DNA from: Candidatus Hodarchaeaceae archaeon
Lineage (GTDB): Archaea; Hadarchaeota; Hadarchaeia; Hadarchaeales; Hadarchaeaceae
Assembly: GCA_030018135.1 (NCBI GenBank)
Contig: JASEGJ010000001.1
Coordinates: 62,001-126,000, forward strand
Length of the DNA: 64,000 nt
Direction of reading: 5' to 3'
Of this stretch, positions 1 to 64,000 are shown piece after piece. The position numbers and the translations under genes were made by a program. The notes under the pieces were generated by a model, which worked only from the letters and a program-made list of their open reading frames with translations, did not search any database and had not been told where the DNA came from. Every line of letters begins with the position of its first letter. Positions within the stretch are counted from its first letter, which is position 1.

Positions 1-20
1 TCGATGTTAAGGCCGACCAT
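1..20 (-). CDS. Start of a ribosomal protein uS17-like gene (partial)
   Basis: On the minus strand an ATG at 20-18 opens a frame reading MVGLNI before the window edge. It is preceded by a strong ribosome binding site (GGAGGT, 5 nt before the ATG). Archaeal uS17 is normally encoded directly after Rpp29, and its N-terminus often reads NIG(I/L), which fits the position and the first residues. Only six codons are visible, so the call is an inference from gene order. Confidence 0.45.
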
Positions 21-23
21 AGT

Positions 24-296
24 TTACCTCCGTTTTTTGACCCTCTCCTCTGGATTGGCGACCAATCGCGCGCCGTCCACCTCGATCTCCTCGCCGCTAG
101 GCAGCATTATCCGAAATGTAGAGTTGACCTTCGGCACGATCCTGGGCTTGTCCACCTGCTCTATGACCAACATGTCACGGGTTTCGTCGATTATCCTACC
201 GTAGGTGCCTATCAGCCCAGAGTCCGAGCTATTCACTACTCTCGCATCGAGGCCTATGAGCTCGTGCCGCAGCACATTTCGCTTGGTTATCGGCAT
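24..296 (-). CDS. rnp1: RNase P protein component 1 (Rpp29/POP4)
   Basis: Protein subunit of archaeal RNase P, which removes the 5' leader of pre-tRNAs. About 90 residues, the usual archaeal length. The N-terminus MPITKRNVLRHELIGL and the later DETRDMLVIE segment, forming an Sm-like barrel, are hallmark Rpp29 sequences. An upstream GTG at 323 is in frame, but the family aligns from the ATG at 296, so that start is preferred. The gene sits downstream of aIF1 with its own TATA-like element and feeds into the next ribosomal gene. Nothing is missing from the domain. Confidence 0.9.
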   Translation of the reverse strand: MPITKRNVLRHELIGLDARVVNSSDSGLIGTYGRIIDETRDMLVIEQVDKPRIVPKVNSTFRIMLPSGEEIEVDGARLVANPEERVKKRR

Positions 297-391
297 AACA
301 ATCATCCGCGAACTATAGAGCACTCACCCTATATCAGGGTGGGGTCCATGACACACCATCCCTTGATGGTCTTGAGTTCCACCCTTTAAAA

Positions 392-401
392 TGTTATATA
401 T
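392..401 (-). promoter_or_regulatory. TATA-like promoter for Rpp29 and downstream genes
   Basis: The minus strand reads AATATATAAC here, in the gap between aIF1 and Rpp29. Transcription would start near 370, giving a leader of about 70 nt. Within that leader a short hairpin can form between 355-360 and 365-370 (ACCATC and GATGGT arms, 4-nt loop). Sequence-based inference only. Confidence 0.45.
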
Positions 402-420
402 TCGCCCCGAAAAGCTCGCC

Positions 421-429
421 AAAAAAAAA
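421..429 (-). terminator. Oligo-T terminator after the rpl3-aIF1 operon
   Basis: Nine consecutive T on the minus strand, about 70 nt after the aIF1 stop codon and just before the TATA-like element of Rpp29. Archaeal RNA polymerase terminates on such T-runs without needing a hairpin. The position separates the long ribosomal operon from the Rpp29 unit. Confidence 0.55.
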
Positions 430-499
430 GCATCGCACTATTCAAAATCATCGCGTCAGTCGAAATATGCCTTTCTGGTTAGGGATACCAAGTGTTGGT

Positions 500-808
500 T
501 CACTTTATGTCTATCATATCGGGCGAGAAACCCATCTCGATGAGTGCCTCTTTAACCCTCGCTTTGTGGTCCCCCTGGAGTTCTATCTTGCCATCCTTCG
601 CCGTTCCACCACAAGCCAGCTTGGACTTTAGATTCTTCGTCAACTCCTTAATATCGAGCTGTTTCTCGTCAATGCCCTCAACGATTGTTACCTTTTTTTT
701 GAACTTTCGTTCTATTGAATACACATTTATCCGCTGTTGCTCGCGTGCGATCTCCTCGCACACGCAAAGCTCCTTGGGTAACCCACACACCTTACATACT
801 TCTGGCAG
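500..808 (-). CDS. Translation initiation factor aIF1 (SUI1 family), probable CTG start
   Basis: aIF1 monitors start-codon selection on the small ribosomal subunit. The SUI1 fold is evident ([27 protein letters not shown]). The first ATG/GTG/TTG-type codon is GTG at 790, but reading upstream in frame adds LPEVCK, which completes a CxxC...CxC zinc-ribbon pattern (VCKVCG, then CVC) usual in archaeal aIF1. Before a TAG at 811-809 the only plausible start in frame is CTG at 808-806, which lies 8 nt after a near-perfect AGGAGGTG inside the end of rpl29. I therefore place the start at CTG, giving 102 residues. Co-transcribed with rpl29. Confidence 0.85.
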
Positions 809-811
809 CTA

Positions 812-1024
812 TCATGCACCTCCTTTCCTTTGAGTTTCCTTCATTATCGTCAGTATCCGCGCTATTGTGTGTCTAAGTTCGCGAATCCGCCCGGGGTTTT
901 CAAGCGAACCACCTGCCGCTGCGACTGCGCGCTCCCTTGCCAGCTCCGCACGGAGTTCGCGGAGCTTTGCTTTCATTTCCTCTATGCTCATATCACGGAT
1001 CTCATCGGGTCTGAGTATCGCCAC
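812..1024 (-). CDS. rpl29: Large ribosomal subunit protein uL29
   Basis: Small two-helix protein of the large subunit near the exit tunnel. The sequence starting [17 protein letters not shown] matches archaeal uL29. The start chosen is GTG at 1024, because GGGTGA lies 5 nt before it and the family begins MAILR; an in-frame GTG at 1033 overlaps that binding site. The gene overlaps the end of rps3 by 23 nt, and its own end carries the ribosome binding site of aIF1, so translation is probably coupled. Confidence 0.93.
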
Positions 1025-1721
1025 CGTCTTCACCCTCTTTGGCTTCCGTGAATTGTTCCCCCGGCCCCTCTACAACCGCTCCCTCGGTCGCTTGGGCTTC
1101 GACCTCGGCCGGCTTGGCCCCGGCTTTCTCCTCCATCAATCGAATCTCATCCGGCAAGTGCACATCTGGGGGCATTATCCTTACTTTAACCCCCAAAATA
1201 CCCGGCTTTAACTTTGCCGTCGCATAGCCGCAACTTACGAACTTCAACGCTGGCTCACCCGCTTTCTTGAGATAACCGTCATAAAAGCGTGCCCTGCGCG
1301 AGCGCTCGCCAGATAGCTTGCCCGAGATCACTATTTCCACGCCCCTAGCACCAGCCCGCATTATTCGGCGCAAAGTCGCGTGCCCAACTCGCCTGAAGTT
1401 AATTCCCCGTTCAAGTGCAAATGCTATACGCTTGGCCATGATGGGAGCACAGAGTTCTGGCGCTTTAATCTCCACTACCTCTATCTGCGGATTTTCCACC
1501 CCATATTTTTGTGCCAGCTCGTCGGTCAACTGTTTAATGCTGCGCCCCTTCCGTCCGATGACCATGCCCGGACGCTCAATATATAACGCAATGCGGGTAC
1601 CGATCGGGATGCGCCTTATGTCGGCACCCCCGTATCCAGCCCTTCCAAGCTCCTTTTCAAGATATTCCTCGAGCTCGGCCCTTTTCAAGCCTTTTTTGAT
1701 GAAGATGCGCTCTATTGACAT
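1002..1721 (-). CDS. rps3: Small ribosomal subunit protein uS3
   Basis: 239 residues. N-terminal KH type 2 domain ([15 protein letters not shown] gives the GxxG loop) followed by the C-terminal S3 domain ([17 protein letters not shown]). It lies at the mRNA entry channel of the 30S subunit. The C-terminal tail is acidic and glycine-rich, as in many archaeal uS3. Starts at ATG, overlapping the rpl22 stop by one base, within the S10-spc type operon. Confidence 0.97.
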
Positions 1722-2179
1722 TATGCCGCCTCTCTTGCTATTATTTCTACATTTGTGGTTGGCTTGTTGAATGACGTTGTCCTTGCGAATGCTCTGGGCT
1801 TAAATCCCGGTATGACTATGCCCTTCTGCGCGCTCGCGTGGACGATGCGTAGCTTTTCTGGATCGAGGCCTTTATACTTAGCATTTGCTTCCGCATTCTC
1901 TAAAATCTCTAGTATCGCACCCGCCGCCTTGACTGGATATTGACCAGCATCCCAACTTGGAATGGCTCGCCTATGTGCTAACTTTTTGCGATGGCGTCTG
2001 AATGGCACCGCTTTTTTCTTAGCTATCACGGCTTGTAGGTACTCCCTCGCCGCTACTAGACGCATGTTACGTATCGCGCGGCAAACCTCCATCGCGTGCT
2101 TTGGCGATATGCGCATCTCCTTACCCATCGCTCTAGCGCAGGGCTCCTCAACTTTGGCTGAATAACCAAACTTCGGCAT
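1721..2179 (-). CDS. rpl22: Large ribosomal subunit protein uL22
   Basis: 152 residues, typical for archaea. It contains the SPKHAMEVCRAIRNM helix and the RRHRKKLAHRRAIPSW segment, whose extended loop lines the peptide exit tunnel. Lies 4 nt after rps19 and overlaps the first base of rps3. No anomalies. Confidence 0.97.
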   Translation of the reverse strand: MPKFGYSAKVEEPCARAMGKEMRISPKHAMEVCRAIRNMRLVAAREYLQAVIAKKKAVPFRRHRKKLAHRRAIPSWDAGQYPVKAAGAILEILENAEANAKYKGLDPEKLRIVHASAQKGIVIPGFKPRAFARTTSFNKPTTNVEIIAREAA

Positions 2180-2183
2180 CGCA

Positions 2184-2591
2184 TCACTTTAATGGGACAT
2201 ACATCGAGCTACGGGTCGCGCCTATGCCGGGTGTGCCATGCGTGACCTTTTTCCTAGTCAGAGAAAATTCGCCTAGACGGTGGCCGATCATCTCAGGCTT
2301 GATTTCGATGACGACAAATTCCTTACCATTATATACCCCGAATTTTAAGCCCACCATCTCTGGCAGGACTACCATGTCCCTGCAGTGCGTGCGGATTATG
2401 GTCTCCTCCCCGGTCTTCTCTTTTTGTTCCCTTGCCCTGCGGATGTGCTCGAGCAGCTTCTTTTGCCTAGCCTGCAGGCCGCGAAGTAGAGATCGGCGCT
2501 GGCGAGATGGTAGGAGCTTTGAGAAATCATCGAGGGATAGCTTTTGAAGTTCTTCTAATGTGTAGCCCCTAAATGTGAACTTCTTAGGCAT
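2184..2591 (-). CDS. rps19: Small ribosomal subunit protein uS19
   Basis: 135 residues with the conserved [17 protein letters not shown] and [12 protein letters not shown] segments. uS19 binds the head of the 30S subunit with uS13. Spacing to rpl2 is 4 nt. Intact and of normal archaeal length. Confidence 0.97.
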
Positions 2592-2595
2592 TTGT

Positions 2596-3306
2596 TCACC
2601 TCTTGCCTGTTCTCCTCGCCGCTATCAACCCAATTTTCTGACCTGCGGGTGCACCGCGTGCCACGGTCTTTGGCCTTCCGGCATGCTTTCCCCTGCCTCC
2701 GCCAAACGGATGATCGACGACGTTCATCGCCACGCCGCGCACCCTCGGATATGGCTTGCCCTTTGCGAGCATCGCCCAATGTCTCTTTCCGGCCTTGACG
2801 AAAGGCTTGTCCACGCGCCCGCCGCCTGCCACGACCCCAATTGTGGCTCGACACTTTGGATTGAATGCCCTGATCTCACCGGAAGGCAGCTGCACGATCG
2901 CTTGGCCAACGTCGTGCGCTACCAACGCGGCATAAGTGCCGGAGGCACGAACAAAGCGGCCGCCGTCGCCCGGTTGAGACTCAATATTGTGAATTGCCGT
3001 GCCCTCCGGGATCTCCGCGAGTGATAAGGTGTTGCCTAGTTGAATCGGCGCTGAAATGCCGCATGCGATCTGATCCCCCACTTTTATCCCTTCCGGGGCC
3101 AATACCAAGCGCTCCTGCCCATTTGGGTACCTAACTCGAGCGACGGGCGCGCTTCGCCCCGGGTCGTGCAGGATGTCAATGACGACTGCTGTAGCGATTT
3201 CCTCGGAAGCGGGGGGTAATCTAACCTCGCCCAGATGCCTGAACGACTTTGCCCTATATGTCGGCGTACCCTTGCCCCTCCGCTGGACCCTTATCTTCTT
3301 GCCCAT
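2596..3306 (-). CDS. rpl2: Large ribosomal subunit protein uL2
   Basis: 236 residues. Contains [16 protein letters not shown] at the N-terminus and the conserved [18 protein letters not shown] loop whose histidine lies near the peptidyl transferase centre. Its first base overlaps the last base of rpl23. No anomalies. Confidence 0.98.
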
Positions 3307-3569
3307 CAGAACACCCCAAGTTTAGTTGCTATTTCATCCGCCATAAACTCTGGTGCAAGCTTCACATATGCCATTTTGCGTCCGTCGGGCGCGACTTCTA
3401 TTTTTACGTTATCTACCCTAACCTCGAACAGTAGCTCAACGGCGCGCTTGACATCCGCACGAGAGGCGTCCCGCGCGACAATGAATGTCAATTTGTTCTC
3501 GGCCTCGATGAGCCTCACGGCCTTTTCCGCCACATGCGGATGAAGCAATACTTTGTAAGGATCCTTCAA
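3306..3569 (-). CDS. rpl23: Large ribosomal subunit protein uL23 (TTG start)
   Basis: 87 residues. The frame is open further upstream, but family members begin (M)(x)DPYKV, so the start is TTG at 3569-3567, which overlaps the rpl4 stop in a TTGA arrangement. GGGGGG lies 9 nt before it. The conserved PHVAEKAVRLIEAENKLTF core and the extended arm are present. uL23 sits at the polypeptide exit site and contacts the signal recognition particle. Confidence 0.94.
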   Translation of the reverse strand: MKDPYKVLLHPHVAEKAVRLIEAENKLTFIVARDASRADVKRAVELLFEVRVDNVKIEVAPDGRKMAYVKLAPEFMADEIATKLGVF

Positions 3570-4348
3570 TTGAACATGCCCCCCGCAAGTTTTTGAATTG
3601 CTGATTTTGTCCATACCGTCAACCGCCCCGACATCCCGCCTGGAGCCAATCGCTCGGCATTTAAGTTGCTTAATGTCGCGACCTCAACTCCGGGAAGGTT
3701 GCTGGCCGCGTGTTCGATGCCGCGGTTTTCGCCGACGACTATCAGCGGCCCGACTGCCCGCCTGCGACGTCTGCCACGCATCTTGCCCCTTCCAGCTCTA
3801 ACCTTGCGGCTTTTTATGACGCGCTCGACATCTTGCCAAACCCCTAATTTTTGCAGTACCTCCTTCGCTTGGCTGGATTTCTTCAGCCCCTCGAGTTCGT
3901 CGCTAACTACCAAGGGCAACTCCGCGACGCCATCAACAACATGACCGCGGGAACTCACCAATTGTTTTTCCTTGGTCGCTGCGATTGCCGAACGAACCGC
4001 TAGGCGGCGCTCCCTCTTGTTTATGCGCTCAGGCAAAACCCTCTCGACCTTTGGGGGATGTGCGCGCCTGCCGCCTACCGTATGTGGCACGAAAGCCCCC
4101 CGTCCGGCAGCTGGATATCTGCTACCCTTCACCCGACGAACGCGGGCGACGCCATGGCCCTTACCCCACGTTTCGGCGGATGTCCGCTTGCCAGCCGTGA
4201 CATCGGTGCCCCAAGGCTGGAGGCGAGCAGTTTGAGCAGAGATGACTGCTCGCCTTACAACATCTGGTCTGAGCTCCTCCTCGAAGATGGGGGGGAGCTC
4301 GATCTCCTCAAGCGGCTTTCCGTCCAAGGAGAAAACGTGAACCTTCAT
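3566..4348 (-). CDS. rpl4: Large ribosomal subunit protein uL4
   Basis: 260 residues, archaeal/eukaryotic-type uL4. Conserved WGKGHGVARVRRVKG and GRRAHPPKVER blocks form the extended loop in the exit tunnel. Stop overlaps the TTG start of rpl23, suggesting translational coupling; 2 nt separate it from rpl3. Confidence 0.97.
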   Translation of the reverse strand: MKVHVFSLDGKPLEEIELPPIFEEELRPDVVRRAVISAQTARLQPWGTDVTAGKRTSAETWGKGHGVARVRRVKGSRYPAAGRGAFVPHTVGGRRAHPPKVERVLPERINKRERRLAVRSAIAATKEKQLVSSRGHVVDGVAELPLVVSDELEGLKKSSQAKEVLQKLGVWQDVERVIKSRKVRAGRGKMRGRRRRRAVGPLIVVGENRGIEHAASNLPGVEVATLSNLNAERLAPGGMSGRLTVWTKSAIQKLAGGMFN

Positions 4349-4350
4349 TT

Positions 4351-5361
4351 TTATGCACCCTGCTGAGAGGCTGTGCTTATGTGGGTGATCGATAGCGGCG
4401 CCGTTGGCATGCCCCCCGGCAACCTTATAGGTTGCCTTAGGTGTACGAGCCTTTTAGTCGGTCCCGGTATCGAGCCCATCAGCATGATAAAGTCGTTCCT
4501 TATGGGGCCATACCGGAGGAACCCCCCGCTGGGCGTAACCGCCTTGCCATCGCTGCCCAGCTTTAAGACGCGTTTGTTGAACTCCGTGCGCTGGTTATAC
4601 CCCATTTGGCCAGAGCCCGGCACCGTCCACATTATCCGCGGTGGCTTCCAAGGCCCGAGCGTGCCAACTTGGCGGCTGCCATCGTCCTGCTTGCGCGGCA
4701 GGATTTTGATCCCCCAACGTTTAACCGGTCCTTGAAAACCTTTGCCCTTTGTAACCGCCAATACATCGACGTATTCACCCTCCTTAAAAACGTCGGCAAC
4801 TCGGACCTGCTTGCCGAGCAAGCCCCTGCAGTAATTCCAACGCTCCTCGACCGAGCTGCCCCCAACGCGGATCTCCACGACATCCGGCTTTTTCTTTTGC
4901 ATGTTGCTAAAGTGGGGCTGGGTGCACGAAATCACGCGCAAATCCTTAACCTTGTCATCCTTGACGAGCGCCTCAGCCTCAGCTAGGGCCTTTTGCTGAT
5001 CGTACTTCTTTGGTACCTTTACCACACGAGCTAGCTCCTTTGGGGGCTCGCCCGCCCAAACCTCGGTCAGGGTATTAAGACCTCGAGTGCCTGAGCCGTA
5101 CAACCGAATCGCGCAAACGACGAGGGGCGGGGCCTCGATCACCGTCGCAGGTACGCATATCTCCTGCCCGGCGGTTAGGCTGCCCTTACGATCGTCTATT
5201 GTGAACACCTGAGTCATGCCAGCCTTGTAGCCGACGAAGCCCTGTAAGCGCAAGCTAGCGTCCGCTGGCCACGCCCGCACATGGGCTATCGCTCTAGGGG
5301 CGCGCGTTCGAGGCATGAACGCCAACGACCCCCTCTTCGGGTGGTGCGGCCTCTTGCCCAT
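4351..5361 (-). CDS. rpl3: Large ribosomal subunit protein uL3
   Basis: 336 residues, the usual archaeal length. Begins MGKRPHHPKRGSLAF and contains GFVGYKAGMTQVF and the central W-finger region (KGKGFQGPVKRWGIK). First ribosomal gene of the operon, directly abutting the SPOUT methyltransferase gene. Confidence 0.98.
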   Translation of the reverse strand: MGKRPHHPKRGSLAFMPRTRAPRAIAHVRAWPADASLRLQGFVGYKAGMTQVFTIDDRKGSLTAGQEICVPATVIEAPPLVVCAIRLYGSGTRGLNTLTEVWAGEPPKELARVVKVPKKYDQQKALAEAEALVKDDKVKDLRVISCTQPHFSNMQKKKPDVVEIRVGGSSVEERWNYCRGLLGKQVRVADVFKEGEYVDVLAVTKGKGFQGPVKRWGIKILPRKQDDGSRQVGTLGPWKPPRIMWTVPGSGQMGYNQRTEFNKRVLKLGSDGKAVTPSGGFLRYGPIRNDFIMLMGSIPGPTKRLVHLRQPIRLPGGMPTAPLSITHISTASQQGA

Positions 5362-6213
5362 TTATTTCCCCCATATCGATGCGTTCAGCAGCGCAAGTGT
5401 AGCCATGAGCGCCTCCTCAGTCCGGACGGTCTCTGTCCCCTGCTGGGGTATGGTGTTGATCACGACGTCGAAGAGCTCGCCCGCATCGACGCCTTGGCGC
5501 TCGCATATCTCGAAGAGACCCTGGTAAGGCCCCCCGAATGCGACCGCTACGCTTCTCGGTTTGCTATCCCCTATCCCTCGCAGGGCTTCATATAAATTTT
5601 TGCCGTATCGTGAGGTCCCTATTACATAATCGGCTTTCAGCGATTTTAAAGCATCTGCAAGGCTTCTGGCCAGCGAGACATCATAGCCCCAGTATTCTTC
5701 GACCCTCCCTCGCGCCACCTGCGTAACTGCCATCCGATCCTCGCCCAAGCGATCGCCCAGCCTAACGGTCAATCTTTGGCCAACCCTGAGCCTCTCGCTG
5801 GTAAATCCCTTCTCGCGTAGGCCAATCTCGAGTAAGCTGCCTAGCTCGTCAACCTTAATAACCGCAGCCTCGCGATAATCGCCGGGATTTGTCCTTTCGT
5901 CGCGAAGCGGGTGGTGCGGCGTGCGCAACGGCGGCAATATGCCAGCAAACCTAAGATTTCGCTCCCTCGGAAAGAGCAATCTGCGTAGATACTGAGGAGT
6001 TTCGATATAACGCAGGAGGGTCGCCACCGCTTCAGCTTCCGCGGCCTGATTTTTGATCCGCGGATCATCATCATTATACAAAACAGCTTTATCGACGCGG
6101 AAAATCGCGAGCGAGCGTCCGACCATTCCAATCTTCATTGTTTTCTGTTGAAGGTTGGGCGCATCGGCCACAAGCGACGTCGGCAACAACACGAAAACAA
6201 ATAACTTTGACAT
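5362..6213 (-). CDS. SPOUT-class RNA methyltransferase-like protein (C9orf114/SPOUT1 family)
   Basis: 283 residues. N-terminal segment with KTMKIGMVGRSLAIFRVDK and C-terminal SPOUT-like knot region (VAVAFGGPYQGLFE, then INTIPQQGTETVRTEEAL). Archaeal homologues are conserved immediately upstream of rpl3, as here, and are thought to modify or bind rRNA; the substrate is not established. The middle (RLRVGQRLTVRLG) resembles an OB/TRAM-like insert. The stop abuts rpl3, so it is probably the first gene of the operon. Confidence 0.85.
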   Translation of the reverse strand: MSKLFVFVLLPTSLVADAPNLQQKTMKIGMVGRSLAIFRVDKAVLYNDDDPRIKNQAAEAEAVATLLRYIETPQYLRRLLFPRERNLRFAGILPPLRTPHHPLRDERTNPGDYREAAVIKVDELGSLLEIGLREKGFTSERLRVGQRLTVRLGDRLGEDRMAVTQVARGRVEEYWGYDVSLARSLADALKSLKADYVIGTSRYGKNLYEALRGIGDSKPRSVAVAFGGPYQGLFEICERQGVDAGELFDVVINTIPQQGTETVRTEEALMATLALLNASIWGK

Positions 6214-6225
6214 CTGACCCTCCGA

Positions 6226-9098
6226 CTAACCCTTTGCAACGCCAATGGGCTTGAGCCGAGCGACCATCCGCGCAGTGCCCGCGTCGTGGCTGACCTTCAC
6301 CACGCGATCGACATCTTTGTAAGCTTCGGGGGCCTCCTCCGCGATGACCGATATCTTCACCGCTCGCACGATGATGCCCTTGGCTTCCAAGTCGCGTTTG
6401 ACCTGCTCGCCCCAGTATTGCTTTAGCGCCGCGGTTCGACTCATGTGGCGCCCGGAGCCGTGTGCGGTCGAGGCAAAGGTCTCCTGCATGGCCTGTTCGG
6501 TGCCCACCAACACGTAGGAAGCGGTGCCCATGTCCCCCGGGATCAATACAGGCTGGCCGACATCGCGATAAATTGCCGGTATATCCGGATGTCCTGGCCC
6601 GAACGCGCGCGTCGCACCCTTGCGGTGCACGTAAACCTTCCGTAGCTCGCCGTCGACGCGGTGTTCCTCGAGCTTGGCGATATTGTGCGCCACGTCGTAA
6701 ATTATGTGCAAACCAAGGCTTCCGGCATCGCGACCGAATACCTGCTCGAAGGACTGTCTGACCCAGTGGGTTATCATCTGGCGATTGGCCCAAGCGTAGT
6801 TCGCCGCGCACGCCATCGCTGAAAAGTAAGCTTGCCCCTCGGGCGAGGTCACGGGCACATTCACCAGCTCTCGGTCTGGAAGCTCGATCTTATATTGCCT
6901 GACCACGCGCTCCATCGTCCTGAGGTAATCGGAACAGACTTGGTGGCCCAAACCTCGCGAGCCCGTATGGATCATCACCGTTACCTGTCCCTCGCGCTCT
7001 ATGCCAAACTTGCTGGCCACCTGTGGGTCGAGGATCTTATCGACCTGCTGCACCTCGAGGAAGTGATTGCCTGAGCCTAGGCTACCCAACTGTGGGAAGC
7101 CCCGTTGCTTCGCGCTCATGCTGACCTTCTTGGCGTCTGCACCCGCCATACAGCCGCCCTCCTCCAAGCGCTCGATGTCCTCCTTCCAACCGAAGCCGTT
7201 CTCGACGGCCCACCTCGCCCCATTCGTCAGGACCTCGTCCAGCTGGGCGAGTGTGAGCTTCATGTGGCCTGTGCTCCCCAAGCCTGAGGGCACGTTTCGG
7301 AAGAGTGTTTCCACTAGCTGGCGAAGCTTTGGCTGGATATCTTTTTTATCGAGGTTTGTTTGCAGCAACCTGACCCCACAATTTGAAACCACAAAACAGT
7401 CCGCAACAAAGTTGTGATGATTATCCCTAACCGTAAAGTCGTACACTTGACCATTGTGTTCGATCTCCTCCATTTTCACGATCCTATCGTAAACAATTTC
7501 CCCCTCCAAAAACTTGCTCAAAAATTCCTCAAATCTGATGAAGCCCTTTGGAGGTCTAGCCCCTTCGGTTTCCTCGTATATGCTCCTCTCGATAAACTTT
7601 TTATTGACCGGCCCCTCGTACCTCTTCATCAGTTCCTTAGCGCTGCTTTCCCTGCGATCCTCCCGTGTCTCCTTCCTTAAAAGCTCCCTTTCCTGAACAA
7701 TGGCTTGTTTTAGTCTTAGGTAGACGACCGCTGCCATAGCGAGTGCCCTTCGTTTTCTGTTGTATTCGTATCCCACCTTAGACCATAATTTGACCAAGTT
7801 TTCGGGATCTCCGTGAACTAAGAGCCTATAGATTGCCTTGTTCTCGGTCTCCTCAGCGATTGAAATAGTTGAACTCACACCGAACTCCCTAAGCATCTCC
7901 TTTAAATCCCGCAGGAATTTGAGACCGTTTCTCTCTTTCCCCTTCTCTTTGGAAAGCTTTAGCTCGGGCATGTAGAAATTGTAGCCATTCATCGTTTTCG
8001 GCTTGGACATTTCCGCTCCAAAATAGGCAGCCAAAAATAATCTTTTCAACCAGTTGGGTAATCTACGCAACCATCTCGGAACGCGGAAGTCTGCTTTTGT
8101 TTTATCTCCCTTTGGATAGCCAAGTGCCCGTAGGAGTTCGGTGAGGCTCCTAGCAGAAACTCTCAGGAAAACCTCATTTCTAACAAATCTATATCCCTTA
8201 ATTTCGTGCTCCCGTCTCCTCTCGTATATCCTGCCGGCATATCCTAGGGAATTTAGATCCGTCTTTACGTCTTCCAGATCGCTTCTTTCCCCGTAAAATA
8301 CCACGTTCTTGCCGTAGACGACCCCGTCGCCCAGCAAGTAGCTGAAGATTTTCACAAGGTAAGGCAACTTTTCATTTGTAGTAGTGAGGGGAAGCAGTCC
8401 TCGCTTTTTCAACTCTTCTCTAATTGCTTTCCCAAAGCTTTCTTCCGACGCGATCTCGAACTCCACCGGTTCCTCGTAAGCTACGCCCTCAAATGGGTGA
8501 ATCCCAACTTCCTCACCCTGGTAGAGATTCTTGGCCTCCTTCATCCCTACCCTAGTTAGGACTGGGTGATCTGGGGAGAGGGTCAACTTAAACCCTGCCG
8601 CTGTTTCAATCCTTCGGAGGGTCTGTTCATCCCTGTTGAGAGTCAGAAGAACTTCAGTGGGCCTAGCGTGGCCTTGGTTCAGTACGATTACTTGGTCACC
8701 CACGGAGACCTTTTCAATTTCAGCCCAATATCCGAGGGGGGTTAAGACCTTAGTATCCCTTGGAAGGCAGTTGATATCATAGCCCACACCGCCGGGGCTG
8801 ATGACACCCGTCTCAGCATCTGTGGCGGCTACACCCCCGATGGGGAACCCTTAGCCCGAACACGTTTGGACGTGTTCGAATAGCCCTGGTGCCCATCGGG
8901 GAGCGTTATCGAGTACTTATAGATCCCTTGCAGGAACGAAACATTCGCGGCCTGCTCCAGCGTCAGGTCCTTCCTCATCTCGTTGAGCAATTCGGCATCT
9001 GCATAAACTCGGGCTGGCGCGCGCATCCCGCGCTTGTAGTCCTGAGGGATCTCCCAGCGGACATCGTCGATTTGCTTTATTTTACCAGTCCACGACAT
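6226..9098 (-). CDS. rtcB: tRNA-splicing ligase RtcB, interrupted by a BHB intron and an intein
   Basis: RtcB joins RNA ends (2',3'-cyclic phosphate to 5'-OH) with GTP and Mn2+, using archease as cofactor; it is the archaeal ligase for spliced tRNA exons. Exon 1 (9098-8880) encodes 73 residues ending ...LPDGHQGY. The frame then breaks and resumes at 8850 with [11 protein letters not shown]. The 29 bases between (8851-8879) form a bulge-helix-bulge intron. An intein (8769-7381) lies before the catalytic Cys. The downstream extein (7380-6226, 384 residues) has GSGNHFLEV and [12 protein letters not shown] (the guanylated His). After both removals the protein is about 484 residues, normal for archaeal RtcB. 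An in-frame GTG lies at 9107; the ATG at 9098 follows GTGAG and is preferred. If the intron stays, translation stops at 8829. Confidence 0.93.
7381..8769 (-). mobile_element. LAGLIDADG-type intein in RtcB (463 residues)
   Basis: Inserted between GGVGYDIN and CGVRLL, directly before the metal-binding catalytic Cys, a known intein site in archaeal RtcB. Starts [15 protein letters not shown] (block A) with a TxxH-type block B ([11 protein letters not shown]). A central LAGLIDADG endonuclease has [12 protein letters not shown] and [11 protein letters not shown] as its two helices. It ends with block F/G ([14 protein letters not shown], then CFVVSN) followed by Cys. The penultimate residue is Ser rather than the usual His, a variation seen in some inteins. 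The reading frame is intact, so splicing and possibly homing activity may persist. Confidence 0.93.
8851..8879 (-). other. 29-nt bulge-helix-bulge intron in rtcB mRNA
   Basis: Minus strand, 5' to 3'. Exon 1 ends CCCCGATGGG, CACCAG, GGCT, AT. The intron begins T, then CGAACACG, loop TCCAAA, CGTGTTCG, GGCT, AA. Exon 2 begins GGGTTCCCCATCGGGG. The 8-bp inner helix is perfect. The central helix pairs GGCT with GGCT (two G-C, two G-U pairs). The bulges are ATT and AAG, 3 nt each, and cutting after the second base of each gives exon ends ...TAT/GGG.... This restores the RtcB motif HQGY-GFPIGG exactly. The exons add a 10-bp outer helix (CCCCGATGGG with CCCATCGGGG), joined through a small internal loop. 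The geometry equals that of the tRNA introns here. Removal by the tRNA endonuclease is inference. Confidence 0.85.
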
Positions 9099-9161
9099 TT
9101 TTCTCACATAAATAAGGTGGACACAATGTTACTAATTACCTTTTGGTTCGGAAAAGTATGC

Positions 9162-9518
9162 CTAGCTTTGTAAAAGAAAACTCCCTATGGCAGCTCCGGT
9201 ATGTGGGGCTTTTGTAAGTAGTCCGGAGAGTAATAGTTTTCTTAGTTCATTTCGTCGGCTAATCCGGACCCAAGAGCGATTTTGATTATCATGCGTTGTA
9301 AGAGTACATTTGATCCCAAAACAATATCGAAGCATGTGAGCAATTTTGGCCATTGCTTGAGAGTCGTGTGACCCCAACTCAAATGATCCATATCTACCTG
9401 CTTTCACGCGGAAATACCCTCGATGTTTGAATACCTCCAATAGTACTAGCTTGGCTTTTTTGCCGTTTCCTGCTTTTAGATGCCCCCAATCTCCGTAATA
9501 CTTCCGGTATCGACTCAA
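9162..9518 (-). CDS. Small basic protein, homing-endonuclease half-domain-like
   Basis: 118 residues, rich in Lys/Arg. Its start overlaps the stop of the LAGLIDADG gene by 4 nt, so the two are co-translated. The segment AMAKIAHMLRYCFGIKCTL followed by RSWVRISRRNELRKLLL resembles the alpha-beta C-terminal half of LAGLIDADG enzymes, but no acidic LAGLIDADG helix is visible. It may be a detached DNA-binding part of the neighbouring endonuclease or an unrelated protein. I do not recognise the family with confidence. Confidence 0.5.
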   Translation of the reverse strand: MSRYRKYYGDWGHLKAGNGKKAKLVLLEVFKHRGYFRVKAGRYGSFELGSHDSQAMAKIAHMLRYCFGIKCTLTTHDNQNRSWVRISRRNELRKLLLSGLLTKAPHTGAAIGSFLLQS

Positions 9519-10090
9519 GATAGCCGCAATTTCATTTGCTTACGCTGATGATAGAAGCCGACTCTATTGTAGAAGCGCTCCAAATTTTCCCGTCCACAAA
9601 TCCTTAGCAGATGGGTCCCTCTATGGCTCCGAAATTTTAGATGCGAATAAATACCGAAATCCTTGACCAAAACTGCTCTTAGGTGACATAATCCTGCTTG
9701 GTTTACCGATTCAACAGTTACTTCTCTGTTTACGTAAGTGACCGTAGCGTCTGAATCAAAAAACGCCCTTATCCATTCCCGAATCCATCGCTGTTTTTTA
9801 AGATTAGGCATCCGCCACTTATGGGAGCCCACTGGCCCTAAAGATAAGATTGTGTGGACGACTTTCTTTTTTTGGGCCAATACTGTAAACCATGCGCCAT
9901 ACCTACCTTCCGCCTCATGGACGCTTGGGGGATAATCGAGCTTAGCAAAAGCTTCTACTATTCTGTTCAAACAAGCTCGATCATCAATCTTGATGTCCAA
10001 ACGAACTCTGGACTTCCGATAAGGATAACTGTAGATATTGGCATAACCATCGCCGCACACGTAGCCATGCAATCTGGCAAGGTACCGCAT
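9515..10090 (-). CDS. LAGLIDADG homing endonuclease, free-standing
   Basis: 191 residues with two LAGLIDADG-like helices: LHGYVCGDGY near the N-terminus and IREWIRAFFDSDATV around residues 103-117, each with the acidic catalytic position. It lies between archease and rtcB, genes that are often neighbours in archaea, and therefore looks inserted. It is not inside the intein or the 29-nt intron of rtcB, but sits next to a gene carrying both. The first ATG is used; the frame is open a little further upstream without a clear binding site. Function inferred from motifs. Confidence 0.75.
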   Translation of the reverse strand: MRYLARLHGYVCGDGYANIYSYPYRKSRVRLDIKIDDRACLNRIVEAFAKLDYPPSVHEAEGRYGAWFTVLAQKKKVVHTILSLGPVGSHKWRMPNLKKQRWIREWIRAFFDSDATVTYVNREVTVESVNQAGLCHLRAVLVKDFGIYSHLKFRSHRGTHLLRICGRENLERFYNRVGFYHQRKQMKLRLS

Positions 10091-10198
10091 CTTTTGCGAA
10101 TTTACCTTTATGGATGCACCCCGACAAATTAGCTGAAGAAAAAACGACCTAAGCGATTTTGGGGAGAGAGATGCCCGAAAGTAACTATAAAGGCCAGC

Positions 10199-10627
10199 TC
10201 AGATATCGACGACCGCTTGTACCGAACACCTGCCAGGCTCGTGCTTGATCTCCATCATGTGATAGGTCATAGCCTTGACCGCGGTACGGGTATCATGACG
10301 CTTCGGGTCGAAACGCTCCCCCCAAGCCCTGGCTTTGACCTTGAAGTTGTGGTCGCGCTGAATGAGCTCATCGACCTTAAATTTGGACATCACAAACCCC
10401 TGTGCATCATAAAAGTAGAGGAACCGCTCGAGCCAGTCATACAGCAGCGCGCCCTCGTCCTCGGCCTCGAGCTCGATGCTGACCTCCTGCAGCGGGCGTA
10501 CTTGGCTGGTGTCCACCATCACCTCGAATAGGGCCAAGGCCGCATTCTCGAGCGCCTCGGCTAGGTCTCGTCCATAAGCGCGGAAGCCTACGTCGGAGGG
10601 ATGCTCAACCCACTCGAAGCGCTTCAT
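10199..10627 (-). CDS. Archease, RtcB cofactor
   Basis: 142 residues from the ATG at 10627. Archease speeds RtcB guanylation and multiple turnover. Diagnostic pattern: MKRFEWVEHPSDVGFRAYG at the start, ALENAALALFEVMVDTS, the GERFDPKRH metal-site region, KAMTYHMMEI and a terminal VDI. An ATG at 10669 is in frame, but the TATA-like CTTTTAAAATTAAATG at 10682-10667 would place transcription start near 10650, so the internal ATG, which also matches the family N-terminus, is preferred. Same strand as rtcB, separated by the two LAGLIDADG-type genes. Confidence 0.93.
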   Translation of the reverse strand: MKRFEWVEHPSDVGFRAYGRDLAEALENAALALFEVMVDTSQVRPLQEVSIELEAEDEGALLYDWLERFLYFYDAQGFVMSKFKVDELIQRDHNFKVKARAWGERFDPKRHDTRTAVKAMTYHMMEIKHEPGRCSVQAVVDI

Positions 10628-10666
10628 TTCAACATCCGCCGAAATTTTCTTTAATCGATCAATCCA

Positions 10667-10698
10667 CATTTAATTTTAAAAGTTGAGACATTTAAATT
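10667..10698. promoter_or_regulatory. Divergent promoter, archease / PfkB kinase
   Basis: An AT-rich stretch holds TTTTAAAA-type TATA boxes on both strands (about 10675-10682). On the plus strand, initiation about 25 nt later lands at or just before the ATG at 10708, giving a leaderless or near-leaderless kinase mRNA. On the minus strand it serves archease. Based only on sequence and spacing. Confidence 0.5.
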
Positions 10699-10707
10699 AC
10701 GGCTGGG

Positions 10708-11631
10708 ATGGCGCTGCGGTCCAAATTGGATTTAATAGCGGTTGGCAACCTTAACATCGACCTAATTGGTAGGATCAAAGGGCTCCCCGCTCGAGACGAG
10801 AAGTTGCTACTGGAAGAATTCGCACGATGTCCCGGCGGCGGGGCGGCAAACTTCGCGGTTGCGTGCTCCAGGCTGGGCTTAAAATCTGGCTTCATAGGGT
10901 GCGTTGGCAGCGATGAATTCGGCAAAGAAATTCTTGCCGACCTCGAACGGGAAAACGTGGATAAAACGCATGTAAAAATTGTCGACGCACCAACCGGACT
11001 CGTCTTCGCCCTCTCGACTCCCGGGGGCGATCATTTCTCAGTTGCATACCGAGGGGCAAACTTATTCCTAAAACCCGAGGATATCGACGACGACTACATC
11101 AAGAAAACTAAACTGCTGCACGCGAGCAGCGTCACACCTGAGGTAGCGCTCGCGGTTGGCTCAAAGGCCGAAAAATATGGGCTCTTGGCCTCGCTTGATC
11201 TAGGGGCAGAGCTGGCGGAGCTTAAGATAGGTAAGCTGCTCGAGATCATCGAACTTTTCGACATCTGCTTCATGAACCGAAGAACTTACAAAAAAGTCTT
11301 CAGGGGAAGGCCAAGCAAGAGAGGAATTTTGAAAAATTTCCCCGAGGGGCTCGAAGTTTTGGTCGTGACAATGGGTGCAAGGGGTGCCATGGCGACCGAT
11401 GGCAAAAGCGTAGCCTCCGGTCCACCGTACAAGGTTGAGGTGAGGGACTCAACCGGCGCGGGCGATGCTTTCGCTGCCGCCTTCGATGTCGTCTGGTTGC
11501 GGGGCGGGGACTTAGAAAAAGCCATTAGATATGCCCTAGCGGGGGCTGCAATTAAGATTCAACGCCTCGGGGCTAGGGAGGGACTGCCAACCATGGAGGA
11601 GCTCGAAGAGTTCGTGCGAACTCATGTCTGA
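10708..11631 (+). CDS. PfkB-family carbohydrate/nucleoside kinase (1)
   Basis: 307 residues, ribokinase fold. The N-terminal GNLNIDLIG strand and GGGAANFAVACSRLG loop bind substrate. The C-terminal DSTGAGDAFAAAFD holds the anion-hole glycine and the catalytic Asp. PfkB members in archaea include ribokinase, ADP-dependent ribose-1-phosphate kinase and nucleoside kinases. The neighbouring nucleoside phosphorylases and nucleoside importer suggest a substrate such as a nucleoside or ribose-1-phosphate, but residues alone do not settle it. A second, related kinase follows at 12626. Confidence 0.9.
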   Translation: MALRSKLDLIAVGNLNIDLIGRIKGLPARDEKLLLEEFARCPGGGAANFAVACSRLGLKSGFIGCVGSDEFGKEILADLERENVDKTHVKIVDAPTGLVFALSTPGGDHFSVAYRGANLFLKPEDIDDDYIKKTKLLHASSVTPEVALAVGSKAEKYGLLASLDLGAELAELKIGKLLEIIELFDICFMNRRTYKKVFRGRPSKRGILKNFPEGLEVLVVTMGARGAMATDGKSVASGPPYKVEVRDSTGAGDAFAAAFDVVWLRGGDLEKAIRYALAGAAIKIQRLGAREGLPTMEELEEFVRTHV

Positions 11632-11655
11632 TCAGACTTCGCCTGCTTTGGCTGC

Positions 11656-12525
11656 CTAATCCTTCGTGCATGCCTTCCTGACCGACTGAACTGCCCTCAT
11701 GTACTCCTCCACGCGTTTGACGCTGACCGGATTCTGCGCTATTCCCTTTTCCTTTAGACTTGTCCCCACGATGGCTCCGTCTGCATACTTCAAAAATTTG
11801 GCGATGTTATCCTTGTTCGTTCCGCTGCCCACCAAAACTGGACGGTTGGGGGCCGCCCGCTTGGCCCTTTTTACCTCCTCGAGCCTCGCTGGGAGGCCAG
11901 TCATCTTCCCTGTAACGATAATTGCATCGGCAAGGTAAAAGTCGGTCCAAGCTACGTGGGTCTCTAAGTCGATTCCGGGAAACATCACCGCGTGTTTTTT
12001 GCATACATCAGCGAAAATTTTGATGTGCTCAGCTCCCAGGTTCTTCCTGAACCTGAGCAAGTCTGCGGCGACGCCATGGTCGAATTCGCCCGTATCCCAA
12101 ACGAGCGCTCCGGTGTAAGCACAAACGCGTATGAATTTCGCTCCCGCAGCTACGGCGATCGAAAGCGTGACTCGGCCACCGTTATGGATCACGTTGACCC
12201 CAACTGGGACATCGACGGCTTTGACTACTTCTCCAGCAGCGACCGTCTGCGACGCGATTTCCTCCGGTGGGACATTGTCGCCCACGTAGTACGGGAGGTC
12301 CCACATGTTTTCCACCATTACTCCATCGACTCCACCATCAACGAGTGCCTGTGCATCTCTCAGGGCTTGCTCGATGATGGCATCCATCCCATATCCGCCA
12401 TATCCGGGCGAACCAGGCAGCGGCACTAGATGCACCATCCCGATGATCGGCTTCTTAACCCCAAAGATCTCCCTAAGGGACTTCAGGCGCTTGCCGTAGA
12501 ACTCTTCCACCCATCCGCTAGACAT
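11656..12525 (-). CDS. BtpA/SgcQ-family TIM-barrel protein (1)
   Basis: 289 residues. KPIIGMVHLVPLPGSPGY at residues 24-41, DGVDGVMVENM, PVGVNVIHNGG and LVGSGTNKDNI are signature blocks of the BtpA family, a phosphate-binding TIM barrel. Cyanobacterial BtpA affects photosystem I stability and bacterial SgcQ lies in sugar operons; no enzymatic reaction is firmly known. Here the gene lies between two PfkB kinases, and a paralogue lies at 14683, both next to nucleoside phosphorylases. That context suggests a role in nucleoside-derived sugar phosphate metabolism (inference). Convergent to the first kinase. Confidence 0.85.
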   Translation of the reverse strand: MSSGWVEEFYGKRLKSLREIFGVKKPIIGMVHLVPLPGSPGYGGYGMDAIIEQALRDAQALVDGGVDGVMVENMWDLPYYVGDNVPPEEIASQTVAAGEVVKAVDVPVGVNVIHNGGRVTLSIAVAAGAKFIRVCAYTGALVWDTGEFDHGVAADLLRFRKNLGAEHIKIFADVCKKHAVMFPGIDLETHVAWTDFYLADAIIVTGKMTGLPARLEEVKRAKRAAPNRPVLVGSGTNKDNIAKFLKYADGAIVGTSLKEKGIAQNPVSVKRVEEYMRAVQSVRKACTKD

Positions 12526-12625
12526 GGCCTCACTTCGCGAGTTTGTATCTCAATAGGAGGTTGGCTCGATGAGTATAAATTTTTAACAAGAGTGGGCCAA
12601 AGGCTCTTTAACGATAGGCGATTTC

Positions 12626-13567
12626 ATGAAAAGGTTGGTCTTGGCGGTCGGGGATGCCAACGTGGACCTCATAGCTCGCATCACACTTTTTCCGAAAAAG
12701 GGAGGGGAGGCCTTGCTTGAACAGCTGGAAAGGCGAGCTGGAGGTTCGGCCGCAAATTTCTCCGTCGCAGTTTCCCGATTGGGGCTAAGCTCGGGATTCA
12801 TCGGAAGGATCGGAGACGACTCCTTCGGCCATTTTTTGATCGATGAGTTTAAAAGGGAAAAAGTGAATGTCGACCAGCTACAGGTCGACAAGGAAATCGG
12901 GACTGGTCTAACGTTCATACTAGTGACGGAGGATGGCGAAAGGACGATGTTTGGCTTTCGGGGGGCGAACGTATACCTCTCAGCTGATGAGATAGACATG
13001 GGCTATGTTCAAAACGCTGATGTCCTCCACATCTCTGGGTATTCGTTCCTCAGGGATCCCCAGAGGGAAGCCGCTTTGAAGATACTTGACGGAGCAAAAA
13101 AGGCTGGAACCTTCATCTCCTTCGATGCAGGGATCTTGCCAACCATGAAGGTCGCGAATCGTTTACGTGGAGTTCTGCGATCGGTCGATCTGTTGTTCCT
13201 AAGCGAGACGGAGGCCGAGTTGTTGATGGGCGTTAAAAATCCTGAAAATGCGGCCAGATGTTCTCTCAAGTTAGGGCCGAAGATCGTTGTGTTGAAATTG
13301 GGGGAAAGGGGCTGCCTCGTGTTGACCGAAGGGAAGGAAATCCTTTCACCTGCTTTCGATGTAAAGGTTGTGGACACCACGGGAGCTGGCGATGCCTTTG
13401 ACGCTGGCTTTCTCATTGGCGTCATTGAGGGGTGGAATCACGAAAAGGTCGCGCGATTCGCCAACGCCGTTGGGGCCCTCTCCGCCATGAAGGTTGGGGC
13501 CAGGGCAGCCCTGCCAACCACGGGAGAAGTCGAAGGATTTCTGAGGAGATTTAGAGCAGGGAATTGA
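12626..13567 (+). CDS. PfkB-family carbohydrate/nucleoside kinase (2)
   Basis: 313 residues and the same architecture as the kinase at 10708: GDANVDLIARI at the start, GGSAANFSVAVSRLG, and the catalytic DTTGAGDAFDAGF near the C-terminus. Divergent from the first BtpA gene. TATA-like elements occur in the 100-nt gap before it. Probably acts on ribose-phosphate or a nucleoside, given the nearby phosphorylases; exact substrate unknown. Confidence 0.9.
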   Translation: MKRLVLAVGDANVDLIARITLFPKKGGEALLEQLERRAGGSAANFSVAVSRLGLSSGFIGRIGDDSFGHFLIDEFKREKVNVDQLQVDKEIGTGLTFILVTEDGERTMFGFRGANVYLSADEIDMGYVQNADVLHISGYSFLRDPQREAALKILDGAKKAGTFISFDAGILPTMKVANRLRGVLRSVDLLFLSETEAELLMGVKNPENAARCSLKLGPKIVVLKLGERGCLVLTEGKEILSPAFDVKVVDTTGAGDAFDAGFLIGVIEGWNHEKVARFANAVGALSAMKVGARAALPTTGEVEGFLRRFRAGN

Positions 13568-13646
13568 TCTAAAAATCAAATGTGGAAACTACGCCAACAC
13601 CAACTACTTAATTTACCATCCATCTATAGAGTGAAGGGGCCTAAAC

Positions 13647-13907
13647 ATGAGCACGGTTGAAATTGAAATACTTGGAATTGTCGCCGCCATTTTGGTAAAC
13701 GCGGCCTCAATTCCGCAGGTGTTAAAAACGGCCACGACGAAGCAGGTGAGAGACATTTCCTTACCCTTTTGGATGATATTGCTCATGGGCGCCTTCCTCT
13801 GGGCTATCTATGGGATTTTGGTTCGCGGGATTGCCCTCATCCTGTCCAGTCTAGTGACCTGTAGCTTGTGCTTGACGATGATAGCATTAATTTTGAGGTA
13901 TAGGTGA
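13647..13907 (+). CDS. SemiSWEET/PQ-loop sugar transporter
   Basis: 86 residues with three predicted membrane helices (about 6-24, 42-60 and 64-83) and the PQ motif in NAASIPQVLKTATTKQ. SemiSWEETs dimerise to form a small sugar channel. The stop codon overlaps the ATG of the nucleoside phosphorylase gene (TGATG), so the two are probably co-translated. This suggests it moves a sugar or nucleoside used by that enzyme. Confidence 0.88.
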   Translation: MSTVEIEILGIVAAILVNAASIPQVLKTATTKQVRDISLPFWMILLMGAFLWAIYGILVRGIALILSSLVTCSLCLTMIALILRYR

Positions 13908-14665
13908 TGACCGTGCGATTGAAAAAGCGAATACAACCGCACATCATGTGCGGCGTGGGTGATGTCGCGAGATACGTCCTCCTTCCGGGCGATCCAAGGA
14001 GGGTGGAGAGGATCGCATCGTTTTTCAAGGAAGCGCGAAAGGTCGCGGAGTACCGGGGATTTGTGACCTATACCGGCAAAGTCGACAGGGTGGAAATCTC
14101 GACCTGCTCGACGGGCATCGGATGCCCGTCCGCAGCCATCGTCGTGGAGGAGCTCGCTAGAATAGGTGCTCAAACTTTGATCAGAGTCGGCACGACCGGG
14201 GCCCTGCAACCAGAGATAGAGGTCGGCGATATAATCATCGCCACCGCGGCCGTGCGCGCGGACGGCACGAGCAAGGTCTATGTACCGGCTGAGTATCCAG
14301 CTGTCGCGGACTTCGGCGTGGTTTCGGCGCTTACCAAAGCCGCGGAAAAATTGGGCACGAAAGCTCACGTCGGAAAGGTCGTGAGCACCGATGCCTTTTA
14401 CGCCGGTCAGCTTGATATCTGGGGCAAGGCGAACGTGCTATCGGCTGAGATGGAGTGCTCGACCATCTTCACCGTCGCTGGACTCAAGGGGCTTAGGGCC
14501 GGGGCAATTTTAGCCGTCGATGGCAACCTTACAAGGGGGGTCAAAAAGGGAGAGTTCGAGCCCGGCGAAAAAACCGGAGAGCTGGATGAGCGCGTGCAAA
14601 GGGCGATCGATAAGGAAATCGAGATCGCGATCGAGGCTGTGAAAATTTTGGAAGGAACTAAATAG
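13907..14665 (+). CDS. Nucleoside phosphorylase, uridine phosphorylase-like (1)
   Basis: About 252 residues of the NP-I family. LLPGDPRRVERIA binds phosphate, TGIGCPSAAIVVEEL and RVGTTGALQP shape the active site, and VLSAEMECSTIFTVAGL carries the ribose-binding Glu-Met-Glu pattern. It splits nucleosides with phosphate into base and ribose-1-phosphate. Start set at the ATG overlapping the SemiSWEET stop; an in-frame GTG lies one codon earlier. Base preference cannot be told from these motifs. Confidence 0.9.
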   Translation: MTVRLKKRIQPHIMCGVGDVARYVLLPGDPRRVERIASFFKEARKVAEYRGFVTYTGKVDRVEISTCSTGIGCPSAAIVVEELARIGAQTLIRVGTTGALQPEIEVGDIIIATAAVRADGTSKVYVPAEYPAVADFGVVSALTKAAEKLGTKAHVGKVVSTDAFYAGQLDIWGKANVLSAEMECSTIFTVAGLKGLRAGAILAVDGNLTRGVKKGEFEPGEKTGELDERVQRAIDKEIEIAIEAVKILEGTK

Positions 14666-14682
14666 CGCACCGTTTCTTGAAT

Positions 14683-15489
14683 TTAGCGCCTTTGGAGCTG
14701 CCGCAGCTTTTTCACCTCCGCCATGAATGCCATCACCCGCGCGCCATCGACCGGATTCTCGACGATCCCGCCCGCCTTAAAGCTCGTGCCAACGATTGCG
14801 CCGTCCGCATGCTCGAGTAGTTTTGCTACGTTCTGCCTTGTCGTCCCGCTCCCGATCAAGACGGGTTTCTCGGGCACCGCTTTCTTCACCTTTAAGAGGC
14901 TCTGCAGTTCCGGCGCCTCACCAGTCCTGGCGCCCGTAATTATCAGGGCATCGGCGAAGCCTCTGTACGCCGCGTCCTTTGCGGACTCCTCGATCGGCCT
15001 CGCGCTCAAAAGCGCCCCGTGCTTCACGTGAACATCTGCGAAGATCTTGATCCCCTCGGCCCCCAGGCGGCGGCGGTACCTGATCAACTCGGGCGCACAT
15101 GCCTCGATGATTCCTTGATCGCTGACGATGGCCTCCGTGAAGACATTTACGCGTATGAACTCGCCGCCCGCGGCGTTTGCTATGGCCAGCGCCGCCTTGG
15201 CATCGTTTCTGAGCACATTGATGCCAACGGGCACATCCACCGCGTCTACCACCTCTTTGGCTATCGAAGCCATTGCTGAAACCGTCTCCGGGCCGACGTT
15301 CGCCTTCAGGTATGGGGCGTCCCCAAAGTTCTCAATCGTCAGGCCGTCGATGCCCCCCGCCTTTAAGGCTTTGGCGTCCTGAAGGGCGCGCTCGACGATA
15401 TCGTGGACGTCTCGACCATCGTATCTTGGGGAGCTGGGTAGCGGGGGGAGGTGAACCATGCCGATGATCGGCTTTTCCGCCCCAAACAT
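14683..15489 (-). CDS. BtpA/SgcQ-family TIM-barrel protein (2)
   Basis: 268 residues, paralogue of the gene at 11656: KPIIGMVHLPPLPSSPRY, DGLTIENFGDAPY, PVGINVLRNDA and LIGSGTTRQNVAKLL. The N-terminus is shorter than in the paralogue; coding-like sequence continues upstream (KILRG) without an ATG, GTG or TTG, so the start at 15489 may be a few codons late. Convergent with the phosphorylase at 13907. Reaction unknown; two copies in one island make a link to nucleoside use likely. Confidence 0.83.
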   Translation of the reverse strand: MFGAEKPIIGMVHLPPLPSSPRYDGRDVHDIVERALQDAKALKAGGIDGLTIENFGDAPYLKANVGPETVSAMASIAKEVVDAVDVPVGINVLRNDAKAALAIANAAGGEFIRVNVFTEAIVSDQGIIEACAPELIRYRRRLGAEGIKIFADVHVKHGALLSARPIEESAKDAAYRGFADALIITGARTGEAPELQSLLKVKKAVPEKPVLIGSGTTRQNVAKLLEHADGAIVGTSFKAGGIVENPVDGARVMAFMAEVKKLRQLQRR

Positions 15490-15645
15490 TCCCCTCAGGA
15501 TTTTATCCCCAGCTGTGGCGATTTTAGGGATTTTCCCACCCGCTTTCTGTAAATTCCTCTTTCCATTTTACCGTTGCCCTGCCCTTTTCATGCAACCGCC
15601 CAACCTATTGGTTCCAGGTCGCCGACCATATGTCCGGATTAAGGG

Positions 15646-16647
15646 CTATTCCCTAATGTATGGCTTGCCTAGAGCTTTGGGGAAGGGTCTCCTGCCGATG
15701 AAAATTGTGACAATCACGAGAGGGACGATGTAAGGGACCATCTTGAGGAAATATGGCAAAAATGGGTATACCTTGGCGCCCGGCGTGATCGCCACTGTGT
15801 AAGCGAGGGCTTCGGCGAAACCAAAGATAAAGGCACCAGCGAGGGCGAGCAGTGGCGAGAGCCCCGCGAACACCACGCAGGCCAAGGCGATGAAGCCCCT
15901 GCCCGCAGCTATTTCCTTCACGATGCCGTCGAACCAAGCAAGAGACATGAAGACCCCGCCCAAACCTGCCATCGCTCCCCCTAGGGTACAAGTGAACATT
16001 CGGATGTGGTCAACCCTTTGGCCTGCGACATCGGCCGCCTCGGGTTTCTCCCCAGCGGCCTTTATTTTGATGCCGAGGAACGTTCGGTTCAAGATGATAT
16101 GGGCTATGATGGGTACTGCTATGGCGACGAAAATTACCGGACTCAAGAGCCCTATGGGGGTTAATATTTTTGGCACCAAAAACTCCTTACGAACCAAGTG
16201 GATTCCAGGAAATGCCCAAATGGCCATCAGGAGGAAGGGGAGGAATCCTATCCCAAATACATTGATGCCCATCCCCGCCACGACTTGGTTCGCCCTCGCG
16301 TAAACGCTCATCAAGCCAAAGATAAACCCGATAAAAGCACCCACCAGCGACCCCACTAAAAGTCCGGCTATCCCACTCCCTAAGCGCTCAGCTCCGAAAA
16401 CTCCAATAACGCAGCTTACGAGGAAAATCCCCTCCAGCCCGATGTTAACGACCCCAGCCTTTTCGTTGATACACTCCCCCGTAGCTGCGAGAGCCAATGG
16501 TGTCATCGCGAACAAGCCACTCCTGATTATATCCTTCGGTGGAACGCCAGCCCGATCCAGCAAATAAAGGAAGACGGTGATGGCGATCAAACTAATGGCG
16601 TACGCAAGAACCCTCTTAGAGAGACGTATGCGACCTATAGTAATCAT
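15646..16647 (-). CDS. ABC transporter permease for nucleosides (BMP type, second subunit)
   Basis: 333 residues, about nine hydrophobic helices. PLALAATGECINEKAGVVNI and GLEGIFLVSC are the conserved start of BMP/YufQ-type permeases, and EKPEAADVAGQRVDHIRMF is the cytoplasmic coupling region contacting the ATPase. Overlaps the stop of the first permease by 4 nt. Last gene of the importer operon. Confidence 0.9.
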   Translation of the reverse strand: MITIGRIRLSKRVLAYAISLIAITVFLYLLDRAGVPPKDIIRSGLFAMTPLALAATGECINEKAGVVNIGLEGIFLVSCVIGVFGAERLGSGIAGLLVGSLVGAFIGFIFGLMSVYARANQVVAGMGINVFGIGFLPFLLMAIWAFPGIHLVRKEFLVPKILTPIGLLSPVIFVAIAVPIIAHIILNRTFLGIKIKAAGEKPEAADVAGQRVDHIRMFTCTLGGAMAGLGGVFMSLAWFDGIVKEIAAGRGFIALACVVFAGLSPLLALAGAFIFGFAEALAYTVAITPGAKVYPFLPYFLKMVPYIVPLVIVTIFIGRRPFPKALGKPYIRE

Positions 16648-17786
16648 TTGGCCTTCCTCCTTATTAATGCTAGAAGTCCAGGCAAAGCCATAGCTATGAT
16701 GATGACTCCTTGGATGGCCCCCACGAGCTCAGAACTTATTCTTATATCGAATTCCATGAACCTGCCCGAGTGCGCTAACCCTCCGAAGAATATCGCCGCA
16801 GGTATTATGCCTATTGGGTGGTTTCTACCCACTAAAGCCACCCCTATCCCGGCGAACCCATAACCCATCAAATCGCCCAGGGTCGCATGGAACCCCCATT
16901 TTTCCGGCCTTACCGCCAAACTGGCCCCAGCGAGCCCAGCTACCAGCCCGCCGATGATGAAGCTGAGGAATATCGCACGTGAAATACTCATCCCAGCGTA
17001 TCGGGCAGCATCCGGGTTATCTCCGACCAACCTGAGCTCGTATCCCGGGTGCATGCGCCACAAAAATATGTAAACTCCGATGCAGACGAGGAGAGCGATA
17101 AATATCACGGCCGTCAGGCTACCCGCAAGCACGGGGTAGCGTGCAGTGGGCAGAGCCTCCTTGGTTATGTGCGCCCAAATCCCCCTGAGATGATAAATTG
17201 CTAGGTACATAACGAGGTAGAAGGCCATCCAATTGAGCATGATGGTAGATATGACCTCGTGAACCCCTTTCCATATTTTAAGTAAAGCCGGTAGGACGGC
17301 CCAAAGGGCACCTGCTAACATCGCGAAAACCGTGACTGCGAACACGTGAAAGCCTGAGGGTAAGGCAACATGCGCCGCCATCCAAGATGCGGCCGCTGCC
17401 CCTATGTATAATTGCCCCTCGGCACCGATGTTAAAGAGCCCCGCCCTCACGCCGACCGCAAAGGTAAGCGCCGTTAGCATGTAAGGTGTCGCAAACGCAA
17501 GTGCAAACATGAATTCCCTTGTCATAAAAGTCCTTTTTGCGATGAATATACCATATCCCTTGAGCATCGAAATATACCCTTCTATCGGGTCGTGACGAAA
17601 TATGATCATAATCAGGGCTCCGACGATCAATCCTACAAATATAGCAAACGCGGATTCAATCAATGGGCGTTTAAGTCCCCGGATGTAGCCCATGAAAAGG
17701 TTCGGCAACTTAGAAATCATAGATTGAGAGAGGCGCAGGCGCACGAATTCACCCACATCCATTGGTTTTAACCAAGTATTTAACAT
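16644..17786 (-). CDS. ABC transporter permease for nucleosides (BMP type, first subunit)
   Basis: 380 residues with multiple membrane helices; GLFNIGAEGQLYIGAAAASW and GDNPDAARYAGMSISRAIF (coupling helix) are YufP-family hallmarks. Pairs with the following permease to form the channel of a nucleoside importer. The mRNA from bmpA meets a T-rich stretch in the 92-nt gap before this gene, and a TATA-like CTTTAAAAAAACG suggests extra transcription here. Confidence 0.9.
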   Translation of the reverse strand: MLNTWLKPMDVGEFVRLRLSQSMISKLPNLFMGYIRGLKRPLIESAFAIFVGLIVGALIMIIFRHDPIEGYISMLKGYGIFIAKRTFMTREFMFALAFATPYMLTALTFAVGVRAGLFNIGAEGQLYIGAAAASWMAAHVALPSGFHVFAVTVFAMLAGALWAVLPALLKIWKGVHEVISTIMLNWMAFYLVMYLAIYHLRGIWAHITKEALPTARYPVLAGSLTAVIFIALLVCIGVYIFLWRMHPGYELRLVGDNPDAARYAGMSISRAIFLSFIIGGLVAGLAGASLAVRPEKWGFHATLGDLMGYGFAGIGVALVGRNHPIGIIPAAIFFGGLAHSGRFMEFDIRISSELVGAIQGVIIIAMALPGLLALIRRKAK

Positions 17787-17852
17787 TCAGTTCTATAGTT
17801 CTTATAATTGGGAACAAACTTAGAAACAAGTTCGTTTTTTTAAAGGTAAGGC

Positions 17853-17864
17853 AAAAAATAAAAA
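17853..17864 (-). terminator. T-rich attenuator/terminator after the BMP gene
   Basis: The minus strand reads TTTTTATTTTTT shortly after the stop of the substrate-binding protein gene and before the permease genes. A partial stop here would give more binding protein than permease, common in ABC importers. Inference from base composition. Confidence 0.4.
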
Positions 17865-17878
17865 GAGAAAGGAGTGGG

Positions 17879-19171
17879 TTAGCCAAGGATGGCTCGCCAC
17901 TCCTTAACCGCGTTCTCAGTTACCGCCAGTGGAACTTCGACTGCGCCAGTACGTATCTTGCTCTCCAACTCCGCGACCGCTCCCCATATCCAAGCGGGTT
18001 GGTTGTCCCTCATCTCCGCTACTTTTTCCTTGATCCACTCGGGCGGCCCGGGAAGTACCGGCTCTCCGGTCAGTTCCTCCGCCTTCACGCCCATCTTGAT
18101 GAACTCATCTAGGTCCGCGAGGGTGCTGACGGATATCCCCTCCATCGGTATTCCAAGTACGGTGGTGCCGATCCCGAGCACTATCTCATTGCCGTACTCC
18201 GCCACAGCCTCTCTGAATTTGTTTTCCAGAACCAGCTTGGTGGCGTAGTAGACGCCGTAGTCGACCCTCTTCATCATGCTGGCGATGACGAACCCGGGGT
18301 TTATCCAGTCCTGATTCGCGTCCACGCCTATCCAGAAGGGCGGCCCCGCTTTCAGCCTATCCCTAGTGGCGATGTCCTTCACCGCGCTGTTTATCCCAAG
18401 CCCGAGCGGCCCCGCTATGTTGTAGACAGCGACGGCACCCTTCTCGTACATCGGCACGGCGGTTAGGTAACCCTTCGTGATGTCGCTGAATGTTCCGGTG
18501 TAATCATATAGGACCCTCTTATCCCTGGGCGTGTTATAGATGCCCCGCTTCATCTCGGGCTTGTTGTTCTCGATCCAGCCCATGGCCCAGTCGCATCCCC
18601 ACTTGTAGCCTATTTCGAACTTCCAAAGGACGGGGATCTCAATTCCAAAAACGCCACCGATGTAAGGTTTGTCGTAGTAGGCTGCAAGCAGGCCGCCGAG
18701 CGCGCCGACTAAGGCACTTCCCTTGTGCTCCTCGTACACCACATCAAGCAAGTTCGGCTGTGGATCCACCCACTTGGTAAATGTGTCGATGCCCACGAAA
18801 TTTTTATCCGGGAACTCCTTGGCCACCTCGATGAGGGCGTGGGTCAATAGGAACCCAACCCCGACGATAAGCTTCACATCTGGATCTAAAGCAGCTGTCC
18901 TCAGGTTCGGAACGTAGTCGGCTTCAACCATACTAATAATTTCCTTCATCTCAACGCCGAAATCTCTCTCGGCGTCGTCACCGCCCTTGAACGCCATATC
19001 GTTAAAGCTCAGGTCCCCTCTCCCGCCGATGTCGGAGACCACGGCTATCTTGAACACCGCTGGCGGCTTCACCGGAGGCCTTGTAGCGACATATGCACCA
19101 ATTACAGCTGCGGCGATGATTATGATTACTATAGCAATAGCTGTAGTCTTGGCAACTCCCTCATTGTCCAA
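17879..19171 (-). CDS. BMP-family nucleoside-binding protein of ABC importer
   Basis: 430 residues. One N-terminal membrane segment (about residues 9-28) without a lipobox Cys, then a periplasmic-binding fold of the BmpA/PnrA family: FKIAVVSDIGGRGDLSFND, a KLIVGVGFL strand, NFVGIDTF and FWIGVDANQDW. It captures nucleosides outside the cell. The start is uncertain: TTG at 19171 is used, but GGAGGTGAT lies upstream of an in-frame ATA that would add the basic residues IRRL before LDNEG. Upstream of both permeases and downstream of the ATPase. Confidence 0.9.
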   Translation of the reverse strand: MDNEGVAKTTAIAIVIIIIAAAVIGAYVATRPPVKPPAVFKIAVVSDIGGRGDLSFNDMAFKGGDDAERDFGVEMKEIISMVEADYVPNLRTAALDPDVKLIVGVGFLLTHALIEVAKEFPDKNFVGIDTFTKWVDPQPNLLDVVYEEHKGSALVGALGGLLAAYYDKPYIGGVFGIEIPVLWKFEIGYKWGCDWAMGWIENNKPEMKRGIYNTPRDKRVLYDYTGTFSDITKGYLTAVPMYEKGAVAVYNIAGPLGLGINSAVKDIATRDRLKAGPPFWIGVDANQDWINPGFVIASMMKRVDYGVYYATKLVLENKFREAVAEYGNEIVLGIGTTVLGIPMEGISVSTLADLDEFIKMGVKAEELTGEPVLPGPPEWIKEKVAEMRDNQPAWIWGAVAELESKIRTGAVEVPLAVTENAVKEWRAILG

Positions 19172-19271
19172 AAGCCTTCTTATCTTATCACCTCCTTTTT
19201 AGTTGTAAAGCATTTTTAATAATAAGGCTTTCGGATATCGAATCTATCAACTTTCGTCCCCTTTGTGGCTA

Positions 19272-20873
19272 TCAAACCTTCGAGCCGGCCATCATCAGCC
19301 CTATCTTCTCCACCTTTGCCCTCGCCGCATCCACCGTGCCAACGATCTTACCCTCAAAAATTACGGCGATGCGGTCGCTCAGGGACATCACCTCGTCTAG
19401 GTCCTCCGAGACGAGTAGAATTGCCGTACCCTTTTCCTTCAGCCTCAGGAATAGGTCGTGAGTATGTCTGAGCGCCTTGAGGTCGAGCCCGTAGGTCGGG
19501 TGAACCGCGACGATCAAGCGCGGCTCCCGCCAAGTCTCCCTGGCAAGGATGAGCCTCTGGATATTCCCGCCCGAGAGTATCCTCGTCTCAGTCCGCCAGA
19601 GGTCGGGCACCATTATATCGTACTCAGAAACCATCCGCTCGGTGTGTCGAGTTATGAATGAACGATTGAGGAATGTCCACCTTGAAAAAGGCGAGGTCCT
19701 ATAGTCCTTCATGATCAGGTTCTCGGCCGAGGTCATGCCTTCGGCAACTCCCATCCTCCTACGCTCCTCGGGGATATGGACCATGCCGGCCTCCATAAGT
19801 TTCTTGGGCGAATGATTCGTCACATCCTTGCCGAAGACGAGCACCTTGCCCTTTATGACCTCCCGCAGACCGGTGATCGCCTCGACGAGTTCGCTCTGGC
19901 CGTTGCCGGCTACGCCGGCTATGCCCAGTATTTCGCCCTCCCTCACCGTCAAGGAGATGCCTTTGACTGCCAGCAGCCCCTTCTCATCGAGCACATGGAG
20001 GTCCTTGACCTCCAACGCTACCTCGCCCAACTTGACGGGTTTCCTCTTCGGGCGGAACGTGACCTCCCGGCCCATCATCATCCTCACCAATTCCCGCCTG
20101 TTCGTCTCCGAGGTCTTCCTCGTTCCAATCAGCTTGCCCAGCCTGAGCACGGTGACGCGATCGCTTACCTCCATCACCTCCTCGAGCTTGTGGGTGATGA
20201 ACACGACCCCGCGTCCCTCCCTCGCCATCGCTCGTAGGATGGAGAAAAGCCTCTTGGACTCCTCCGGCGTCAGCACAGATGTCGGCTCGTCTAAAATGAT
20301 CACCTCGGGTTCGTGATAGAGGGTCTTGAGTATCTCGACGCGCTGCTGCTCTCCAGCCGAAAGCTCCTCAACCCTAGCCTTTGGATCCACCTTCAACCCA
20401 TATCTATCGGATAACTCCCTGATCCTCTTCTCAACCTTGGAGAGGGGGAATGAGAAGTTGGATTCCGCTAGACCTAGGGCCACGTTCTCGGCGACCGTGA
20501 GCGGCCGCGCAAGCGTGAATTCCTGATGGACCATCCCTATTCCGTGTTCGAGCGCGTCCTTTGGGGATTTTATAGAGATGGGCTTTCCTCTGGCGTAAAT
20601 TCGCCCCTTCGAGAGACTGTAGAATCCGGACAGGATGTTCGCTAGGACCGTCTTACCTGCTCCATTTTCCCCGAGCAGCGCATGAACCTCGCCTGACTTT
20701 ACATCAAAGTTTATGCGGTCCAATATGAGGTGTTCCCAGACGCCGGGGAATCCCTTGCAGATTCCCTCCGCCCGCACCAAGATTTCCCCCAACTTCGGCT
20801 TTCGGGCGGCAGCACTCCTAGACCGCTTACTGCTCTCCCTTCGAAGCAGGATTTTTTTTAGAGGATTTAACAT
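19272..20873 (-). CDS. Double ATPase subunit of the nucleoside ABC importer
   Basis: 533 residues, RbsA/YufO type with two nucleotide-binding halves. First half: GENGAGKTVLANIL (Walker A), LSAGEQQRVEIL (signature), VIILDEPTSVL (Walker B). Second half has the usual degenerate Walker A GVAGNGQSELVEA and LSGGNIQRLILARE. The frame is open to 20972, but ACTTTTAAGAGG at about 20905-20895 lies 25 nt before the ATG at 20873, which would make it leaderless. First gene of the importer operon. Confidence 0.9.
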   Translation of the reverse strand: MLNPLKKILLRRESSKRSRSAAARKPKLGEILVRAEGICKGFPGVWEHLILDRINFDVKSGEVHALLGENGAGKTVLANILSGFYSLSKGRIYARGKPISIKSPKDALEHGIGMVHQEFTLARPLTVAENVALGLAESNFSFPLSKVEKRIRELSDRYGLKVDPKARVEELSAGEQQRVEILKTLYHEPEVIILDEPTSVLTPEESKRLFSILRAMAREGRGVVFITHKLEEVMEVSDRVTVLRLGKLIGTRKTSETNRRELVRMMMGREVTFRPKRKPVKLGEVALEVKDLHVLDEKGLLAVKGISLTVREGEILGIAGVAGNGQSELVEAITGLREVIKGKVLVFGKDVTNHSPKKLMEAGMVHIPEERRRMGVAEGMTSAENLIMKDYRTSPFSRWTFLNRSFITRHTERMVSEYDIMVPDLWRTETRILSGGNIQRLILARETWREPRLIVAVHPTYGLDLKALRHTHDLFLRLKEKGTAILLVSEDLDEVMSLSDRIAVIFEGKIVGTVDAARAKVEKIGLMMAGSKV

Positions 20874-21005
20874 CAAAAAGGCCTTCGCGTATGACCTCTT
20901 AAAAGTGACCATCTTGGAAAAATATTGATTCTCGATAGCGCCGACGAATTTTGTTTCGGGGGCGCAACGCAAATAAATGGAGATGTAAGTTATCTAAGGG
21001 GTGAT

Positions 21006-21911
21006 ATGGTGAAGTTCGAAAATATTACCTTTAGGACCGCGGACGGAAAAGCCTATCACTTGGAAATCGACCGCATCAACCCCAACATTCTGACGGCTGG
21101 CTCGCCCGGCCGCATACTCAAGATGGTTGAGTACCTGAAGGATGCCGAGATAATCGAAGGCGACCGAAAGATGACGGTCGTGCACGGCAAATATCAAGGA
21201 CTGCCGGTCTCGGCGTTTGCAACGGGCATGGGGCCGGCCAGCACCGCCGTGGTCCTGCCGGAGGCCCTCGAGGTGGCTGAGGGGCCGATCACCATGTTGC
21301 GCCTCGGCACCTCCGGCAGCCTGCAGCCATTCGTTAAAGTCGGACATATGGTAATAAGCTCGGGCGTCGTCAGGGATGAGATGGCTACCAGAGCGGCGGT
21401 TGGGCCGGAATATCCAGCTGTTGCCGATCCGGCGCTCGTGCCCATAATGGCGGCGGCGGCGGAAAAACACGGCTACAGGCTGGGCGAAAAATTGTGGGTG
21501 GGGATAATCCACGCTAAGGACGACCTATACTTCGTGGAGACGCCGCAGTTCTCACCCTCGACTGAACTCATGACCGCCAAGCTAGCGTCCTACAGGCGGA
21601 TGGGCGTGCTCGCGAGCGAGATGGAGTTCTCGGTGTACTGCATCATGCGCGACTTCTATGAGGGGCGCAGGGACGACCGAGTAATGGTCGGCAATCTTTT
21701 GGCGGTGATAGCGTCCGCTCCCGAGGTTGAAGCGATAACCGTCAGCAAGGAGGACAAAAAGAGGATGGAGCACGATATGATTAAGATCGGCTTGGACACG
21801 CTGCTGTTGGTCAACCGACTCAGAGAGGGAAAAAGCGTAGATATCGACATCGATCAAGTTGTCAGAGGGATGATGCTCGTGCCGCCGCGGGGCAAGCTCC
21901 TCCGATCGTGA
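21006..21911 (+). CDS. Nucleoside phosphorylase, uridine phosphorylase-like (2)
   Basis: About 301 residues, NP-I family. TAGSPGRILKMVEYL (phosphate loop variant), FATGMGPASTAVVLPEALE, RLGTSGSLQPFVKVG and VLASEMEFSVYCIM (the ribose-binding Glu-Met-Glu pattern, in the variant SEMEFS) are present. Longer than the copy at 13907, with an extra C-terminal segment. The start follows AGGGGTGAT at 21006; an upstream open frame to 20925 overlaps the ATPase promoter and is unlikely. Divergent from the importer operon, so import and cleavage of nucleosides are linked. Confidence 0.88.
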   Translation: MVKFENITFRTADGKAYHLEIDRINPNILTAGSPGRILKMVEYLKDAEIIEGDRKMTVVHGKYQGLPVSAFATGMGPASTAVVLPEALEVAEGPITMLRLGTSGSLQPFVKVGHMVISSGVVRDEMATRAAVGPEYPAVADPALVPIMAAAAEKHGYRLGEKLWVGIIHAKDDLYFVETPQFSPSTELMTAKLASYRRMGVLASEMEFSVYCIMRDFYEGRRDDRVMVGNLLAVIASAPEVEAITVSKEDKKRMEHDMIKIGLDTLLLVNRLREGKSVDIDIDQVVRGMMLVPPRGKLLRS

Positions 21912-22018
21912 AATAATGAAAAACCTATCCGCTCGAACCTGCAAAAATCGTGATCATTGCACTTGTTGATCCTACATCCGATTTCACCCTCTGCATAAAA
22001 GTCTTGATTCCTAAAAAG

Positions 22019-22103
22019 CGCCGGGGCTGGGATTCGAACCCAGGAGGCCCGAAGGGCCATCGGATCTCAAATCCGACGCCTTACCTGGCTTGGCTACCCC
22101 GGC
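22019..22103 (-). tRNA. tRNA-Ser (UGA), no intron
   Basis: 85 nt with acceptor GCCGGGG/CCCCGGC, a long variable arm (TGGCCCTTCGGGCCT region), anticodon stem TCGGA/TCCGA and loop TTTGAGA giving UGA. The discriminator base is G, as in archaeal tRNA-Ser, which separates it from tRNA-Leu. A T5 run follows the 3' end. Lies just downstream of rps10 on the same strand and may share its transcript. CCA is not encoded. Confidence 0.93.
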
Positions 22104-22136
22104 ATTAGAAGTATCCACGAGAAAGTAAAAAAGAGG

Positions 22137-22445
22137 TTAGGTCTTGAGTTCGATTTCGATGCTGACTTCCTCGGGCACCTGAACGCGCATGATCTGTCGC
22201 ATCGCCCGCTCGTCCGCCTCCATATCGATTAGGCGCTTGTGAACCCGCAGCTCCCACTTGTCCCAGGTGATCGTACCCTCGCCATCAGGTGCCTTCTTGG
22301 TGGGGATGACTATCCGCCTCGTCGGAAGCGGCACTGGGCCCGACTTTTTGACGCCCGTTCGCTCGGCGATCGCGACTATCTGCTTGCATACCTCGTCGAG
22401 CTTCTTCGGGTCGGTGCTGGACAGACGTATTCTCGCCTTTTGCAA
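22137..22445 (-). CDS. rps10: Small ribosomal subunit protein uS10
   Basis: 102 residues, normal for archaea. Conserved [17 protein letters not shown] start and [18 protein letters not shown] loop. In archaea this gene follows EF-1alpha, as here. It is the last protein gene of the rpoH-rps10 cluster. Confidence 0.97.
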
Positions 22446-22499
22446 GCTGGTCCCAACTATATCTAGGGTTAGTAGTTAGAATAAAAGATTTCAGCTAGC

Positions 22500-23762
22500 C
22501 TATTTCGCGGGCGTTAAGTCTATGCAAACGCCAGCCGCGATGGTCATGCCCATGTCGCGTATCGCAAAGCGGCTTAGCTGCGGGATTTCGGCCGCCCTTT
22601 CTATCACCATGGGCTTGGTCGGCGTAACCTTGATCGTCGCCATGTCGCCGCGCTTTATGAACTCCGGTTTCTCCTCCAGCACAGCGCCCGTCTTGGGATC
22701 GAGCTTCTGTGTTATCTCGCTTATGGTGCACGCCACCTGCGCCGTGTGCGCATGGAAGACCGGCGTGTAACCCGCGGCCACAACGGTCGGATGCTGCAGA
22801 ACCGCGATTCTTGCCGTGAACTCCTTAACCACAGTTGGGGGCGCCTTTGGGTGCCCGGCGACATCGCCGCGCCTTATCGCCGCCCTATCTATGCCCCTCA
22901 CGTTGAAGCCGATATTGTCGCCCGGAACTGCCTGCGGTATGGTCTCATGGTGCATCTCTATCGACTTGACCTCGCCGCTTACGCCCGCTGGCTCGAAGAC
23001 CACGGTCTCGCCTGCCTTCAGCACGCCCGTTTCAACCCTGCCGACCGGCACCGTGCCAACGCCCGTGATCGAATATACATCTTGCACTGGTATCCTCAGT
23101 GGCTTGTCCATCGGTTTCTCGGGCACGACGAAGCTATCCAGCGATGAAAAGAAAACCTGCCCTGTGTACCACTTCATCTTTTCGCTGGGCTTGACGACGT
23201 TTTCGCCGTGAAATGCTGAGGCTGGCACGAATACGAACTTTTCCGGGTTTCTGTAGCCTATCCCCCTAAGGAGGTCTATTACCTCTCCCTTGAGCTTCTC
23301 AAATACGTCCTGCTTGTACCCGACTAGATCCATCTTGTTTATGGTCACGACGAGCTGCCCGACGCCGAGCGTGAAGGCAAGCGCGGCATGCTCTCGGGTT
23401 TGAGGCATTATGCCGTCGTCCGCCGCAACGACGAGCACGGCGGCGTCCGCCTGGCTGGCGCCTGTGATCATGTTCTTGACGAAGTCCCTGTGGCCGGGAG
23501 CATCGATGACGGTGAAATAGTACTTATCGGTTTCAAACTTTCGGTGGGCGAGATCGATCGTCAATCCGCGCTCTCGCTCCTCCTTAAGGGAGTCCATCAC
23601 CCAGGCAAACTTGAAGGTTTTACCTTTATCACCCATTTCCTCGAATTTTTTGATCACGGATTCCTCAACTAGGCCCTTCTCAAAGAACATGCGACCCAGC
23701 AGGGTGGACTTACCGTGATCCACATGTCCAATTACCACGAGGTTCATATGCGGCTTCGCCAT
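22500..23762 (-). CDS. Translation elongation factor EF-1alpha
   Basis: 420 residues from ATG 23762, which follows GGGGGAGAT; an in-frame start at 23789 would add nine residues not seen in the family. G1 [16 protein letters not shown]3 [12 protein letters not shown] and G4 NKMD are intact. Delivers aminoacyl-tRNA to the ribosome with GTP. Sits between rps7 and rps10. Confidence 0.97.
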
Positions 23763-23823
23763 AATTATCTCCCCCATTAGATTATTCAATATAACTCAAT
23801 AGTCCTATTAAAAAGCATTTCGA

Positions 23824-24429
23824 TTATCTGGCGCCCTTCGCTATTCGCTCGGTTTCTTCCTTCCTCGCTATCGCAAAACTTTTCATGTCGTAGTTAGCGG
23901 CCATTATCAATTCCTCCGCAAGGCATTCCTCGATCGGCTTTTCGCTGTTGAATGATGCCGCAAATGCCCCCGCTGCCAAATTTTTGAGCGCCACATCGAG
24001 CCTCCTCTGGGGGGCGGAATCCACAGCAACGTGATAGGTGATCCCGCCGTAGCTTATCCTAGTTGTTTCCTCCCGCGGGGCGGTATTTTGTATCGCATCG
24101 ACCAAAACTTGAATTGGATTCTTCTTCGCTCGCTGCTCGACAATTTCAAGGGCCTTGCGCACTATGTCGTGGGCCTTGTGTTTCTTGCCGCATGCCCCAG
24201 CCCCGCGGATGAATTTGCCTCCCAGTTTTCTGACGCCTGGACCAGAGCGCATCACTTTATTTATCAACCGCTCGACGATTGGGATCTCGGCCTTACCAAA
24301 TTGCTTGTCCGCATGTCTTCCGCCAGCATGTAGAACTAAACTGGGTTGTAGACGAATATATCGCCCAAGTCCTCGGTCTTTTATCACGATATCATCCACT
24401 CGCCACTTTCCAAAATATTTAAGCTCCAT
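23824..24429 (-). CDS. rps7: Small ribosomal subunit protein uS7
   Basis: 201 residues. FGKAEIPIVERLINKVMRSG and the C-terminal SFAIARKEETERIAKGAR helix are typical. Binds the 3' major domain of 16S rRNA and lines the E site. Four nt after rps12. Confidence 0.97.
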   Translation of the reverse strand: MELKYFGKWRVDDIVIKDRGLGRYIRLQPSLVLHAGGRHADKQFGKAEIPIVERLINKVMRSGPGVRKLGGKFIRGAGACGKKHKAHDIVRKALEIVEQRAKKNPIQVLVDAIQNTAPREETTRISYGGITYHVAVDSAPQRRLDVALKNLAAGAFAASFNSEKPIEECLAEELIMAANYDMKSFAIARKEETERIAKGAR

Positions 24430-24433
24430 GCCA

Positions 24434-24871
24434 TCACCGAGTCGGCTTCTCCTTGCGGCCCTTGACCAATTCCTTCAGCGAGACGCCATTTACTTTTACC
24501 ACCTTGTATCGCACGCCGGGGATGTCCCCCTTTGCCCCTCCCTTCGCGCCCCCGATGCCCTCGACGACGACCTCATCGTGCTCGTCAATGAAACTGATCG
24601 CGCCATCCCCAGGGGCGAAAGCTGTGACCTGTCTCCCATTTTTGATGATTTGGACCCTCACGCATTTTCTAATCGCGGAGTTCGGTTGCTTTGCCTCGAC
24701 CCCCACTTTCTCGAGAACGATGCCTCTGCCCTGCGGGGCCCCCTCCAAGGGGTCTGCCTTCTCGTCCAAGCGCAACACTCGGCGCTTGTAATCGGCATCC
24801 TTCCACCTGAACCTCTGCCGCCTGTGGCTTATTTTCCGAGCCGCAAACTCGCCCCTAGAACCCTTGCTCAT
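24434..24871 (-). CDS. rps12: Small ribosomal subunit protein uS12
   Basis: 145 residues with the decoding-site loops [18 protein letters not shown] and [15 protein letters not shown]. Contributes to decoding accuracy. Part of the nusA-rps12-rps7 run, intact. Confidence 0.97.
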
Positions 24872-24918
24872 TTTACCACCAAGTCTTAGATAGCACTTAA
24901 CCTTGAAACCTTAAAAGC

Positions 24919-25347
24919 TCACGTTAGAAAAACATCCTGAATTCCGTGATGGCGGAGGGCAAGCATCTTTGCGCGCTGGATGTTCCTGCCGCCGCGACCG
25001 ACCGCCAATCCTTTGTCTTTAGCCTCAACTTCTACAAATGCCAACTTCTTGCCCTCGCGCTCCACGATGCTGACCCCACTGATCTTTGCTGGAGCAAGAG
25101 CGTTTTTTATTAACTCTGCTGGATCATCCGAATATTCGACGACCTCAATGCTTTTGCCCAGTACCCGCTTGGCCTTTTGAACCCTGCTTCCTCCCTTGCC
25201 TATCGCCAGCCCTATGTCGCCCTGGTTCACTACAAGGATAAGCTTGCCCTCTTTTTCGAAAACCAAACAATCGCGCACGGTCGCACCAGTTAAGCTCTCA
25301 AACAACGCGATGTAGCGCATTTCATCCGCGCCGAGCTTGAAGCCCAT
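24919..25347 (-). CDS. nusA: NusA-like KH-domain protein
   Basis: 142 residues with two KH domains only (GLAIGKGGSRVQKAKRVLG and GLAVGRGGRNIQRAKMLA), the short archaeal form lacking the bacterial N-terminal and S1 domains. Probably an RNA-binding transcription factor. Located between rpl30e and rps12, its usual place. Confidence 0.95.
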   Translation of the reverse strand: MGFKLGADEMRYIALFESLTGATVRDCLVFEKEGKLILVVNQGDIGLAIGKGGSRVQKAKRVLGKSIEVVEYSDDPAELIKNALAPAKISGVSIVEREGKKLAFVEVEAKDKGLAVGRGGRNIQRAKMLALRHHGIQDVFLT

Positions 25348-29454
<4,107 letters not shown>

Positions 29455-29463
29455 GTCGATCAC

Positions 29464-32400
29464 CTACGCCCTATCCCTCAGCCGCAAACGCGGTGACATG
29501 CACATCGACCGCAACTCGTCGATTAGCAATTTGAACGCATACGACATCTCCACGCCATATATCTCCGAGTCCTCATCGCACACCGGACAATAAACCCGAT
29601 CGCGGCGCTTATCGTGGACCGCAAAGTTACCGCATTTTCCACACACCAAGCCAGTGTACTTATCAGACCCCTCTAGAAGGCGCTCTTTTAACAGCATCGC
29701 TGCGCCGTGTCCGATCAAACAATCGCGCTCCATCTCACCGAAACGCAGGCCGCCCTCACGGGCACGGCCCTCGGTCGGCTGATGCGTCAGGACCTGCATC
29801 GGTCCACGCGAACGAGCATGGAGCTTATCGGCCGCCATGTGATGTAGTTTTTGATAGTAACAAACACCGATAAAAATGTCAACCGTGATCAGCTCACCGG
29901 TTACGCCGCTATACATGACTTCCTTGCCCGTGTGTTTGAAACCGTGTTTTTGTAACATTTCACGCAGCTGCTCTTCATGCGTGCCCTCAAAAGTTGTGCC
30001 ATCTATTCTCCGCCCAGCCATGGCGCCGACCTTGCCAGCTATCATCTCCAGCAACTGTCCAACTGACATGCGCGAAGGTATCGCATGTGGATTTATGATA
30101 AGGTCGGGTACTATCCCGTCCTCGGTAAACGGCATATCCGCTCCATCGAGCACGATGCCTATCACCCCCTTTTGACCGTGCCTAGATGCAAACTTGTCGC
30201 CCACCTCTGGGACGCGCATATCGCGGACGCGGACGCGCGCGAGCTTGTTTCCGTCCACGGTCTCGCTCATGAGCACCATGTCGACAATGCCCTCCTCGCT
30301 CGGCCTAACCCTTATAGAACTTTCACGGCGCCCGTGCTCAACCGCGATGCCGAACTCATCCACCTCTTCGAGGAATCTTGGGGGGCTCGTCCTTCCGATC
30401 AAAACGTCCTCTCCGCGGACCTCGGACTCAACCTCAATTATGCCGTCCTCGCCTAGGTTGCGATACAGGCTTGCATCTGCATAACCCCTGATCTCTTCGC
30501 TAGGGATCTCAAATTTGTCCTCTTGCCCGCCTGGGTAGCGACCTTCCTCCGCCTCGTAAAGCCTGAAGAATGTCGAGCGGCCTAGACCGCGGTCGATCGA
30601 ATTCCTGTTGATTATCAATGCATCCTCCATATTGTAGCCGCCGTACGACATAATCGCAACTACCAAATTTTGTCCAGCTGGCCTACGATCGAATCCTACT
30701 TTATCCATGATCTTTGTCCGGACCAAGGAGGTTTGTGGGTAGTGTAGAAAATGAGCGCGGGTATCGACGCGTTTCTGAAAATTCGTGGACGTCAAGCCAA
30801 GCGCCTGCTTCGCCATGTTGGCACCGTAGGTGTTGCGCGGCGACTGATTATTCTCCGCATACGGAATCAACGCTGCACTTACCCCGAGGATCGCGAGCGG
30901 GTTGAGTTCTAGGTGAGTATGCTCGGGCGTTAAGGTCTTCGGCGAAACTGCGATGTATGAATTTTCTTCCTCCTCTGCGTCGAGGTACTCAATTATCCCG
31001 CCACTAATCAAATCCGACCATGTGAGTTCGCCAGCCTTGACCTTTTCTATATGCTCCGGTGTCAAGAGCGGCTTTCCGCCCGCCACTACGATCAAAGGCC
31101 TGCGAACACGGCCGGAGTCGGTGTTGATCACCACTTCATTTGTGTCCTCCTTATAGGCGATGTTCACCTGCTCATCAATGCTGCCCTTGCGCCGGTACTG
31201 CCTCAGCTCTGCTGCTAATACTTGTCCGTTTTCCGTCACCCCGATCAGACGTCCATTGATGTAAACGCTGACCTTGCCTCGGCGCTCGCTTCCTTTCTGC
31301 ACCTTCATAACGCCTAGCTTGTACAAAATGCGTTCAACCTTCTCCTCGTCCGTACCAGTTGATATCCCCGCAAGCAGGGCGAGATTTTTTACCAACCCGC
31401 AGTTCGGACCTTCTGGGGTCTCACACGGACAAATTTTGCCCCAGTGGGTCGGGTGCAGGTCGCGGGCCTCGAAATGCGGTTGACTGCGGCTTAGCGGCGA
31501 TACCACGCGACGCAGGTGTGATATGGTGGCGATGTAATTCGTGCGGTCCAGCAGTTGACTAACTCCAGTCCGTCCGCCCGGCCAATTGCCAGTAGCCAAT
31601 GCGTGCCTGATCCGCTCCGTGAGTACATCGGCTCGTGCTGCGGTTTTTATATTGGGCTCCCGGCCGCGCGCGTTAGCGCGCTCAAGCTGATACTTGATAT
31701 CGCGGGTTAGGTTGATGAAAGCCAATCTAAACACATTCTCAAGCAAATCGCCGGCCAGCTTCAAGCGCTTGTTGGCATAGTGGTCTTTATCGTCAACACT
31801 GCGCCGCCCCAACGCTAATTCAATTACCCGCTCCGCCATGCGGCCGAGGTAATGGGCCTTGTAAACGCGATCGGCTGGGCGTGAACCGATGTGCGGGAGT
31901 AGATATCTATCCAGAACCTCTTGGGCGCGGTGTAGCCGGTACTCCTTAGTCTGCCCAATCGCAACCCTTCGGCCAATCAGATCAAGCGCCTCTTCCCTCG
32001 ACTTTACCTCTACCGCCTCCTGCAAATTTTCAAAGAGTTCTTTGGCGATTTCAGGGTCGTCTGAAACCGCATCAACTATTTCGCGATCGCTCTCGAGCCC
32101 GAGCGCGCGCATTAACACCACAAATGGTACATGACCCGGCAGGGCGGGGAAGGAGACGCGTAACAGGCCATCCTTCTTGCGCTCAACGATAACCAGTGCT
32201 CGAAACCCGTGATGGGTTGAGAATACCTTTGCCACCTCGGTTGCCGTGCGTTCATCGCGTTCTACCAAAATCAGGTTTGATGCCAAGTCCTCCTGCGTGA
32301 CGATCACGCGCTCAGAGCCGTTGACTATAAAATAGCCGCCAGGGTCGAGCGGATCCTCACCAGCTGCGATCAACTCCTCCTCGCTCATCTTGCTCAACGC

Positions 32401-32775
32401 GCAGAGCTTCGACTTCAACATCACGGGCATCTCGCCGATATTAACATCAGCTGGCTCGCGCTCGTGTCCCTTGACGACGGGAATCATTTCCAAGTAAATT
32501 GGCGCGGAATACGAAAGATTGCGTAGCCTCGCCTCGTTCGGCAATATTTGCGGGCGTGAACCATCCGCCTCTTTGACCCTTGGTTTTTCGAGCCTTATCC
32601 TGCCAAACTTGATGTAAAGCCCTTCTATCTCAAGCTCGATGCCTCCGGCCTCATCGATTATTTGTTGGAGTTTGTGCTCGATGAAATCATTATATGAATC
32701 CAAGTGTTGTCTCACGAGCCCCTTTTCCTTGAAGAAAGCTTCAAGCAGGGGCCATGTATCCCACGTTGCTTGCAA
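29464..32775 (-). CDS. rpoB: RNA polymerase subunit B (Rpo2), unsplit
   Basis: 1103 residues in one piece, unlike the split B'/B'' of some methanogens and haloarchaea. Contains [47 protein letters not shown] and a C-terminal zinc ribbon (CGKCG, CPVC). Starts at TTG with GGGGGGAT 3 nt upstream, overlapping nothing. Uninterrupted over 3.3 kb, useful as a control for sequence quality. Confidence 0.97.
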
Positions 32776-32785
32776 TTTATCCCCC

Positions 32786-33025
32786 CTACCCTTCCGTTAC
32801 GTATCTGTAAATTATGGCCTTTCCGGCGGTTAAGCTATCGCGCGTGATTTTAACGATATCCCCTAGCTTGGCTCCGATGGCCTTAGCTACCGGATCTGAT
32901 GCCTTGACCAATGGAAGTTGATGGGGCGAGACCCTAAACTTTTCGAGGATCTCACGCGCTTTCTCGGGCGGCATCACTTCATGTTTCGGCACGAGCACAT
33001 GCCTTCTTACGTCGAACTCTACCAT
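32786..33025 (-). CDS. rpoH: RNA polymerase subunit H (Rpo5)
   Basis: 79 residues, the archaeal equivalent of the C-terminal domain of eukaryotic RPB5: [19 protein letters not shown] and [20 protein letters not shown]. First protein gene of the RNA polymerase operon, 37 nt after the 3' end of tRNA-Lys on the same strand. Confidence 0.96.
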
Positions 33026-33062
33026 CCCGCTCCCCCAATAGTGACAACCACGTCCTCCGCAA

Positions 33063-33137
33063 CGGGCCCGGAGGGATTCGAACCCTCGACTCCCGGCTTA
33101 AAAGGCCGGTGCGCTAGCCAGACTGCGCCACGGGCCC
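33063..33137 (-). tRNA. tRNA-Lys (UUU), no intron
   Basis: 75 nt: acceptor GGGCCCG/CGGGCCC, anticodon stem CCGGC/GCCGG, loop CTTTTAA, T arm GAGGG TTCGAAT CCCTC, discriminator G. CCA not encoded. With tRNA-Asp it lies directly upstream of rpoH on the same strand. Confidence 0.95.
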
Positions 33138-33238
33138 CACATAGGTAGGAAATGGCTGAAAACTTTTTGTATTTATTTTTTTCGTCATTTTAAATTCATC
33201 ACCCCCTGATTTAAGGCTTTCGAGTTTTAAAAAGGAGG

Positions 33239-33339
33239 CGCCCCGGGCGGGATTTGAACCCGCGTCGCCGGCTCGACAGGCCGACATGATTGGCCTTCGG
33301 GCTCAAAGCTCGAATTAGACCCGACTACACTACCGGGGC
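33239..33339 (-). tRNA. tRNA-Asp (GUC) with D-loop intron
   Basis: Exons 33339-33316 and 33289-33239 join to a 75-nt tRNA: acceptor GCCCCGG/CCGGGGC, loop CTGTCGA (anticodon GUC), T arm GCGGG TTCAAAT CCCGC, discriminator G. Without removing the 26 nt between them the D arm cannot form. The joined D arm GTGTAGTCGGGTCTATCATG has the archaeal tRNA-Asp pattern. A T5 run follows the 3' end. Confidence 0.93.
33290..33315 (-). other. 26-nt intron of tRNA-Asp, after base 21
   Basis: BHB: central helix GGTC (exon 1) with GGCC (intron); bulges TAA and AAT, each cut after the second base; inner stem TTCGAGC/GCCCGAA with one A-C mismatch and a TTTGA loop. Non-canonical position, between the D-loop A21 and base 22. 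Confidence 0.88.
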
Positions 33340-33399
33340 ACCGAGTTATTTCTCACCACGGTAGTTATCTGTTTTCCCCCTTTAACTTGACGGCTTCGG

Positions 33400-34083
33400 T
33401 CACCCAAAAACCTTTAGAATATTCGGGTCGGTAAGGTCCTCGAACAGGTGGTCGGGCTTGTGTTTCATCAATTCCTCCTTTGAGTGAAAGCCCGTCGCCA
33501 CCGCGATGGTCATGGCATCATGGGGCTTGCCGCACTCGATATCGTGAGTTGAATCTCCCACTATCACCAAATCCTTCGCTAGAAACTCCCTGCCGAATCT
33601 ATATTTTGCCTCCGCCATCGCTTTTCCCACCAGCTCGGCCCTGTCCTTCGCCCCTGAGCCATAGACAAATAAATCAAAATATCCCTCAAGCCCACTTCCC
33701 CTCAAGATGCCCTGCGTTATCCCCTCCGTATTCCCCGTCAATACGCCCAAGCGATGGCCTCTCTTCTTGAGGTTTGCCAGCAGCTCCCTCACGCCCGGCA
33801 GAACCTTCACTTTCCCCTCTGCGGCGGATTCTTGGAAAAAGGCCTCCAATTTCCTTACGGCGTCTGCCAATTTCCGTTTTACCTCCTTTTTGGGAATCCC
33901 TTTGAGCCCCGCTATTTCCTCAATTATGTTTGGGGTTATCTTTCCCCAAAATTCTATGTCGGTCAGCTTGGCGTTTACGCCGAATACCTCCCCGAACATC
34001 CTTTCGTATGCAACTTCATGGTGAGGTAGCGCATCCACCAGGGTTTGATCCACATCGAACAGGATCAGCTTCATCAAATCCAC
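33400..34083 (-). CDS. HAD-family phosphatase, phosphoglycolate phosphatase-like
   Basis: 227 residues. Motif I LFDVDQTLVD, motif II VLTGNTEG, motif III Lys region and motif IV IVGDSTHDIECG are all present, with an alpha-helical C1 cap between. Hydrolyses a small phosphomonoester, substrate not evident. GTG at 34083 or ATG at 34074 could be the start; the family favours the ATG (MKLILFDVDQTL). Downstream of 5S rRNA on the same strand. Confidence 0.88.
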   Translation of the reverse strand: MDLMKLILFDVDQTLVDALPHHEVAYERMFGEVFGVNAKLTDIEFWGKITPNIIEEIAGLKGIPKKEVKRKLADAVRKLEAFFQESAAEGKVKVLPGVRELLANLKKRGHRLGVLTGNTEGITQGILRGSGLEGYFDLFVYGSGAKDRAELVGKAMAEAKYRFGREFLAKDLVIVGDSTHDIECGKPHDAMTIAVATGFHSKEELMKHKPDHLFEDLTDPNILKVFG

Positions 34084-34138
34084 ATAACCCTACGCCCCGG
34101 TTAATAAGGCCTTTGAACTTTGAGCTTGAGCGAAAAGT

Positions 34139-34263
34139 GGGCTGGCAGCGTCCTAGGGCTCCCGCACCCTCTCGGAGTGCAGTACTGCCTAGATCGCTGG
34201 CGGGCTTATCTTCGGCGTTCGGAATGAGAGCCGGAGTTTCCCCGTCGCTATGGCCGCCAACCC
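34139..34263 (-). rRNA. 5S ribosomal RNA, stand-alone
   Basis: 125 nt. The ends pair (GGGTTGGC with GCCAGCCC), and the internal sequence carries the conserved archaeal 5S stretches GGGGAAACTCCGG, CATTCCGAAC, GATAAGCCCGCCAGCGAT and AGTACTGC. A TATA box lies 25 nt upstream. No 16S or 23S gene is within the window, so the 5S gene is transcribed separately. Ends may be off by one or two bases. Confidence 0.92.
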
Positions 34264-34282
34264 ATCAAAATTTGGCCCTTAT

Positions 34283-34293
34283 GCTTATAAAAG
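34283..34293 (-). promoter_or_regulatory. TATA box of the 5S rRNA gene
   Basis: CTTTTATAAGC on the minus strand, centred about 25 nt before the predicted 5' end of 5S rRNA at 34263, the spacing expected for TBP/TFB-dependent initiation. Confidence 0.7.
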
Positions 34294-34387
34294 GATGAGT
34301 AATCCGCAAACGACAATTTTGCAAAATACCCTGTTCGCTGCCGATCCTTGTTGGAACAAAAAGCTTGTGATGGTCCCGCGGGCCGGA

Positions 34388-34407
34388 TTTTCAGTGGCTC
34401 TGCCACG
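34388..34407 (-). other. tRNA-Tyr intron C (20 nt, T loop)
   Basis: Perfect BHB: outer T stem GCCGG/CCGGC, central helix TTCA/TGAA, bulges AAC and AAT, inner stem GTGGC/GCCAC with AGA loop. Removal yields the standard T loop TTCAAAT. Confidence 0.92.
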
Positions 34408-34429
34408 TTTGAACCGGCGACATGTCGGT

Positions 34430-34444
34430 ACCTATCTTTTGGGT
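34430..34444 (-). other. tRNA-Tyr intron B (15 nt, canonical 37/38 site)
   Basis: Forms only after intron A is gone: central helix CTGT (bases 32-35) with ATAG, bulges AGA and GTA cut after their second base, closed by an 8-nt loop with no inner stem (bulge-helix-loop). One of the shortest archaeal tRNA introns I could expect. Confidence 0.85.
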
Positions 34445-34446
34445 CT

Positions 34447-34465
34447 TTGGCCCGCCTCACGGCGA
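34447..34465 (-). other. tRNA-Tyr intron A (19 nt, after base 35)
   Basis: BHB: inner stem CGCC/GGCG with GTGA loop; central helix GGCT/GGCC; bulges GTT and AAA; outer helix GGTC/GACC. The outer helix uses three bases that belong to intron B, so intron A must leave first. Its removal brings A36 and G37 next to GT, completing the GUA anticodon. Confidence 0.85.
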
Positions 34466-34539
34466 ACAGCCGACCACTCTAACCAGGCTGAGTTACCGCG
34501 GGGACCGAGTAAAGTTAGGATTTTCAAATTCTTAAACCT

Positions 34540-35646
34540 TCAGAAAAAATCATGTAACCTTCGAATCGCATCGAGCTTTTCCCTTCGCTCGAGCTTAGCG
34601 CCATCGAGCGCTCTCTCTAAAATTTCGGTGGTTCGCTGATACGTCGCCTTGTCGACGGGATAGGGCACGCCGTCCTTGCCCCCGTGCGCGAAGCTAAAAC
34701 GAATGGGATCCCGCCAAGAGGGCGGCTTGCCGTAAATCAGGTCCGAAACCAAGGCCAAGGCCCTTATCGTCTTCGGCCCTATTCCCTGGATGGCGACCAG
34801 TTCCTCGTAATTTGAAGGCTGTAGCTCATAAGCACGCTGCAGCGCGGCCATTGTCCGCTCGGTCAACTCTGTAATTCCGTGCTGAGTTGGCATGATGAGG
34901 GTTAGAACTTGAGGCGAGCGCGCTAGGTATTCATCGAGCGACCGCTGTTCTGCCTCTCGAACGTAAACTACTACCCGCCTCGGATCGTCGCGCACGAGAT
35001 CTAAACTGGCCTTTCTCGTTTCCTCGCTCTCATGCGCAGTCATATCAAGCACGAGGTCTTCTCTACGATCTCCAGCGATGCCCGAGTGCGGCTCCTCGAC
35101 GAAGCTGCGGACGCCCTCGGAGAGCCAGTGATAGCGCCTCGCCAGCCTATCGTGCATACCCTGTTGCACGACCGCCCAGTCGCCGTCCTCGCTGAGCACG
35201 AAGCAGTGATGGTAGAGCTGGTAGCCGTCCTGCACGCATGCGTTGTCCACCTTGGCCGCCATCCGGCTAGCGTATTTTAGTCTCTCAATCTTTTGAGAGG
35301 ATATGGAAAAGACATCGCCGAGCTTCTCTATCTCGCTGGGGGTTCGCCTCGAGACCCTACCCTTCCCCCCGCACACCGCGATGCCCAGCTCATCCGGCCT
35401 TATCGCCTCCTTCAGCGCGCCCATTGTAACGGTGCTCAGTCCCGATGAATGCCAATCATATCCTAACACACAACCAAATGCTTGAAGGAAAAAAGGGTCG
35501 CCCAACCTCCGGAGGAACTCTTGCTTACCGTACTCGTGGACGATAATTTTACTTGTAGCTCCAGCTAGCCTTCTCATTCGGCTGAAAAGCCACGGGGGGC
35601 ACCTGCCACCATGCAACGGCAGCTCAGCGATGCCGGTCCTTTTCAT
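34540..35646 (-). CDS. DUF763 family protein
   Basis: 368 residues. Starts MKRTGIAELPLHGGRCPPWL, with the conserved VIHEYG-like strand, CVLGYDWHSSGLSTVTMGAL, and DGYQLYHHCFVLSEDGDWAV. A helix-hairpin-helix-like EELVAIQGIGPKTIRALA lies near residues 285-300, suggesting nucleic-acid binding. Members occur in archaea and some bacteria; no function is established. Upstream of the tRNA-Tyr gene on the same strand. Confidence 0.85.
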   Translation of the reverse strand: MKRTGIAELPLHGGRCPPWLFSRMRRLAGATSKIIVHEYGKQEFLRRLGDPFFLQAFGCVLGYDWHSSGLSTVTMGALKEAIRPDELGIAVCGGKGRVSRRTPSEIEKLGDVFSISSQKIERLKYASRMAAKVDNACVQDGYQLYHHCFVLSEDGDWAVVQQGMHDRLARRYHWLSEGVRSFVEEPHSGIAGDRREDLVLDMTAHESEETRKASLDLVRDDPRRVVVYVREAEQRSLDEYLARSPQVLTLIMPTQHGITELTERTMAALQRAYELQPSNYEELVAIQGIGPKTIRALALVSDLIYGKPPSWRDPIRFSFAHGGKDGVPYPVDKATYQRTTEILERALDGAKLERREKLDAIRRLHDFF

Positions 35647-35707
35647 CGTAATCGGTTAAATTTTGATTTTTTGAAGGTAAAAGTATCGCACTCAATCGGA
35701 AAGTCAA

Positions 35708-35780
35708 ATGTCTTACGTAAGACATCCTAACCCGCTTAGAACGCACCTGATGTAAAACAAGATGTCTGAGTTAGGACATC
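35708..35780. promoter_or_regulatory. Palindromic elements upstream of DUF763
   Basis: A perfect 18-bp palindrome, ATGTCTTACGTAAGACAT, lies at 35708-35725. About 35 bases later (35761-35780) an inverted repeat GATGTC/GACATC with an 8-nt spacer follows. Flanking bases also mirror each other (CATCCTAAC beside the first, GTTAGGACATC in the second). This looks like a paired operator for a dimeric regulator in the 211-nt gap between the small winged-helix gene and DUF763. No known consensus is recognised. Confidence 0.5.
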
Positions 35781-35857
35781 GTGGCCACGATTTGGGAACC
35801 TACCCCAAAGTAACCCGGCCGAAGAATTTGGCCGAAATGCGGATTTGCCGCCGTCAG

Positions 35858-36073
35858 TCATTTCGTCAGGTAGTAGCCCGCTGCCTTCTGCCGCGCGACC
35901 CTCTTTGCAAAGCCCTTCGCCACGAGCTCCATCAAGGCGTTGTTAGTCATGCCCTTCGGCAGGCCGCTTGCGCGCATGACATCGTCCGCCGTCTTGAGCG
36001 CGTCCGGGCTGGTCGAGCCGAGCTTCTTCAACGCATCGTACACCTTCTTGCCAGCAGGCGTCAGGTCCGCCAT
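35858..36073 (-). CDS. Small winged-helix DNA-binding-like protein
   Basis: 71 residues from the ATG at 36073, which follows GGGTGA by 5 nt (an ATG at 36082 is in frame). MADLTPAGKKVYDALKKLG, DDVMRASGLPKGMTNNAL and a final GYYLTK strand give a helix-turn-helix plus wing pattern. Basic protein, perhaps a local regulator or chromatin protein. Its possible link to the palindromes downstream is only positional. Confidence 0.65.
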   Translation of the reverse strand: MADLTPAGKKVYDALKKLGSTSPDALKTADDVMRASGLPKGMTNNALMELVAKGFAKRVARQKAAGYYLTK

Positions 36074-36103
36074 TCTTTTCACCCAATTTTCGCTCCTTTT
36101 TTG

Positions 36104-36973
36104 TCAGCGCTTGGGTTTAAAACCCTTACCTACTCGAATCTCCAAGCTCATATCCATGGCTGGCGCCCTAAACGTCATGTAGCTGGAGGATAATATGTCC
36201 ACGCCTGTCGCTGCATACTTTGCCACGTTCGCTAAATCAAGCTCGCCGGAGGCCTCGAGCAGCACGCGCTCGCGCAACCCTCGCTCGATCAACAGCCGCA
36301 CCGCGCGCTTTATCTCGGCTGGTGTCATGTTGTCGAACATTAAGATGTCTGCTCCTGCCTCCGCTGCCTTGGGTGCATCCCCTGGCTTTCTCACCTCGAT
36401 TTCAACCTTCTTCGAAAAGCTAGCACTGCGCGCCCGGCGGATGGCCTCGGCAACTCCGCCGGCGAGCTTGACATGGTTGTCCTTGATCAACACACAGTCG
36501 TCCAACCTGAATCTGTGGGTATCGCCGCCGCCGAGCCTCACCGCACGTTTGTCGAAGTAGCTGAGCAACGGCATGACCTTGCGGGTCGCGGCGAGTATGA
36601 TGTCCGGCTTGACCCGGCGAGCCTTTTCGAGCATTTCGCTGGTCGAGGTCGCCACCCCGCTCATTCGCATCAGTAAGTTCAACGCCGTTCGCTCGGCAAC
36701 CAAGATGGATCGGGCTGGGCCCTCCAACTTCATCACGACATCACCGGGTTTGATTGGTTTTCCATCGGATTCCATGGCCTTTATGAGCACGCCGACCTCC
36801 TCGAAAGCTAGGGCCGCCTCAACCACGCCTGCGAGTATCCCATGTTGCTTCGCAACAATTTCAGCGGTGACCACCGCTTCAGGCGGCACGACGGTTTCGG
36901 TGGTTATGTCCCCGAAGCCTATATCCTCGGCCAACATCTTCCTAATTTTCATCTTCGCGAGTACATTAGTCAC
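36104..36973 (-). CDS. nadC: Quinolinate phosphoribosyltransferase
   Basis: 289 residues. Converts quinolinate and PRPP to nicotinate mononucleotide. AEDIGFGDITTE, ERTALNLLMRMSGVATST, GGGDTHRFRLDD and DILMFDNMTPAEI are signature blocks. The start is GTG at 36973, overlapping the nadA stop, with GGGAGGG upstream; the frame is open for 28 more codons that have no family match. Co-translated with nadA. Confidence 0.95.
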   Translation of the reverse strand: MTNVLAKMKIRKMLAEDIGFGDITTETVVPPEAVVTAEIVAKQHGILAGVVEAALAFEEVGVLIKAMESDGKPIKPGDVVMKLEGPARSILVAERTALNLLMRMSGVATSTSEMLEKARRVKPDIILAATRKVMPLLSYFDKRAVRLGGGDTHRFRLDDCVLIKDNHVKLAGGVAEAIRRARSASFSKKVEIEVRKPGDAPKAAEAGADILMFDNMTPAEIKRAVRLLIERGLRERVLLEASGELDLANVAKYAATGVDILSSSYMTFRAPAMDMSLEIRVGKGFKPKR

Positions 36974-37898
36974 GCGTTGCCCTCCCGGATAACTCAAGCA
37001 TGCGCTCGATCGCCCCACGGGCGCGATCTGCCAATTTTGGTGGCACGTGCACCTCATTTTTCCTATCTCTAAGGGCTAGGTAAACCTTTTGCAGGGTATG
37101 CTTTTTCATCTGCTCGCAAATCGCGGAGTTGAGCGCGGGCATGAACTCCTTGTCCGGATTTTCGCGCCTTAGCCGCTCGAGCATCCCAACCTCAGTTCCG
37201 ATGATAAATCGCTTGGCTGGCGACGCCCTCGCGCGAAGGAGCATTTGGCTAGTACTGCAGATATGCGTGGCGAGCTGCTGAACCTCGGGGTCGCATTCGG
37301 GGTGGACAATTACCTCGCCGTCAGGATATTTTTCCTTCAGCAGGGCGATGTCGGCGGGCGTGAACATCTTGTGTACGTAGCAATGGCCATTTTCCGGGAT
37401 CGGCACGATCGTCTTGTCCGTGCGACGCTGGGTGAACCAAGCTAGATTGCGATCCGGCCCGAACAAAATTTTTTCCTCGTCGAGCCCATCCACCACCTGC
37501 GGTGCGTTTGCGGAGGTGCAAGCAATATCCGCCTCCGCCTTTGCCTCGGCGAGGGTATTCACATACAACACCACGGCCGCCTGTGGATGTTTTTTCCTTG
37601 CCTCCCGTACCGCACTTGCCGGAAGCTGCGCCGCCATCGGGCACCTCGCCCTTGGATCTGGAATTAATACTGTTTTATCTGGGTTCAGCAGAGCCGCCGT
37701 CTCGGCCATAAAATTCACGCCGCAAAGCAGGATCAAGTCGGCATCCACCTTCGCCGAATACCTCGCCAGGTCCAACGAGTCCCCTATGTAATCCGCGATG
37801 AGTTGAATCTCGGGGCGTTGATAGTTGTGCGCAAGGATGGCCGCACCCCTCCTCTCCTTCAGCTCCGCTATCCTGCGGTTCAACTCTGCGATGTCCAT
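36966..37898 (-). CDS. nadA: Quinolinate synthase
   Basis: 310 residues. Condenses iminoaspartate with dihydroxyacetone phosphate, using a 4Fe-4S cluster. AILAHNYQRPEIQLIADYIG, LCGVNFMAETAALLNPDK (cluster Cys), IACTSANAPQVV and HPECDPEVQQLA (second Cys) are visible, plus a third Cys in NSAICEQMKKHTL. Iminoaspartate would come from nadX upstream. Confidence 0.96.
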   Translation of the reverse strand: MDIAELNRRIAELKERRGAAILAHNYQRPEIQLIADYIGDSLDLARYSAKVDADLILLCGVNFMAETAALLNPDKTVLIPDPRARCPMAAQLPASAVREARKKHPQAAVVLYVNTLAEAKAEADIACTSANAPQVVDGLDEEKILFGPDRNLAWFTQRRTDKTIVPIPENGHCYVHKMFTPADIALLKEKYPDGEVIVHPECDPEVQQLATHICSTSQMLLRARASPAKRFIIGTEVGMLERLRRENPDKEFMPALNSAICEQMKKHTLQKVYLALRDRKNEVHVPPKLADRARGAIERMLELSGRATRD

Positions 37899-37931
37899 CT
37901 AAATCCCCAGCAACAGCTTTCGGCGGGCAAA

Positions 37932-38489
37932 TTAAGGTTTTGCCACCATGACTTCCGTGGCTTTTATAACGGCCTCGACGCGGTCGCCTGTCTTGAGCTC
38001 TAGCGCTTCGGCGGCCTCCCTAGTTATGTAAGCAGTTAGTACCGCCGGCCTAACCGCAATTTTTACCTTCGCTCCAATCTCGCCCAGCTCGACCGCCTCG
38101 ATCACGCCTTTAAGCCGGTTCCTGGCGGACAACTTCATGGAAATACCCTCCCAAAAGGTTTTTTCCCGCACGATCTCCTCGAGCGCTTCGTCAATCAGCC
38201 TATAATCCTTCACCAACGCCTGTCCCTGCCCAGTCAAACGCATGCCCCCACCGCGCTTGCCTCCGCGAACCGCTTCCACGACCTTGAGGCCCAGCTTTTG
38301 TTCCAGCTTGCGGATGACGCCCCACGCGTGGCGGTATGACATCCCCAGCCTGTGGGCTGCGCGGTTCAGCGATTTCTCCTCCTCGATGGCGAGCAGGAGT
38401 TCCGCCCTCCCCCCGCCAATAATCGGCTCCTCCCCGCTTTGAATCCAAAGCTTTACCTTTGGCTTCAGCCTGCTCCTGTCGTCCCTCAG
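37932..38489 (-). CDS. modE: ModE-type molybdate/tungstate regulator, probable CTG start
   Basis: 185 residues if started at CTG 38489. An N-terminal winged helix (KLWIQSGEEP, RAAHRLGMSYRHAWGVI) is followed by a TOBE/Mop domain (MKLSARNRLKGVIEAVELG). The first ATG in frame (38342) would cut the helix-turn-helix in half. Upstream of it no ATG, GTG or TTG occurs before conserved sequence begins; CTG at 38489, overlapping the tupC stop (CTGA) and 5 nt after GGGGGG, or CTG at 38468 after AGGAG, are the candidates. Regulates the adjacent tungstate transporter; see the operator at 40822. Confidence 0.88.
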   Translation of the reverse strand: MRDDRSRLKPKVKLWIQSGEEPIIGGGRAELLLAIEEEKSLNRAAHRLGMSYRHAWGVIRKLEQKLGLKVVEAVRGGKRGGGMRLTGQGQALVKDYRLIDEALEEIVREKTFWEGISMKLSARNRLKGVIEAVELGEIGAKVKIAVRPAVLTAYITREAAEALELKTGDRVEAVIKATEVMVAKP

Positions 38490-39205
38490 AGGAACCCCCC
38501 TTCCATCATCCTTTTAATCCTCGCGTCCTCGGGCCGCTTGAGGACCTCCTCCACGGTGCCCTTTGCAATTAAATTGCCATCGAGCAGGTACGCGACACGG
38601 TCTGATAACCTTCCCGCTTGAAATAAGTTATTTGTCGCAAGGACCACAGCGGATTCCCCCCTTATTTTTTTGATCACCTCTTCTATCGCCGCAACGCTTG
38701 CTGGGTCGAGGTTGGCGGTGGGCTCGTCGAGCAGCAAAAGCTCCGGCTCGAGCGTGAGCGCTCGCGCGAGGGCTACGCGCTGTTGCTCGCCCCCCGAAAG
38801 CTTCTTTGCCGGCCTTTCCGCGTGACCCCCCATACCGACAAGGTCTAGCGCCCATCCAACCCTCCGCCTCCTCTCGCCATCCGGTCGCCCCTGAAGCTCA
38901 AGCCCATAAGCCACATTTTTATAAACAGTTGTGTCGAAGAGGGCCGTCCTCTGGAAAACCATCGTGACCTTCCCTCTCAAAACGCCGGCATTGACATCGC
39001 CGATCTTCATCCCTTTGTAAAATATCTCCCCGCTCGTCGGTTTGTCGAGAAAGGCCATCAGTCTAAGCAGGGTCGTCTTCCCGGAGCCGTTTGGCCCGAC
39101 GATTGTCAGCGCTTCTCCCTCGCGGACATCTAAGTCTACCCCCTTGAGTGCAGATATTCCATCGTACTTCTTGACGACGCCCCTGAGTTCTTCCAAGGTT
39201 GCCAT
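38486..39205 (-). CDS. tupC: Tungstate ABC transporter ATPase
   Basis: 239 residues. GPNGSGKTTLLRLMAF (Walker A), LSGGEQQRVALARAL (signature), LLLLDEPTANLD (Walker B). Follows the Tup permease and binding protein, so it drives uptake of tungstate (or molybdate). Four-base overlap with modE and a start directly after tupB. Confidence 0.9.
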   Translation of the reverse strand: MATLEELRGVVKKYDGISALKGVDLDVREGEALTIVGPNGSGKTTLLRLMAFLDKPTSGEIFYKGMKIGDVNAGVLRGKVTMVFQRTALFDTTVYKNVAYGLELQGRPDGERRRRVGWALDLVGMGGHAERPAKKLSGGEQQRVALARALTLEPELLLLDEPTANLDPASVAAIEEVIKKIRGESAVVLATNNLFQAGRLSDRVAYLLDGNLIAKGTVEEVLKRPEDARIKRMMEGGFL

Positions 39206-39832
39206 TTAGTCCCTCCGTAACATATTGACCGCCAGGGTGAGGGCGAAAACTATCGCCATCAAAACGACGGCCAGCCCGATGCATAGCAATATCTCACCCC
39301 TCGCCGTTTCTAGGGCGATCGTCGTGGTCATGACGCGCGTGTAGCCGTATATGTTCCCACCCACCATCATCGCCACACCCAGTTCGGAAATTGCTCGATT
39401 GAATGCGGCGACTACCGCCAGTGTGGCGCCTTTCTTCGCCTCCCTTAAAACTGCGAGGGAGGTTTGCCTCTCGGAGGCACCGAGCGTCCGCGCCAAGTCC
39501 TTGATCTCCGGGTCTACGCCCTCCAACGCGCTCGCCATGAAGCTCACGATAATCGGTGTTATCAGGATCGCCTGCCCGATAATCATCGCCGCTGGAGTGT
39601 ACAAAAGGCCCAAGGGGCCGAGCGGGCCTTTCCTCGCAAATAACATGAATAGGATGAGGCCAAGCGCCACCGTCGGGATGCCCAAAAGGGCGTTAAACAT
39701 CGCCCTCAGTACGCGCCTACCCACGAAGTCCCGCAGGCCGATGACCGCGGCCAACGGCAGCCCCCAGAGTACCGCCAACAAAGTCGCAGTGCCTGAAATC
39801 CAGAGCGATCGAAGGACGATGTCGAGCAACAT
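39206..39832 (-). CDS. tupB: Tungstate ABC transporter permease
   Basis: 208 residues, five to six membrane helices. LGASERQTSLAVLREAKKG is the coupling loop. ATG at 39832 follows GGTGAGGGG just after the tupA stop and is preferred over starts inside tupA. NRAISELGVAMMVGGNIYGY is typical of TupB. Confidence 0.9.
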   Translation of the reverse strand: MLLDIVLRSLWISGTATLLAVLWGLPLAAVIGLRDFVGRRVLRAMFNALLGIPTVALGLILFMLFARKGPLGPLGLLYTPAAMIIGQAILITPIIVSFMASALEGVDPEIKDLARTLGASERQTSLAVLREAKKGATLAVVAAFNRAISELGVAMMVGGNIYGYTRVMTTTIALETARGEILLCIGLAVVLMAIVFALTLAVNMLRRD

Positions 39833-39836
39833 CCCC

Positions 39837-40805
39837 TCACCCATAAAGCTCCTCGTGCCCACCCCTGTAGATCGGTGGACATTCGGTATTTTCAAAAAAC
39901 GCGTACTCCCTGATCCAGCCAGCGATCTGCGCGTCCGCGTTCTCCTTGAGCAATTTCACGGCAGGGTAAAACAACGGTTGTCCGTATTCGTCCTTCCCGT
40001 AATCGCCGATCATCGCCTGGCCTTCGGCAGACACCAGAAATTTTATAAATGCGATCGCGCCCTCAAAATTCAGTTCGGGGTAAGTTTTTTGGCTGACCGC
40101 CATGACGCTGTAGACATTTAACAGTTCCTTCCCTTGTCCGACGAGGACACGGAGATCGATCAATCCTCGGTTTGTGTACTGGAGATAAGTGCCAACGTCA
40201 GCTAAGGTGTATGCCCTCTTCTCGCTCGCCATCCGGAGCGCCGCACCCATACCCACACCAAGTTCGATATGCCAAGGTTCCCGGCGCAACCGGGATACAT
40301 CGAATCCGGCCGCGGTCCAGAGATCCTTTTCCTTTATGTGGGTGCCGGAGTTGTCGCCGCGGGAGATCCAAGTTGTTAAACCAGCTCTCCCGGCCTCGGC
40401 TATTTTTCTAAGCGCCTCGATCGGCGGCAAGTCCTTAATGCCAACCGGATCTTCAAGGGGACCAGTTATTGCGAAGAAATTGTAAGCTATTATTTTTCGA
40501 ACCATGCCCAAGTTATCCTCCATGAACTGAAATTCCGCAGATGGCGCGTGTACCAGCAAAACATCGGCCTCCCCCATCTTGGCTTGATAGATCGCCTGCC
40601 CCGTGCCGACTGGGATTAAAAGGATCTTTGTGTTATACTCCTCTTCGTAATATTTTCCGATGAAATCCAGAAGGCCGGTGTCATACAAGCTTGTTGTAGT
40701 TGCAACTTTTAGCTTCGGTTTTCCCCTCTGCCATAGTTCAACGTACCCGACCGCTGCGATGCTGCATAAAACCAACGCTATTGAAACAAAGGTAATCTTC
40801 TTCAT
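39837..40805 (-). CDS. tupA: Tungstate-binding protein of ABC transporter
   Basis: 322 residues. N-terminal hydrophobic segment with a possible lipobox Cys (ALVLCSI), then ATTTSLYDTGLLDFI and DVLLVHAPSAEFQFM, which match TupA-type oxyanion-binding proteins, and GLTTWISRGDNSGTH. The ATG lies about 5 nt after the expected transcription start, so translation is nearly leaderless. First gene of tupABC-modE, under the ModE-like operator. Confidence 0.9.
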   Translation of the reverse strand: MKKITFVSIALVLCSIAAVGYVELWQRGKPKLKVATTTSLYDTGLLDFIGKYYEEEYNTKILLIPVGTGQAIYQAKMGEADVLLVHAPSAEFQFMEDNLGMVRKIIAYNFFAITGPLEDPVGIKDLPPIEALRKIAEAGRAGLTTWISRGDNSGTHIKEKDLWTAAGFDVSRLRREPWHIELGVGMGAALRMASEKRAYTLADVGTYLQYTNRGLIDLRVLVGQGKELLNVYSVMAVSQKTYPELNFEGAIAFIKFLVSAEGQAMIGDYGKDEYGQPLFYPAVKLLKENADAQIAGWIREYAFFENTECPPIYRGGHEELYG

Positions 40806-40821
40806 GTTCCCCGATATTTAA

Positions 40822-40849
40822 ATCGTTATGTCTTTATAAGCATAACGAT
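40822..40849. promoter_or_regulatory. ModE-type operator over the tupA TATA box
   Basis: Perfect 9-bp inverted repeat ATCGTTATG / CATAACGAT separated by 10 bases. The spacer carries the TATA element CTTATAAAG of tupA. Bacterial ModE sites have the form ATCGnTATATA with TATATAACGAT arms, so the outer halves match closely. Binding by the metal-loaded regulator would block TBP and repress uptake. Match is from recalled consensus, not a search. Confidence 0.78.
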
Positions 40850-40874
40850 AAACCAGCGCAAATATCCAGATCCC

Positions 40875-41714
40875 CTAAGTCCCGATTCGAACCTTTTCGG
40901 TTAGATTGCGCAGCATCCTAACCGCGGATAGGGCCGCGAGGTAGCTTGTCCTCGGGTTATCCGGCGAGGGTACGTTTCGCGCCTCCGTGACGAACTCTCC
41001 CGCTGTGCCCCGAACCCTGACCTCGTGCACGTTGAGCCTTAGCGATGGATCTGCGACTATCCTCACCTTGGTCTTGTCGAATCCGATCCCCGCCAAGCTC
41101 AAGGTCGCCGCGACGTTGACGCTCTCTGGAAATGCCTTGACCGCCTCTCGCGCTGGCCCCTCGAAGACGACCAGCGGCTCCCGTAGGTTGGTCAGATCCA
41201 AGCCGCGCTCCCGCACGTACGGGCTATAAGTCAAGACGGAGGGAGGTTTTCGCGTCGTCAAAATTGCCTCGTTGATGCCCTCGAGCTGTGCCGCCTTAAC
41301 GCCGTCTATGCCCAAGATCGCCCCAGAGGGTACGTGGACCGAGCGCCCAGTTCGTTCGGTGACTTCCCGAACGCCCCTGAGCAGTTCTTCATCCCCAAAT
41401 GCGCCAACACTCATCACCATAAGGTCCTTGCCCGACCTTATGACATCGAGCGCATACTGGGCAACCGCCCCCTGCGAGGCCGCCTCGATGACCAGATCGA
41501 CGGACCCATCGGCACATATCTCGGCTAGGCCCTTTGCTATTCTCGGCCTCGAGCGCAACTTTTCGGAAAGTGCCTTAGATTTCTCAGGCTTCAGGTCGTA
41601 CAGCCAAGCTAGTTCCACCTCGCCAGCCCTGCCACTGTCGATGGCCCTTGCCAGTACCGTGCCTATCGCGCCGCAACCGATAAGCGCAGCCCTCAAGCTT
41701 AACGCCCAAACCAT
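40875..41714 (-). CDS. nadX: L-aspartate dehydrogenase
   Basis: 279 residues. Rossmann start ALIGCGAIGTVLARAI, ASQGAVAQYALDVIRSG, SVHVPSGAILGIDG and the C-terminal NPRTSYLAALSAVRML match NadX. It oxidises aspartate to iminoaspartate for NadA. The true start may be TTG a few codons in (RAALIGCG). Separated from nadA/nadC by the tungstate cluster but on the same strand. Confidence 0.92.
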   Translation of the reverse strand: MVWALSLRAALIGCGAIGTVLARAIDSGRAGEVELAWLYDLKPEKSKALSEKLRSRPRIAKGLAEICADGSVDLVIEAASQGAVAQYALDVIRSGKDLMVMSVGAFGDEELLRGVREVTERTGRSVHVPSGAILGIDGVKAAQLEGINEAILTTRKPPSVLTYSPYVRERGLDLTNLREPLVVFEGPAREAVKAFPESVNVAATLSLAGIGFDKTKVRIVADPSLRLNVHEVRVRGTAGEFVTEARNVPSPDNPRTSYLAALSAVRMLRNLTEKVRIGT

Positions 41715-41769
41715 TTTATGAAGCCTAAAAGTTAAGTTAACTTTTCCCTTGTGGTAGCTTTCGGATTCG

Positions 41770-43247
41770 TTACTCAGATGGATTCTCGCCCTGCTCCATC
41801 AACTGTATGTATGGCTTCAACTTCCTCTCCATCAGCCTGATTATAAAGCCCTTTATCAGAAATCCCTGCAGGGGGTTCTTTCTGAAGTGGTCGCGCGCGA
41901 GCTCGGTGACCCACCTGAAATCGTGCTTCATGCACGCCGCGAGCAACATCCAGTGCTCCGGCAGCATGTCCTTCGCCCTAAAAAATCTCTCCCCTTGCAT
42001 GGTCCCTATGGGGACAAAAAACAGCGGGACGATCAGGGATTTATATTCCCTGAGGCTTTCCACTAGCTCTATGGTTTCGACTACATCACTTGCTGTTTCG
42101 TCGGGAAACCCCATGATGAGCGTTGAACACGGGACCCAGTGGTTCTCCCTTAGCAATTTATGGGCTTCCAGCACGAGTTCCGGCCATTCCTGAGGCCTGA
42201 AGGGCGCCGCCTTGCCCCGCATGTATTTTTCCGCAATCCTCCGGGATCCCGTCTCTATCCCAACCTGCCCCGAGACCCAAGGTTTCTGCTTCGAGCCGAG
42301 ATTCAGCAGCTCGGAGAGGTCCCTTATTAGGTTCGGTTTTGCCATCGCGGAGGCAAAGGCGAAGTGGGAAAAGCTAACATCCTTCTCCAGCCTTGAGACT
42401 CCCGCGAACAATTTTCAGCACCTTCCTTTCATCGGGGATCGCACCCCTAGCCCCATACCTCAGAACATCCTCGGCATGCAGCAATACGCCGAGTCCAGCA
42501 GCGACGTTTACTTTTACTTCTTCCAATATCCTCTCGATCGGCCTACACCTGAAGTTCAATAGCGTCGGGTTGCAGAATTTACAGCCCCTCCCGCAACCCC
42601 TAGCGATCTCGACGAGGCCGTTGATCGTCGGATTCCTTATTGATGGGATTTGGTCCAGGGGAACGACTTCCCCTTGGACGATCCTCGGAAGCTCGTCGCC
42701 GTTTAATGCTTTTTCGAAAACCTTAACCGCGGTTATCTCGCCCTCCCCCACGACGACGCAATCGATGTCAAATTTCGCGATTATCCTCTCGTCTGCCAGT
42801 TGCCAAGCTCCGGGTCCTCCCACAATGACCTTTAATTTATTTTTTCTGATCACCGGATCCGTAATCAACTTCCTGAAATAAATCGCGGAGTATGTCTCCC
42901 TCCCCGTTAAATCGGCGAAAGTGGTGGATGCGGGGCCTAGCCCGAGAGGGTCATTCGTCGTAATGCCAATGGCCTTCGTTTTCCCGTTTATGACTTTATC
43001 AAGGTGCTCGGGATGCGCGACGGCAACGTCAAAGTCCTTCTCCAATAAGGCTGCCTCTATCTTTCTGGTCCCGGTCGGTGCGCAGGTCGCCTCCCCATTT
43101 TTTTTGAGGAATTGGCGGGCTGAATATGAGCTTGTAAACCCACCCGGGCACGATTTTTGGGGAACAAGCGGCGAAGCCCAAGAACTCGCTCCCGCCATAA
43201 TCAGACAGGAGAGCGCGATCTGCGGTTAAAACTATCTCGGTCACGGT
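41770..43247 (-). pseudogene. B12-binding-domain radical SAM protein, two frameshifts
   Basis: One gene spread over three frames. GTG at 43247 opens TEIVLTADRALLSDYGG and continues to about 43105; an A8 run (43098-43105) shifts the frame to KKNGEATCAPTGTRKIE. Next come VEIARGCGRGCKFC (the radical SAM CxxxCxxC) and KVLK; an A4 run (42412-42415) shifts again to LFAGVSRLEKDVSF. Removing one A at each place gives a continuous protein of about 490 residues. Cobalamin-binding-fold N-terminus, radical SAM core. Decay or sequencing error cannot be separated here. Divergent from the small regulator at 43319. Confidence 0.8.
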
Positions 43248-43318
43248 CCCGCCTCTCAAATTTATATGCAAAAAAATTTACATAAGGGCCCACAGGAAGG
43301 GGCATCCTAGAGTTACTC

Positions 43319-43570
43319 ATGAGGACAAGGGAAAAACTTTCGGTTAGCGAAATAACCGCGTGCATCAATAGGTCAGAGAGAGCCGTCAGAGCCCACCTAA
43401 AAAGTCTTTTCAACTTGGGCCTCGTGTGCAGGGAGGGCAGCGCCACTAAGCACGGAAAGATCGCCCATCGATACTTTGTGCCCAAAACCAAGGACATGAT
43501 AAAATCTGCGAGGAAGGAGATGCTCAAGCGCCTGCGCAACTTGGAAAAATTGGTGAGGGGCGCGAAGTGA
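43319..43570 (+). CDS. Winged-helix regulator upstream of RND exporter
   Basis: 83 residues. KLSVSEITACINRSERAVRAHLKSLFNLG is an ArsR/TrmB-like helix-turn-helix pattern (quoted in parts: SEITACINRS, RAVRAHLKSL), followed by a wing and a basic C-terminal helix. Coding-like sequence (ILELL) continues a few codons upstream without a standard start, after AGGAAGGGG. 18 nt before the RND gene, so a local regulator is likely. AATTTATATGC at 43257-43267 can serve as a TATA box in both directions. Confidence 0.7.
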   Translation: MRTREKLSVSEITACINRSERAVRAHLKSLFNLGLVCREGSATKHGKIAHRYFVPKTKDMIKSARKEMLKRLRNLEKLVRGAK

Positions 43571-43588
43571 GATCAAGAGCGATCAGCT

Positions 43589-45876
43589 ATGAACCCCATA
43601 GACAAAATTGCTAAACTTTGCGAAAGGAGGCCCCATCTCGTCATCGCTACCGTGGCAATTGTCACTTTGCTCCTCCTTCCGGGAATCCCAAAAATTACCA
43701 CCGAAACTAAAATGGAAACGTTCATACCCAAAGACTATCCATCGATAATGGCCCTTTCCGATGTGGAGAAAACATTTGGCGGGATGCGATACGAATCCAT
43801 CTTGGTTGAGACAAAAAATGGCAAGGTAACAGATGCCGGTGCCATAAAATCGCTACTTGGCCTGCAACGAAAAATCCTTGTAGAACCCGCTTTGAAAGGG
43901 TATGCTGTCGAAGTCGAAAGCTATCTAAATTATCTTTTCCCATATATCATGGAAGATAACCAGCTACTGCCCGATGATGAACTTGAGCTGGCCGTGCAAT
44001 CCTTTCTTTCCGGGCCGAGCGGCGCAAGTGTGGTCGGTCGATGGATAACCCCAGATCAAAAAATCTGCTTAATGAATGTAAACGTGGGGGCACACCTAAA
44101 ATCGCGCGAAGCTGTGGAGAAAACTCAGTATTTTGAGAACTTGGTCAAAAGCTACGCGGCTGAGCATGGGATTTTTGATGCATCTATTACGGGCGGGTAC
44201 TCGACCTCCAGAGATATGCAAAAAATTATCGAAGAGGACAACCGAGTCTTGTTGCCCGCTGCTGTGGCAATGATCATCGCAATTTTGGCGTTAGCATTTC
44301 GTCGCGTTACCGATGTCGTTTTACCGTTTGTAGTCATTGCCCTAGCGGCGATATGAGTCCTCGGTATGATGGGCCATTTAGGCATCGTATTCACGACCGT
44401 AGCCGTCGCGGTCCTCCCCCTCTTAATGGGGATAAGCATTGCCTACACTATACACATCATCAGCCGCTACAACGAGGAGAGGTCGAATGGTAAAAATGCG
44501 GGCGAGGCCGCCGTATCGAGCATAAAGAACATGGGCACTGCCGTATTCCTAACGGCTGCGACGACCGCCATAGGCTTTGCCTCCTGGCTTATCTCGGACC
44601 TGCCGCCGCTCCGCGATTTCGGCCTGCTCTGCATGTTGGGTATAATGTTCAGCTTTGCCCTCACCGTAACGCTACTGCCGGCGTTTTTGGTCATTCGAGA
44701 CGGGAAAAAAGGGACCAAGAAAACCAAGGGGACGCAAAGGCTGGGCAGGTCGGCGCTGGACAGGGGATTAGTGAGGATCGCGACAATGACCAAACTTCAC
44801 CCCAAGGGGGTTGTCGCAGTAGCTGGCGCGCTCACGGCAGTTGCGCTGGTCCTGACAACTCAAACTACTACTGCCATCTCATTTGAGGAACTCCTGCCAA
44901 GCGGGGTCGAATCAATCAGGACCAGCGATGAAATCAGGCAAAATTTCGGCGGTCAGGATCTCATCATGGTTCTGGTCAGGGGCGACGCGACCGATCCCAA
45001 AGTCCTCGAGACGATGGTATGGCTGGAACAGCATGTTCGCTTGGATAACAGAAATGTTAAAGGCGAGAGGGTTTACATAACGCGCGCGTACAGCGTTGCC
45101 GACATGGTGTTGATGGCCAGCGCAGGCGCCATACCGCGGACCTCGCAGGAGGTGGCAGCGATCCTTGAAAACCTCAGGCACCAAACACCCCACGTCGACA
45201 GGCTCGTGACCTCCGATAATAACAAAACCATCGCGCTGTTCCACTGCGACGCCCGAAGCGATGCGGAGCTTAAGCTCACCGCCGACATCGTCAGAGATTG
45301 GATCGGCCAGTTGCCTGATAACAGAGCCGAATTCGTGGCCACCGGGACGCCAGTCGTGGCCGCGGATCTGCTCTCGAAAATACCGCAGGATGCCCTTAAC
45401 ACCACTATGATGGCGCTCGCCCTATGCGCGGTGGTGCTGTGCATCGTGTTTAAGAGCATTGGAATGGGCTTAATTGCCATGGTGCCGATGGGTTTGGCAC
45501 TGACGTGGCAGTTCGGCACATTTTACCTGCTCGATGTCCCCCTTAACGTGATCACGGTGCTGATCTCCGCTCTCCTCGTAGGCATCGGCATAGACTTCTC
45601 AATCCATACTACCCACCGCTATCTGGAGGGGGTGAGAGATCGCCAGCTTAAACCGGAGGGGGCTGTGCACGCTACCGTGCTCCACGTTGGCAGGGCGCTC
45701 CTAGCAGCTGCTGCGACCACCTGCGGTGCCTTCGGTTTGCTTGCGCTCTCGAGGGTGCCAATAATGAGACCTTCGGCAGCATGACAGCGCTCGCGATACT
45801 CTACTGCATGCTCGCGGCGCTGCTGGTTTTGCCCTCGCTACTTGTCGCCTATGCGGGACGGAGGATGGTTAACTAA
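43589..45876 (+). pseudogene. RND/MMPL-family exporter, one stop and one frameshift
   Basis: About 760 residues if restored. N-terminal helix, large loop (KMETFIPKDYPSIMALSDVE), membrane domain, second half repeat (ALLVGIGIDFSIHTTHRYLE). An in-frame TGA at 44354-44356 stands where a Trp codon would fit (ALAAI-stop-VLGMMG). Near 45770 one base is missing, after which GSMTALAILYCML resumes in another frame and ends at TAA 45876. TGA is the normal stop of many genes here, so readthrough is unlikely. Probably a recently inactivated hydrophobe or lipid exporter. Confidence 0.82.
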
Positions 45877-46215
45877 TAGAATGGAAGCAAAGTAATCGGC
45901 GATGCTATTAAGAAGATCAAGAGTGCTCCCATAACTACCATGGCCACTCGTATGGACTTTTCTATATTCTTGTTCACTATCCCGCCACATATCAACATGC
46001 CAACGAGAAATACTGTGCCCAGATCGCTAAATACCGTGGACGCCTTCCAAGCTGTTTCCCCTGCCCCCAAATAGAGAAATCAACCTGCCTATCCATAGCA
46101 AAAATATGCCAAATACTGCGCCTACAGCAATGGCTGTTTCAGAGAACGTCGTTGCAACCATCATTGAAATTAGCGAGGGCGCCTGTTGCACCTTCGGCTC
46201 ACGTCTTCTTTCCAC
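45873..46215 (-). pseudogene. Small three-helix membrane protein, frameshifted
   Basis: Two overlapping frames join into one protein of about 113 residues if one G is dropped from the G5 run at 46064-46068: MMVATTFSETAIAVGAVFG, LISLFGAGETAWK and GALLIFLIASPITLLPFY. Three hydrophobic helices. No family recognised. Convergent with the broken RND gene, sharing stop-codon bases. Confidence 0.55.
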
Positions 46216-46366
46216 ATTTTCAACCCCAAGACTTGATACTTAAACAGTAAAAAGATGGGTATAAATCCTTTGGAGCTTCGGACAAGTGCCCTACGCCTTA
46301 TCCTTTCGCGAGTTTTCCTGATTTTTACTGGTGGGGTCGCTGGGATTCGAACCCAGGTCCCTGGCT

Positions 46367-46383
46367 TTTTTGCCCGACCTTGT
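46367..46383 (-). other. tRNA-Pro intron 2 (17 nt, 37/38 site)
   Basis: Central helix TTTG (bases 32-35) with CAAA, bulges GGA and AAA, closed by a 10-nt loop. Bases 32-33 lie before intron 1 and 34-35 after it, so this helix exists only once intron 1 has been spliced. Confidence 0.84.
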
Positions 46384-46387
46384 CCCA

Positions 46388-46415
46388 TTTGGCAGACCAT
46401 TGAGAACTTGATCTT
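46388..46415 (-). other. tRNA-Pro intron 1 (28 nt, after base 33)
   Basis: BHB: central helix TGGC/GCCA, bulges TTA and AAT cut after the second base, inner stem AGATC/GGTCT around an 11-nt loop. The outer helix is weak. Removal joins TT to TGGG, completing the anticodon. Confidence 0.82.
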
Positions 46416-46482
46416 AAGCCAGAAGGATAGGCCAAGCTACCCCACGACCCCAAAAAAACAGGTGATAAAAAGGATAAAAATT

Positions 46483-46797
46483 CTATGGGGGCCTTGAAAT
46501 CCTCGCCAAGGGGCCACGCTTGTCGGCGCGCTTGAAGCCATAGCGTTCGTACCGAGCGACTCGTCCCTCGAAAACTTCCGCGACGACCTCGAAGCCCTTG
46601 AAATCGACCAAGATTCGTTCGAGGAGGGCGCTTCCTATCCCCCTGCCCCTCTCGCCGTTGCTCACGTTGATGCTGCGCAGTAGCGCGGTCCCGTTAGGCC
46701 GAAGCGCTACGGTGGCACCAGCTATCACTTTGCTACCGTACTCGTCCCATAGGATGTATTGACACATGCCCCCAGAGTCCATGCGCTCAATTCGCAT
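46483..46797 (-). CDS. GNAT-family N-acetyltransferase
   Basis: 104 residues. INVSNGERGRGIGSALLERI contains the acetyl-CoA-binding R-x-x-G-x-G/A loop, and YERYGFKRADKRG is the usual C-terminal strand. Short, single-domain; substrate unknown. Located between tRNA-Pro and a divergent membrane protein. Confidence 0.85.
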   Translation of the reverse strand: MRIERMDSGGMCQYILWDEYGSKVIAGATVALRPNGTALLRSINVSNGERGRGIGSALLERILVDFKGFEVVAEVFEGRVARYERYGFKRADKRGPLARISRPP

Positions 46798-46873
46798 TTG
46801 GGTTCCCCATTCTAATTGCGAGGCGTCCTATAAACTTTTAGCCGCCAAGCAATGAACTGCCCTGAGGAATTGC

Positions 46874-47476
46874 ATGGGGAGGCTTAGGCACATAGCGATC
46901 GAACTCAGGGATCACGCGCCTTTTACGGCGTTCGGGGCTTCGTCGGGCGCAGCCATAGCGGGCGCGATGTACTTACCTCGCGCGGAGACCATGATCGACC
47001 TGTCCTGGAAAGCATTTCACATCTTCCACCCACTCCACTTGCTGTTGAGCGCGATTGTGACGGCGGCGATGTTTAGGCGTCACGGGGGCGGGATCTTAAG
47101 CGCCGTGAGCATTGGTGCTGCCGGCTCCGTGGGGATATGTATGATGAGCGATGTGGTCATTCCGTACCTGGGGGGCTCGTTGTTGGGCGTGGAGATGACG
47201 CTGCACATCGACCTATTGGAGCACCCGCAATTCGTCGTCGTCCCAATCTTGGCAGGTGCGGCAATCGGCGCAGCTACGAGGCTCTGGACCAGGTGTCCTC
47301 ATGCTGCGCACGTGATGATAAGCACCCTGGCATCGCTCTTCTATCTCACCGCCTTTGGGGTGGCGGATTGGATCCCCAAGCTCCCATTTGTGTTTGTGTT
47401 GCTGTTCGTGGCGGTTTGGTTGCCGTGTTGCACGAGCGACATAGTCTTCCCCCTTTCATTCGCGAAGAGGTTTTGA
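46874..47476 (+). CDS. Conserved multi-helix membrane protein
   Basis: 200 residues with about five hydrophobic helices. Histidine-rich loops (AFHIFHPLHLLLSA, LHIDLLEHPQF) and a cytoplasmic or membrane CCTSDIVFPL near the end could bind metal. A TATA-like CCTATAAAC lies 40 nt upstream. Family and function not recognised. Its end overlaps a glycosyltransferase remnant in another frame. Confidence 0.65.
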   Translation: MGRLRHIAIELRDHAPFTAFGASSGAAIAGAMYLPRAETMIDLSWKAFHIFHPLHLLLSAIVTAAMFRRHGGGILSAVSIGAAGSVGICMMSDVVIPYLGGSLLGVEMTLHIDLLEHPQFVVVPILAGAAIGAATRLWTRCPHAAHVMISTLASLFYLTAFGVADWIPKLPFVFVLLFVAVWLPCCTSDIVFPLSFAKRF

Positions 47477-47721
47477 GGGCGCTGCTGAAGGAGGGCCTGC
47501 CAGATGGATGGGGGATAGATGTATCCATCCTCATCGAGACCAAGATGCTGGGCTTCGCGATCAAGGAGATTTTCCTGGGGTCGAAGCAGCACCGCTCCTA
47601 CCTTGATTACGAGAAGGATGTGGGCGAGCTCGGGCGGATGAGCGAACAGGTGGCGGTCGCTATACTGCAGAAGGCGAAGAAGTACGATAGGATCGATAAC
47701 ATGGATGAGATACTCACGTAG
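47449..47721 (+). pseudogene. C-terminal remnant of a glycosyltransferase (GpgS-like)
   Basis: About 90 codons in the frame +2 relative to the membrane protein: REEVLRALLKEGLPDGWGID, then SILIETKMLGFAIKEIFLG and GELGRMSEQVAVAILQ. This matches the end of GT2-family glucosyl-3-phosphoglycerate synthase-like enzymes; the nucleotide-sugar domain is absent. Probably left after a deletion that joined it to the membrane protein gene. Confidence 0.6.
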
Positions 47722-47846
47722 CTTCGGAACTCCATGGCCGGGGTGTTCCCGTGCCACGACTTCGATCCCCAACAGGATGACCGTTACCGTTTCTGAACCG
47801 TGGGCGATGGAGCCCCGGGTGGGCTTTGAACCCACGACCTACTGAT

Positions 47847-47861
47847 CGCTTGCCGCCTGGT
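47847..47861 (-). other. tRNA-Thr intron 2 (15 nt, 37/38 site)
   Basis: Central helix CTTG/CAAG, bulges TAA and CGA, closed by an 8-nt loop CCAGGCGG. Same minimal design as tRNA-Tyr intron B. Confidence 0.86.
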
Positions 47862-47868
47862 TACAAGT

Positions 47869-47884
47869 TTCGACAGCTCACCTT
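47869..47884 (-). other. tRNA-Thr intron 1 (16 nt, after base 30)
   Basis: Central helix CGAC/GTCG, perfect; bulges TGA and AAA, each cut after the second base; short AG/CT inner pairing; outer GAG/CTT. Position inside the anticodon stem (30/31) is unusual. Confidence 0.82.
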
Positions 47885-48095
47885 CAGTCGCTCTACCAGG
47901 CTGAGCTACCGGGGCCCAAATAATAACTAAATTTTCAAGTTAATTTTCGTTTCCCTCATGCCCTCAAACTGGCGATGCCTCATGCTCACAAATCTACCGT
48001 CCCCCTGGCTCTCAACTTGCCAACAATGAAATTTTTGCACGATCGGCGTGCTATACCGAGCAGCAATAATTGGCGCCAATCGACAAAAGACGGGG

Positions 48096-48821
48096 CTACT
48101 GCCTCTCCCTTCGCAACCCATACCACCCGAACGACGTCCCAGATGCTGTGAGCACGCCCTCGGCGATGTCGAGCATCGCCGCACGTTGGTCCTTCGCTTG
48201 AACTACGCCGGAGGCTATTATCACGCCCTCGGCGCCGAGCTGGAGCGCCACGCTGACATCCTCGCCTACTGAAATGCCCGCGCCGCAGAGCACCCGCACA
48301 TCTGGGTTGACCTTGTGTACCTCCTCAACCGTGTTGCGCACGACATCCGGCTTAACCTTGGAGACGGAGATGCCGCTGCCTATGAGCTCCGGTGGCTCCA
48401 CGGCTATCATGTCCGGCCCTAGGGCGGCAACCGACTTGCTTATGCTGACGTTGTCCGCACAGACGATGCTCACCATGCCGAGTTCTTTCACGCGCTTGAT
48501 GATCTGCTCTATGTCAAACAACCTTAGGCGGTGCTCGGAGTGGTTGACAAGCGCGCCTATCGCGCCCGCCTCCTTCGCCGCCTCAGGCAAAATCCAACCC
48601 GTGTGGCCGCCCGGTGAAATCGGATCGACGTGCTGCGCTAGCACCGGGATATCGACAACGCTCGCGACGCGATGGATATCAGCATGCTGCGGCGCGATTG
48701 CAACGCTTATGCCCTTTTCACTCGCAACCTCGACGATGAGCCTCGCGAGCTCCACCGCCCTCTCGCCAGTTGCGCTAGCATATGTTTTGAAATTCACTAT
48801 CACGAGCGGTGTCTCGAGCAT
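48096..48821 (-). CDS. tpiA: Triosephosphate isomerase
   Basis: 241 residues, the short archaeal form. VNFKTYASATGERAVELA holds the substrate Asn-Lys, QHVDPISPGGHTG the catalytic His region, GALVNHSEHRL the active-site His, VAVEPPELIG-like IAVEPPELIGSG the catalytic Glu. ATG follows GGTGGAGC. Interconverts the two triose phosphates of glycolysis. Divergent from the MFS gene. Confidence 0.95.
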   Translation of the reverse strand: MLETPLVIVNFKTYASATGERAVELARLIVEVASEKGISVAIAPQHADIHRVASVVDIPVLAQHVDPISPGGHTGWILPEAAKEAGAIGALVNHSEHRLRLFDIEQIIKRVKELGMVSIVCADNVSISKSVAALGPDMIAVEPPELIGSGISVSKVKPDVVRNTVEEVHKVNPDVRVLCGAGISVGEDVSVALQLGAEGVIIASGVVQAKDQRAAMLDIAEGVLTASGTSFGWYGLRRERQ

Positions 48822-48850
48822 GCTCCACCGAACGAACTTTGCCCTGCGGG

Positions 48851-48860
48851 CTTTAAAAAC
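48851..48860. promoter_or_regulatory. Shared TATA box, tpiA / MFS transporter
   Basis: CTTTAAAAAC on the plus strand is also GTTTTTAAAG on the minus strand. Plus-strand initiation would fall at about 48882, the ATG of the MFS gene (leaderless); minus-strand initiation near 48830 gives tpiA a short leader with its ribosome binding site. Confidence 0.6.
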
Positions 48861-48881
48861 CTCCCCACCAAACCTCCGAAT

Positions 48882-49979
48882 ATGCGCCGCCTGCTAGCTA
48901 GCATGTTCATCACCTCATTCGCCATGGGCATCGTCGGGCTAGTCCTCGTACTCTACGCAAAGGACCATCTAAACGCGAGCTATACCGAGATTGGGCTGCT
49001 CGGGCCAGCGTATGCTACACTCCATGTCCCGCTCTCCGTGCCAGCTGGGCGCCTAGCCGACCGCCACGGCAGGGGGCCGCTTCTCACCCTCGGCCTCCTG
49101 TCGACTGCGTGCACTTTTCTGCTATATTCCCGTGCGAACACCGTGGCTTGGTTGCTTGTGGTGCGCCTGCTGCATGGCGCGGCGGAGGCACCGATCTGGG
49201 TGAATGCTCAAAGCGCGGTGGTCGAGTTTTCGACTCCCATCAACCGCGGGCGGGCGATGGGTGCATATGGTGTATCTTGGGCGACGGGCTTTACGTTGGG
49301 GCCGTTCATCGGCGGTCTGCTGTCCGGAGCCATGCGTCCGATGTGGTCGTTCCTCATCGGCGCCGCCCTAACCCTCCTCGCAGCCGCGGTGACAGCAGGC
49401 GCCCACTTCCATAAGCCGAAGGTAACCCCTGAGAAAATGGCGCTGCGCGGCCTGCTGCCAGCCTGCTTGATAGGCATGCTCTATTTTGGCATAGTCGCCA
49501 TCGTCTTCACCCTCTTTCCGGCCTACGCCAGACAACTCGACATCTCCGAGCCGCGGATAGGGCTGTTATTGGCGCTATTCGGAGGGATCCGCATCGTGTT
49601 TTTGGTGCCCATGGGCGGGCTCTCAGATAGGTTTGGGAGCCGCCCAATCATCCTGCTGGGGATGCTCGGGCTGGCTGCCTCGCTGGCCAGCATAGCCGCA
49701 ACGACGGAATATCTGATGTTCGTCGTCGCGGTCCTATTCCTCGGGATATCGGAGGGTGCGACCTACCCAGCGGTGATGAGCATGGTGTCAAAGGTAGGGG
49801 GGAATGAAAATCGCGGCTACGTGCTCGGTGTATTCAATGCTGTCGCCACGGTTGGCTGGGGCCTGCTACCCGGCGTCGGCGGGCTCACCGCGGACGTTCT
49901 CGGTCCGACGGCACCCTACCTGATGTGTGCACTCATAGCGCTGTCCATGTTTGCCTTCGTGTGGAGGTCCTCGCTGTGA
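48882..49979 (+). CDS. Major facilitator superfamily transporter
   Basis: 365 residues, about 11-12 helices. Motif A-like GRLADRHGRGPLLTLG after helix 2 and GGLSDRFGSRPIILLG in the second half mark the two MFS repeats. The frame is open to 48672, but the TATA box at 48851 and the sequence MRRLLASMFITSFAMG fix the start at 48882. Drug- or sugar-type; substrate unknown. Confidence 0.9.
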   Translation: MRRLLASMFITSFAMGIVGLVLVLYAKDHLNASYTEIGLLGPAYATLHVPLSVPAGRLADRHGRGPLLTLGLLSTACTFLLYSRANTVAWLLVVRLLHGAAEAPIWVNAQSAVVEFSTPINRGRAMGAYGVSWATGFTLGPFIGGLLSGAMRPMWSFLIGAALTLLAAAVTAGAHFHKPKVTPEKMALRGLLPACLIGMLYFGIVAIVFTLFPAYARQLDISEPRIGLLLALFGGIRIVFLVPMGGLSDRFGSRPIILLGMLGLAASLASIAATTEYLMFVVAVLFLGISEGATYPAVMSMVSKVGGNENRGYVLGVFNAVATVGWGLLPGVGGLTADVLGPTAPYLMCALIALSMFAFVWRSSL

Positions 49980-50084
49980 AAGCGTGGGTTGGCGATCACC
50001 GCTTAGATCCGATCCCAGTGTGCTTCGATTTGCCCTAGCTCAGAAAATGGATATGCGTGCCATCAAAAGCTCATGAGTCCAATG

Positions 50085-50203
50085 TGCCGGGGGCGGGACT
50101 CGAACCCGCGATCTCAGGATTTCTCACATCATGGTTGATCAGCACTCACAGCCAGTGGTTTGGGCTATGAGTCCTGCGCTTTAACCAGCTAAGCTACCCC
50201 GGC
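50085..50203 (-). tRNA. Elongator tRNA-Met (CAU) with one intron
   Basis: Exons 50203-50166 and 50120-50085 join to 74 nt: acceptor GCCGGGG/CCCCGGC, D arm GCTTAGCTGGTTAAAGC, stem CAGGA/TCCTG, loop CTCATAA, T arm GCGGG TTCGAGT CCCGC, A73. The G1-C72 pair and sequence fit the elongator rather than the initiator. CCA not encoded. An AT-rich AAATAAATAATC element lies just upstream. Confidence 0.92.
50121..50165 (-). other. 45-nt intron of tRNA-Met (37/38 site)
   Basis: Central helix CTCA/TGAG, bulges TAG and AAA, cut after the second base. The 34-nt interior has possible small hairpins (ATCA ACCA TGAT) but no stem next to the central helix. Longest intron in the window. Confidence 0.87.
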
Positions 50204-50443
50204 TGGTTGATTATTTATTTTTCGATTTTATTTTAACTTGTCGTAAAGGGTCCCACAAACGTTTGGCGCCGGGTCTATGAAATTCACGAGACCTGTTCAA
50301 AGCCCCATTGGGGAACCCGCACCTAAGCTCTTAAAAAAAGTAATAGACGGGTGAGATGTACCGACCGAGAGGACGGAGAGATCGTCGAAAGTATTTAAAA
50401 CCTTTTCTATTGCTGGGGGCTTCTCAAATTACTTCTGAAAAAT
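50204..50443. other. Gene-free gap between rpiA and tRNA-Met
   Basis: 240 nt without a supported gene. Apart from the AT-rich tRNA-Met promoter near 50213-50235 and a TATTTAAAAC-type element near 50391, nothing is recognised. No convincing small RNA motif. Confidence 0.5.
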
Positions 50444-51136
50444 CTATCTAAGCTTTGACGACCGCATGAATCTTAAGAAATCTTTTTTTGACCTCAGGAC
50501 AACGCAGCCGCCCTCGTAGCCCACGAATACTATGTCGGCAGAATTGACAAACAGGCCATTCTCCACGGCACCCGGCACGTGGTCGAGGGCTTCCTCGAGT
50601 TCAGCTGGATGGGGGATCGAGTCGAATTTAACATCGACGATATAATTCCCGTTGTCGGTTACGAACGGCATGCGCTCCCTAGTCATGCGCAGCACTGGCT
50701 TGCCATTGAGTTCGGCCAGCCTCCGCATGGTGTACTTTTGCACGAACGGCAATATCTCGACGGGCACCGGCCTGCGCTCGCCCAATCGCCTCACGAGCTT
50801 GGTGCGATCGACGATTATCGCGATCCTCTTCGACGCACTCATCAGTATTTTCTCCCGCGTATGGGCTCCTCCGCGCCCCTTTATCATGTTAAAGTTCGGA
50901 TCTATCTCGTCGGCGCCGTCGATCATCAGGTCGAGCTTGGGATACTCGTCCGACGTGCTCAAGCGCAATCCCCTGCCCGCCGCGAACTTTTGAATTGCGA
51001 ACGAGCTCGGCACGAAGGTGGCGTTAATCTCGCGCTCGGCTAGGATGCGGACGACATGAGCAACCGTCGTGCCAGAACCCAAGCCGACGACCATTCTTCC
51101 TCTAACAAGCTTCGCTGCAGCCTTCGCGGCCGCCAT
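50444..51136 (-). CDS. rpiA: Ribose-5-phosphate isomerase A
   Basis: About 230 residues. MVVGLGSGTTVAHVV, the DLMIDGADEIDP acid cluster and KGRGGAHTREKIL with the catalytic Glu/Lys are intact. ATG 51136 after GAGG is preferred by length; the frame is open to 51232, and a TATA-like TATTTAATAATG near 51215 lies inside that extension, arguing for a later start (ATG 51136 or GTG 51151). Supplies ribose-5-phosphate, which ties to the nucleoside and PRPP metabolism elsewhere in the window. Confidence 0.93.
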   Translation of the reverse strand: MAAAKAAAKLVRGRMVVGLGSGTTVAHVVRILAEREINATFVPSSFAIQKFAAGRGLRLSTSDEYPKLDLMIDGADEIDPNFNMIKGRGGAHTREKILMSASKRIAIIVDRTKLVRRLGERRPVPVEILPFVQKYTMRRLAELNGKPVLRMTRERMPFVTDNGNYIVDVKFDSIPHPAELEEALDHVPGAVENGLFVNSADIVFVGYEGGCVVLRSKKDFLRFMRSSKLR

Positions 51137-51252
51137 CTTCCATTCCTCGACCACCAAAGCAAGCCCAAGTGAAGCTTCTAACGCTGGGGGCTTAATAATT
51201 TCCTCTACGACATTATTAAATAGCGTTGACAATATTTGAAAATGGTGAGGCT

Positions 51253-51786
51253 GTGAAACGCGTCATACCAGTTAGGGCTGCGATGACCGAAAAAGTTCTC
51301 ACGGCTGGCCCTAGGACAACAGTTGCCAAGGCCGCTAAGCTCATGAGCGAGCGCGGCGTCGGTAGCATCATTATCACTCAAGGCAAGAAGCCGGTGGGCA
51401 TCCTAACGGAGCGAGACCTGCTCATGAAAGTCGTTTCCGTGGACCTACGACCCAGCAAGGTACTCGTCAGCAAGGTGATGTCGAGTCCGGTCTTAACTGT
51501 CGGTCCCGAGACGGAAGTTGCCGAGGCTGCCCGAGTCATGATCCGCAATAGGATCAGGCGCCTGCCCGTCGTTGACCGCGGGCGCCTCGTCGGAATCGTA
51601 ACAGCGAGCGATATCACTGCGATCTCGCCGGAACTTATAGAGGTGTTACCGGAGCGCCCGGAACTGCCACCCCGTGAGGAGATAGATGAGAGCGTCTGCG
51701 AGGTCTGCGGCGAGGTGACCGCCTCACTTCACGAAGTAAATGGCATGTGGGTTTGTGAAAATTGTCGCGACTTTTTGGGCGGGTAG
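51253..51786 (+). CDS. CBS-pair protein with C-terminal zinc ribbon
   Basis: 177 residues from GTG 51253 (preceded by GGTGAGG). Two CBS domains (RAAMTEKVLTAGP..., SKVMSSPVLTVGP...) form one Bateman module, followed by a zinc ribbon CEVCGE...CENC. CBS pairs bind adenosyl nucleotides such as AMP/ATP. Divergent from rpiA and first in a row of five CBS genes, separated from the next by 8 nt. Confidence 0.88.
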   Translation: MKRVIPVRAAMTEKVLTAGPRTTVAKAAKLMSERGVGSIIITQGKKPVGILTERDLLMKVVSVDLRPSKVLVSKVMSSPVLTVGPETEVAEAARVMIRNRIRRLPVVDRGRLVGIVTASDITAISPELIEVLPERPELPPREEIDESVCEVCGEVTASLHEVNGMWVCENCRDFLGG

Positions 51787-51794
51787 ATGATGTC

Positions 51795-52610
51795 ATGGCC
51801 TGCCGCGATATGCTCATGCGAACTCGCGTTAGCGAAGTGATGCAACCCTGCTCGTGCTTCGTCAGTTCGCGCGACTTGGTGACCAAGGCCCGCTCACTTA
51901 TGCGCACCAGCGGCCTTCGAACGTTGCCCGTCGTCGACGATGGCAAGCTGACAGGCATCATAACCGCGCGGCAAATGCTTCGCGTTACCTCAACCCGCTC
52001 AAACATCCCGGTGGCGGGTTTGATGTTCCCCCCTAGGCTTGTGGCTACGCCAGACGACACCATCGGGAAGCTCGTCAAGGATATGATCGAACTCGAGATT
52101 TCGGCCGTGCCCGTCGTCAAAAGCGTTAGCGACCGAACGATATCCGGCATCGTTGGGCTCGATGACATACTAAGACATATCTCCAAGTCTTCAAAGCCAA
52201 AACTAACGGTGGAGAGAATAATGAAAAGGAAGGTCGCCACATGCACCCCCACGGATGAAATCTCGCGGGTATGGGACATTATGGAGGAAGCCCACTTCTC
52301 CGGCCTGCCTGTCGTGCGTTACGACAAGCGCAAGCGTGCGCTAGAGGTCATAGGCATGATAACCCGCTCGGACATCATTCGCTCGGGAGCGACGAGGCTG
52401 GCCGAGGAGTCCGACAAGGGGCGCTTCCGGAGCCCGCCTCGCGTAAAGAGCCTCATGCGAACCCCCGCTATAACGGCATCCCCTAACATGTCCCTCTCCG
52501 ATGCCGTTGAGCTGATGCTGAAGCGCAACATCGGTCGCTTGCCAGTTGTTGAGGACGGCAAGCTAGTTGGGATCGTCAGCCGCGGCGATGTGATAAAAGC
52601 CTGCCTGTAG
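51795..52610 (+). CDS. Four-CBS-domain protein (1)
   Basis: 271 residues consisting almost only of four CBS domains: SEVMQPCSCFVSS, AGLMFPPRLVATP, ERIMKRKVATCTP and KSLMRTPAITASP each begin a repeat ending in a GI(I/V)xxxD-type strand. Two Bateman modules. No catalytic or membrane domain. The start is taken at the ATG after the previous gene's stop. Confidence 0.86.
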   Translation: MACRDMLMRTRVSEVMQPCSCFVSSRDLVTKARSLMRTSGLRTLPVVDDGKLTGIITARQMLRVTSTRSNIPVAGLMFPPRLVATPDDTIGKLVKDMIELEISAVPVVKSVSDRTISGIVGLDDILRHISKSSKPKLTVERIMKRKVATCTPTDEISRVWDIMEEAHFSGLPVVRYDKRKRALEVIGMITRSDIIRSGATRLAEESDKGRFRSPPRVKSLMRTPAITASPNMSLSDAVELMLKRNIGRLPVVEDGKLVGIVSRGDVIKACL

Positions 52611-52618
52611 GCGAGCGA

Positions 52619-53524
52619 ATGCGAAGGTTACCCCACGTTGGCTATAAGTCGCGCGACCGGGGCCCGCTGGAGTTCAAATCTAGGCTGAGGAGGGAGGAGG
52701 GCAACATCATGCCGATCGCGCGGCGGAATGTTTTAACCATTCCTCCAACCGTGCGGATAAAAGATGCGGCGGAGTTGATGGTCAAAAATAAGGTCCGAAG
52801 GCTCCCCATAACGGACCCCGGTACGAAACGACTGATCGGCATCGTTACAACGCGCGATATAATAGATTTCCTCGGCGGGGGCGAGCGATCTAAAATCATC
52901 CAAAATAAGTTCAAGGGCAATTTCCTCGCTGCGGTGAACGACCCCATTCGCACGATAATGTCGGAGAAAGTTGTTCATGGAACATTTGACATGTCGATCA
53001 AGGATGTTGCAAAGCTTTTGTTGAGAACGGGCGTTGGGGGCGCGCCCATCCTCGACGAACGGGCGCACGTCGTTGGCATGGTATCGGAGCGAGATTTTGT
53101 CCCATACGTACCGATTGCCGCAGGGATTCTAGTGGGCTATCACATGACTCGAAAAGTTGTGACCGCCGAGCCCGAGCTGCAGATCAAAGAAGCCGCTCGG
53201 CGGATGGTTTCCAGGGGCGTACGCCGCCTGCCGGTCGTCTGCGACCGGGAGCTCGTTGGGATCGTCACGAGCGTCGATATCCTCCGGTACTTTGGTACGA
53301 GCGAGATGTTTGAGCACATGGCCCATGGAAGGGTGGACGAGGCAATGTCGGTTGGGGTCGATAGGATAATGACGAGCAAGGTACTCACGGTAACGCCGCA
53401 AACTGACATAGGCGAGGCGGCTGCGCTGATGGTCGAGCGCGGCTGCGGCGGCTTACCTGTTGTAGAAAGGGATGAACTCGTGGGCATAATGACCGAGCGC
53501 AACGTGCTGGAGTTGTTAATTTGA
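52619..53524 (+). CDS. Four-CBS-domain protein (2)
   Basis: 301 residues. A short basic N-terminus (RLPHVGYKSRDRG) is followed by four CBS domains, starting at about residues 31, 103, 176 and 241 (RTIMSEKVVHG, HMTRKVVTAEP, DRIMTSKVLTVTP). Stop overlaps the TTG start of the next gene (TTGA). Confidence 0.86.
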   Translation: MRRLPHVGYKSRDRGPLEFKSRLRREEGNIMPIARRNVLTIPPTVRIKDAAELMVKNKVRRLPITDPGTKRLIGIVTTRDIIDFLGGGERSKIIQNKFKGNFLAAVNDPIRTIMSEKVVHGTFDMSIKDVAKLLLRTGVGGAPILDERAHVVGMVSERDFVPYVPIAAGILVGYHMTRKVVTAEPELQIKEAARRMVSRGVRRLPVVCDRELVGIVTSVDILRYFGTSEMFEHMAHGRVDEAMSVGVDRIMTSKVLTVTPQTDIGEAAALMVERGCGGLPVVERDELVGIMTERNVLELLI

Positions 53525-54387
53525 AGGTTGTCGACGTTATGAGCTCGCCCGTGGTTGCGATAGGGTCTACGGGGCCAATAGCACATGCAAAGAACCTGAT
53601 GTTGCGCCACGACATAAAACGTCTTGTTGTGGTCGAGCGAGGGGGCCCGGTCGGAATAGTTTCAATGAGCGATCTCGCGGAGCGCCTTGACAGCGGAACC
53701 TCAGCTTGGCGACGACGCCCCATCGATCGCATTCCGATCGCGCGGGTGATGAGCAAAAACTTGATTACGGTGTCACCAGGCACCGATTTGAGCGAGGCCG
53801 CCAGGTTGCTGCTGAAGCACGGCATTAGTAGCTTGGTAATAACCGAGGGCAAAAAACTTATCGGTATCCTGACAAAGACGGATTTGGCGCGCTTCTTCGC
53901 TAAAAATTTGAGAGGTCGAGCGATGGTTCGAGAGCTGATGAGCACAAGTGTAATAACCGTGAACCGTCGACACTCGCTCGCTCACGTCGTCGAACTCATG
54001 GAAAGAAATAACGTGGGTCGTGTGGTGGTCGTGGATGGCGCTAAGCCGATAGGCACAGTGACTGCAAGCGATGTAGCATTCGCGCAGCTCGAAAGACCAG
54101 TCGAGGGCATAGCTCGACGCGAACTCAAATTCACGAGAAAACCTGCGCGAGCCGATAGGCCAAAATATAGATACGTGAAGTATGTCGCCCTGCTTACCGC
54201 TGAGGATATGATGAGGTCTGAGCTGCTCACCGTCGAAGCGGGCGAAGATGCCGCAATGGCGGCTGAGCGAATGCTCAAGTATGGGAAAAGCGGTCTGCCG
54301 GTCGTCGAGCGTGGCGAGTTGGTGGGCATCCTGACGAAGACCGACTTCACTAAAGGAATCGCGAGGCTTGGACGAAATGCGCGTTAG
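53521..54387 (+). CDS. Four-CBS-domain protein (3), TTG start
   Basis: 288 residues. CBS repeats at VDVMSSPVVAIGS, ARVMSKNLITVSP, RELMSTSVITVN and EDMMRSELLTVEA. Between repeats 3 and 4 is a basic linker (RRELKFTRKPARADRPKYR, about residues 198-216) that could contact nucleic acid or another protein. Overlaps both neighbours, implying coupled translation. Confidence 0.86.
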   Translation: MKVVDVMSSPVVAIGSTGPIAHAKNLMLRHDIKRLVVVERGGPVGIVSMSDLAERLDSGTSAWRRRPIDRIPIARVMSKNLITVSPGTDLSEAARLLLKHGISSLVITEGKKLIGILTKTDLARFFAKNLRGRAMVRELMSTSVITVNRRHSLAHVVELMERNNVGRVVVVDGAKPIGTVTASDVAFAQLERPVEGIARRELKFTRKPARADRPKYRYVKYVALLTAEDMMRSELLTVEAGEDAAMAAERMLKYGKSGLPVVERGELVGILTKTDFTKGIARLGRNAR

Positions 54388-55171
54388 TCAAATAATGACC
54401 CCAAATGTCATTACCATAGACAAGGATATATCGCTGGCCGAGGCGATAGGACAAATGCGACGCCACGAGATATCGCGCCTAGTGGTCACGGATGCTGGAA
54501 AGATCGATGGAATCGTCACGGAGCGGGATATTGCTCGAGAATTGGGCTCGACGCGCAGCTACCGTTTGCCCCCTGGTAGGATGCACGTTTCAAACGTCAT
54601 GACTGCCAATCCGGTGACGGTCGCACCCGACATCACGGCAAAGCGCGCCGCCGAACTCATGCTCGATAACGACATCAGTGGGTTGCCGGTAGTTGAGGAT
54701 GACAAACTGGCCGGCATCGTCACGAAAATGGATTTCGCAAAGGTATGCATGGGTTTTGATGATATTTTCGCGGGGCAGATTATGCAGTCCAGCCCGCGAA
54801 CCGCCACGCCAAGCGACCGCGTGATACATGCACGCAGGTTGCTGTTTGAAGAGGACCTAATTAGCCTGCCCGTGGTCGAGGCGGGCGAACTCGTGGGCAT
54901 CGTAACGGTGCGGGATATTGCGATGTGCCTCGCCGCGTTTCAGGAGGTGGTGCCGGACAGGCACAAGAGCGAGCGCATCCGCAATTTGTTGGTCGAGGAC
55001 ATCATGACCCAGCCGGCGACAACCACGCATACCGACGCAAAGCTTTCCGACATCGCACGCGTCATGTTCGAGCGACGCTTTTCCAGCTTGCCGGTGCTCA
55101 ACTTGGAGGACGAGCTCGTCGGTTTGGTCACGAGGACCGAGCTGACCGAGGTCGCGCGGGAGCGCCTTTGA
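54377..55171 (+). CDS. Four-CBS-domain protein (4)
   Basis: 264 residues from ATG 54377 (an in-frame TTG lies at 54368). Four CBS domains: SQIMTPNVITIDK, SNVMTANPVTVAP, GQIMQSSPRTATP, EDIMTQPATTTHT. Overlaps the previous gene by 11 nt. Last of the five CBS genes. Confidence 0.86.
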   Translation: MRVSQIMTPNVITIDKDISLAEAIGQMRRHEISRLVVTDAGKIDGIVTERDIARELGSTRSYRLPPGRMHVSNVMTANPVTVAPDITAKRAAELMLDNDISGLPVVEDDKLAGIVTKMDFAKVCMGFDDIFAGQIMQSSPRTATPSDRVIHARRLLFEEDLISLPVVEAGELVGIVTVRDIAMCLAAFQEVVPDRHKSERIRNLLVEDIMTQPATTTHTDAKLSDIARVMFERRFSSLPVLNLEDELVGLVTRTELTEVARERL

Positions 55172-55263
55172 TGTCTCGAGCGGGCTAGTTTTCGTACCGG
55201 TGACGAAGCTGAACGTTAAGATTAAGTCGACATGGTCGTTATGAGCCAAGCGCCGGAGGGGGC

Positions 55264-55839
55264 ATGCCGATGAAGATAAAGCTCACGCGCACGTTGCTAC
55301 TGAAGGCCTTCCTTGCACAAGTGGTACTTTTCATCACGCTGGCCTTAGCAATCGCTTGGTGGCGAGGGTGGCTCAAGGATCTAGGACTGAACCTCCAAAA
55401 TCCAACCTTCGGCGTAGCGGCGGGCTTGATCGTGGGCGCAGCCATGGGCGCCGCTTCGATCGCATGCGATGAAGTGGGGCTCAAAAACCCACTTGCTGAT
55501 GAGATCTCCCGCACCCTAACCTTGAGCGACATCCTGTTTGTAAATCTCGTGCTGATTGCGCCCAGCGAGGAAATCTTCTTCAGGGGGCTGCTCATCCCCA
55601 GGATAGGTTTAGCGCCGTCTGCAATCACGTTCGGCTTGGCGCATGTGGTTGGCTACCGCGCACTGAGCGAGGTCGTGGTGGCGACGGTTTTTGGGCTGGC
55701 GCTTGGCTGGCTCTTTCTATCATCTGGCAGTTTGCTTGGCCCGTGGCTGGCGCATGCTCTGGCGAATGTTGTAGCAATGGAGCATATCCATCGGCGGGCC
55801 GGAAAAGGTCCCAAGCGATCGTCCGCGCGCGCTGGGTGA
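55264..55839 (+). CDS. CPBP-family intramembrane metalloprotease
   Basis: 191 residues, about six helices. APSEEIFFRGLL (EExxxR), TFGLAHVVGY and WLAHALANVVA provide the three CPBP/Abi motifs, so the catalytic residues are intact. Rce1-like fold; archaeal substrates unknown. GGAGGGGGC precedes the ATG. Downstream of the CBS array on the same strand. Confidence 0.9.
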   Translation: MPMKIKLTRTLLLKAFLAQVVLFITLALAIAWWRGWLKDLGLNLQNPTFGVAAGLIVGAAMGAASIACDEVGLKNPLADEISRTLTLSDILFVNLVLIAPSEEIFFRGLLIPRIGLAPSAITFGLAHVVGYRALSEVVVATVFGLALGWLFLSSGSLLGPWLAHALANVVAMEHIHRRAGKGPKRSSARAG

Positions 55840-55940
55840 GGCGAGCGGAATCAAAATTTTTGTGCTCGACTAAACGACCGAGCTGAATCTTCGCCCAGAA
55901 TAGAATAAATAACCAAGTTCTAAATAAATTGAAGTTAAGT

Positions 55941-56037
55941 GCGGCCGTGGTCCAGCCTGGTTAGGGCGTTAAGCGCCGCCAAAGGACCCAGGCTCCCCAA
56001 GCCTGTGGCGCGGGTTCGAATCCCGCCGGCCGCACCA
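55941..56037 (+). tRNA. tRNA-Gly (CCC) with D-loop intron, CCA encoded
   Basis: Exons 55941-55963 and 55984-56034, then CCA. Joined: acceptor GCGGCCG/CGGCCGC, D stem GTCC/GGAC, stem CAGGC/GCCTG, loop TCCCCAA, T arm GCGGG TTCGAAT CCCGC, A73. The acceptor and D loop match archaeal tRNA-Gly and the anticodon reads CCC. Base 33 would be C instead of the near-universal U, which makes the anticodon assignment less sure. Confidence 0.82.
55964..55983 (+). other. 20-nt intron of tRNA-Gly, after base 21
   Basis: BHB: central helix TGGT/GCCA, bulges TAG and AAG, inner stem GGCG/CGCC with TTAAG loop. Same D-loop position (21/22) as in tRNA-Asp. Without removal the D stem would be imperfect and the anticodon arm displaced. 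Confidence 0.86.
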
Positions 56038-56084
56038 CTAACTTTAAATCCAAACCATCAATCAAATGTGGGTAGTGAATTCTG

Positions 56085-57013
56085 ATGAAGATGAGCATGC
56101 TATTCATGGTAGTACTTCCGCTTGCCATCTTGCCGTGCGTCCTAGCTGGCGTCCAAACTACTGGGGCCTCGTCGGTTGCGCAAGCGGCGGAGCCAAGCAC
56201 GGTTAAAGCTGGCGTGTGGGTCATCTCGTTGACCCCGCTGGCGGGACTTTCACGATCGATTTTTACCTCTGGTTCAAGTACGGTGAGATAGAGCCAAATA
56301 TCGAGTTTCTAAACGGGTCTCCATCGAGGTTCGAAAAGATAACCGAAAGGGAAAATTACATAGAATACCGCGTCAAGGGCATATTCGTAAAACCCCTTGA
56401 TTTTAGGAACTTTCCGTTCGATGAGCACACTTTAACCGTCGAGCTGGAGGACAAGGAGTTCGATGCTTCCGAACTCGTATTTGAACCTGATCTGGACGAA
56501 AGCGGGATGGACCCAGAATTGGCGATCGTTGGCTGGAGCGCCGAGGATTTTCGGATAAAATAAGAAAGATCACGCGTACCCGGGCGAAAATTTCTCCCGG
56601 CTTATATTTGGGGTAAGAATTTACCGATCGAAGCTCTCGGCCATGTTCAAGAACTTTCTCCCCATTATCGTCATCACGTTGATATCCCTCTTGACCTTCG
56701 CGATCTCCGTTAAAAACTTCGGGCAGAGGGTTGGTATATGTGTGACGACTTTGATGTCCGCGGTTGCCTATCACCTAGCGGCACTCGGTGCGCTGCCGCC
56801 CTTAGGATACCTCACATTGCTTGATAGGGTCATGCTCGTCGTTTACACCCTGTTCTTGTACAATTTGGCGGTCTCCGTTCAAGCGATGAGACTCGTGGAG
56901 GGGGAAAGGTGGCGGCGGCTGAAAAGTTTGAAACGAGGATGCAGAACTTCATCCCAGCATTGGTCGCGGTGCTATGTTTGGTTTACATAGGGTTTATCGG
57001 CTTTTTCGCCTGA
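56085..57013 (+). pseudogene. Pentameric ligand-gated ion channel homologue, three frameshifts
   Basis: Signal peptide (MLFMVVLPLAILPCVLAG), then a Cys-loop-receptor-like extracellular domain (FTIDFYLWFKYGEIEPNIEF, DFRNFPFDEHTLTVELED), TM1 (NFLPIIVITLISLLTFAI), TM2-TM3 (RVGICVTTLMSAVAYHLAAL, LGYLTLLDRVMLVVYTLF) and TM4 (FIPALVAVLCLVYIGFIGFF), ending at TGA 57013. The frame changes near 56230, at an A4 run near 56556-56560, and at the G5 run near 56900. All domains can be followed, so the loss is recent or the sequence has errors. Such channels are rare in archaea. Confidence 0.8.
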
Positions 57014-57048
57014 AGTCGTGGGGCTGCATTCTCTTATTGGGTTGCGGC

Positions 57049-57420
57049 TCATCCGCTGCTCAGGAACCTAAACTGGGGCAAGGGGGCCTGAAAGACGAGC
57101 ATCTCTACATCCTCTGCCGCAAGGTTAACTGCGGAGTGCGGCACACCCTCGGACGCGACGATGATATCGCCGGGGCCGACCTCAAATTTTTCCTTGCCAA
57201 CCGTAAAAGTTGCTCGACCCCTCAGGATGTATATCACATCGTCGGAATTCGAGTGAAGATGTCTTGGGAATTCGTGGCCCGGCAAGATCCGAAGCAGAGT
57301 TAGCTGGCAGTGTTTATTGCCGATTTTCGCTGGATGCACTAGCAAGCGCAGGCGGTTGTCTCCCGCAGCGGTTGTTTCCTCGACTTCATCTACGACAATC
57401 CTGGTCAGATAACCCACCAC
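57049..57420 (-). CDS. Single-domain cupin protein
   Basis: 123 residues. PGHEFPRHLHSNSDDVIYIL and GPGDIIVASEGVPHSAVN are the two cupin motifs with His/Glu-type metal ligands. Small-molecule binding or enzyme; function not assignable. Convergent with the broken channel gene. Confidence 0.85.
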   Translation of the reverse strand: MVGYLTRIVVDEVEETTAAGDNRLRLLVHPAKIGNKHCQLTLLRILPGHEFPRHLHSNSDDVIYILRGRATFTVGKEKFEVGPGDIIVASEGVPHSAVNLAAEDVEMLVFQAPLPQFRFLSSG

Positions 57421-57577
57421 TAATCAGTTGAGATGGTGGACGAAAAAAAGCTTGCAATCCCCCCCATTGTGTGGCAGACTCGCTCCAAATGACTCAATGT
57501 CGAGCGCCCCCATGAAGGTTTATGCCGACACCGTTTTCTCTTTATAAAGTGCTTTCGGCCAACGGCCCGGCGGGGTT

Positions 57578-57973
57578 ATGAACGAAAGCGGCCAACTGAT
57601 GGGTGTCCCTATAAAGCTCGTGATGGCGCTCGTCATAGGCACCATGACGATGGGCATATTGATGCAGTTTGTCGGCACGGCCGAGCGAACTATACTCAGG
57701 GACATGAAGGTGACATTTCCTCGCACAACCAGCGACAATCTGACGGTTAAGGTCTTCGATGCCCAAAGCGGGGATGCCTTAGGCGATGCAACTATTGTGG
57801 TCAAGTACCCCGGAGGCATGAAGGCCCACACTTGCGGCGAGAGCTCAAATCAGAACAGGTTTAGCATACCTATGAATGGCGCCGATTGCGTCGTCGTGAC
57901 CGTGCGGGTAACCCGCCACGGCTACATCCCGTGGGAAGGGGAGGTCGCGGTGACGGCAGCCAAGAAGAAGTAG
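57578..57973 (+). CDS. Pilin-like protein, first gene of exported-protein operon
   Basis: 131 residues. A short N-terminus followed by one hydrophobic helix (KLVMALVIGTMTMGILMQF) resembles archaeal type IV pilin-like proteins. The rest is a beta-rich domain (NLTVKVFDAQSGDALGDA, an Ig/CNA-B-like pattern) with a Cys pair (TCGESS, ADCVVV). Begins a run of seven genes with tiny gaps or overlaps. Confidence 0.65.
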   Translation: MNESGQLMGVPIKLVMALVIGTMTMGILMQFVGTAERTILRDMKVTFPRTTSDNLTVKVFDAQSGDALGDATIVVKYPGGMKAHTCGESSNQNRFSIPMNGADCVVVTVRVTRHGYIPWEGEVAVTAAKKK

Positions 57974-57980
57974 TGATAGC

Positions 57981-58403
57981 ATGGAACTGCGGTGCGATAT
58001 CGTGGGCATCGAGACCTTACCAGTGACATTGTTGCTCGGCACGATAATCGGCGCTTGTGCGCTCGGGCTCGGGGCCAGATGCCTAACCAACTTGCAAAGC
58101 CTGACGGAGAAACAGCGAGCGACCGAGAGCTTTGATGCCCTTGTGGAGCGGGCAACGGCAGTCGGCATGGGCGGTGCTGGTGGCAGGCAGCGGGTCGAAC
58201 TTGACCTGCCCAACAGCAAGATAGTCTGCCGCGGAAGGCTCCTACAGCTTGTTTTGGACGATGAGATACGAAGGAGCAAAATCATGCCCCTGCCGATCCT
58301 CGTCGATGGCAACGATGCATGGGAAATCAATACCGGGTACTACGAGATCGAACTCCGCCGAGATAATTTTGGCAATTGTCTCCTAAAGCTGCGGAGGCTT
58401 TGA
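57981..58403 (+). CDS. Membrane-anchored pseudopilin-like protein
   Basis: 140 residues: one hydrophobic segment (about 14-32), then an exported domain with GRQRVELDLPNSKIVCRG and GYYEIELRRDNFGN. This pattern (helix, short coil, beta sheet ending in a rewritten number-like strand) is common in archaeal pilin-like components. No family name recognised. Confidence 0.55.
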   Translation: MELRCDIVGIETLPVTLLLGTIIGACALGLGARCLTNLQSLTEKQRATESFDALVERATAVGMGGAGGRQRVELDLPNSKIVCRGRLLQLVLDDEIRRSKIMPLPILVDGNDAWEINTGYYEIELRRDNFGNCLLKLRRL

Positions 58404-58405
58404 CG

Positions 58406-58831
58406 ATGAACCAGCATGGATTGCTCATGGATTTTCTATTTTGCAAGATCGGCGTGGCGCTCGCGGCGATATCGTTGATCGGCGCTTCCATGGCAATGTC
58501 ATCAAGCTTTCAACGCGAGACAGGACGGGATGAGCTAGCGGCGGTGGGAGATACTATTGCACGCGCAATTTTTGCGGCTGATGCCATGCCCGGCGAGGTG
58601 CAACTTGTGCGCGAACTTCCACCCCTTCGACAACAGTTTAGGATTACAATCGTTGGCGCTCGCAGCGACGGCATGCAAGTTGTCCACGTACTCGTGGACG
58701 GTCGAAGTCAGGATAGACGCGTAATAATGGTGGGGAACAAGGTCAACGGCGGCGAGTTTGAGTTCAGCTACAGCAACCCCTCGATTGTTATGGTGAGCAA
58801 AAATGAGCAAATTTTCTTGGGGTTGGTCTAA
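58406..58831 (+). CDS. Membrane-anchored exported protein
   Basis: 141 residues from ATG 58406 (GGAGG 8 nt upstream). Hydrophobic helix KIGVALAAISLIGASMAM, then a beta-rich domain (FRITIVGARSDGMQVVHVL). The mature part resembles its upstream neighbour in size and layout. Function unknown. Confidence 0.55.
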   Translation: MNQHGLLMDFLFCKIGVALAAISLIGASMAMSSSFQRETGRDELAAVGDTIARAIFAADAMPGEVQLVRELPPLRQQFRITIVGARSDGMQVVHVLVDGRSQDRRVIMVGNKVNGGEFEFSYSNPSIVMVSKNEQIFLGLV

Positions 58832-59284
58832 TTGGATCAACTTTCGGTTGGCGAGGACCTTTTCGCGACGCTCATCGTTGCCAGCCTAGCAGTACTGTTC
58901 GTTGCGGCGCTAGTGCACTCCTACCATGTGTACGCTGAGCGAAAAAATGCCCAAGAGGGCTTAAGCCTAGCGCTCGACATCGCGAACCAGCTTAAAAATG
59001 AAGTCTTAGCCAAGCACGAGAACTATGTATGCCCCGGACTCATCAACCTAAAGACATTCGACAAGGAACTTTCAAGATACCACCAACTGCTCTTTAAACA
59101 GGGGATAAAGCTACGCGTCGAGGTTAGAAAGCTAGACGGTGAGCTCGCCCTAGCTTATGGCGCCAAAGCCAGCCAGCTCGGTCGATATTTCTCGCCCCCA
59201 TGCTCCGTGAGCCTTCCTGTCACCATTGCCGAAACGCCCGCATCCCGCTCGCTCGGTGAGCTGATAGTGTGGGTTTGGAGGTAG
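58832..59284 (+). CDS. Membrane-anchored exported protein, TTG start
   Basis: 150 residues. The TTG directly follows the stop of the previous gene. Helix DLFATLIVASLAVLFVAALV near the N-terminus, then HVYAERKNAQEGLSLALDIA as an amphipathic helix, typical of pilin-like minor subunits. Two Cys (YVCPG, PPCSVS) may pair outside. Confidence 0.55.
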   Translation: MDQLSVGEDLFATLIVASLAVLFVAALVHSYHVYAERKNAQEGLSLALDIANQLKNEVLAKHENYVCPGLINLKTFDKELSRYHQLLFKQGIKLRVEVRKLDGELALAYGAKASQLGRYFSPPCSVSLPVTIAETPASRSLGELIVWVWR

Positions 59285-59288
59285 CAAA

Positions 59289-59948
59289 ATGGACAGACGC
59301 GGTCAAGGGCATGTGGTCGACATGTTGGTTTTTGCGTTGATGGTAACTCTCGCGTGCTCGCTCTTAGTTAAGGCAAGCCCGGTTGAGTCTCGGGCGATAA
59401 ACGATCGCTACGCCGCCAACCTCGCACAAAGTATATTGTTGACGCTTCAAAACGCGACTGCGGACGAGTTCGGGGGCCTTGAATATTCGCTTGATCTTCG
59501 GACGGCTTGGGGGCCTAGCGAGCGCAAGTTAAAACACAAAACACTGGCACAGCTGTTGGTTGAGGATGCGCTTTGCAACCTGCGCGCAGAGATCAACGGT
59601 CGTGAAGTCGCGGGGCTTAGGTCGAGCCAAGATCTAGACAATAAAGTCCACAAGTTCTTGACTGACGTACTAAGCAAGCTGATCGGCGGGCGTTTTGACT
59701 ACAGCTTGACGGCGAGGGCGGAATCCTTAAAAATCTCGTCAACTGTTCGAGTTTATTTTGAGACCTCGATCAAAAGCTTGAGCGGCGAGGAGCAGCGGCA
59801 GCAAATTTGTTCAGAAACGATCGCGATGAGTTTGCCCATCCCCAAGCAGGAGTTAGTTGTGCGCCTCCTGAGCATAAATCCGATCGAGCTCTTTCAACTT
59901 GAGCCGGAAATTGCCGTTGAAATAACTCTCAGCTTGTGGTCGAGATGA
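59289..59948 (+). CDS. Membrane-anchored exported protein
   Basis: 219 residues. N-terminal RRGQGHVVDMLVFALMVTLA helix, followed by a mixed alpha/beta domain containing NLAQSILLTLQNATADEFGG. The layout equals that of other members of this operon. Overlaps the next gene by ATGA. Confidence 0.55.
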   Translation: MDRRGQGHVVDMLVFALMVTLACSLLVKASPVESRAINDRYAANLAQSILLTLQNATADEFGGLEYSLDLRTAWGPSERKLKHKTLAQLLVEDALCNLRAEINGREVAGLRSSQDLDNKVHKFLTDVLSKLIGGRFDYSLTARAESLKISSTVRVYFETSIKSLSGEEQRQQICSETIAMSLPIPKQELVVRLLSINPIELFQLEPEIAVEITLSLWSR

Positions 59949-61204
59949 TGGAAAAGCACGGCTTCATGCCGTTCAGCGCAGCGGGTTTTCTCATTGTGAT
60001 GCTAGTTGTCGCGATGATCGGGCGTGCGGCGTGGTCGCAACATCATCAAACCATGAACGCGATCGATGACATCAACAGCATGTCGCTTTTAACCGTTACC
60101 GCGGGCGTTCAAAACGATCTTCGACATGTGGCGCGCTACGCGGTTTACAGGGCGCTCTGGCAGGTCTGCAAGCATGCTGATGACTACAAAAACGATGAGG
60201 CGCGTGTACAAGCGATTGAAAAGCTTGCAGCTGAGTACTTCCTCAAACATGCCGAAGGGCTACCGCAGGCCTACATTAGTGCGCGCGTCAGGCTTGAGCT
60301 TCCCGACGGCCAGCCATCCTTTAATCTGCGGCAGGCAGAAAACGGATATGTGCTCGCCAGGGTTGAATTGCCCGGGCAGGCACGCATAGGGATCAGTTCC
60401 CTCGACAACGGTACCAAGCTCACGCTTTCCTGCACTGGTTTCGAGGTTTGGGTTGATTGCCGCTATTTCCTGTTGCAGGAACGCATGCGCAAGTTTGTCG
60501 ATGATATCGATGAAGTTTGCTCAAGTTGGATGCGCGCCGAGTATGCTGCGGCCTGGGGACAGGCGTTGATGGGCCAGGTTTGGCTAAACGACAAACGCAG
60601 CAGGGCCCTTTTCGAGCTGGCTTGGAAGAATCACGAGCTTAATACCTTTGGGTCGGCCGACTATCTTGAAATGCCCACATCGGCGGAGTTTAACATGAGC
60701 GCACCTTCGGACATCAACTTTAACTCAAACATTGATATCGCGCCGGTGAGCGTTGCCGACGCACAAAGGATAGAGGGCCATATCGACCGCGCCCTCGCAG
60801 CCCTTCGCCGTGCGGAGGTGGGGTTGAAAAATGCCGAGGGATCGATCGAGGTGGCGCTCGACATCGTTCGAAAAAATTCCATTCTGTCAGAAAACTTGGA
60901 TGCCAAAAGCGCCATGCTCGGCAACGTGAAAAAGGAGCTAAACAAGGCCATTGAAACGCTAGAAAAGGCTGGGAGCGACGTTCGAGAAGTTGGCATGGAG
61001 TTTGAGCAACTCGTCGCATTCGTAAAAGGTAAGGCCGAGGGTAACCTGTTGATGAAATTGCTCTATCGTGGCTTGACCTCCTCCGACGGCAACTACCCGC
61101 CGCTGGCGCAACGCGTCTCTTTGGGCCTTGCGGGGGTTGAGGACAAATTAATGGGACTGTCGGTGGCAAATGAACAATATGCAGAAGCTCAGCGCATCGG
61201 ATAA
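59945..61204 (+). CDS. Large membrane-anchored protein with coiled coil
   Basis: 419 residues. Helix FLIVMLVVAMIGRAAWS, an N-terminal exported domain, and a long helical region (about residues 275-370: RIEGHIDRALAALRRAE, KKELNKAIETLEKAGSD) that should form coiled coil. Largest protein of the operon; likely a structural backbone of a surface complex (inference). Ends 35 nt inside the next gene. Confidence 0.6.
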   Translation: MMEKHGFMPFSAAGFLIVMLVVAMIGRAAWSQHHQTMNAIDDINSMSLLTVTAGVQNDLRHVARYAVYRALWQVCKHADDYKNDEARVQAIEKLAAEYFLKHAEGLPQAYISARVRLELPDGQPSFNLRQAENGYVLARVELPGQARIGISSLDNGTKLTLSCTGFEVWVDCRYFLLQERMRKFVDDIDEVCSSWMRAEYAAAWGQALMGQVWLNDKRSRALFELAWKNHELNTFGSADYLEMPTSAEFNMSAPSDINFNSNIDIAPVSVADAQRIEGHIDRALAALRRAEVGLKNAEGSIEVALDIVRKNSILSENLDAKSAMLGNVKKELNKAIETLEKAGSDVREVGMEFEQLVAFVKGKAEGNLLMKLLYRGLTSSDGNYPPLAQRVSLGLAGVEDKLMGLSVANEQYAEAQRIG

Positions 61205-61976
61205 CTTGGGCTCGCTCGAAGACCACCTCGTCGAGCTTCACGAGGACGTCAAATTTCAAGTGTGGAGCTTGCTGGTCTCGCCCTCGCCAAAATACTGCGA
61301 GGAATATCAAGAATACCCTGACCCAGAAGTTTACAACTATGAAAGGGATGGTCCATCGTCGATCGTCCGAAGCGCCAATGTTTACATCCTCAGCGAGCCG
61401 GATGGTACGATAAGCGCATTAAGAGCAACCTTGTTGGATACAAGGAACAATTTGGAAAAAGTGGAAAGCGTAGCTAAAAACCTCGAACGAAAGCAAGAGG
61501 ACTTTAAAGGCGCAGAGATAAGCGAGGAGTTAAGACAATCCCCCGTGGGTTCAGACCCAAGGTTCCTCGATGGGCTCGACCGCGAGTGGGTGTACGAAAC
61601 CATACCGCCGCCCCCGATTCGAAAACAACCCGGGCTTTCGGTGTTTCATGATTTTAGCATCAAAGAAGTAAGATACGAAAGAAGGGACCCGCTGGGTTGG
61701 CTCGATGCGGGCGCGCCACCGACGCCGATACCCCTTTGGTTTATAGGCGTGACCCTGTACTGGGCACAGTGGGAGGTTACGCTCGAGCTAGAGGACAAGC
61801 CTGTCGAGGAGATATTTGACTTCGAAAATCCAGTGCTGCCCAGGTCGCTGCTTGAAGGGTCCAACGGTTTAACAATCGTTCATAAGCCGTTGGGGTACCG
61901 CTTTGAGGTGCCCCGCGAGCGGTTCAGCTTTACCTTGTTGATCGTCAGCCCGACGCCATTTGAAATCGATGCCTAA
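61170..61976 (+). CDS. Last protein of the exported-protein operon
   Basis: 268 residues, no obvious membrane helix at the start, but TPIPLWFIGVTLYWAQWEVTL is hydrophobic in mid-protein. Contains DNNLEKVESVAKNLERKQE-like coiled coil (about residues 90-112) and a beta-rich C-terminus (GYRFEVPRERFSFTLLIV). Overlaps the preceding gene by 35 nt, so translation is coupled. Unrecognised. Confidence 0.55.
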   Translation: MNNMQKLSASDNLGSLEDHLVELHEDVKFQVWSLLVSPSPKYCEEYQEYPDPEVYNYERDGPSSIVRSANVYILSEPDGTISALRATLLDTRNNLEKVESVAKNLERKQEDFKGAEISEELRQSPVGSDPRFLDGLDREWVYETIPPPPIRKQPGLSVFHDFSIKEVRYERRDPLGWLDAGAPPTPIPLWFIGVTLYWAQWEVTLELEDKPVEEIFDFENPVLPRSLLEGSNGLTIVHKPLGYRFEVPRERFSFTLLIVSPTPFEIDA

Positions 61977-62001
61977 AAGTGCGCGCAAGATCTCGAGGCC
62001 C

Positions 62002-62397
62002 TCAGAAGCCGGTTGCCCGCTTTCTACTACGGGCTTTTGTCTCAACCTGAACCATAAGCGCCTGGAGCTCCACGACACGTTCGTTGAGCTTTTCGAGTTC
62101 GTTTCCGACGAGTTGCAGTTCCCGCGAAAGCGCATCGATCCGGGCGAGCAGCGCAAAACGTGCGTCATCAAGCGCTTCTCTGAAGATTTCCCTAACTTCG
62201 GCTCCCAACCGTGATGTTCGCGGCTCAAGCTTGGCCTCTTGAAATTCGGCCGAAACGCGATCGATGAGCAAGTGAACCTGCTCGCCGGGCAGGCCTATGC
62301 CGGTCAGCGTGTCATATACCTCATCGTCGGCGAAGCCCAAGCGTTTCATGGACCTGATTACGTCCGAAGCTGCTACACCGCCATTTGATTTTGGCAC
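62002..62397 (-). CDS. Coiled-coil protein with N-terminal UBA-like helices
   Basis: 131 residues from GTG 62397. ASDVIRSMKRLGFADDEV and TLTGIGLPGEQVHLLIDRV form a short helical domain, then a long coiled coil (LSRELQLVGNELEKLNERV). CGTTTTTAAACC near 62438-62427 acts as TATA and argues against an upstream TTG at 62460. Cytoplasmic. Convergent to the exported-protein operon. Function unknown. Confidence 0.6.
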   Translation of the reverse strand: MPKSNGGVAASDVIRSMKRLGFADDEVYDTLTGIGLPGEQVHLLIDRVSAEFQEAKLEPRTSRLGAEVREIFREALDDARFALLARIDALSRELQLVGNELEKLNERVVELQALMVQVETKARSRKRATGF

Positions 62398-62496
62398 ACT
62401 TCCCGTTGAGCCTTTAGTCTGGAAAGGTTTAAAAACGGAAAACTTGCGGCGAGGCAACAACCTCGGTTAAGTTTTAGGATGTGAGTGCGTAGAAAA

Positions 62497-62528
62497 TGGT
62501 GGGTCAAAAAATTGGTGGGTCAAAAAAT
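62497..62528 (+). repeat. Tandem 16-bp duplication of a ribosome binding site
   Basis: The unit TGGTGGGTCAAAAAAT occurs twice without gap (62497-62512, 62513-62528), and the second ends in the ATG of the macro-domain gene. Each copy contains GGTGGG at start-codon distance; the first copy is followed by an in-frame TTG. Confidence 0.75.
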
Positions 62529-63045
62529 GATTAAGTTTGATAACATAACGGTCAGGATCAAACGCGGAGATCTAACTAAGGAAAGGGTCGATGCCATCTG
62601 TAACCCCGCAAACAGCCTGATGTTGATGGGCGGGGGTGCAGCGGGCGCGATAAAGCGGGCAGGAGGCAAGGGAATAGAGGAGGAGGCATTGAAGCACGCG
62701 CCAGTTTCCATTGGAAAGGCGGTCGCGACTGCCGCTGGCAGGCTCAGGGCACGATGGGTAATCCATGCGCCCACGATGGCCAAGCCAGCGATGCGCACTT
62801 CGAGCGAAAGCGTCTACCTCGCCACCAAAGCCGCGCTCGAGTGCGCCGAAAAAATGGGAGCTAAAAATTTCGCCATCCCCGGTATGGAGACGGGGATAGG
62901 TGGGGTCTCATTCGATGCCGCTGCTGGCGCGATGGTCAAAGCGCTCAGGGATTTCGGCCCAATATCGAGGTCGCTGAAGGAAATCGTTTTATGCGATTTG
63001 AGCGAGGAGATGGTCGGCGCTTGGGCGAGGGAGTTGACCAAATGA
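62527..63045 (+). CDS. Macro domain protein (ADP-ribose-binding/hydrolase)
   Basis: 172 residues. VDAICNPANSLMLMGGG with AGAIKRAGG and AIPGMETGIGGVS are the macro-domain ligand loops, so binding or hydrolysis of ADP-ribose derivatives is likely. The ATG at 62527 lies in the second of two tandem ribosome binding sites. Stop overlaps the ABC gene in ATGA. Confidence 0.92.
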   Translation: MIKFDNITVRIKRGDLTKERVDAICNPANSLMLMGGGAAGAIKRAGGKGIEEEALKHAPVSIGKAVATAAGRLRARWVIHAPTMAKPAMRTSSESVYLATKAALECAEKMGAKNFAIPGMETGIGGVSFDAAAGAMVKALRDFGPISRSLKEIVLCDLSEEMVGAWARELTK

Positions 63046-63962
63046 TAAAGCTTCAGGGTTTAACCCGCAAGTTTAACGGGCTCGTCGCGGTCGATGGCTT
63101 GACGTTCGAAGTTGGGGAGGGAGAGATCTTCGGCCTGCTGGGCCCCAATGGTGCTGGCAAGACCACGACGGTTCGGATGCTGTGCTGCCTCATCAAGCCG
63201 ACCGGGGGTAAAGCGTTCGTCGGTGGGTACGAGGTAGGCAAGGACGCGCTAAGGGTGAGGGAAATCGTCGGCCTGCTCCCCGAGGCGCCCGGGCTCTACG
63301 GCGAGCTAAGCGCGTACCGAAACCTAGAATTCTATGCCAAGCTTTACGGCGTACCCAAGCGGAGGCGCGAGGAAAATATTGAACGATTTCTGAAAATGCT
63401 CGGCCTTTGGGGGCGGAGGGACGACCCCGTTGCGACGTTTTCTAGGGGAATGCAGCAGAAGCTCGCGATCGTGCGGGCGATGGTCCACGAGCCCAAGGTC
63501 CTCTTCCTCGACGAACCGACCGCGGCCCTCGCACCCGAGTCCGCCAAGACCGTGCGCGATTTCATCCTGGAGCTTAAGCAGGAGCGGCGGACGATCTTCC
63601 TCTGCACCCACAACCTCCACGAGGCTGAGCGACTTTGCGACCGCGTGGCGATTACAAACAGCAAGTTAATAGCGATTGGCTCGCCGAGCGAACTCGAGCA
63701 GAAGTTCGGCCCGAGCAGGACCGAAATCCGCCTCGAGCGGGTGAGCAGAAAAATAGTGGATGCGGTCAGAAGGCTAAAGCACGTGAAGGGCGTCGAGGTG
63801 GTCGGGGACAAGCTAATGGTCGAGGTTGAGGACCCAGAGGCTGCAAACCCGGTGATAGTCGAGGCCGTAGTCAAGCATGGCGGAAGGGTGCGTTACGTGG
63901 CGCGCGCCGTCCATGCGCTCGAGGAAACCTACTTGAGGTTGGTGAGGGAAAGTGAGGCCTGA
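63042..63962 (+). CDS. ABC exporter ATPase, CcmA/DrrA type
   Basis: 306 residues. GPNGAGKTTTVRMLC (Walker A), SRGMQQKLAIVRAM (signature variant), VLFLDEPTAAL (Walker B). The D-loop reads ALAPES instead of the usual GLDPxS, losing the conserved Asp. A C-terminal regulatory domain follows (VRRLKHVKGVEVVGDKL). Translated with the macro gene and overlapping the next permease gene. Confidence 0.9.
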   Translation: MIKLQGLTRKFNGLVAVDGLTFEVGEGEIFGLLGPNGAGKTTTVRMLCCLIKPTGGKAFVGGYEVGKDALRVREIVGLLPEAPGLYGELSAYRNLEFYAKLYGVPKRRREENIERFLKMLGLWGRRDDPVATFSRGMQQKLAIVRAMVHEPKVLFLDEPTAALAPESAKTVRDFILELKQERRTIFLCTHNLHEAERLCDRVAITNSKLIAIGSPSELEQKFGPSRTEIRLERVSRKIVDAVRRLKHVKGVEVVGDKLMVEVEDPEAANPVIVEAVVKHGGRVRYVARAVHALEETYLRLVRESEA

Positions 63963-64000
63963 TAGGGTTTGGGAAATCGCGCGCAAGGACATGGCGAGCG
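63952..64000 (+). CDS. ABC-2 type permease, start only
   Basis: GTG at 63952 overlaps the end of the ATPase gene and opens RPDRVWEIARKDMAS up to the window edge. This (W..ARKD) is the typical N-terminus of ABC-2 permeases that follow such ATPases. Truncated by the window, so the call rests on context and 16 residues. Confidence 0.6.
   Translation, partial: MRPDRVWEIARKDMAS

Follow-up and report, generated by a model that had tools for sequence, protein, structure and literature searches.

The rtcB locus

The window, by which we mean the whole 64,000-nt stretch analysed here and to which all window coordinates refer, covers positions 62,001-126,000 of contig JASEGJ010000001.1 in a 1.1-Mb draft genome of 45 contigs (Candidatus Hodarchaeaceae archaeon, GCA_030018135.1; hereafter G000) from the Hadarchaeota, which are deep-branching archaea. 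RtcB, which ligates spliced RNA, is encoded at 9098-6226. Its gene is interrupted by a 29-nt insert and by a 463-aa intein, the latter absent from the preliminary description of this DNA. Its pieces, all read on the minus strand, are listed here with the neighbouring archease gene and the elements of the predicted bulge-helix-bulge (BHB) fold (basis of each assignment in brackets; a slash within a motif marks a predicted cut or an insertion point).

10199-10669, minus strand: archease gene (RtcB activator), upstream of rtcB (PF01951, E 2e-46)
8880-9098, minus strand: rtcB exon 1, 73 codons, MSWTGK...LPDGHQGY (sequence comparison; dN far below dS)
8888-8901, minus strand: outer helix, 5' arm (10 bp + 3 bp), in coding sequence (fold; outer-helix energies)
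8882-8885, minus strand: central 4-bp helix, 5' strand GGCU, exon side (fold; alignment cells 100% paired)
8879-8881, minus strand: 5' bulge A-U/U, predicted cut after the second base (fold; AU/U or AU/A across three genera)
8851-8879, minus strand: putative 29-nt BHB intron, TCGAACACGTCCAAACGTGTTCGGGCTAA (fold, shuffles, presence/absence in relatives)
8857-8878, minus strand: intron hairpin, 9 bp, CCAA loop (fold; three compensatory pairs among three genera)
8853-8856, minus strand: central 4-bp helix, 3' strand GGCU, intron side (fold; pairing in alignment)
8850-8852, minus strand: 3' bulge A-A/G, predicted cut after the second base, opposite unpaired AG at 8887-8886 (fold)
8835-8849, minus strand: outer helix, 3' arm, in coding sequence (fold; outer-helix energies)
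8770-8850, minus strand: rtcB exon 2, N-extein part, GFPIGG...VGYDIN (spliced-frame translation)
7381-8769, minus strand: intein, 463 aa, between N and C of GYDIN/CGVR (Pfam Intein_splicing and LAGLIDADG_3)
6226-7380, minus strand: rtcB exon 2, C-extein part up to the stop codon (PF01139 match, E 4e-157)

The archease gene adjoins rtcB in most relatives too. Between the two genes in the window lies a free-standing LAGLIDADG_3 endonuclease gene (9162-10090, minus strand) with a one-base frameshift near 9518-9540; in the relatives examined, no such broken gene was seen next to rtcB. The frameshift was considered as a BHB intron and rejected, there being no BHB fold at that place. A functional rtcB elsewhere in the genome, which the preliminary description had named as a point that would speak against splicing, was not found: the interrupted copy is the only rtcB detected in the G000 genome.

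The 29-nt insert and its fold

In the unspliced frame, the 29 nt that follow HQGY throw the reading into a tail ending in a stop codon. Excision of exactly these nucleotides restores HQGY/GFPIGG, with exon 2 restarting at 8850 and the end of exon 1, CAGGGCTAT, joined to GGGTTC. Only one cut brings back the conserved peptide (a shift by one base alters TAT or makes TAA), and after removal of the insert a stop-free frame of 484 codons is obtained in G000 and in two related genomes described below (G002 and G011). The preliminary description had placed a break between LPDGHQGY and GFPIGG at 8851-8879 and had proposed cuts behind the second base in both bulges; its coordinates are exact, and its cuts correspond to the only register that restores the RtcB frame.

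RNA folding of the G000 sequence gave the BHB motif as both the minimum free energy (MFE) structure and the centroid (z = -5.2 for 74 nt and -6.4 for 69 nt), and the central helix of GGCU paired with GGCU, as previously proposed, is present in both structures with probabilities of 0.93, 0.99, 0.99 and 0.70 for its four pairs. The intron hairpin has 9 bp rather than the 8 bp first described. Of the two 3-nt bulges, the one on the 5' side is clean, as claimed, but the one on the 3' side faces the unpaired AG and thus forms a 2x3 internal loop, which makes the motif slightly relaxed. The claimed 10-bp outer helix in the coding flanks is likewise present (8901-8892 paired with 8844-8835), but it does not abut the BHB motif: a short helix of 3 bp and a small loop lie between them. 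With the exons held fixed, 2,000,000 shuffles of the 29-nt insert yielded 260 cases of the 3-4-3 motif whose hairpin had 5 bp or more, and a single case with 9 bp or more, in line with the earlier statement that a chance origin is very unlikely. A group I or group II self-splicing intron was rejected as an explanation, because the catalytic core of such introns takes up well over 100 nt and the insert has 29.

Relatives with and without the insert

We searched 61 genomes for rtcB and inspected the insertion site. Two genomes of other genera in the family of G000 carry an insert at the identical nucleotide position, one of 30 nt in G002 (ACGATACATGCTTGAGCATGTTCGGGCTAA) and one of 29 nt in G011 (TCGGGCACGTCCAATCGTTTCCGGGCTAA), both with AU/N, GGCU paired with GGCU and AA/G as in G000; in all three the BHB motif is both MFE and centroid, with a common MFE shape. 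The site is empty in about 15 Hadarchaeota, comprising every other readable rtcB of the phylum, where TAY is followed directly by GGN; the preliminary description had expected relatives of both kinds. In G006 and G015, which share the genus of G011, rtcB is truncated at contig ends. A search for the insert pattern in 28 Hadarchaeota genomes returned only G000, G002 and G011, once per genome. Three hairpin pairs, all within the intron hairpin, are changed on both sides among the three genera, and 94% of the alignment cells are paired (23-59% when the partners are slid). This level of covariation was reached in 15 of 500 shuffles and comes from three sequences only; taken alone, it is modest evidence for a conserved structure.

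The three intron-bearing genes do not form a clade in the protein tree, in which G000 has as its sister G005 (support 98/94), whose site is empty, and the patchy distribution would require several losses or transfers. Slippage deletion between the GGGCTA repeats was rejected as the source of the empty sites, since it would leave TAA. No further BHB insert in rtcB was found in 46 genomes of two other archaeal phyla, in 33 further archaeal genomes or among the 80 best GTDB loci, where the sole intron locus is the record of G002 itself; inteins were seen in these searches. Plasmids gave no match to the insertion site. In a near-complete archaeal genome (G087), a methanogen-like rtcB (L193, G087:C1:747800-749800) has one extra T in GGATTTCGAC, a single-base frameshift and not an intron.

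The comparison among genera bears on three readings in which the RNA would stay uncut. Translational bypass of the phage T4 gene 60 type, with the ribosome skipping the hairpin, would draw on the stable hairpin in the gap and on the GGGCTA present at both of its ends, yet take-off and landing codons must match in such a hop, and in all three genera TAT (Tyr) before the gap stands against TAA before GGG; a hop from GGC to GGC would next read TAA, and the 3-4-3 bulge geometry and the reinforced outer helix would go unexplained, so that we consider bypass highly improbable. Synthesis of RtcB in two independent polypeptide chains seems even harder to credit: reading on from exon 1 into its tail gives about 90 open codons, but the break falls within the HQGYGFPIGG motif, the read-through tails are wholly different (a tail of 16 residues versus TIHA and a stop), and the next listed start for exon 2 drops about 20 conserved residues. 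A mobile repeat in the form of a DNA hairpin (MITE, REP or integron-like), inserted and never spliced out, would account for a short inverted repeat of patchy presence among relatives; the insert, in contrast, occurs in one copy in the genome, even at 3 mismatches, is confined to one site in three genera and belongs to a structure that reaches into exons tuned for pairing, which leaves this origin with hardly any probability.

Selection on the exons and the outer helix

For exon 1, dN was 0.06-0.13 and dS about 1 or more; between the intron-bearing genera, both exons gave a dN of 0.06-0.17 with a dS of about 1, higher or saturated. These values indicate that the exons are under purifying selection and that the gene is alive. 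The outer-helix energies of the three intron-bearing genes (-26.4, -21.3 and -19.1 kcal/mol) rank first to third among 21 rtcB genes, the 18 others reaching -18.6 kcal/mol at best and the sister G005 -14.8; the chance of such a ranking is 1 in 1330 assuming independence, and the genes are not fully independent.

An assembly error or a dying gene, with the 29 nt either mis-assembled or a disabling pseudogene insertion, was weighed against these data. The intron-bearing genomes are metagenome-assembled genomes (MAGs) or drafts, and the window has other frame breaks, namely a +1 in a run of eight A near 43095 and the broken homing-endonuclease gene; against this stand the homologous inserts at the same base in three genera with a conserved, covarying structure, the purifying selection on exons whose dS is near saturation, and the lack of any other rtcB in a genome rich in intron-bearing tRNAs. 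We therefore regard this explanation as largely refuted and very unlikely.

A survey for other split genes set about 450 kb of G000 against relatives' sequence totalling about 590 kb, and 236 reference ORFs matched well; within this coverage, rtcB was the sole intron-like split. Two other splits flagged in G000 were rejected as introns, one being a tRNA overlap and one a +1 in a run of eight A. At 43095-43106 of the window (minus strand), a gene that we take from its sequence to be B12/radical-SAM-like is one base out of frame at an eight-A run, by a sequencing error or a real frameshift.

The splicing endonuclease and tRNA introns

A single EndA gene, whose product measures about 180 aa and contains both domains, is present in Hadarchaeota. 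EndA of G000 (179 aa) aligns end to end with the homotetrameric Methanocaldococcus jannaschii enzyme 1A79 and is without the extra loop residues present in the Aeropyrum chain, which we read as the crenarchaeal loop; judged by its length and the full-length match to 1A79, it appears to be of the homotetramer type. EndA was not found in the incomplete bins G002 and G011. Homotetrameric EndA is described as strict for the canonical BHB (PMC4090602, PMC6379350), and relaxed introns as well as the known mRNA intron are tied to hetero-oligomeric EndA (PMC4090602, PMC6379350, PMC2738675). Measured against the strict canonical hBHBh' motif, the rtcB intron is clean on its 5' side and has the 2x3 internal loop on its 3' side, the EndA type being a prediction.

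G000 has many intron-bearing tRNAs (e.g., 55941-56034 in the window, L214; also L207, L209, L217, L221 and L224), among them several with mini-introns of about 20-35 nt in the D-loop; some of these mini-introns adopt a 4-bp helix, a 3-nt bulge and a hairpin like those of the rtcB intron. A working RtcB should therefore be needed in this organism. Since so many tRNA introns occur together with an EndA of homotetramer size, either this enzyme would accept more than is expected of its type or a divergent partner has escaped detection.

A second insert in rtcB and the intein sites

The rtcB of G011 has a second insert of 31 nt at GYDI-N/C (L021, G011:C92), 2 nt upstream of GYDIN/C, which is the intein position in the rtcB of the window. 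Among the registers tested, only one has a canonical 3-4-3 motif (ACAU paired with GUGU, 5-bp inner stem), and the same register also restores D-I-N-C. The motif lies 1.1 kcal/mol above the MFE, and 568 of 1,000,000 shuffles were equally good across five registers. From its fold and frame, this insert is a probable second BHB intron in rtcB.

RtcB inteins in one other archaeal phylum, whose genomes look to us like those of Methanocaldococcus relatives, occupy the sites GYGF/C, GYDIN/C and VMVH/C, and the first intron sits 6 nt from the GYGF/C site. One RtcB of another archaeal phylum (G083, L195) has inteins at GYGF/C, GYDIN/C and VMVH/C within a frame of 1932 aa. Inteins related to the 463-aa intein of the window were found in G025 (35% identity) and G026 (65%). 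Conserved sites are favoured by inteins and group I introns, probably via homing endonucleases (PMC2814812). A connection among the mini-introns, the intein sites and the broken LAGLIDADG gene is speculative.

Discussion

The insert and its boundaries, the fold, the covariation among three genera, the empty sites, the selection on the exons, the presence of EndA and the tRNA introns together form the basis on which we interpret the 29 nt as very probably a genuine tRNA-type BHB intron in the rtcB pre-mRNA, to be cut by EndA and sealed by RtcB; the splicing itself we infer from sequence. Hadarchaeota with high expression have been reported in Illumina and Nanopore RNA data (PMC12918454). The points against a BHB intron are the relaxed 3' bulge, the homotetramer-sized EndA, the failure to find EndA in the incomplete G002 and G011 bins, the MAG and draft assemblies, the frameshifts in the window and the patchy distribution. 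In the proposed mechanism, the exon flanks and the intron of the pre-mRNA would form two 3-nt bulges around the 4-bp helix, and the single EndA of the cell would cut directly behind 8880 and 8851, each the second base of its bulge. The resulting 3'-phosphate and 5'-OH ends would be sealed by RtcB activated by archease, and the spliced frame would be translated, after which the intein would excise itself from the RtcB protein. If RtcB seals its own message, RtcB production would depend on earlier RtcB, a self-dependence that could act as a feedback on the level of the ligase.

Short hairpin-type introns in the coding region of an mRNA are also found in the eukaryotic XBP1 and HAC1, where a tRNA ligase joins the exons (RtcB in the case of XBP1). 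Unlike the rtcB intron, these are cut by IRE1 in loops and not by EndA at a BHB, they are of unrelated origin, and their splicing, which is treated in PMC4090602, is stress-regulated. The introns of archaeal tRNAs, including the D-loop mini-introns of G000, are closer in their size, 4-bp central helix, 3-nt bulge and hairpin core, but the rtcB intron lies in an mRNA and has coding sequence in place of a tRNA stem as its outer helix. In Haloferax volcanii, EndA likewise cuts an mRNA at a BHB (HVO_1309; PMC7714728); that site, however, is in the 5' UTR, outside the coding sequence, and restores no reading frame.

Up to 2020, BHB introns within coding mRNA had been recorded in a single archaeal gene, cbf5 (PMC7714728). 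We found no report of a BHB intron in rtcB or in Hadarchaeota in a literature search that covered subscription papers in part, an unseen report thus being possible; this agrees with the preliminary description, which called such introns few, named cbf5 as the classical case and knew of none in rtcB. Like the rtcB intron, the cbf5 pre-mRNA intron of Desulfurococcales and Sulfolobales is cut after the second base of the bulge, shows patchy gain and loss, has a slightly unconventional motif and keeps its exon-intron structure conserved around an intron core that varies (Watanabe 2002; Yokobori 2009, PMC2738675). The rtcB intron differs in its host gene, which is the ligase itself, in its phylum, in its length of only 29-31 nt and in the two inserts of one relative (G011); furthermore, cbf5 splicing is tied to a hetero-oligomeric EndA, whereas the EndA of the rtcB-intron host is single and homotetramer-sized. 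We examined cbf5 as a positive-control host and found no interruption in the 26 Hadarchaeota in which Cbf5 was found. We liken the rtcB intron to that of cbf5 in its mode of working and do not assign it to the cbf5 intron family by descent: it sits in rtcB, and cbf5 is uninterrupted in Hadarchaeota.

A wider conjecture, namely that rtcB of Hadarchaeota hosts a small, mobile or recurrent family of BHB mini-introns at the conserved DNA sites of RtcB inteins, removed by a homotetrameric EndA and making the RNA ligase self-dependent for its own mRNA in an autoregulatory loop, is offered tentatively and seems to us unlikely as a whole. The intron itself, if spliced as proposed, would make rtcB the second host gene of BHB introns in archaeal coding mRNA, in a new phylum and with another type of enzyme, and would suggest that annotation misses introns in archaeal mRNA, such genes being cut short by gene callers. 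The link between mRNA introns and hetero-oligomeric EndA would be called into question because Hadarchaeota appear to have one EndA of the homotetramer type. With a host that is the ligase sealing its own message, the loop of self-dependence would be open to direct testing, and the close genera with and without the intron, together with the second insert at the intein site, would provide a natural system for the gain, loss and movement of such introns.
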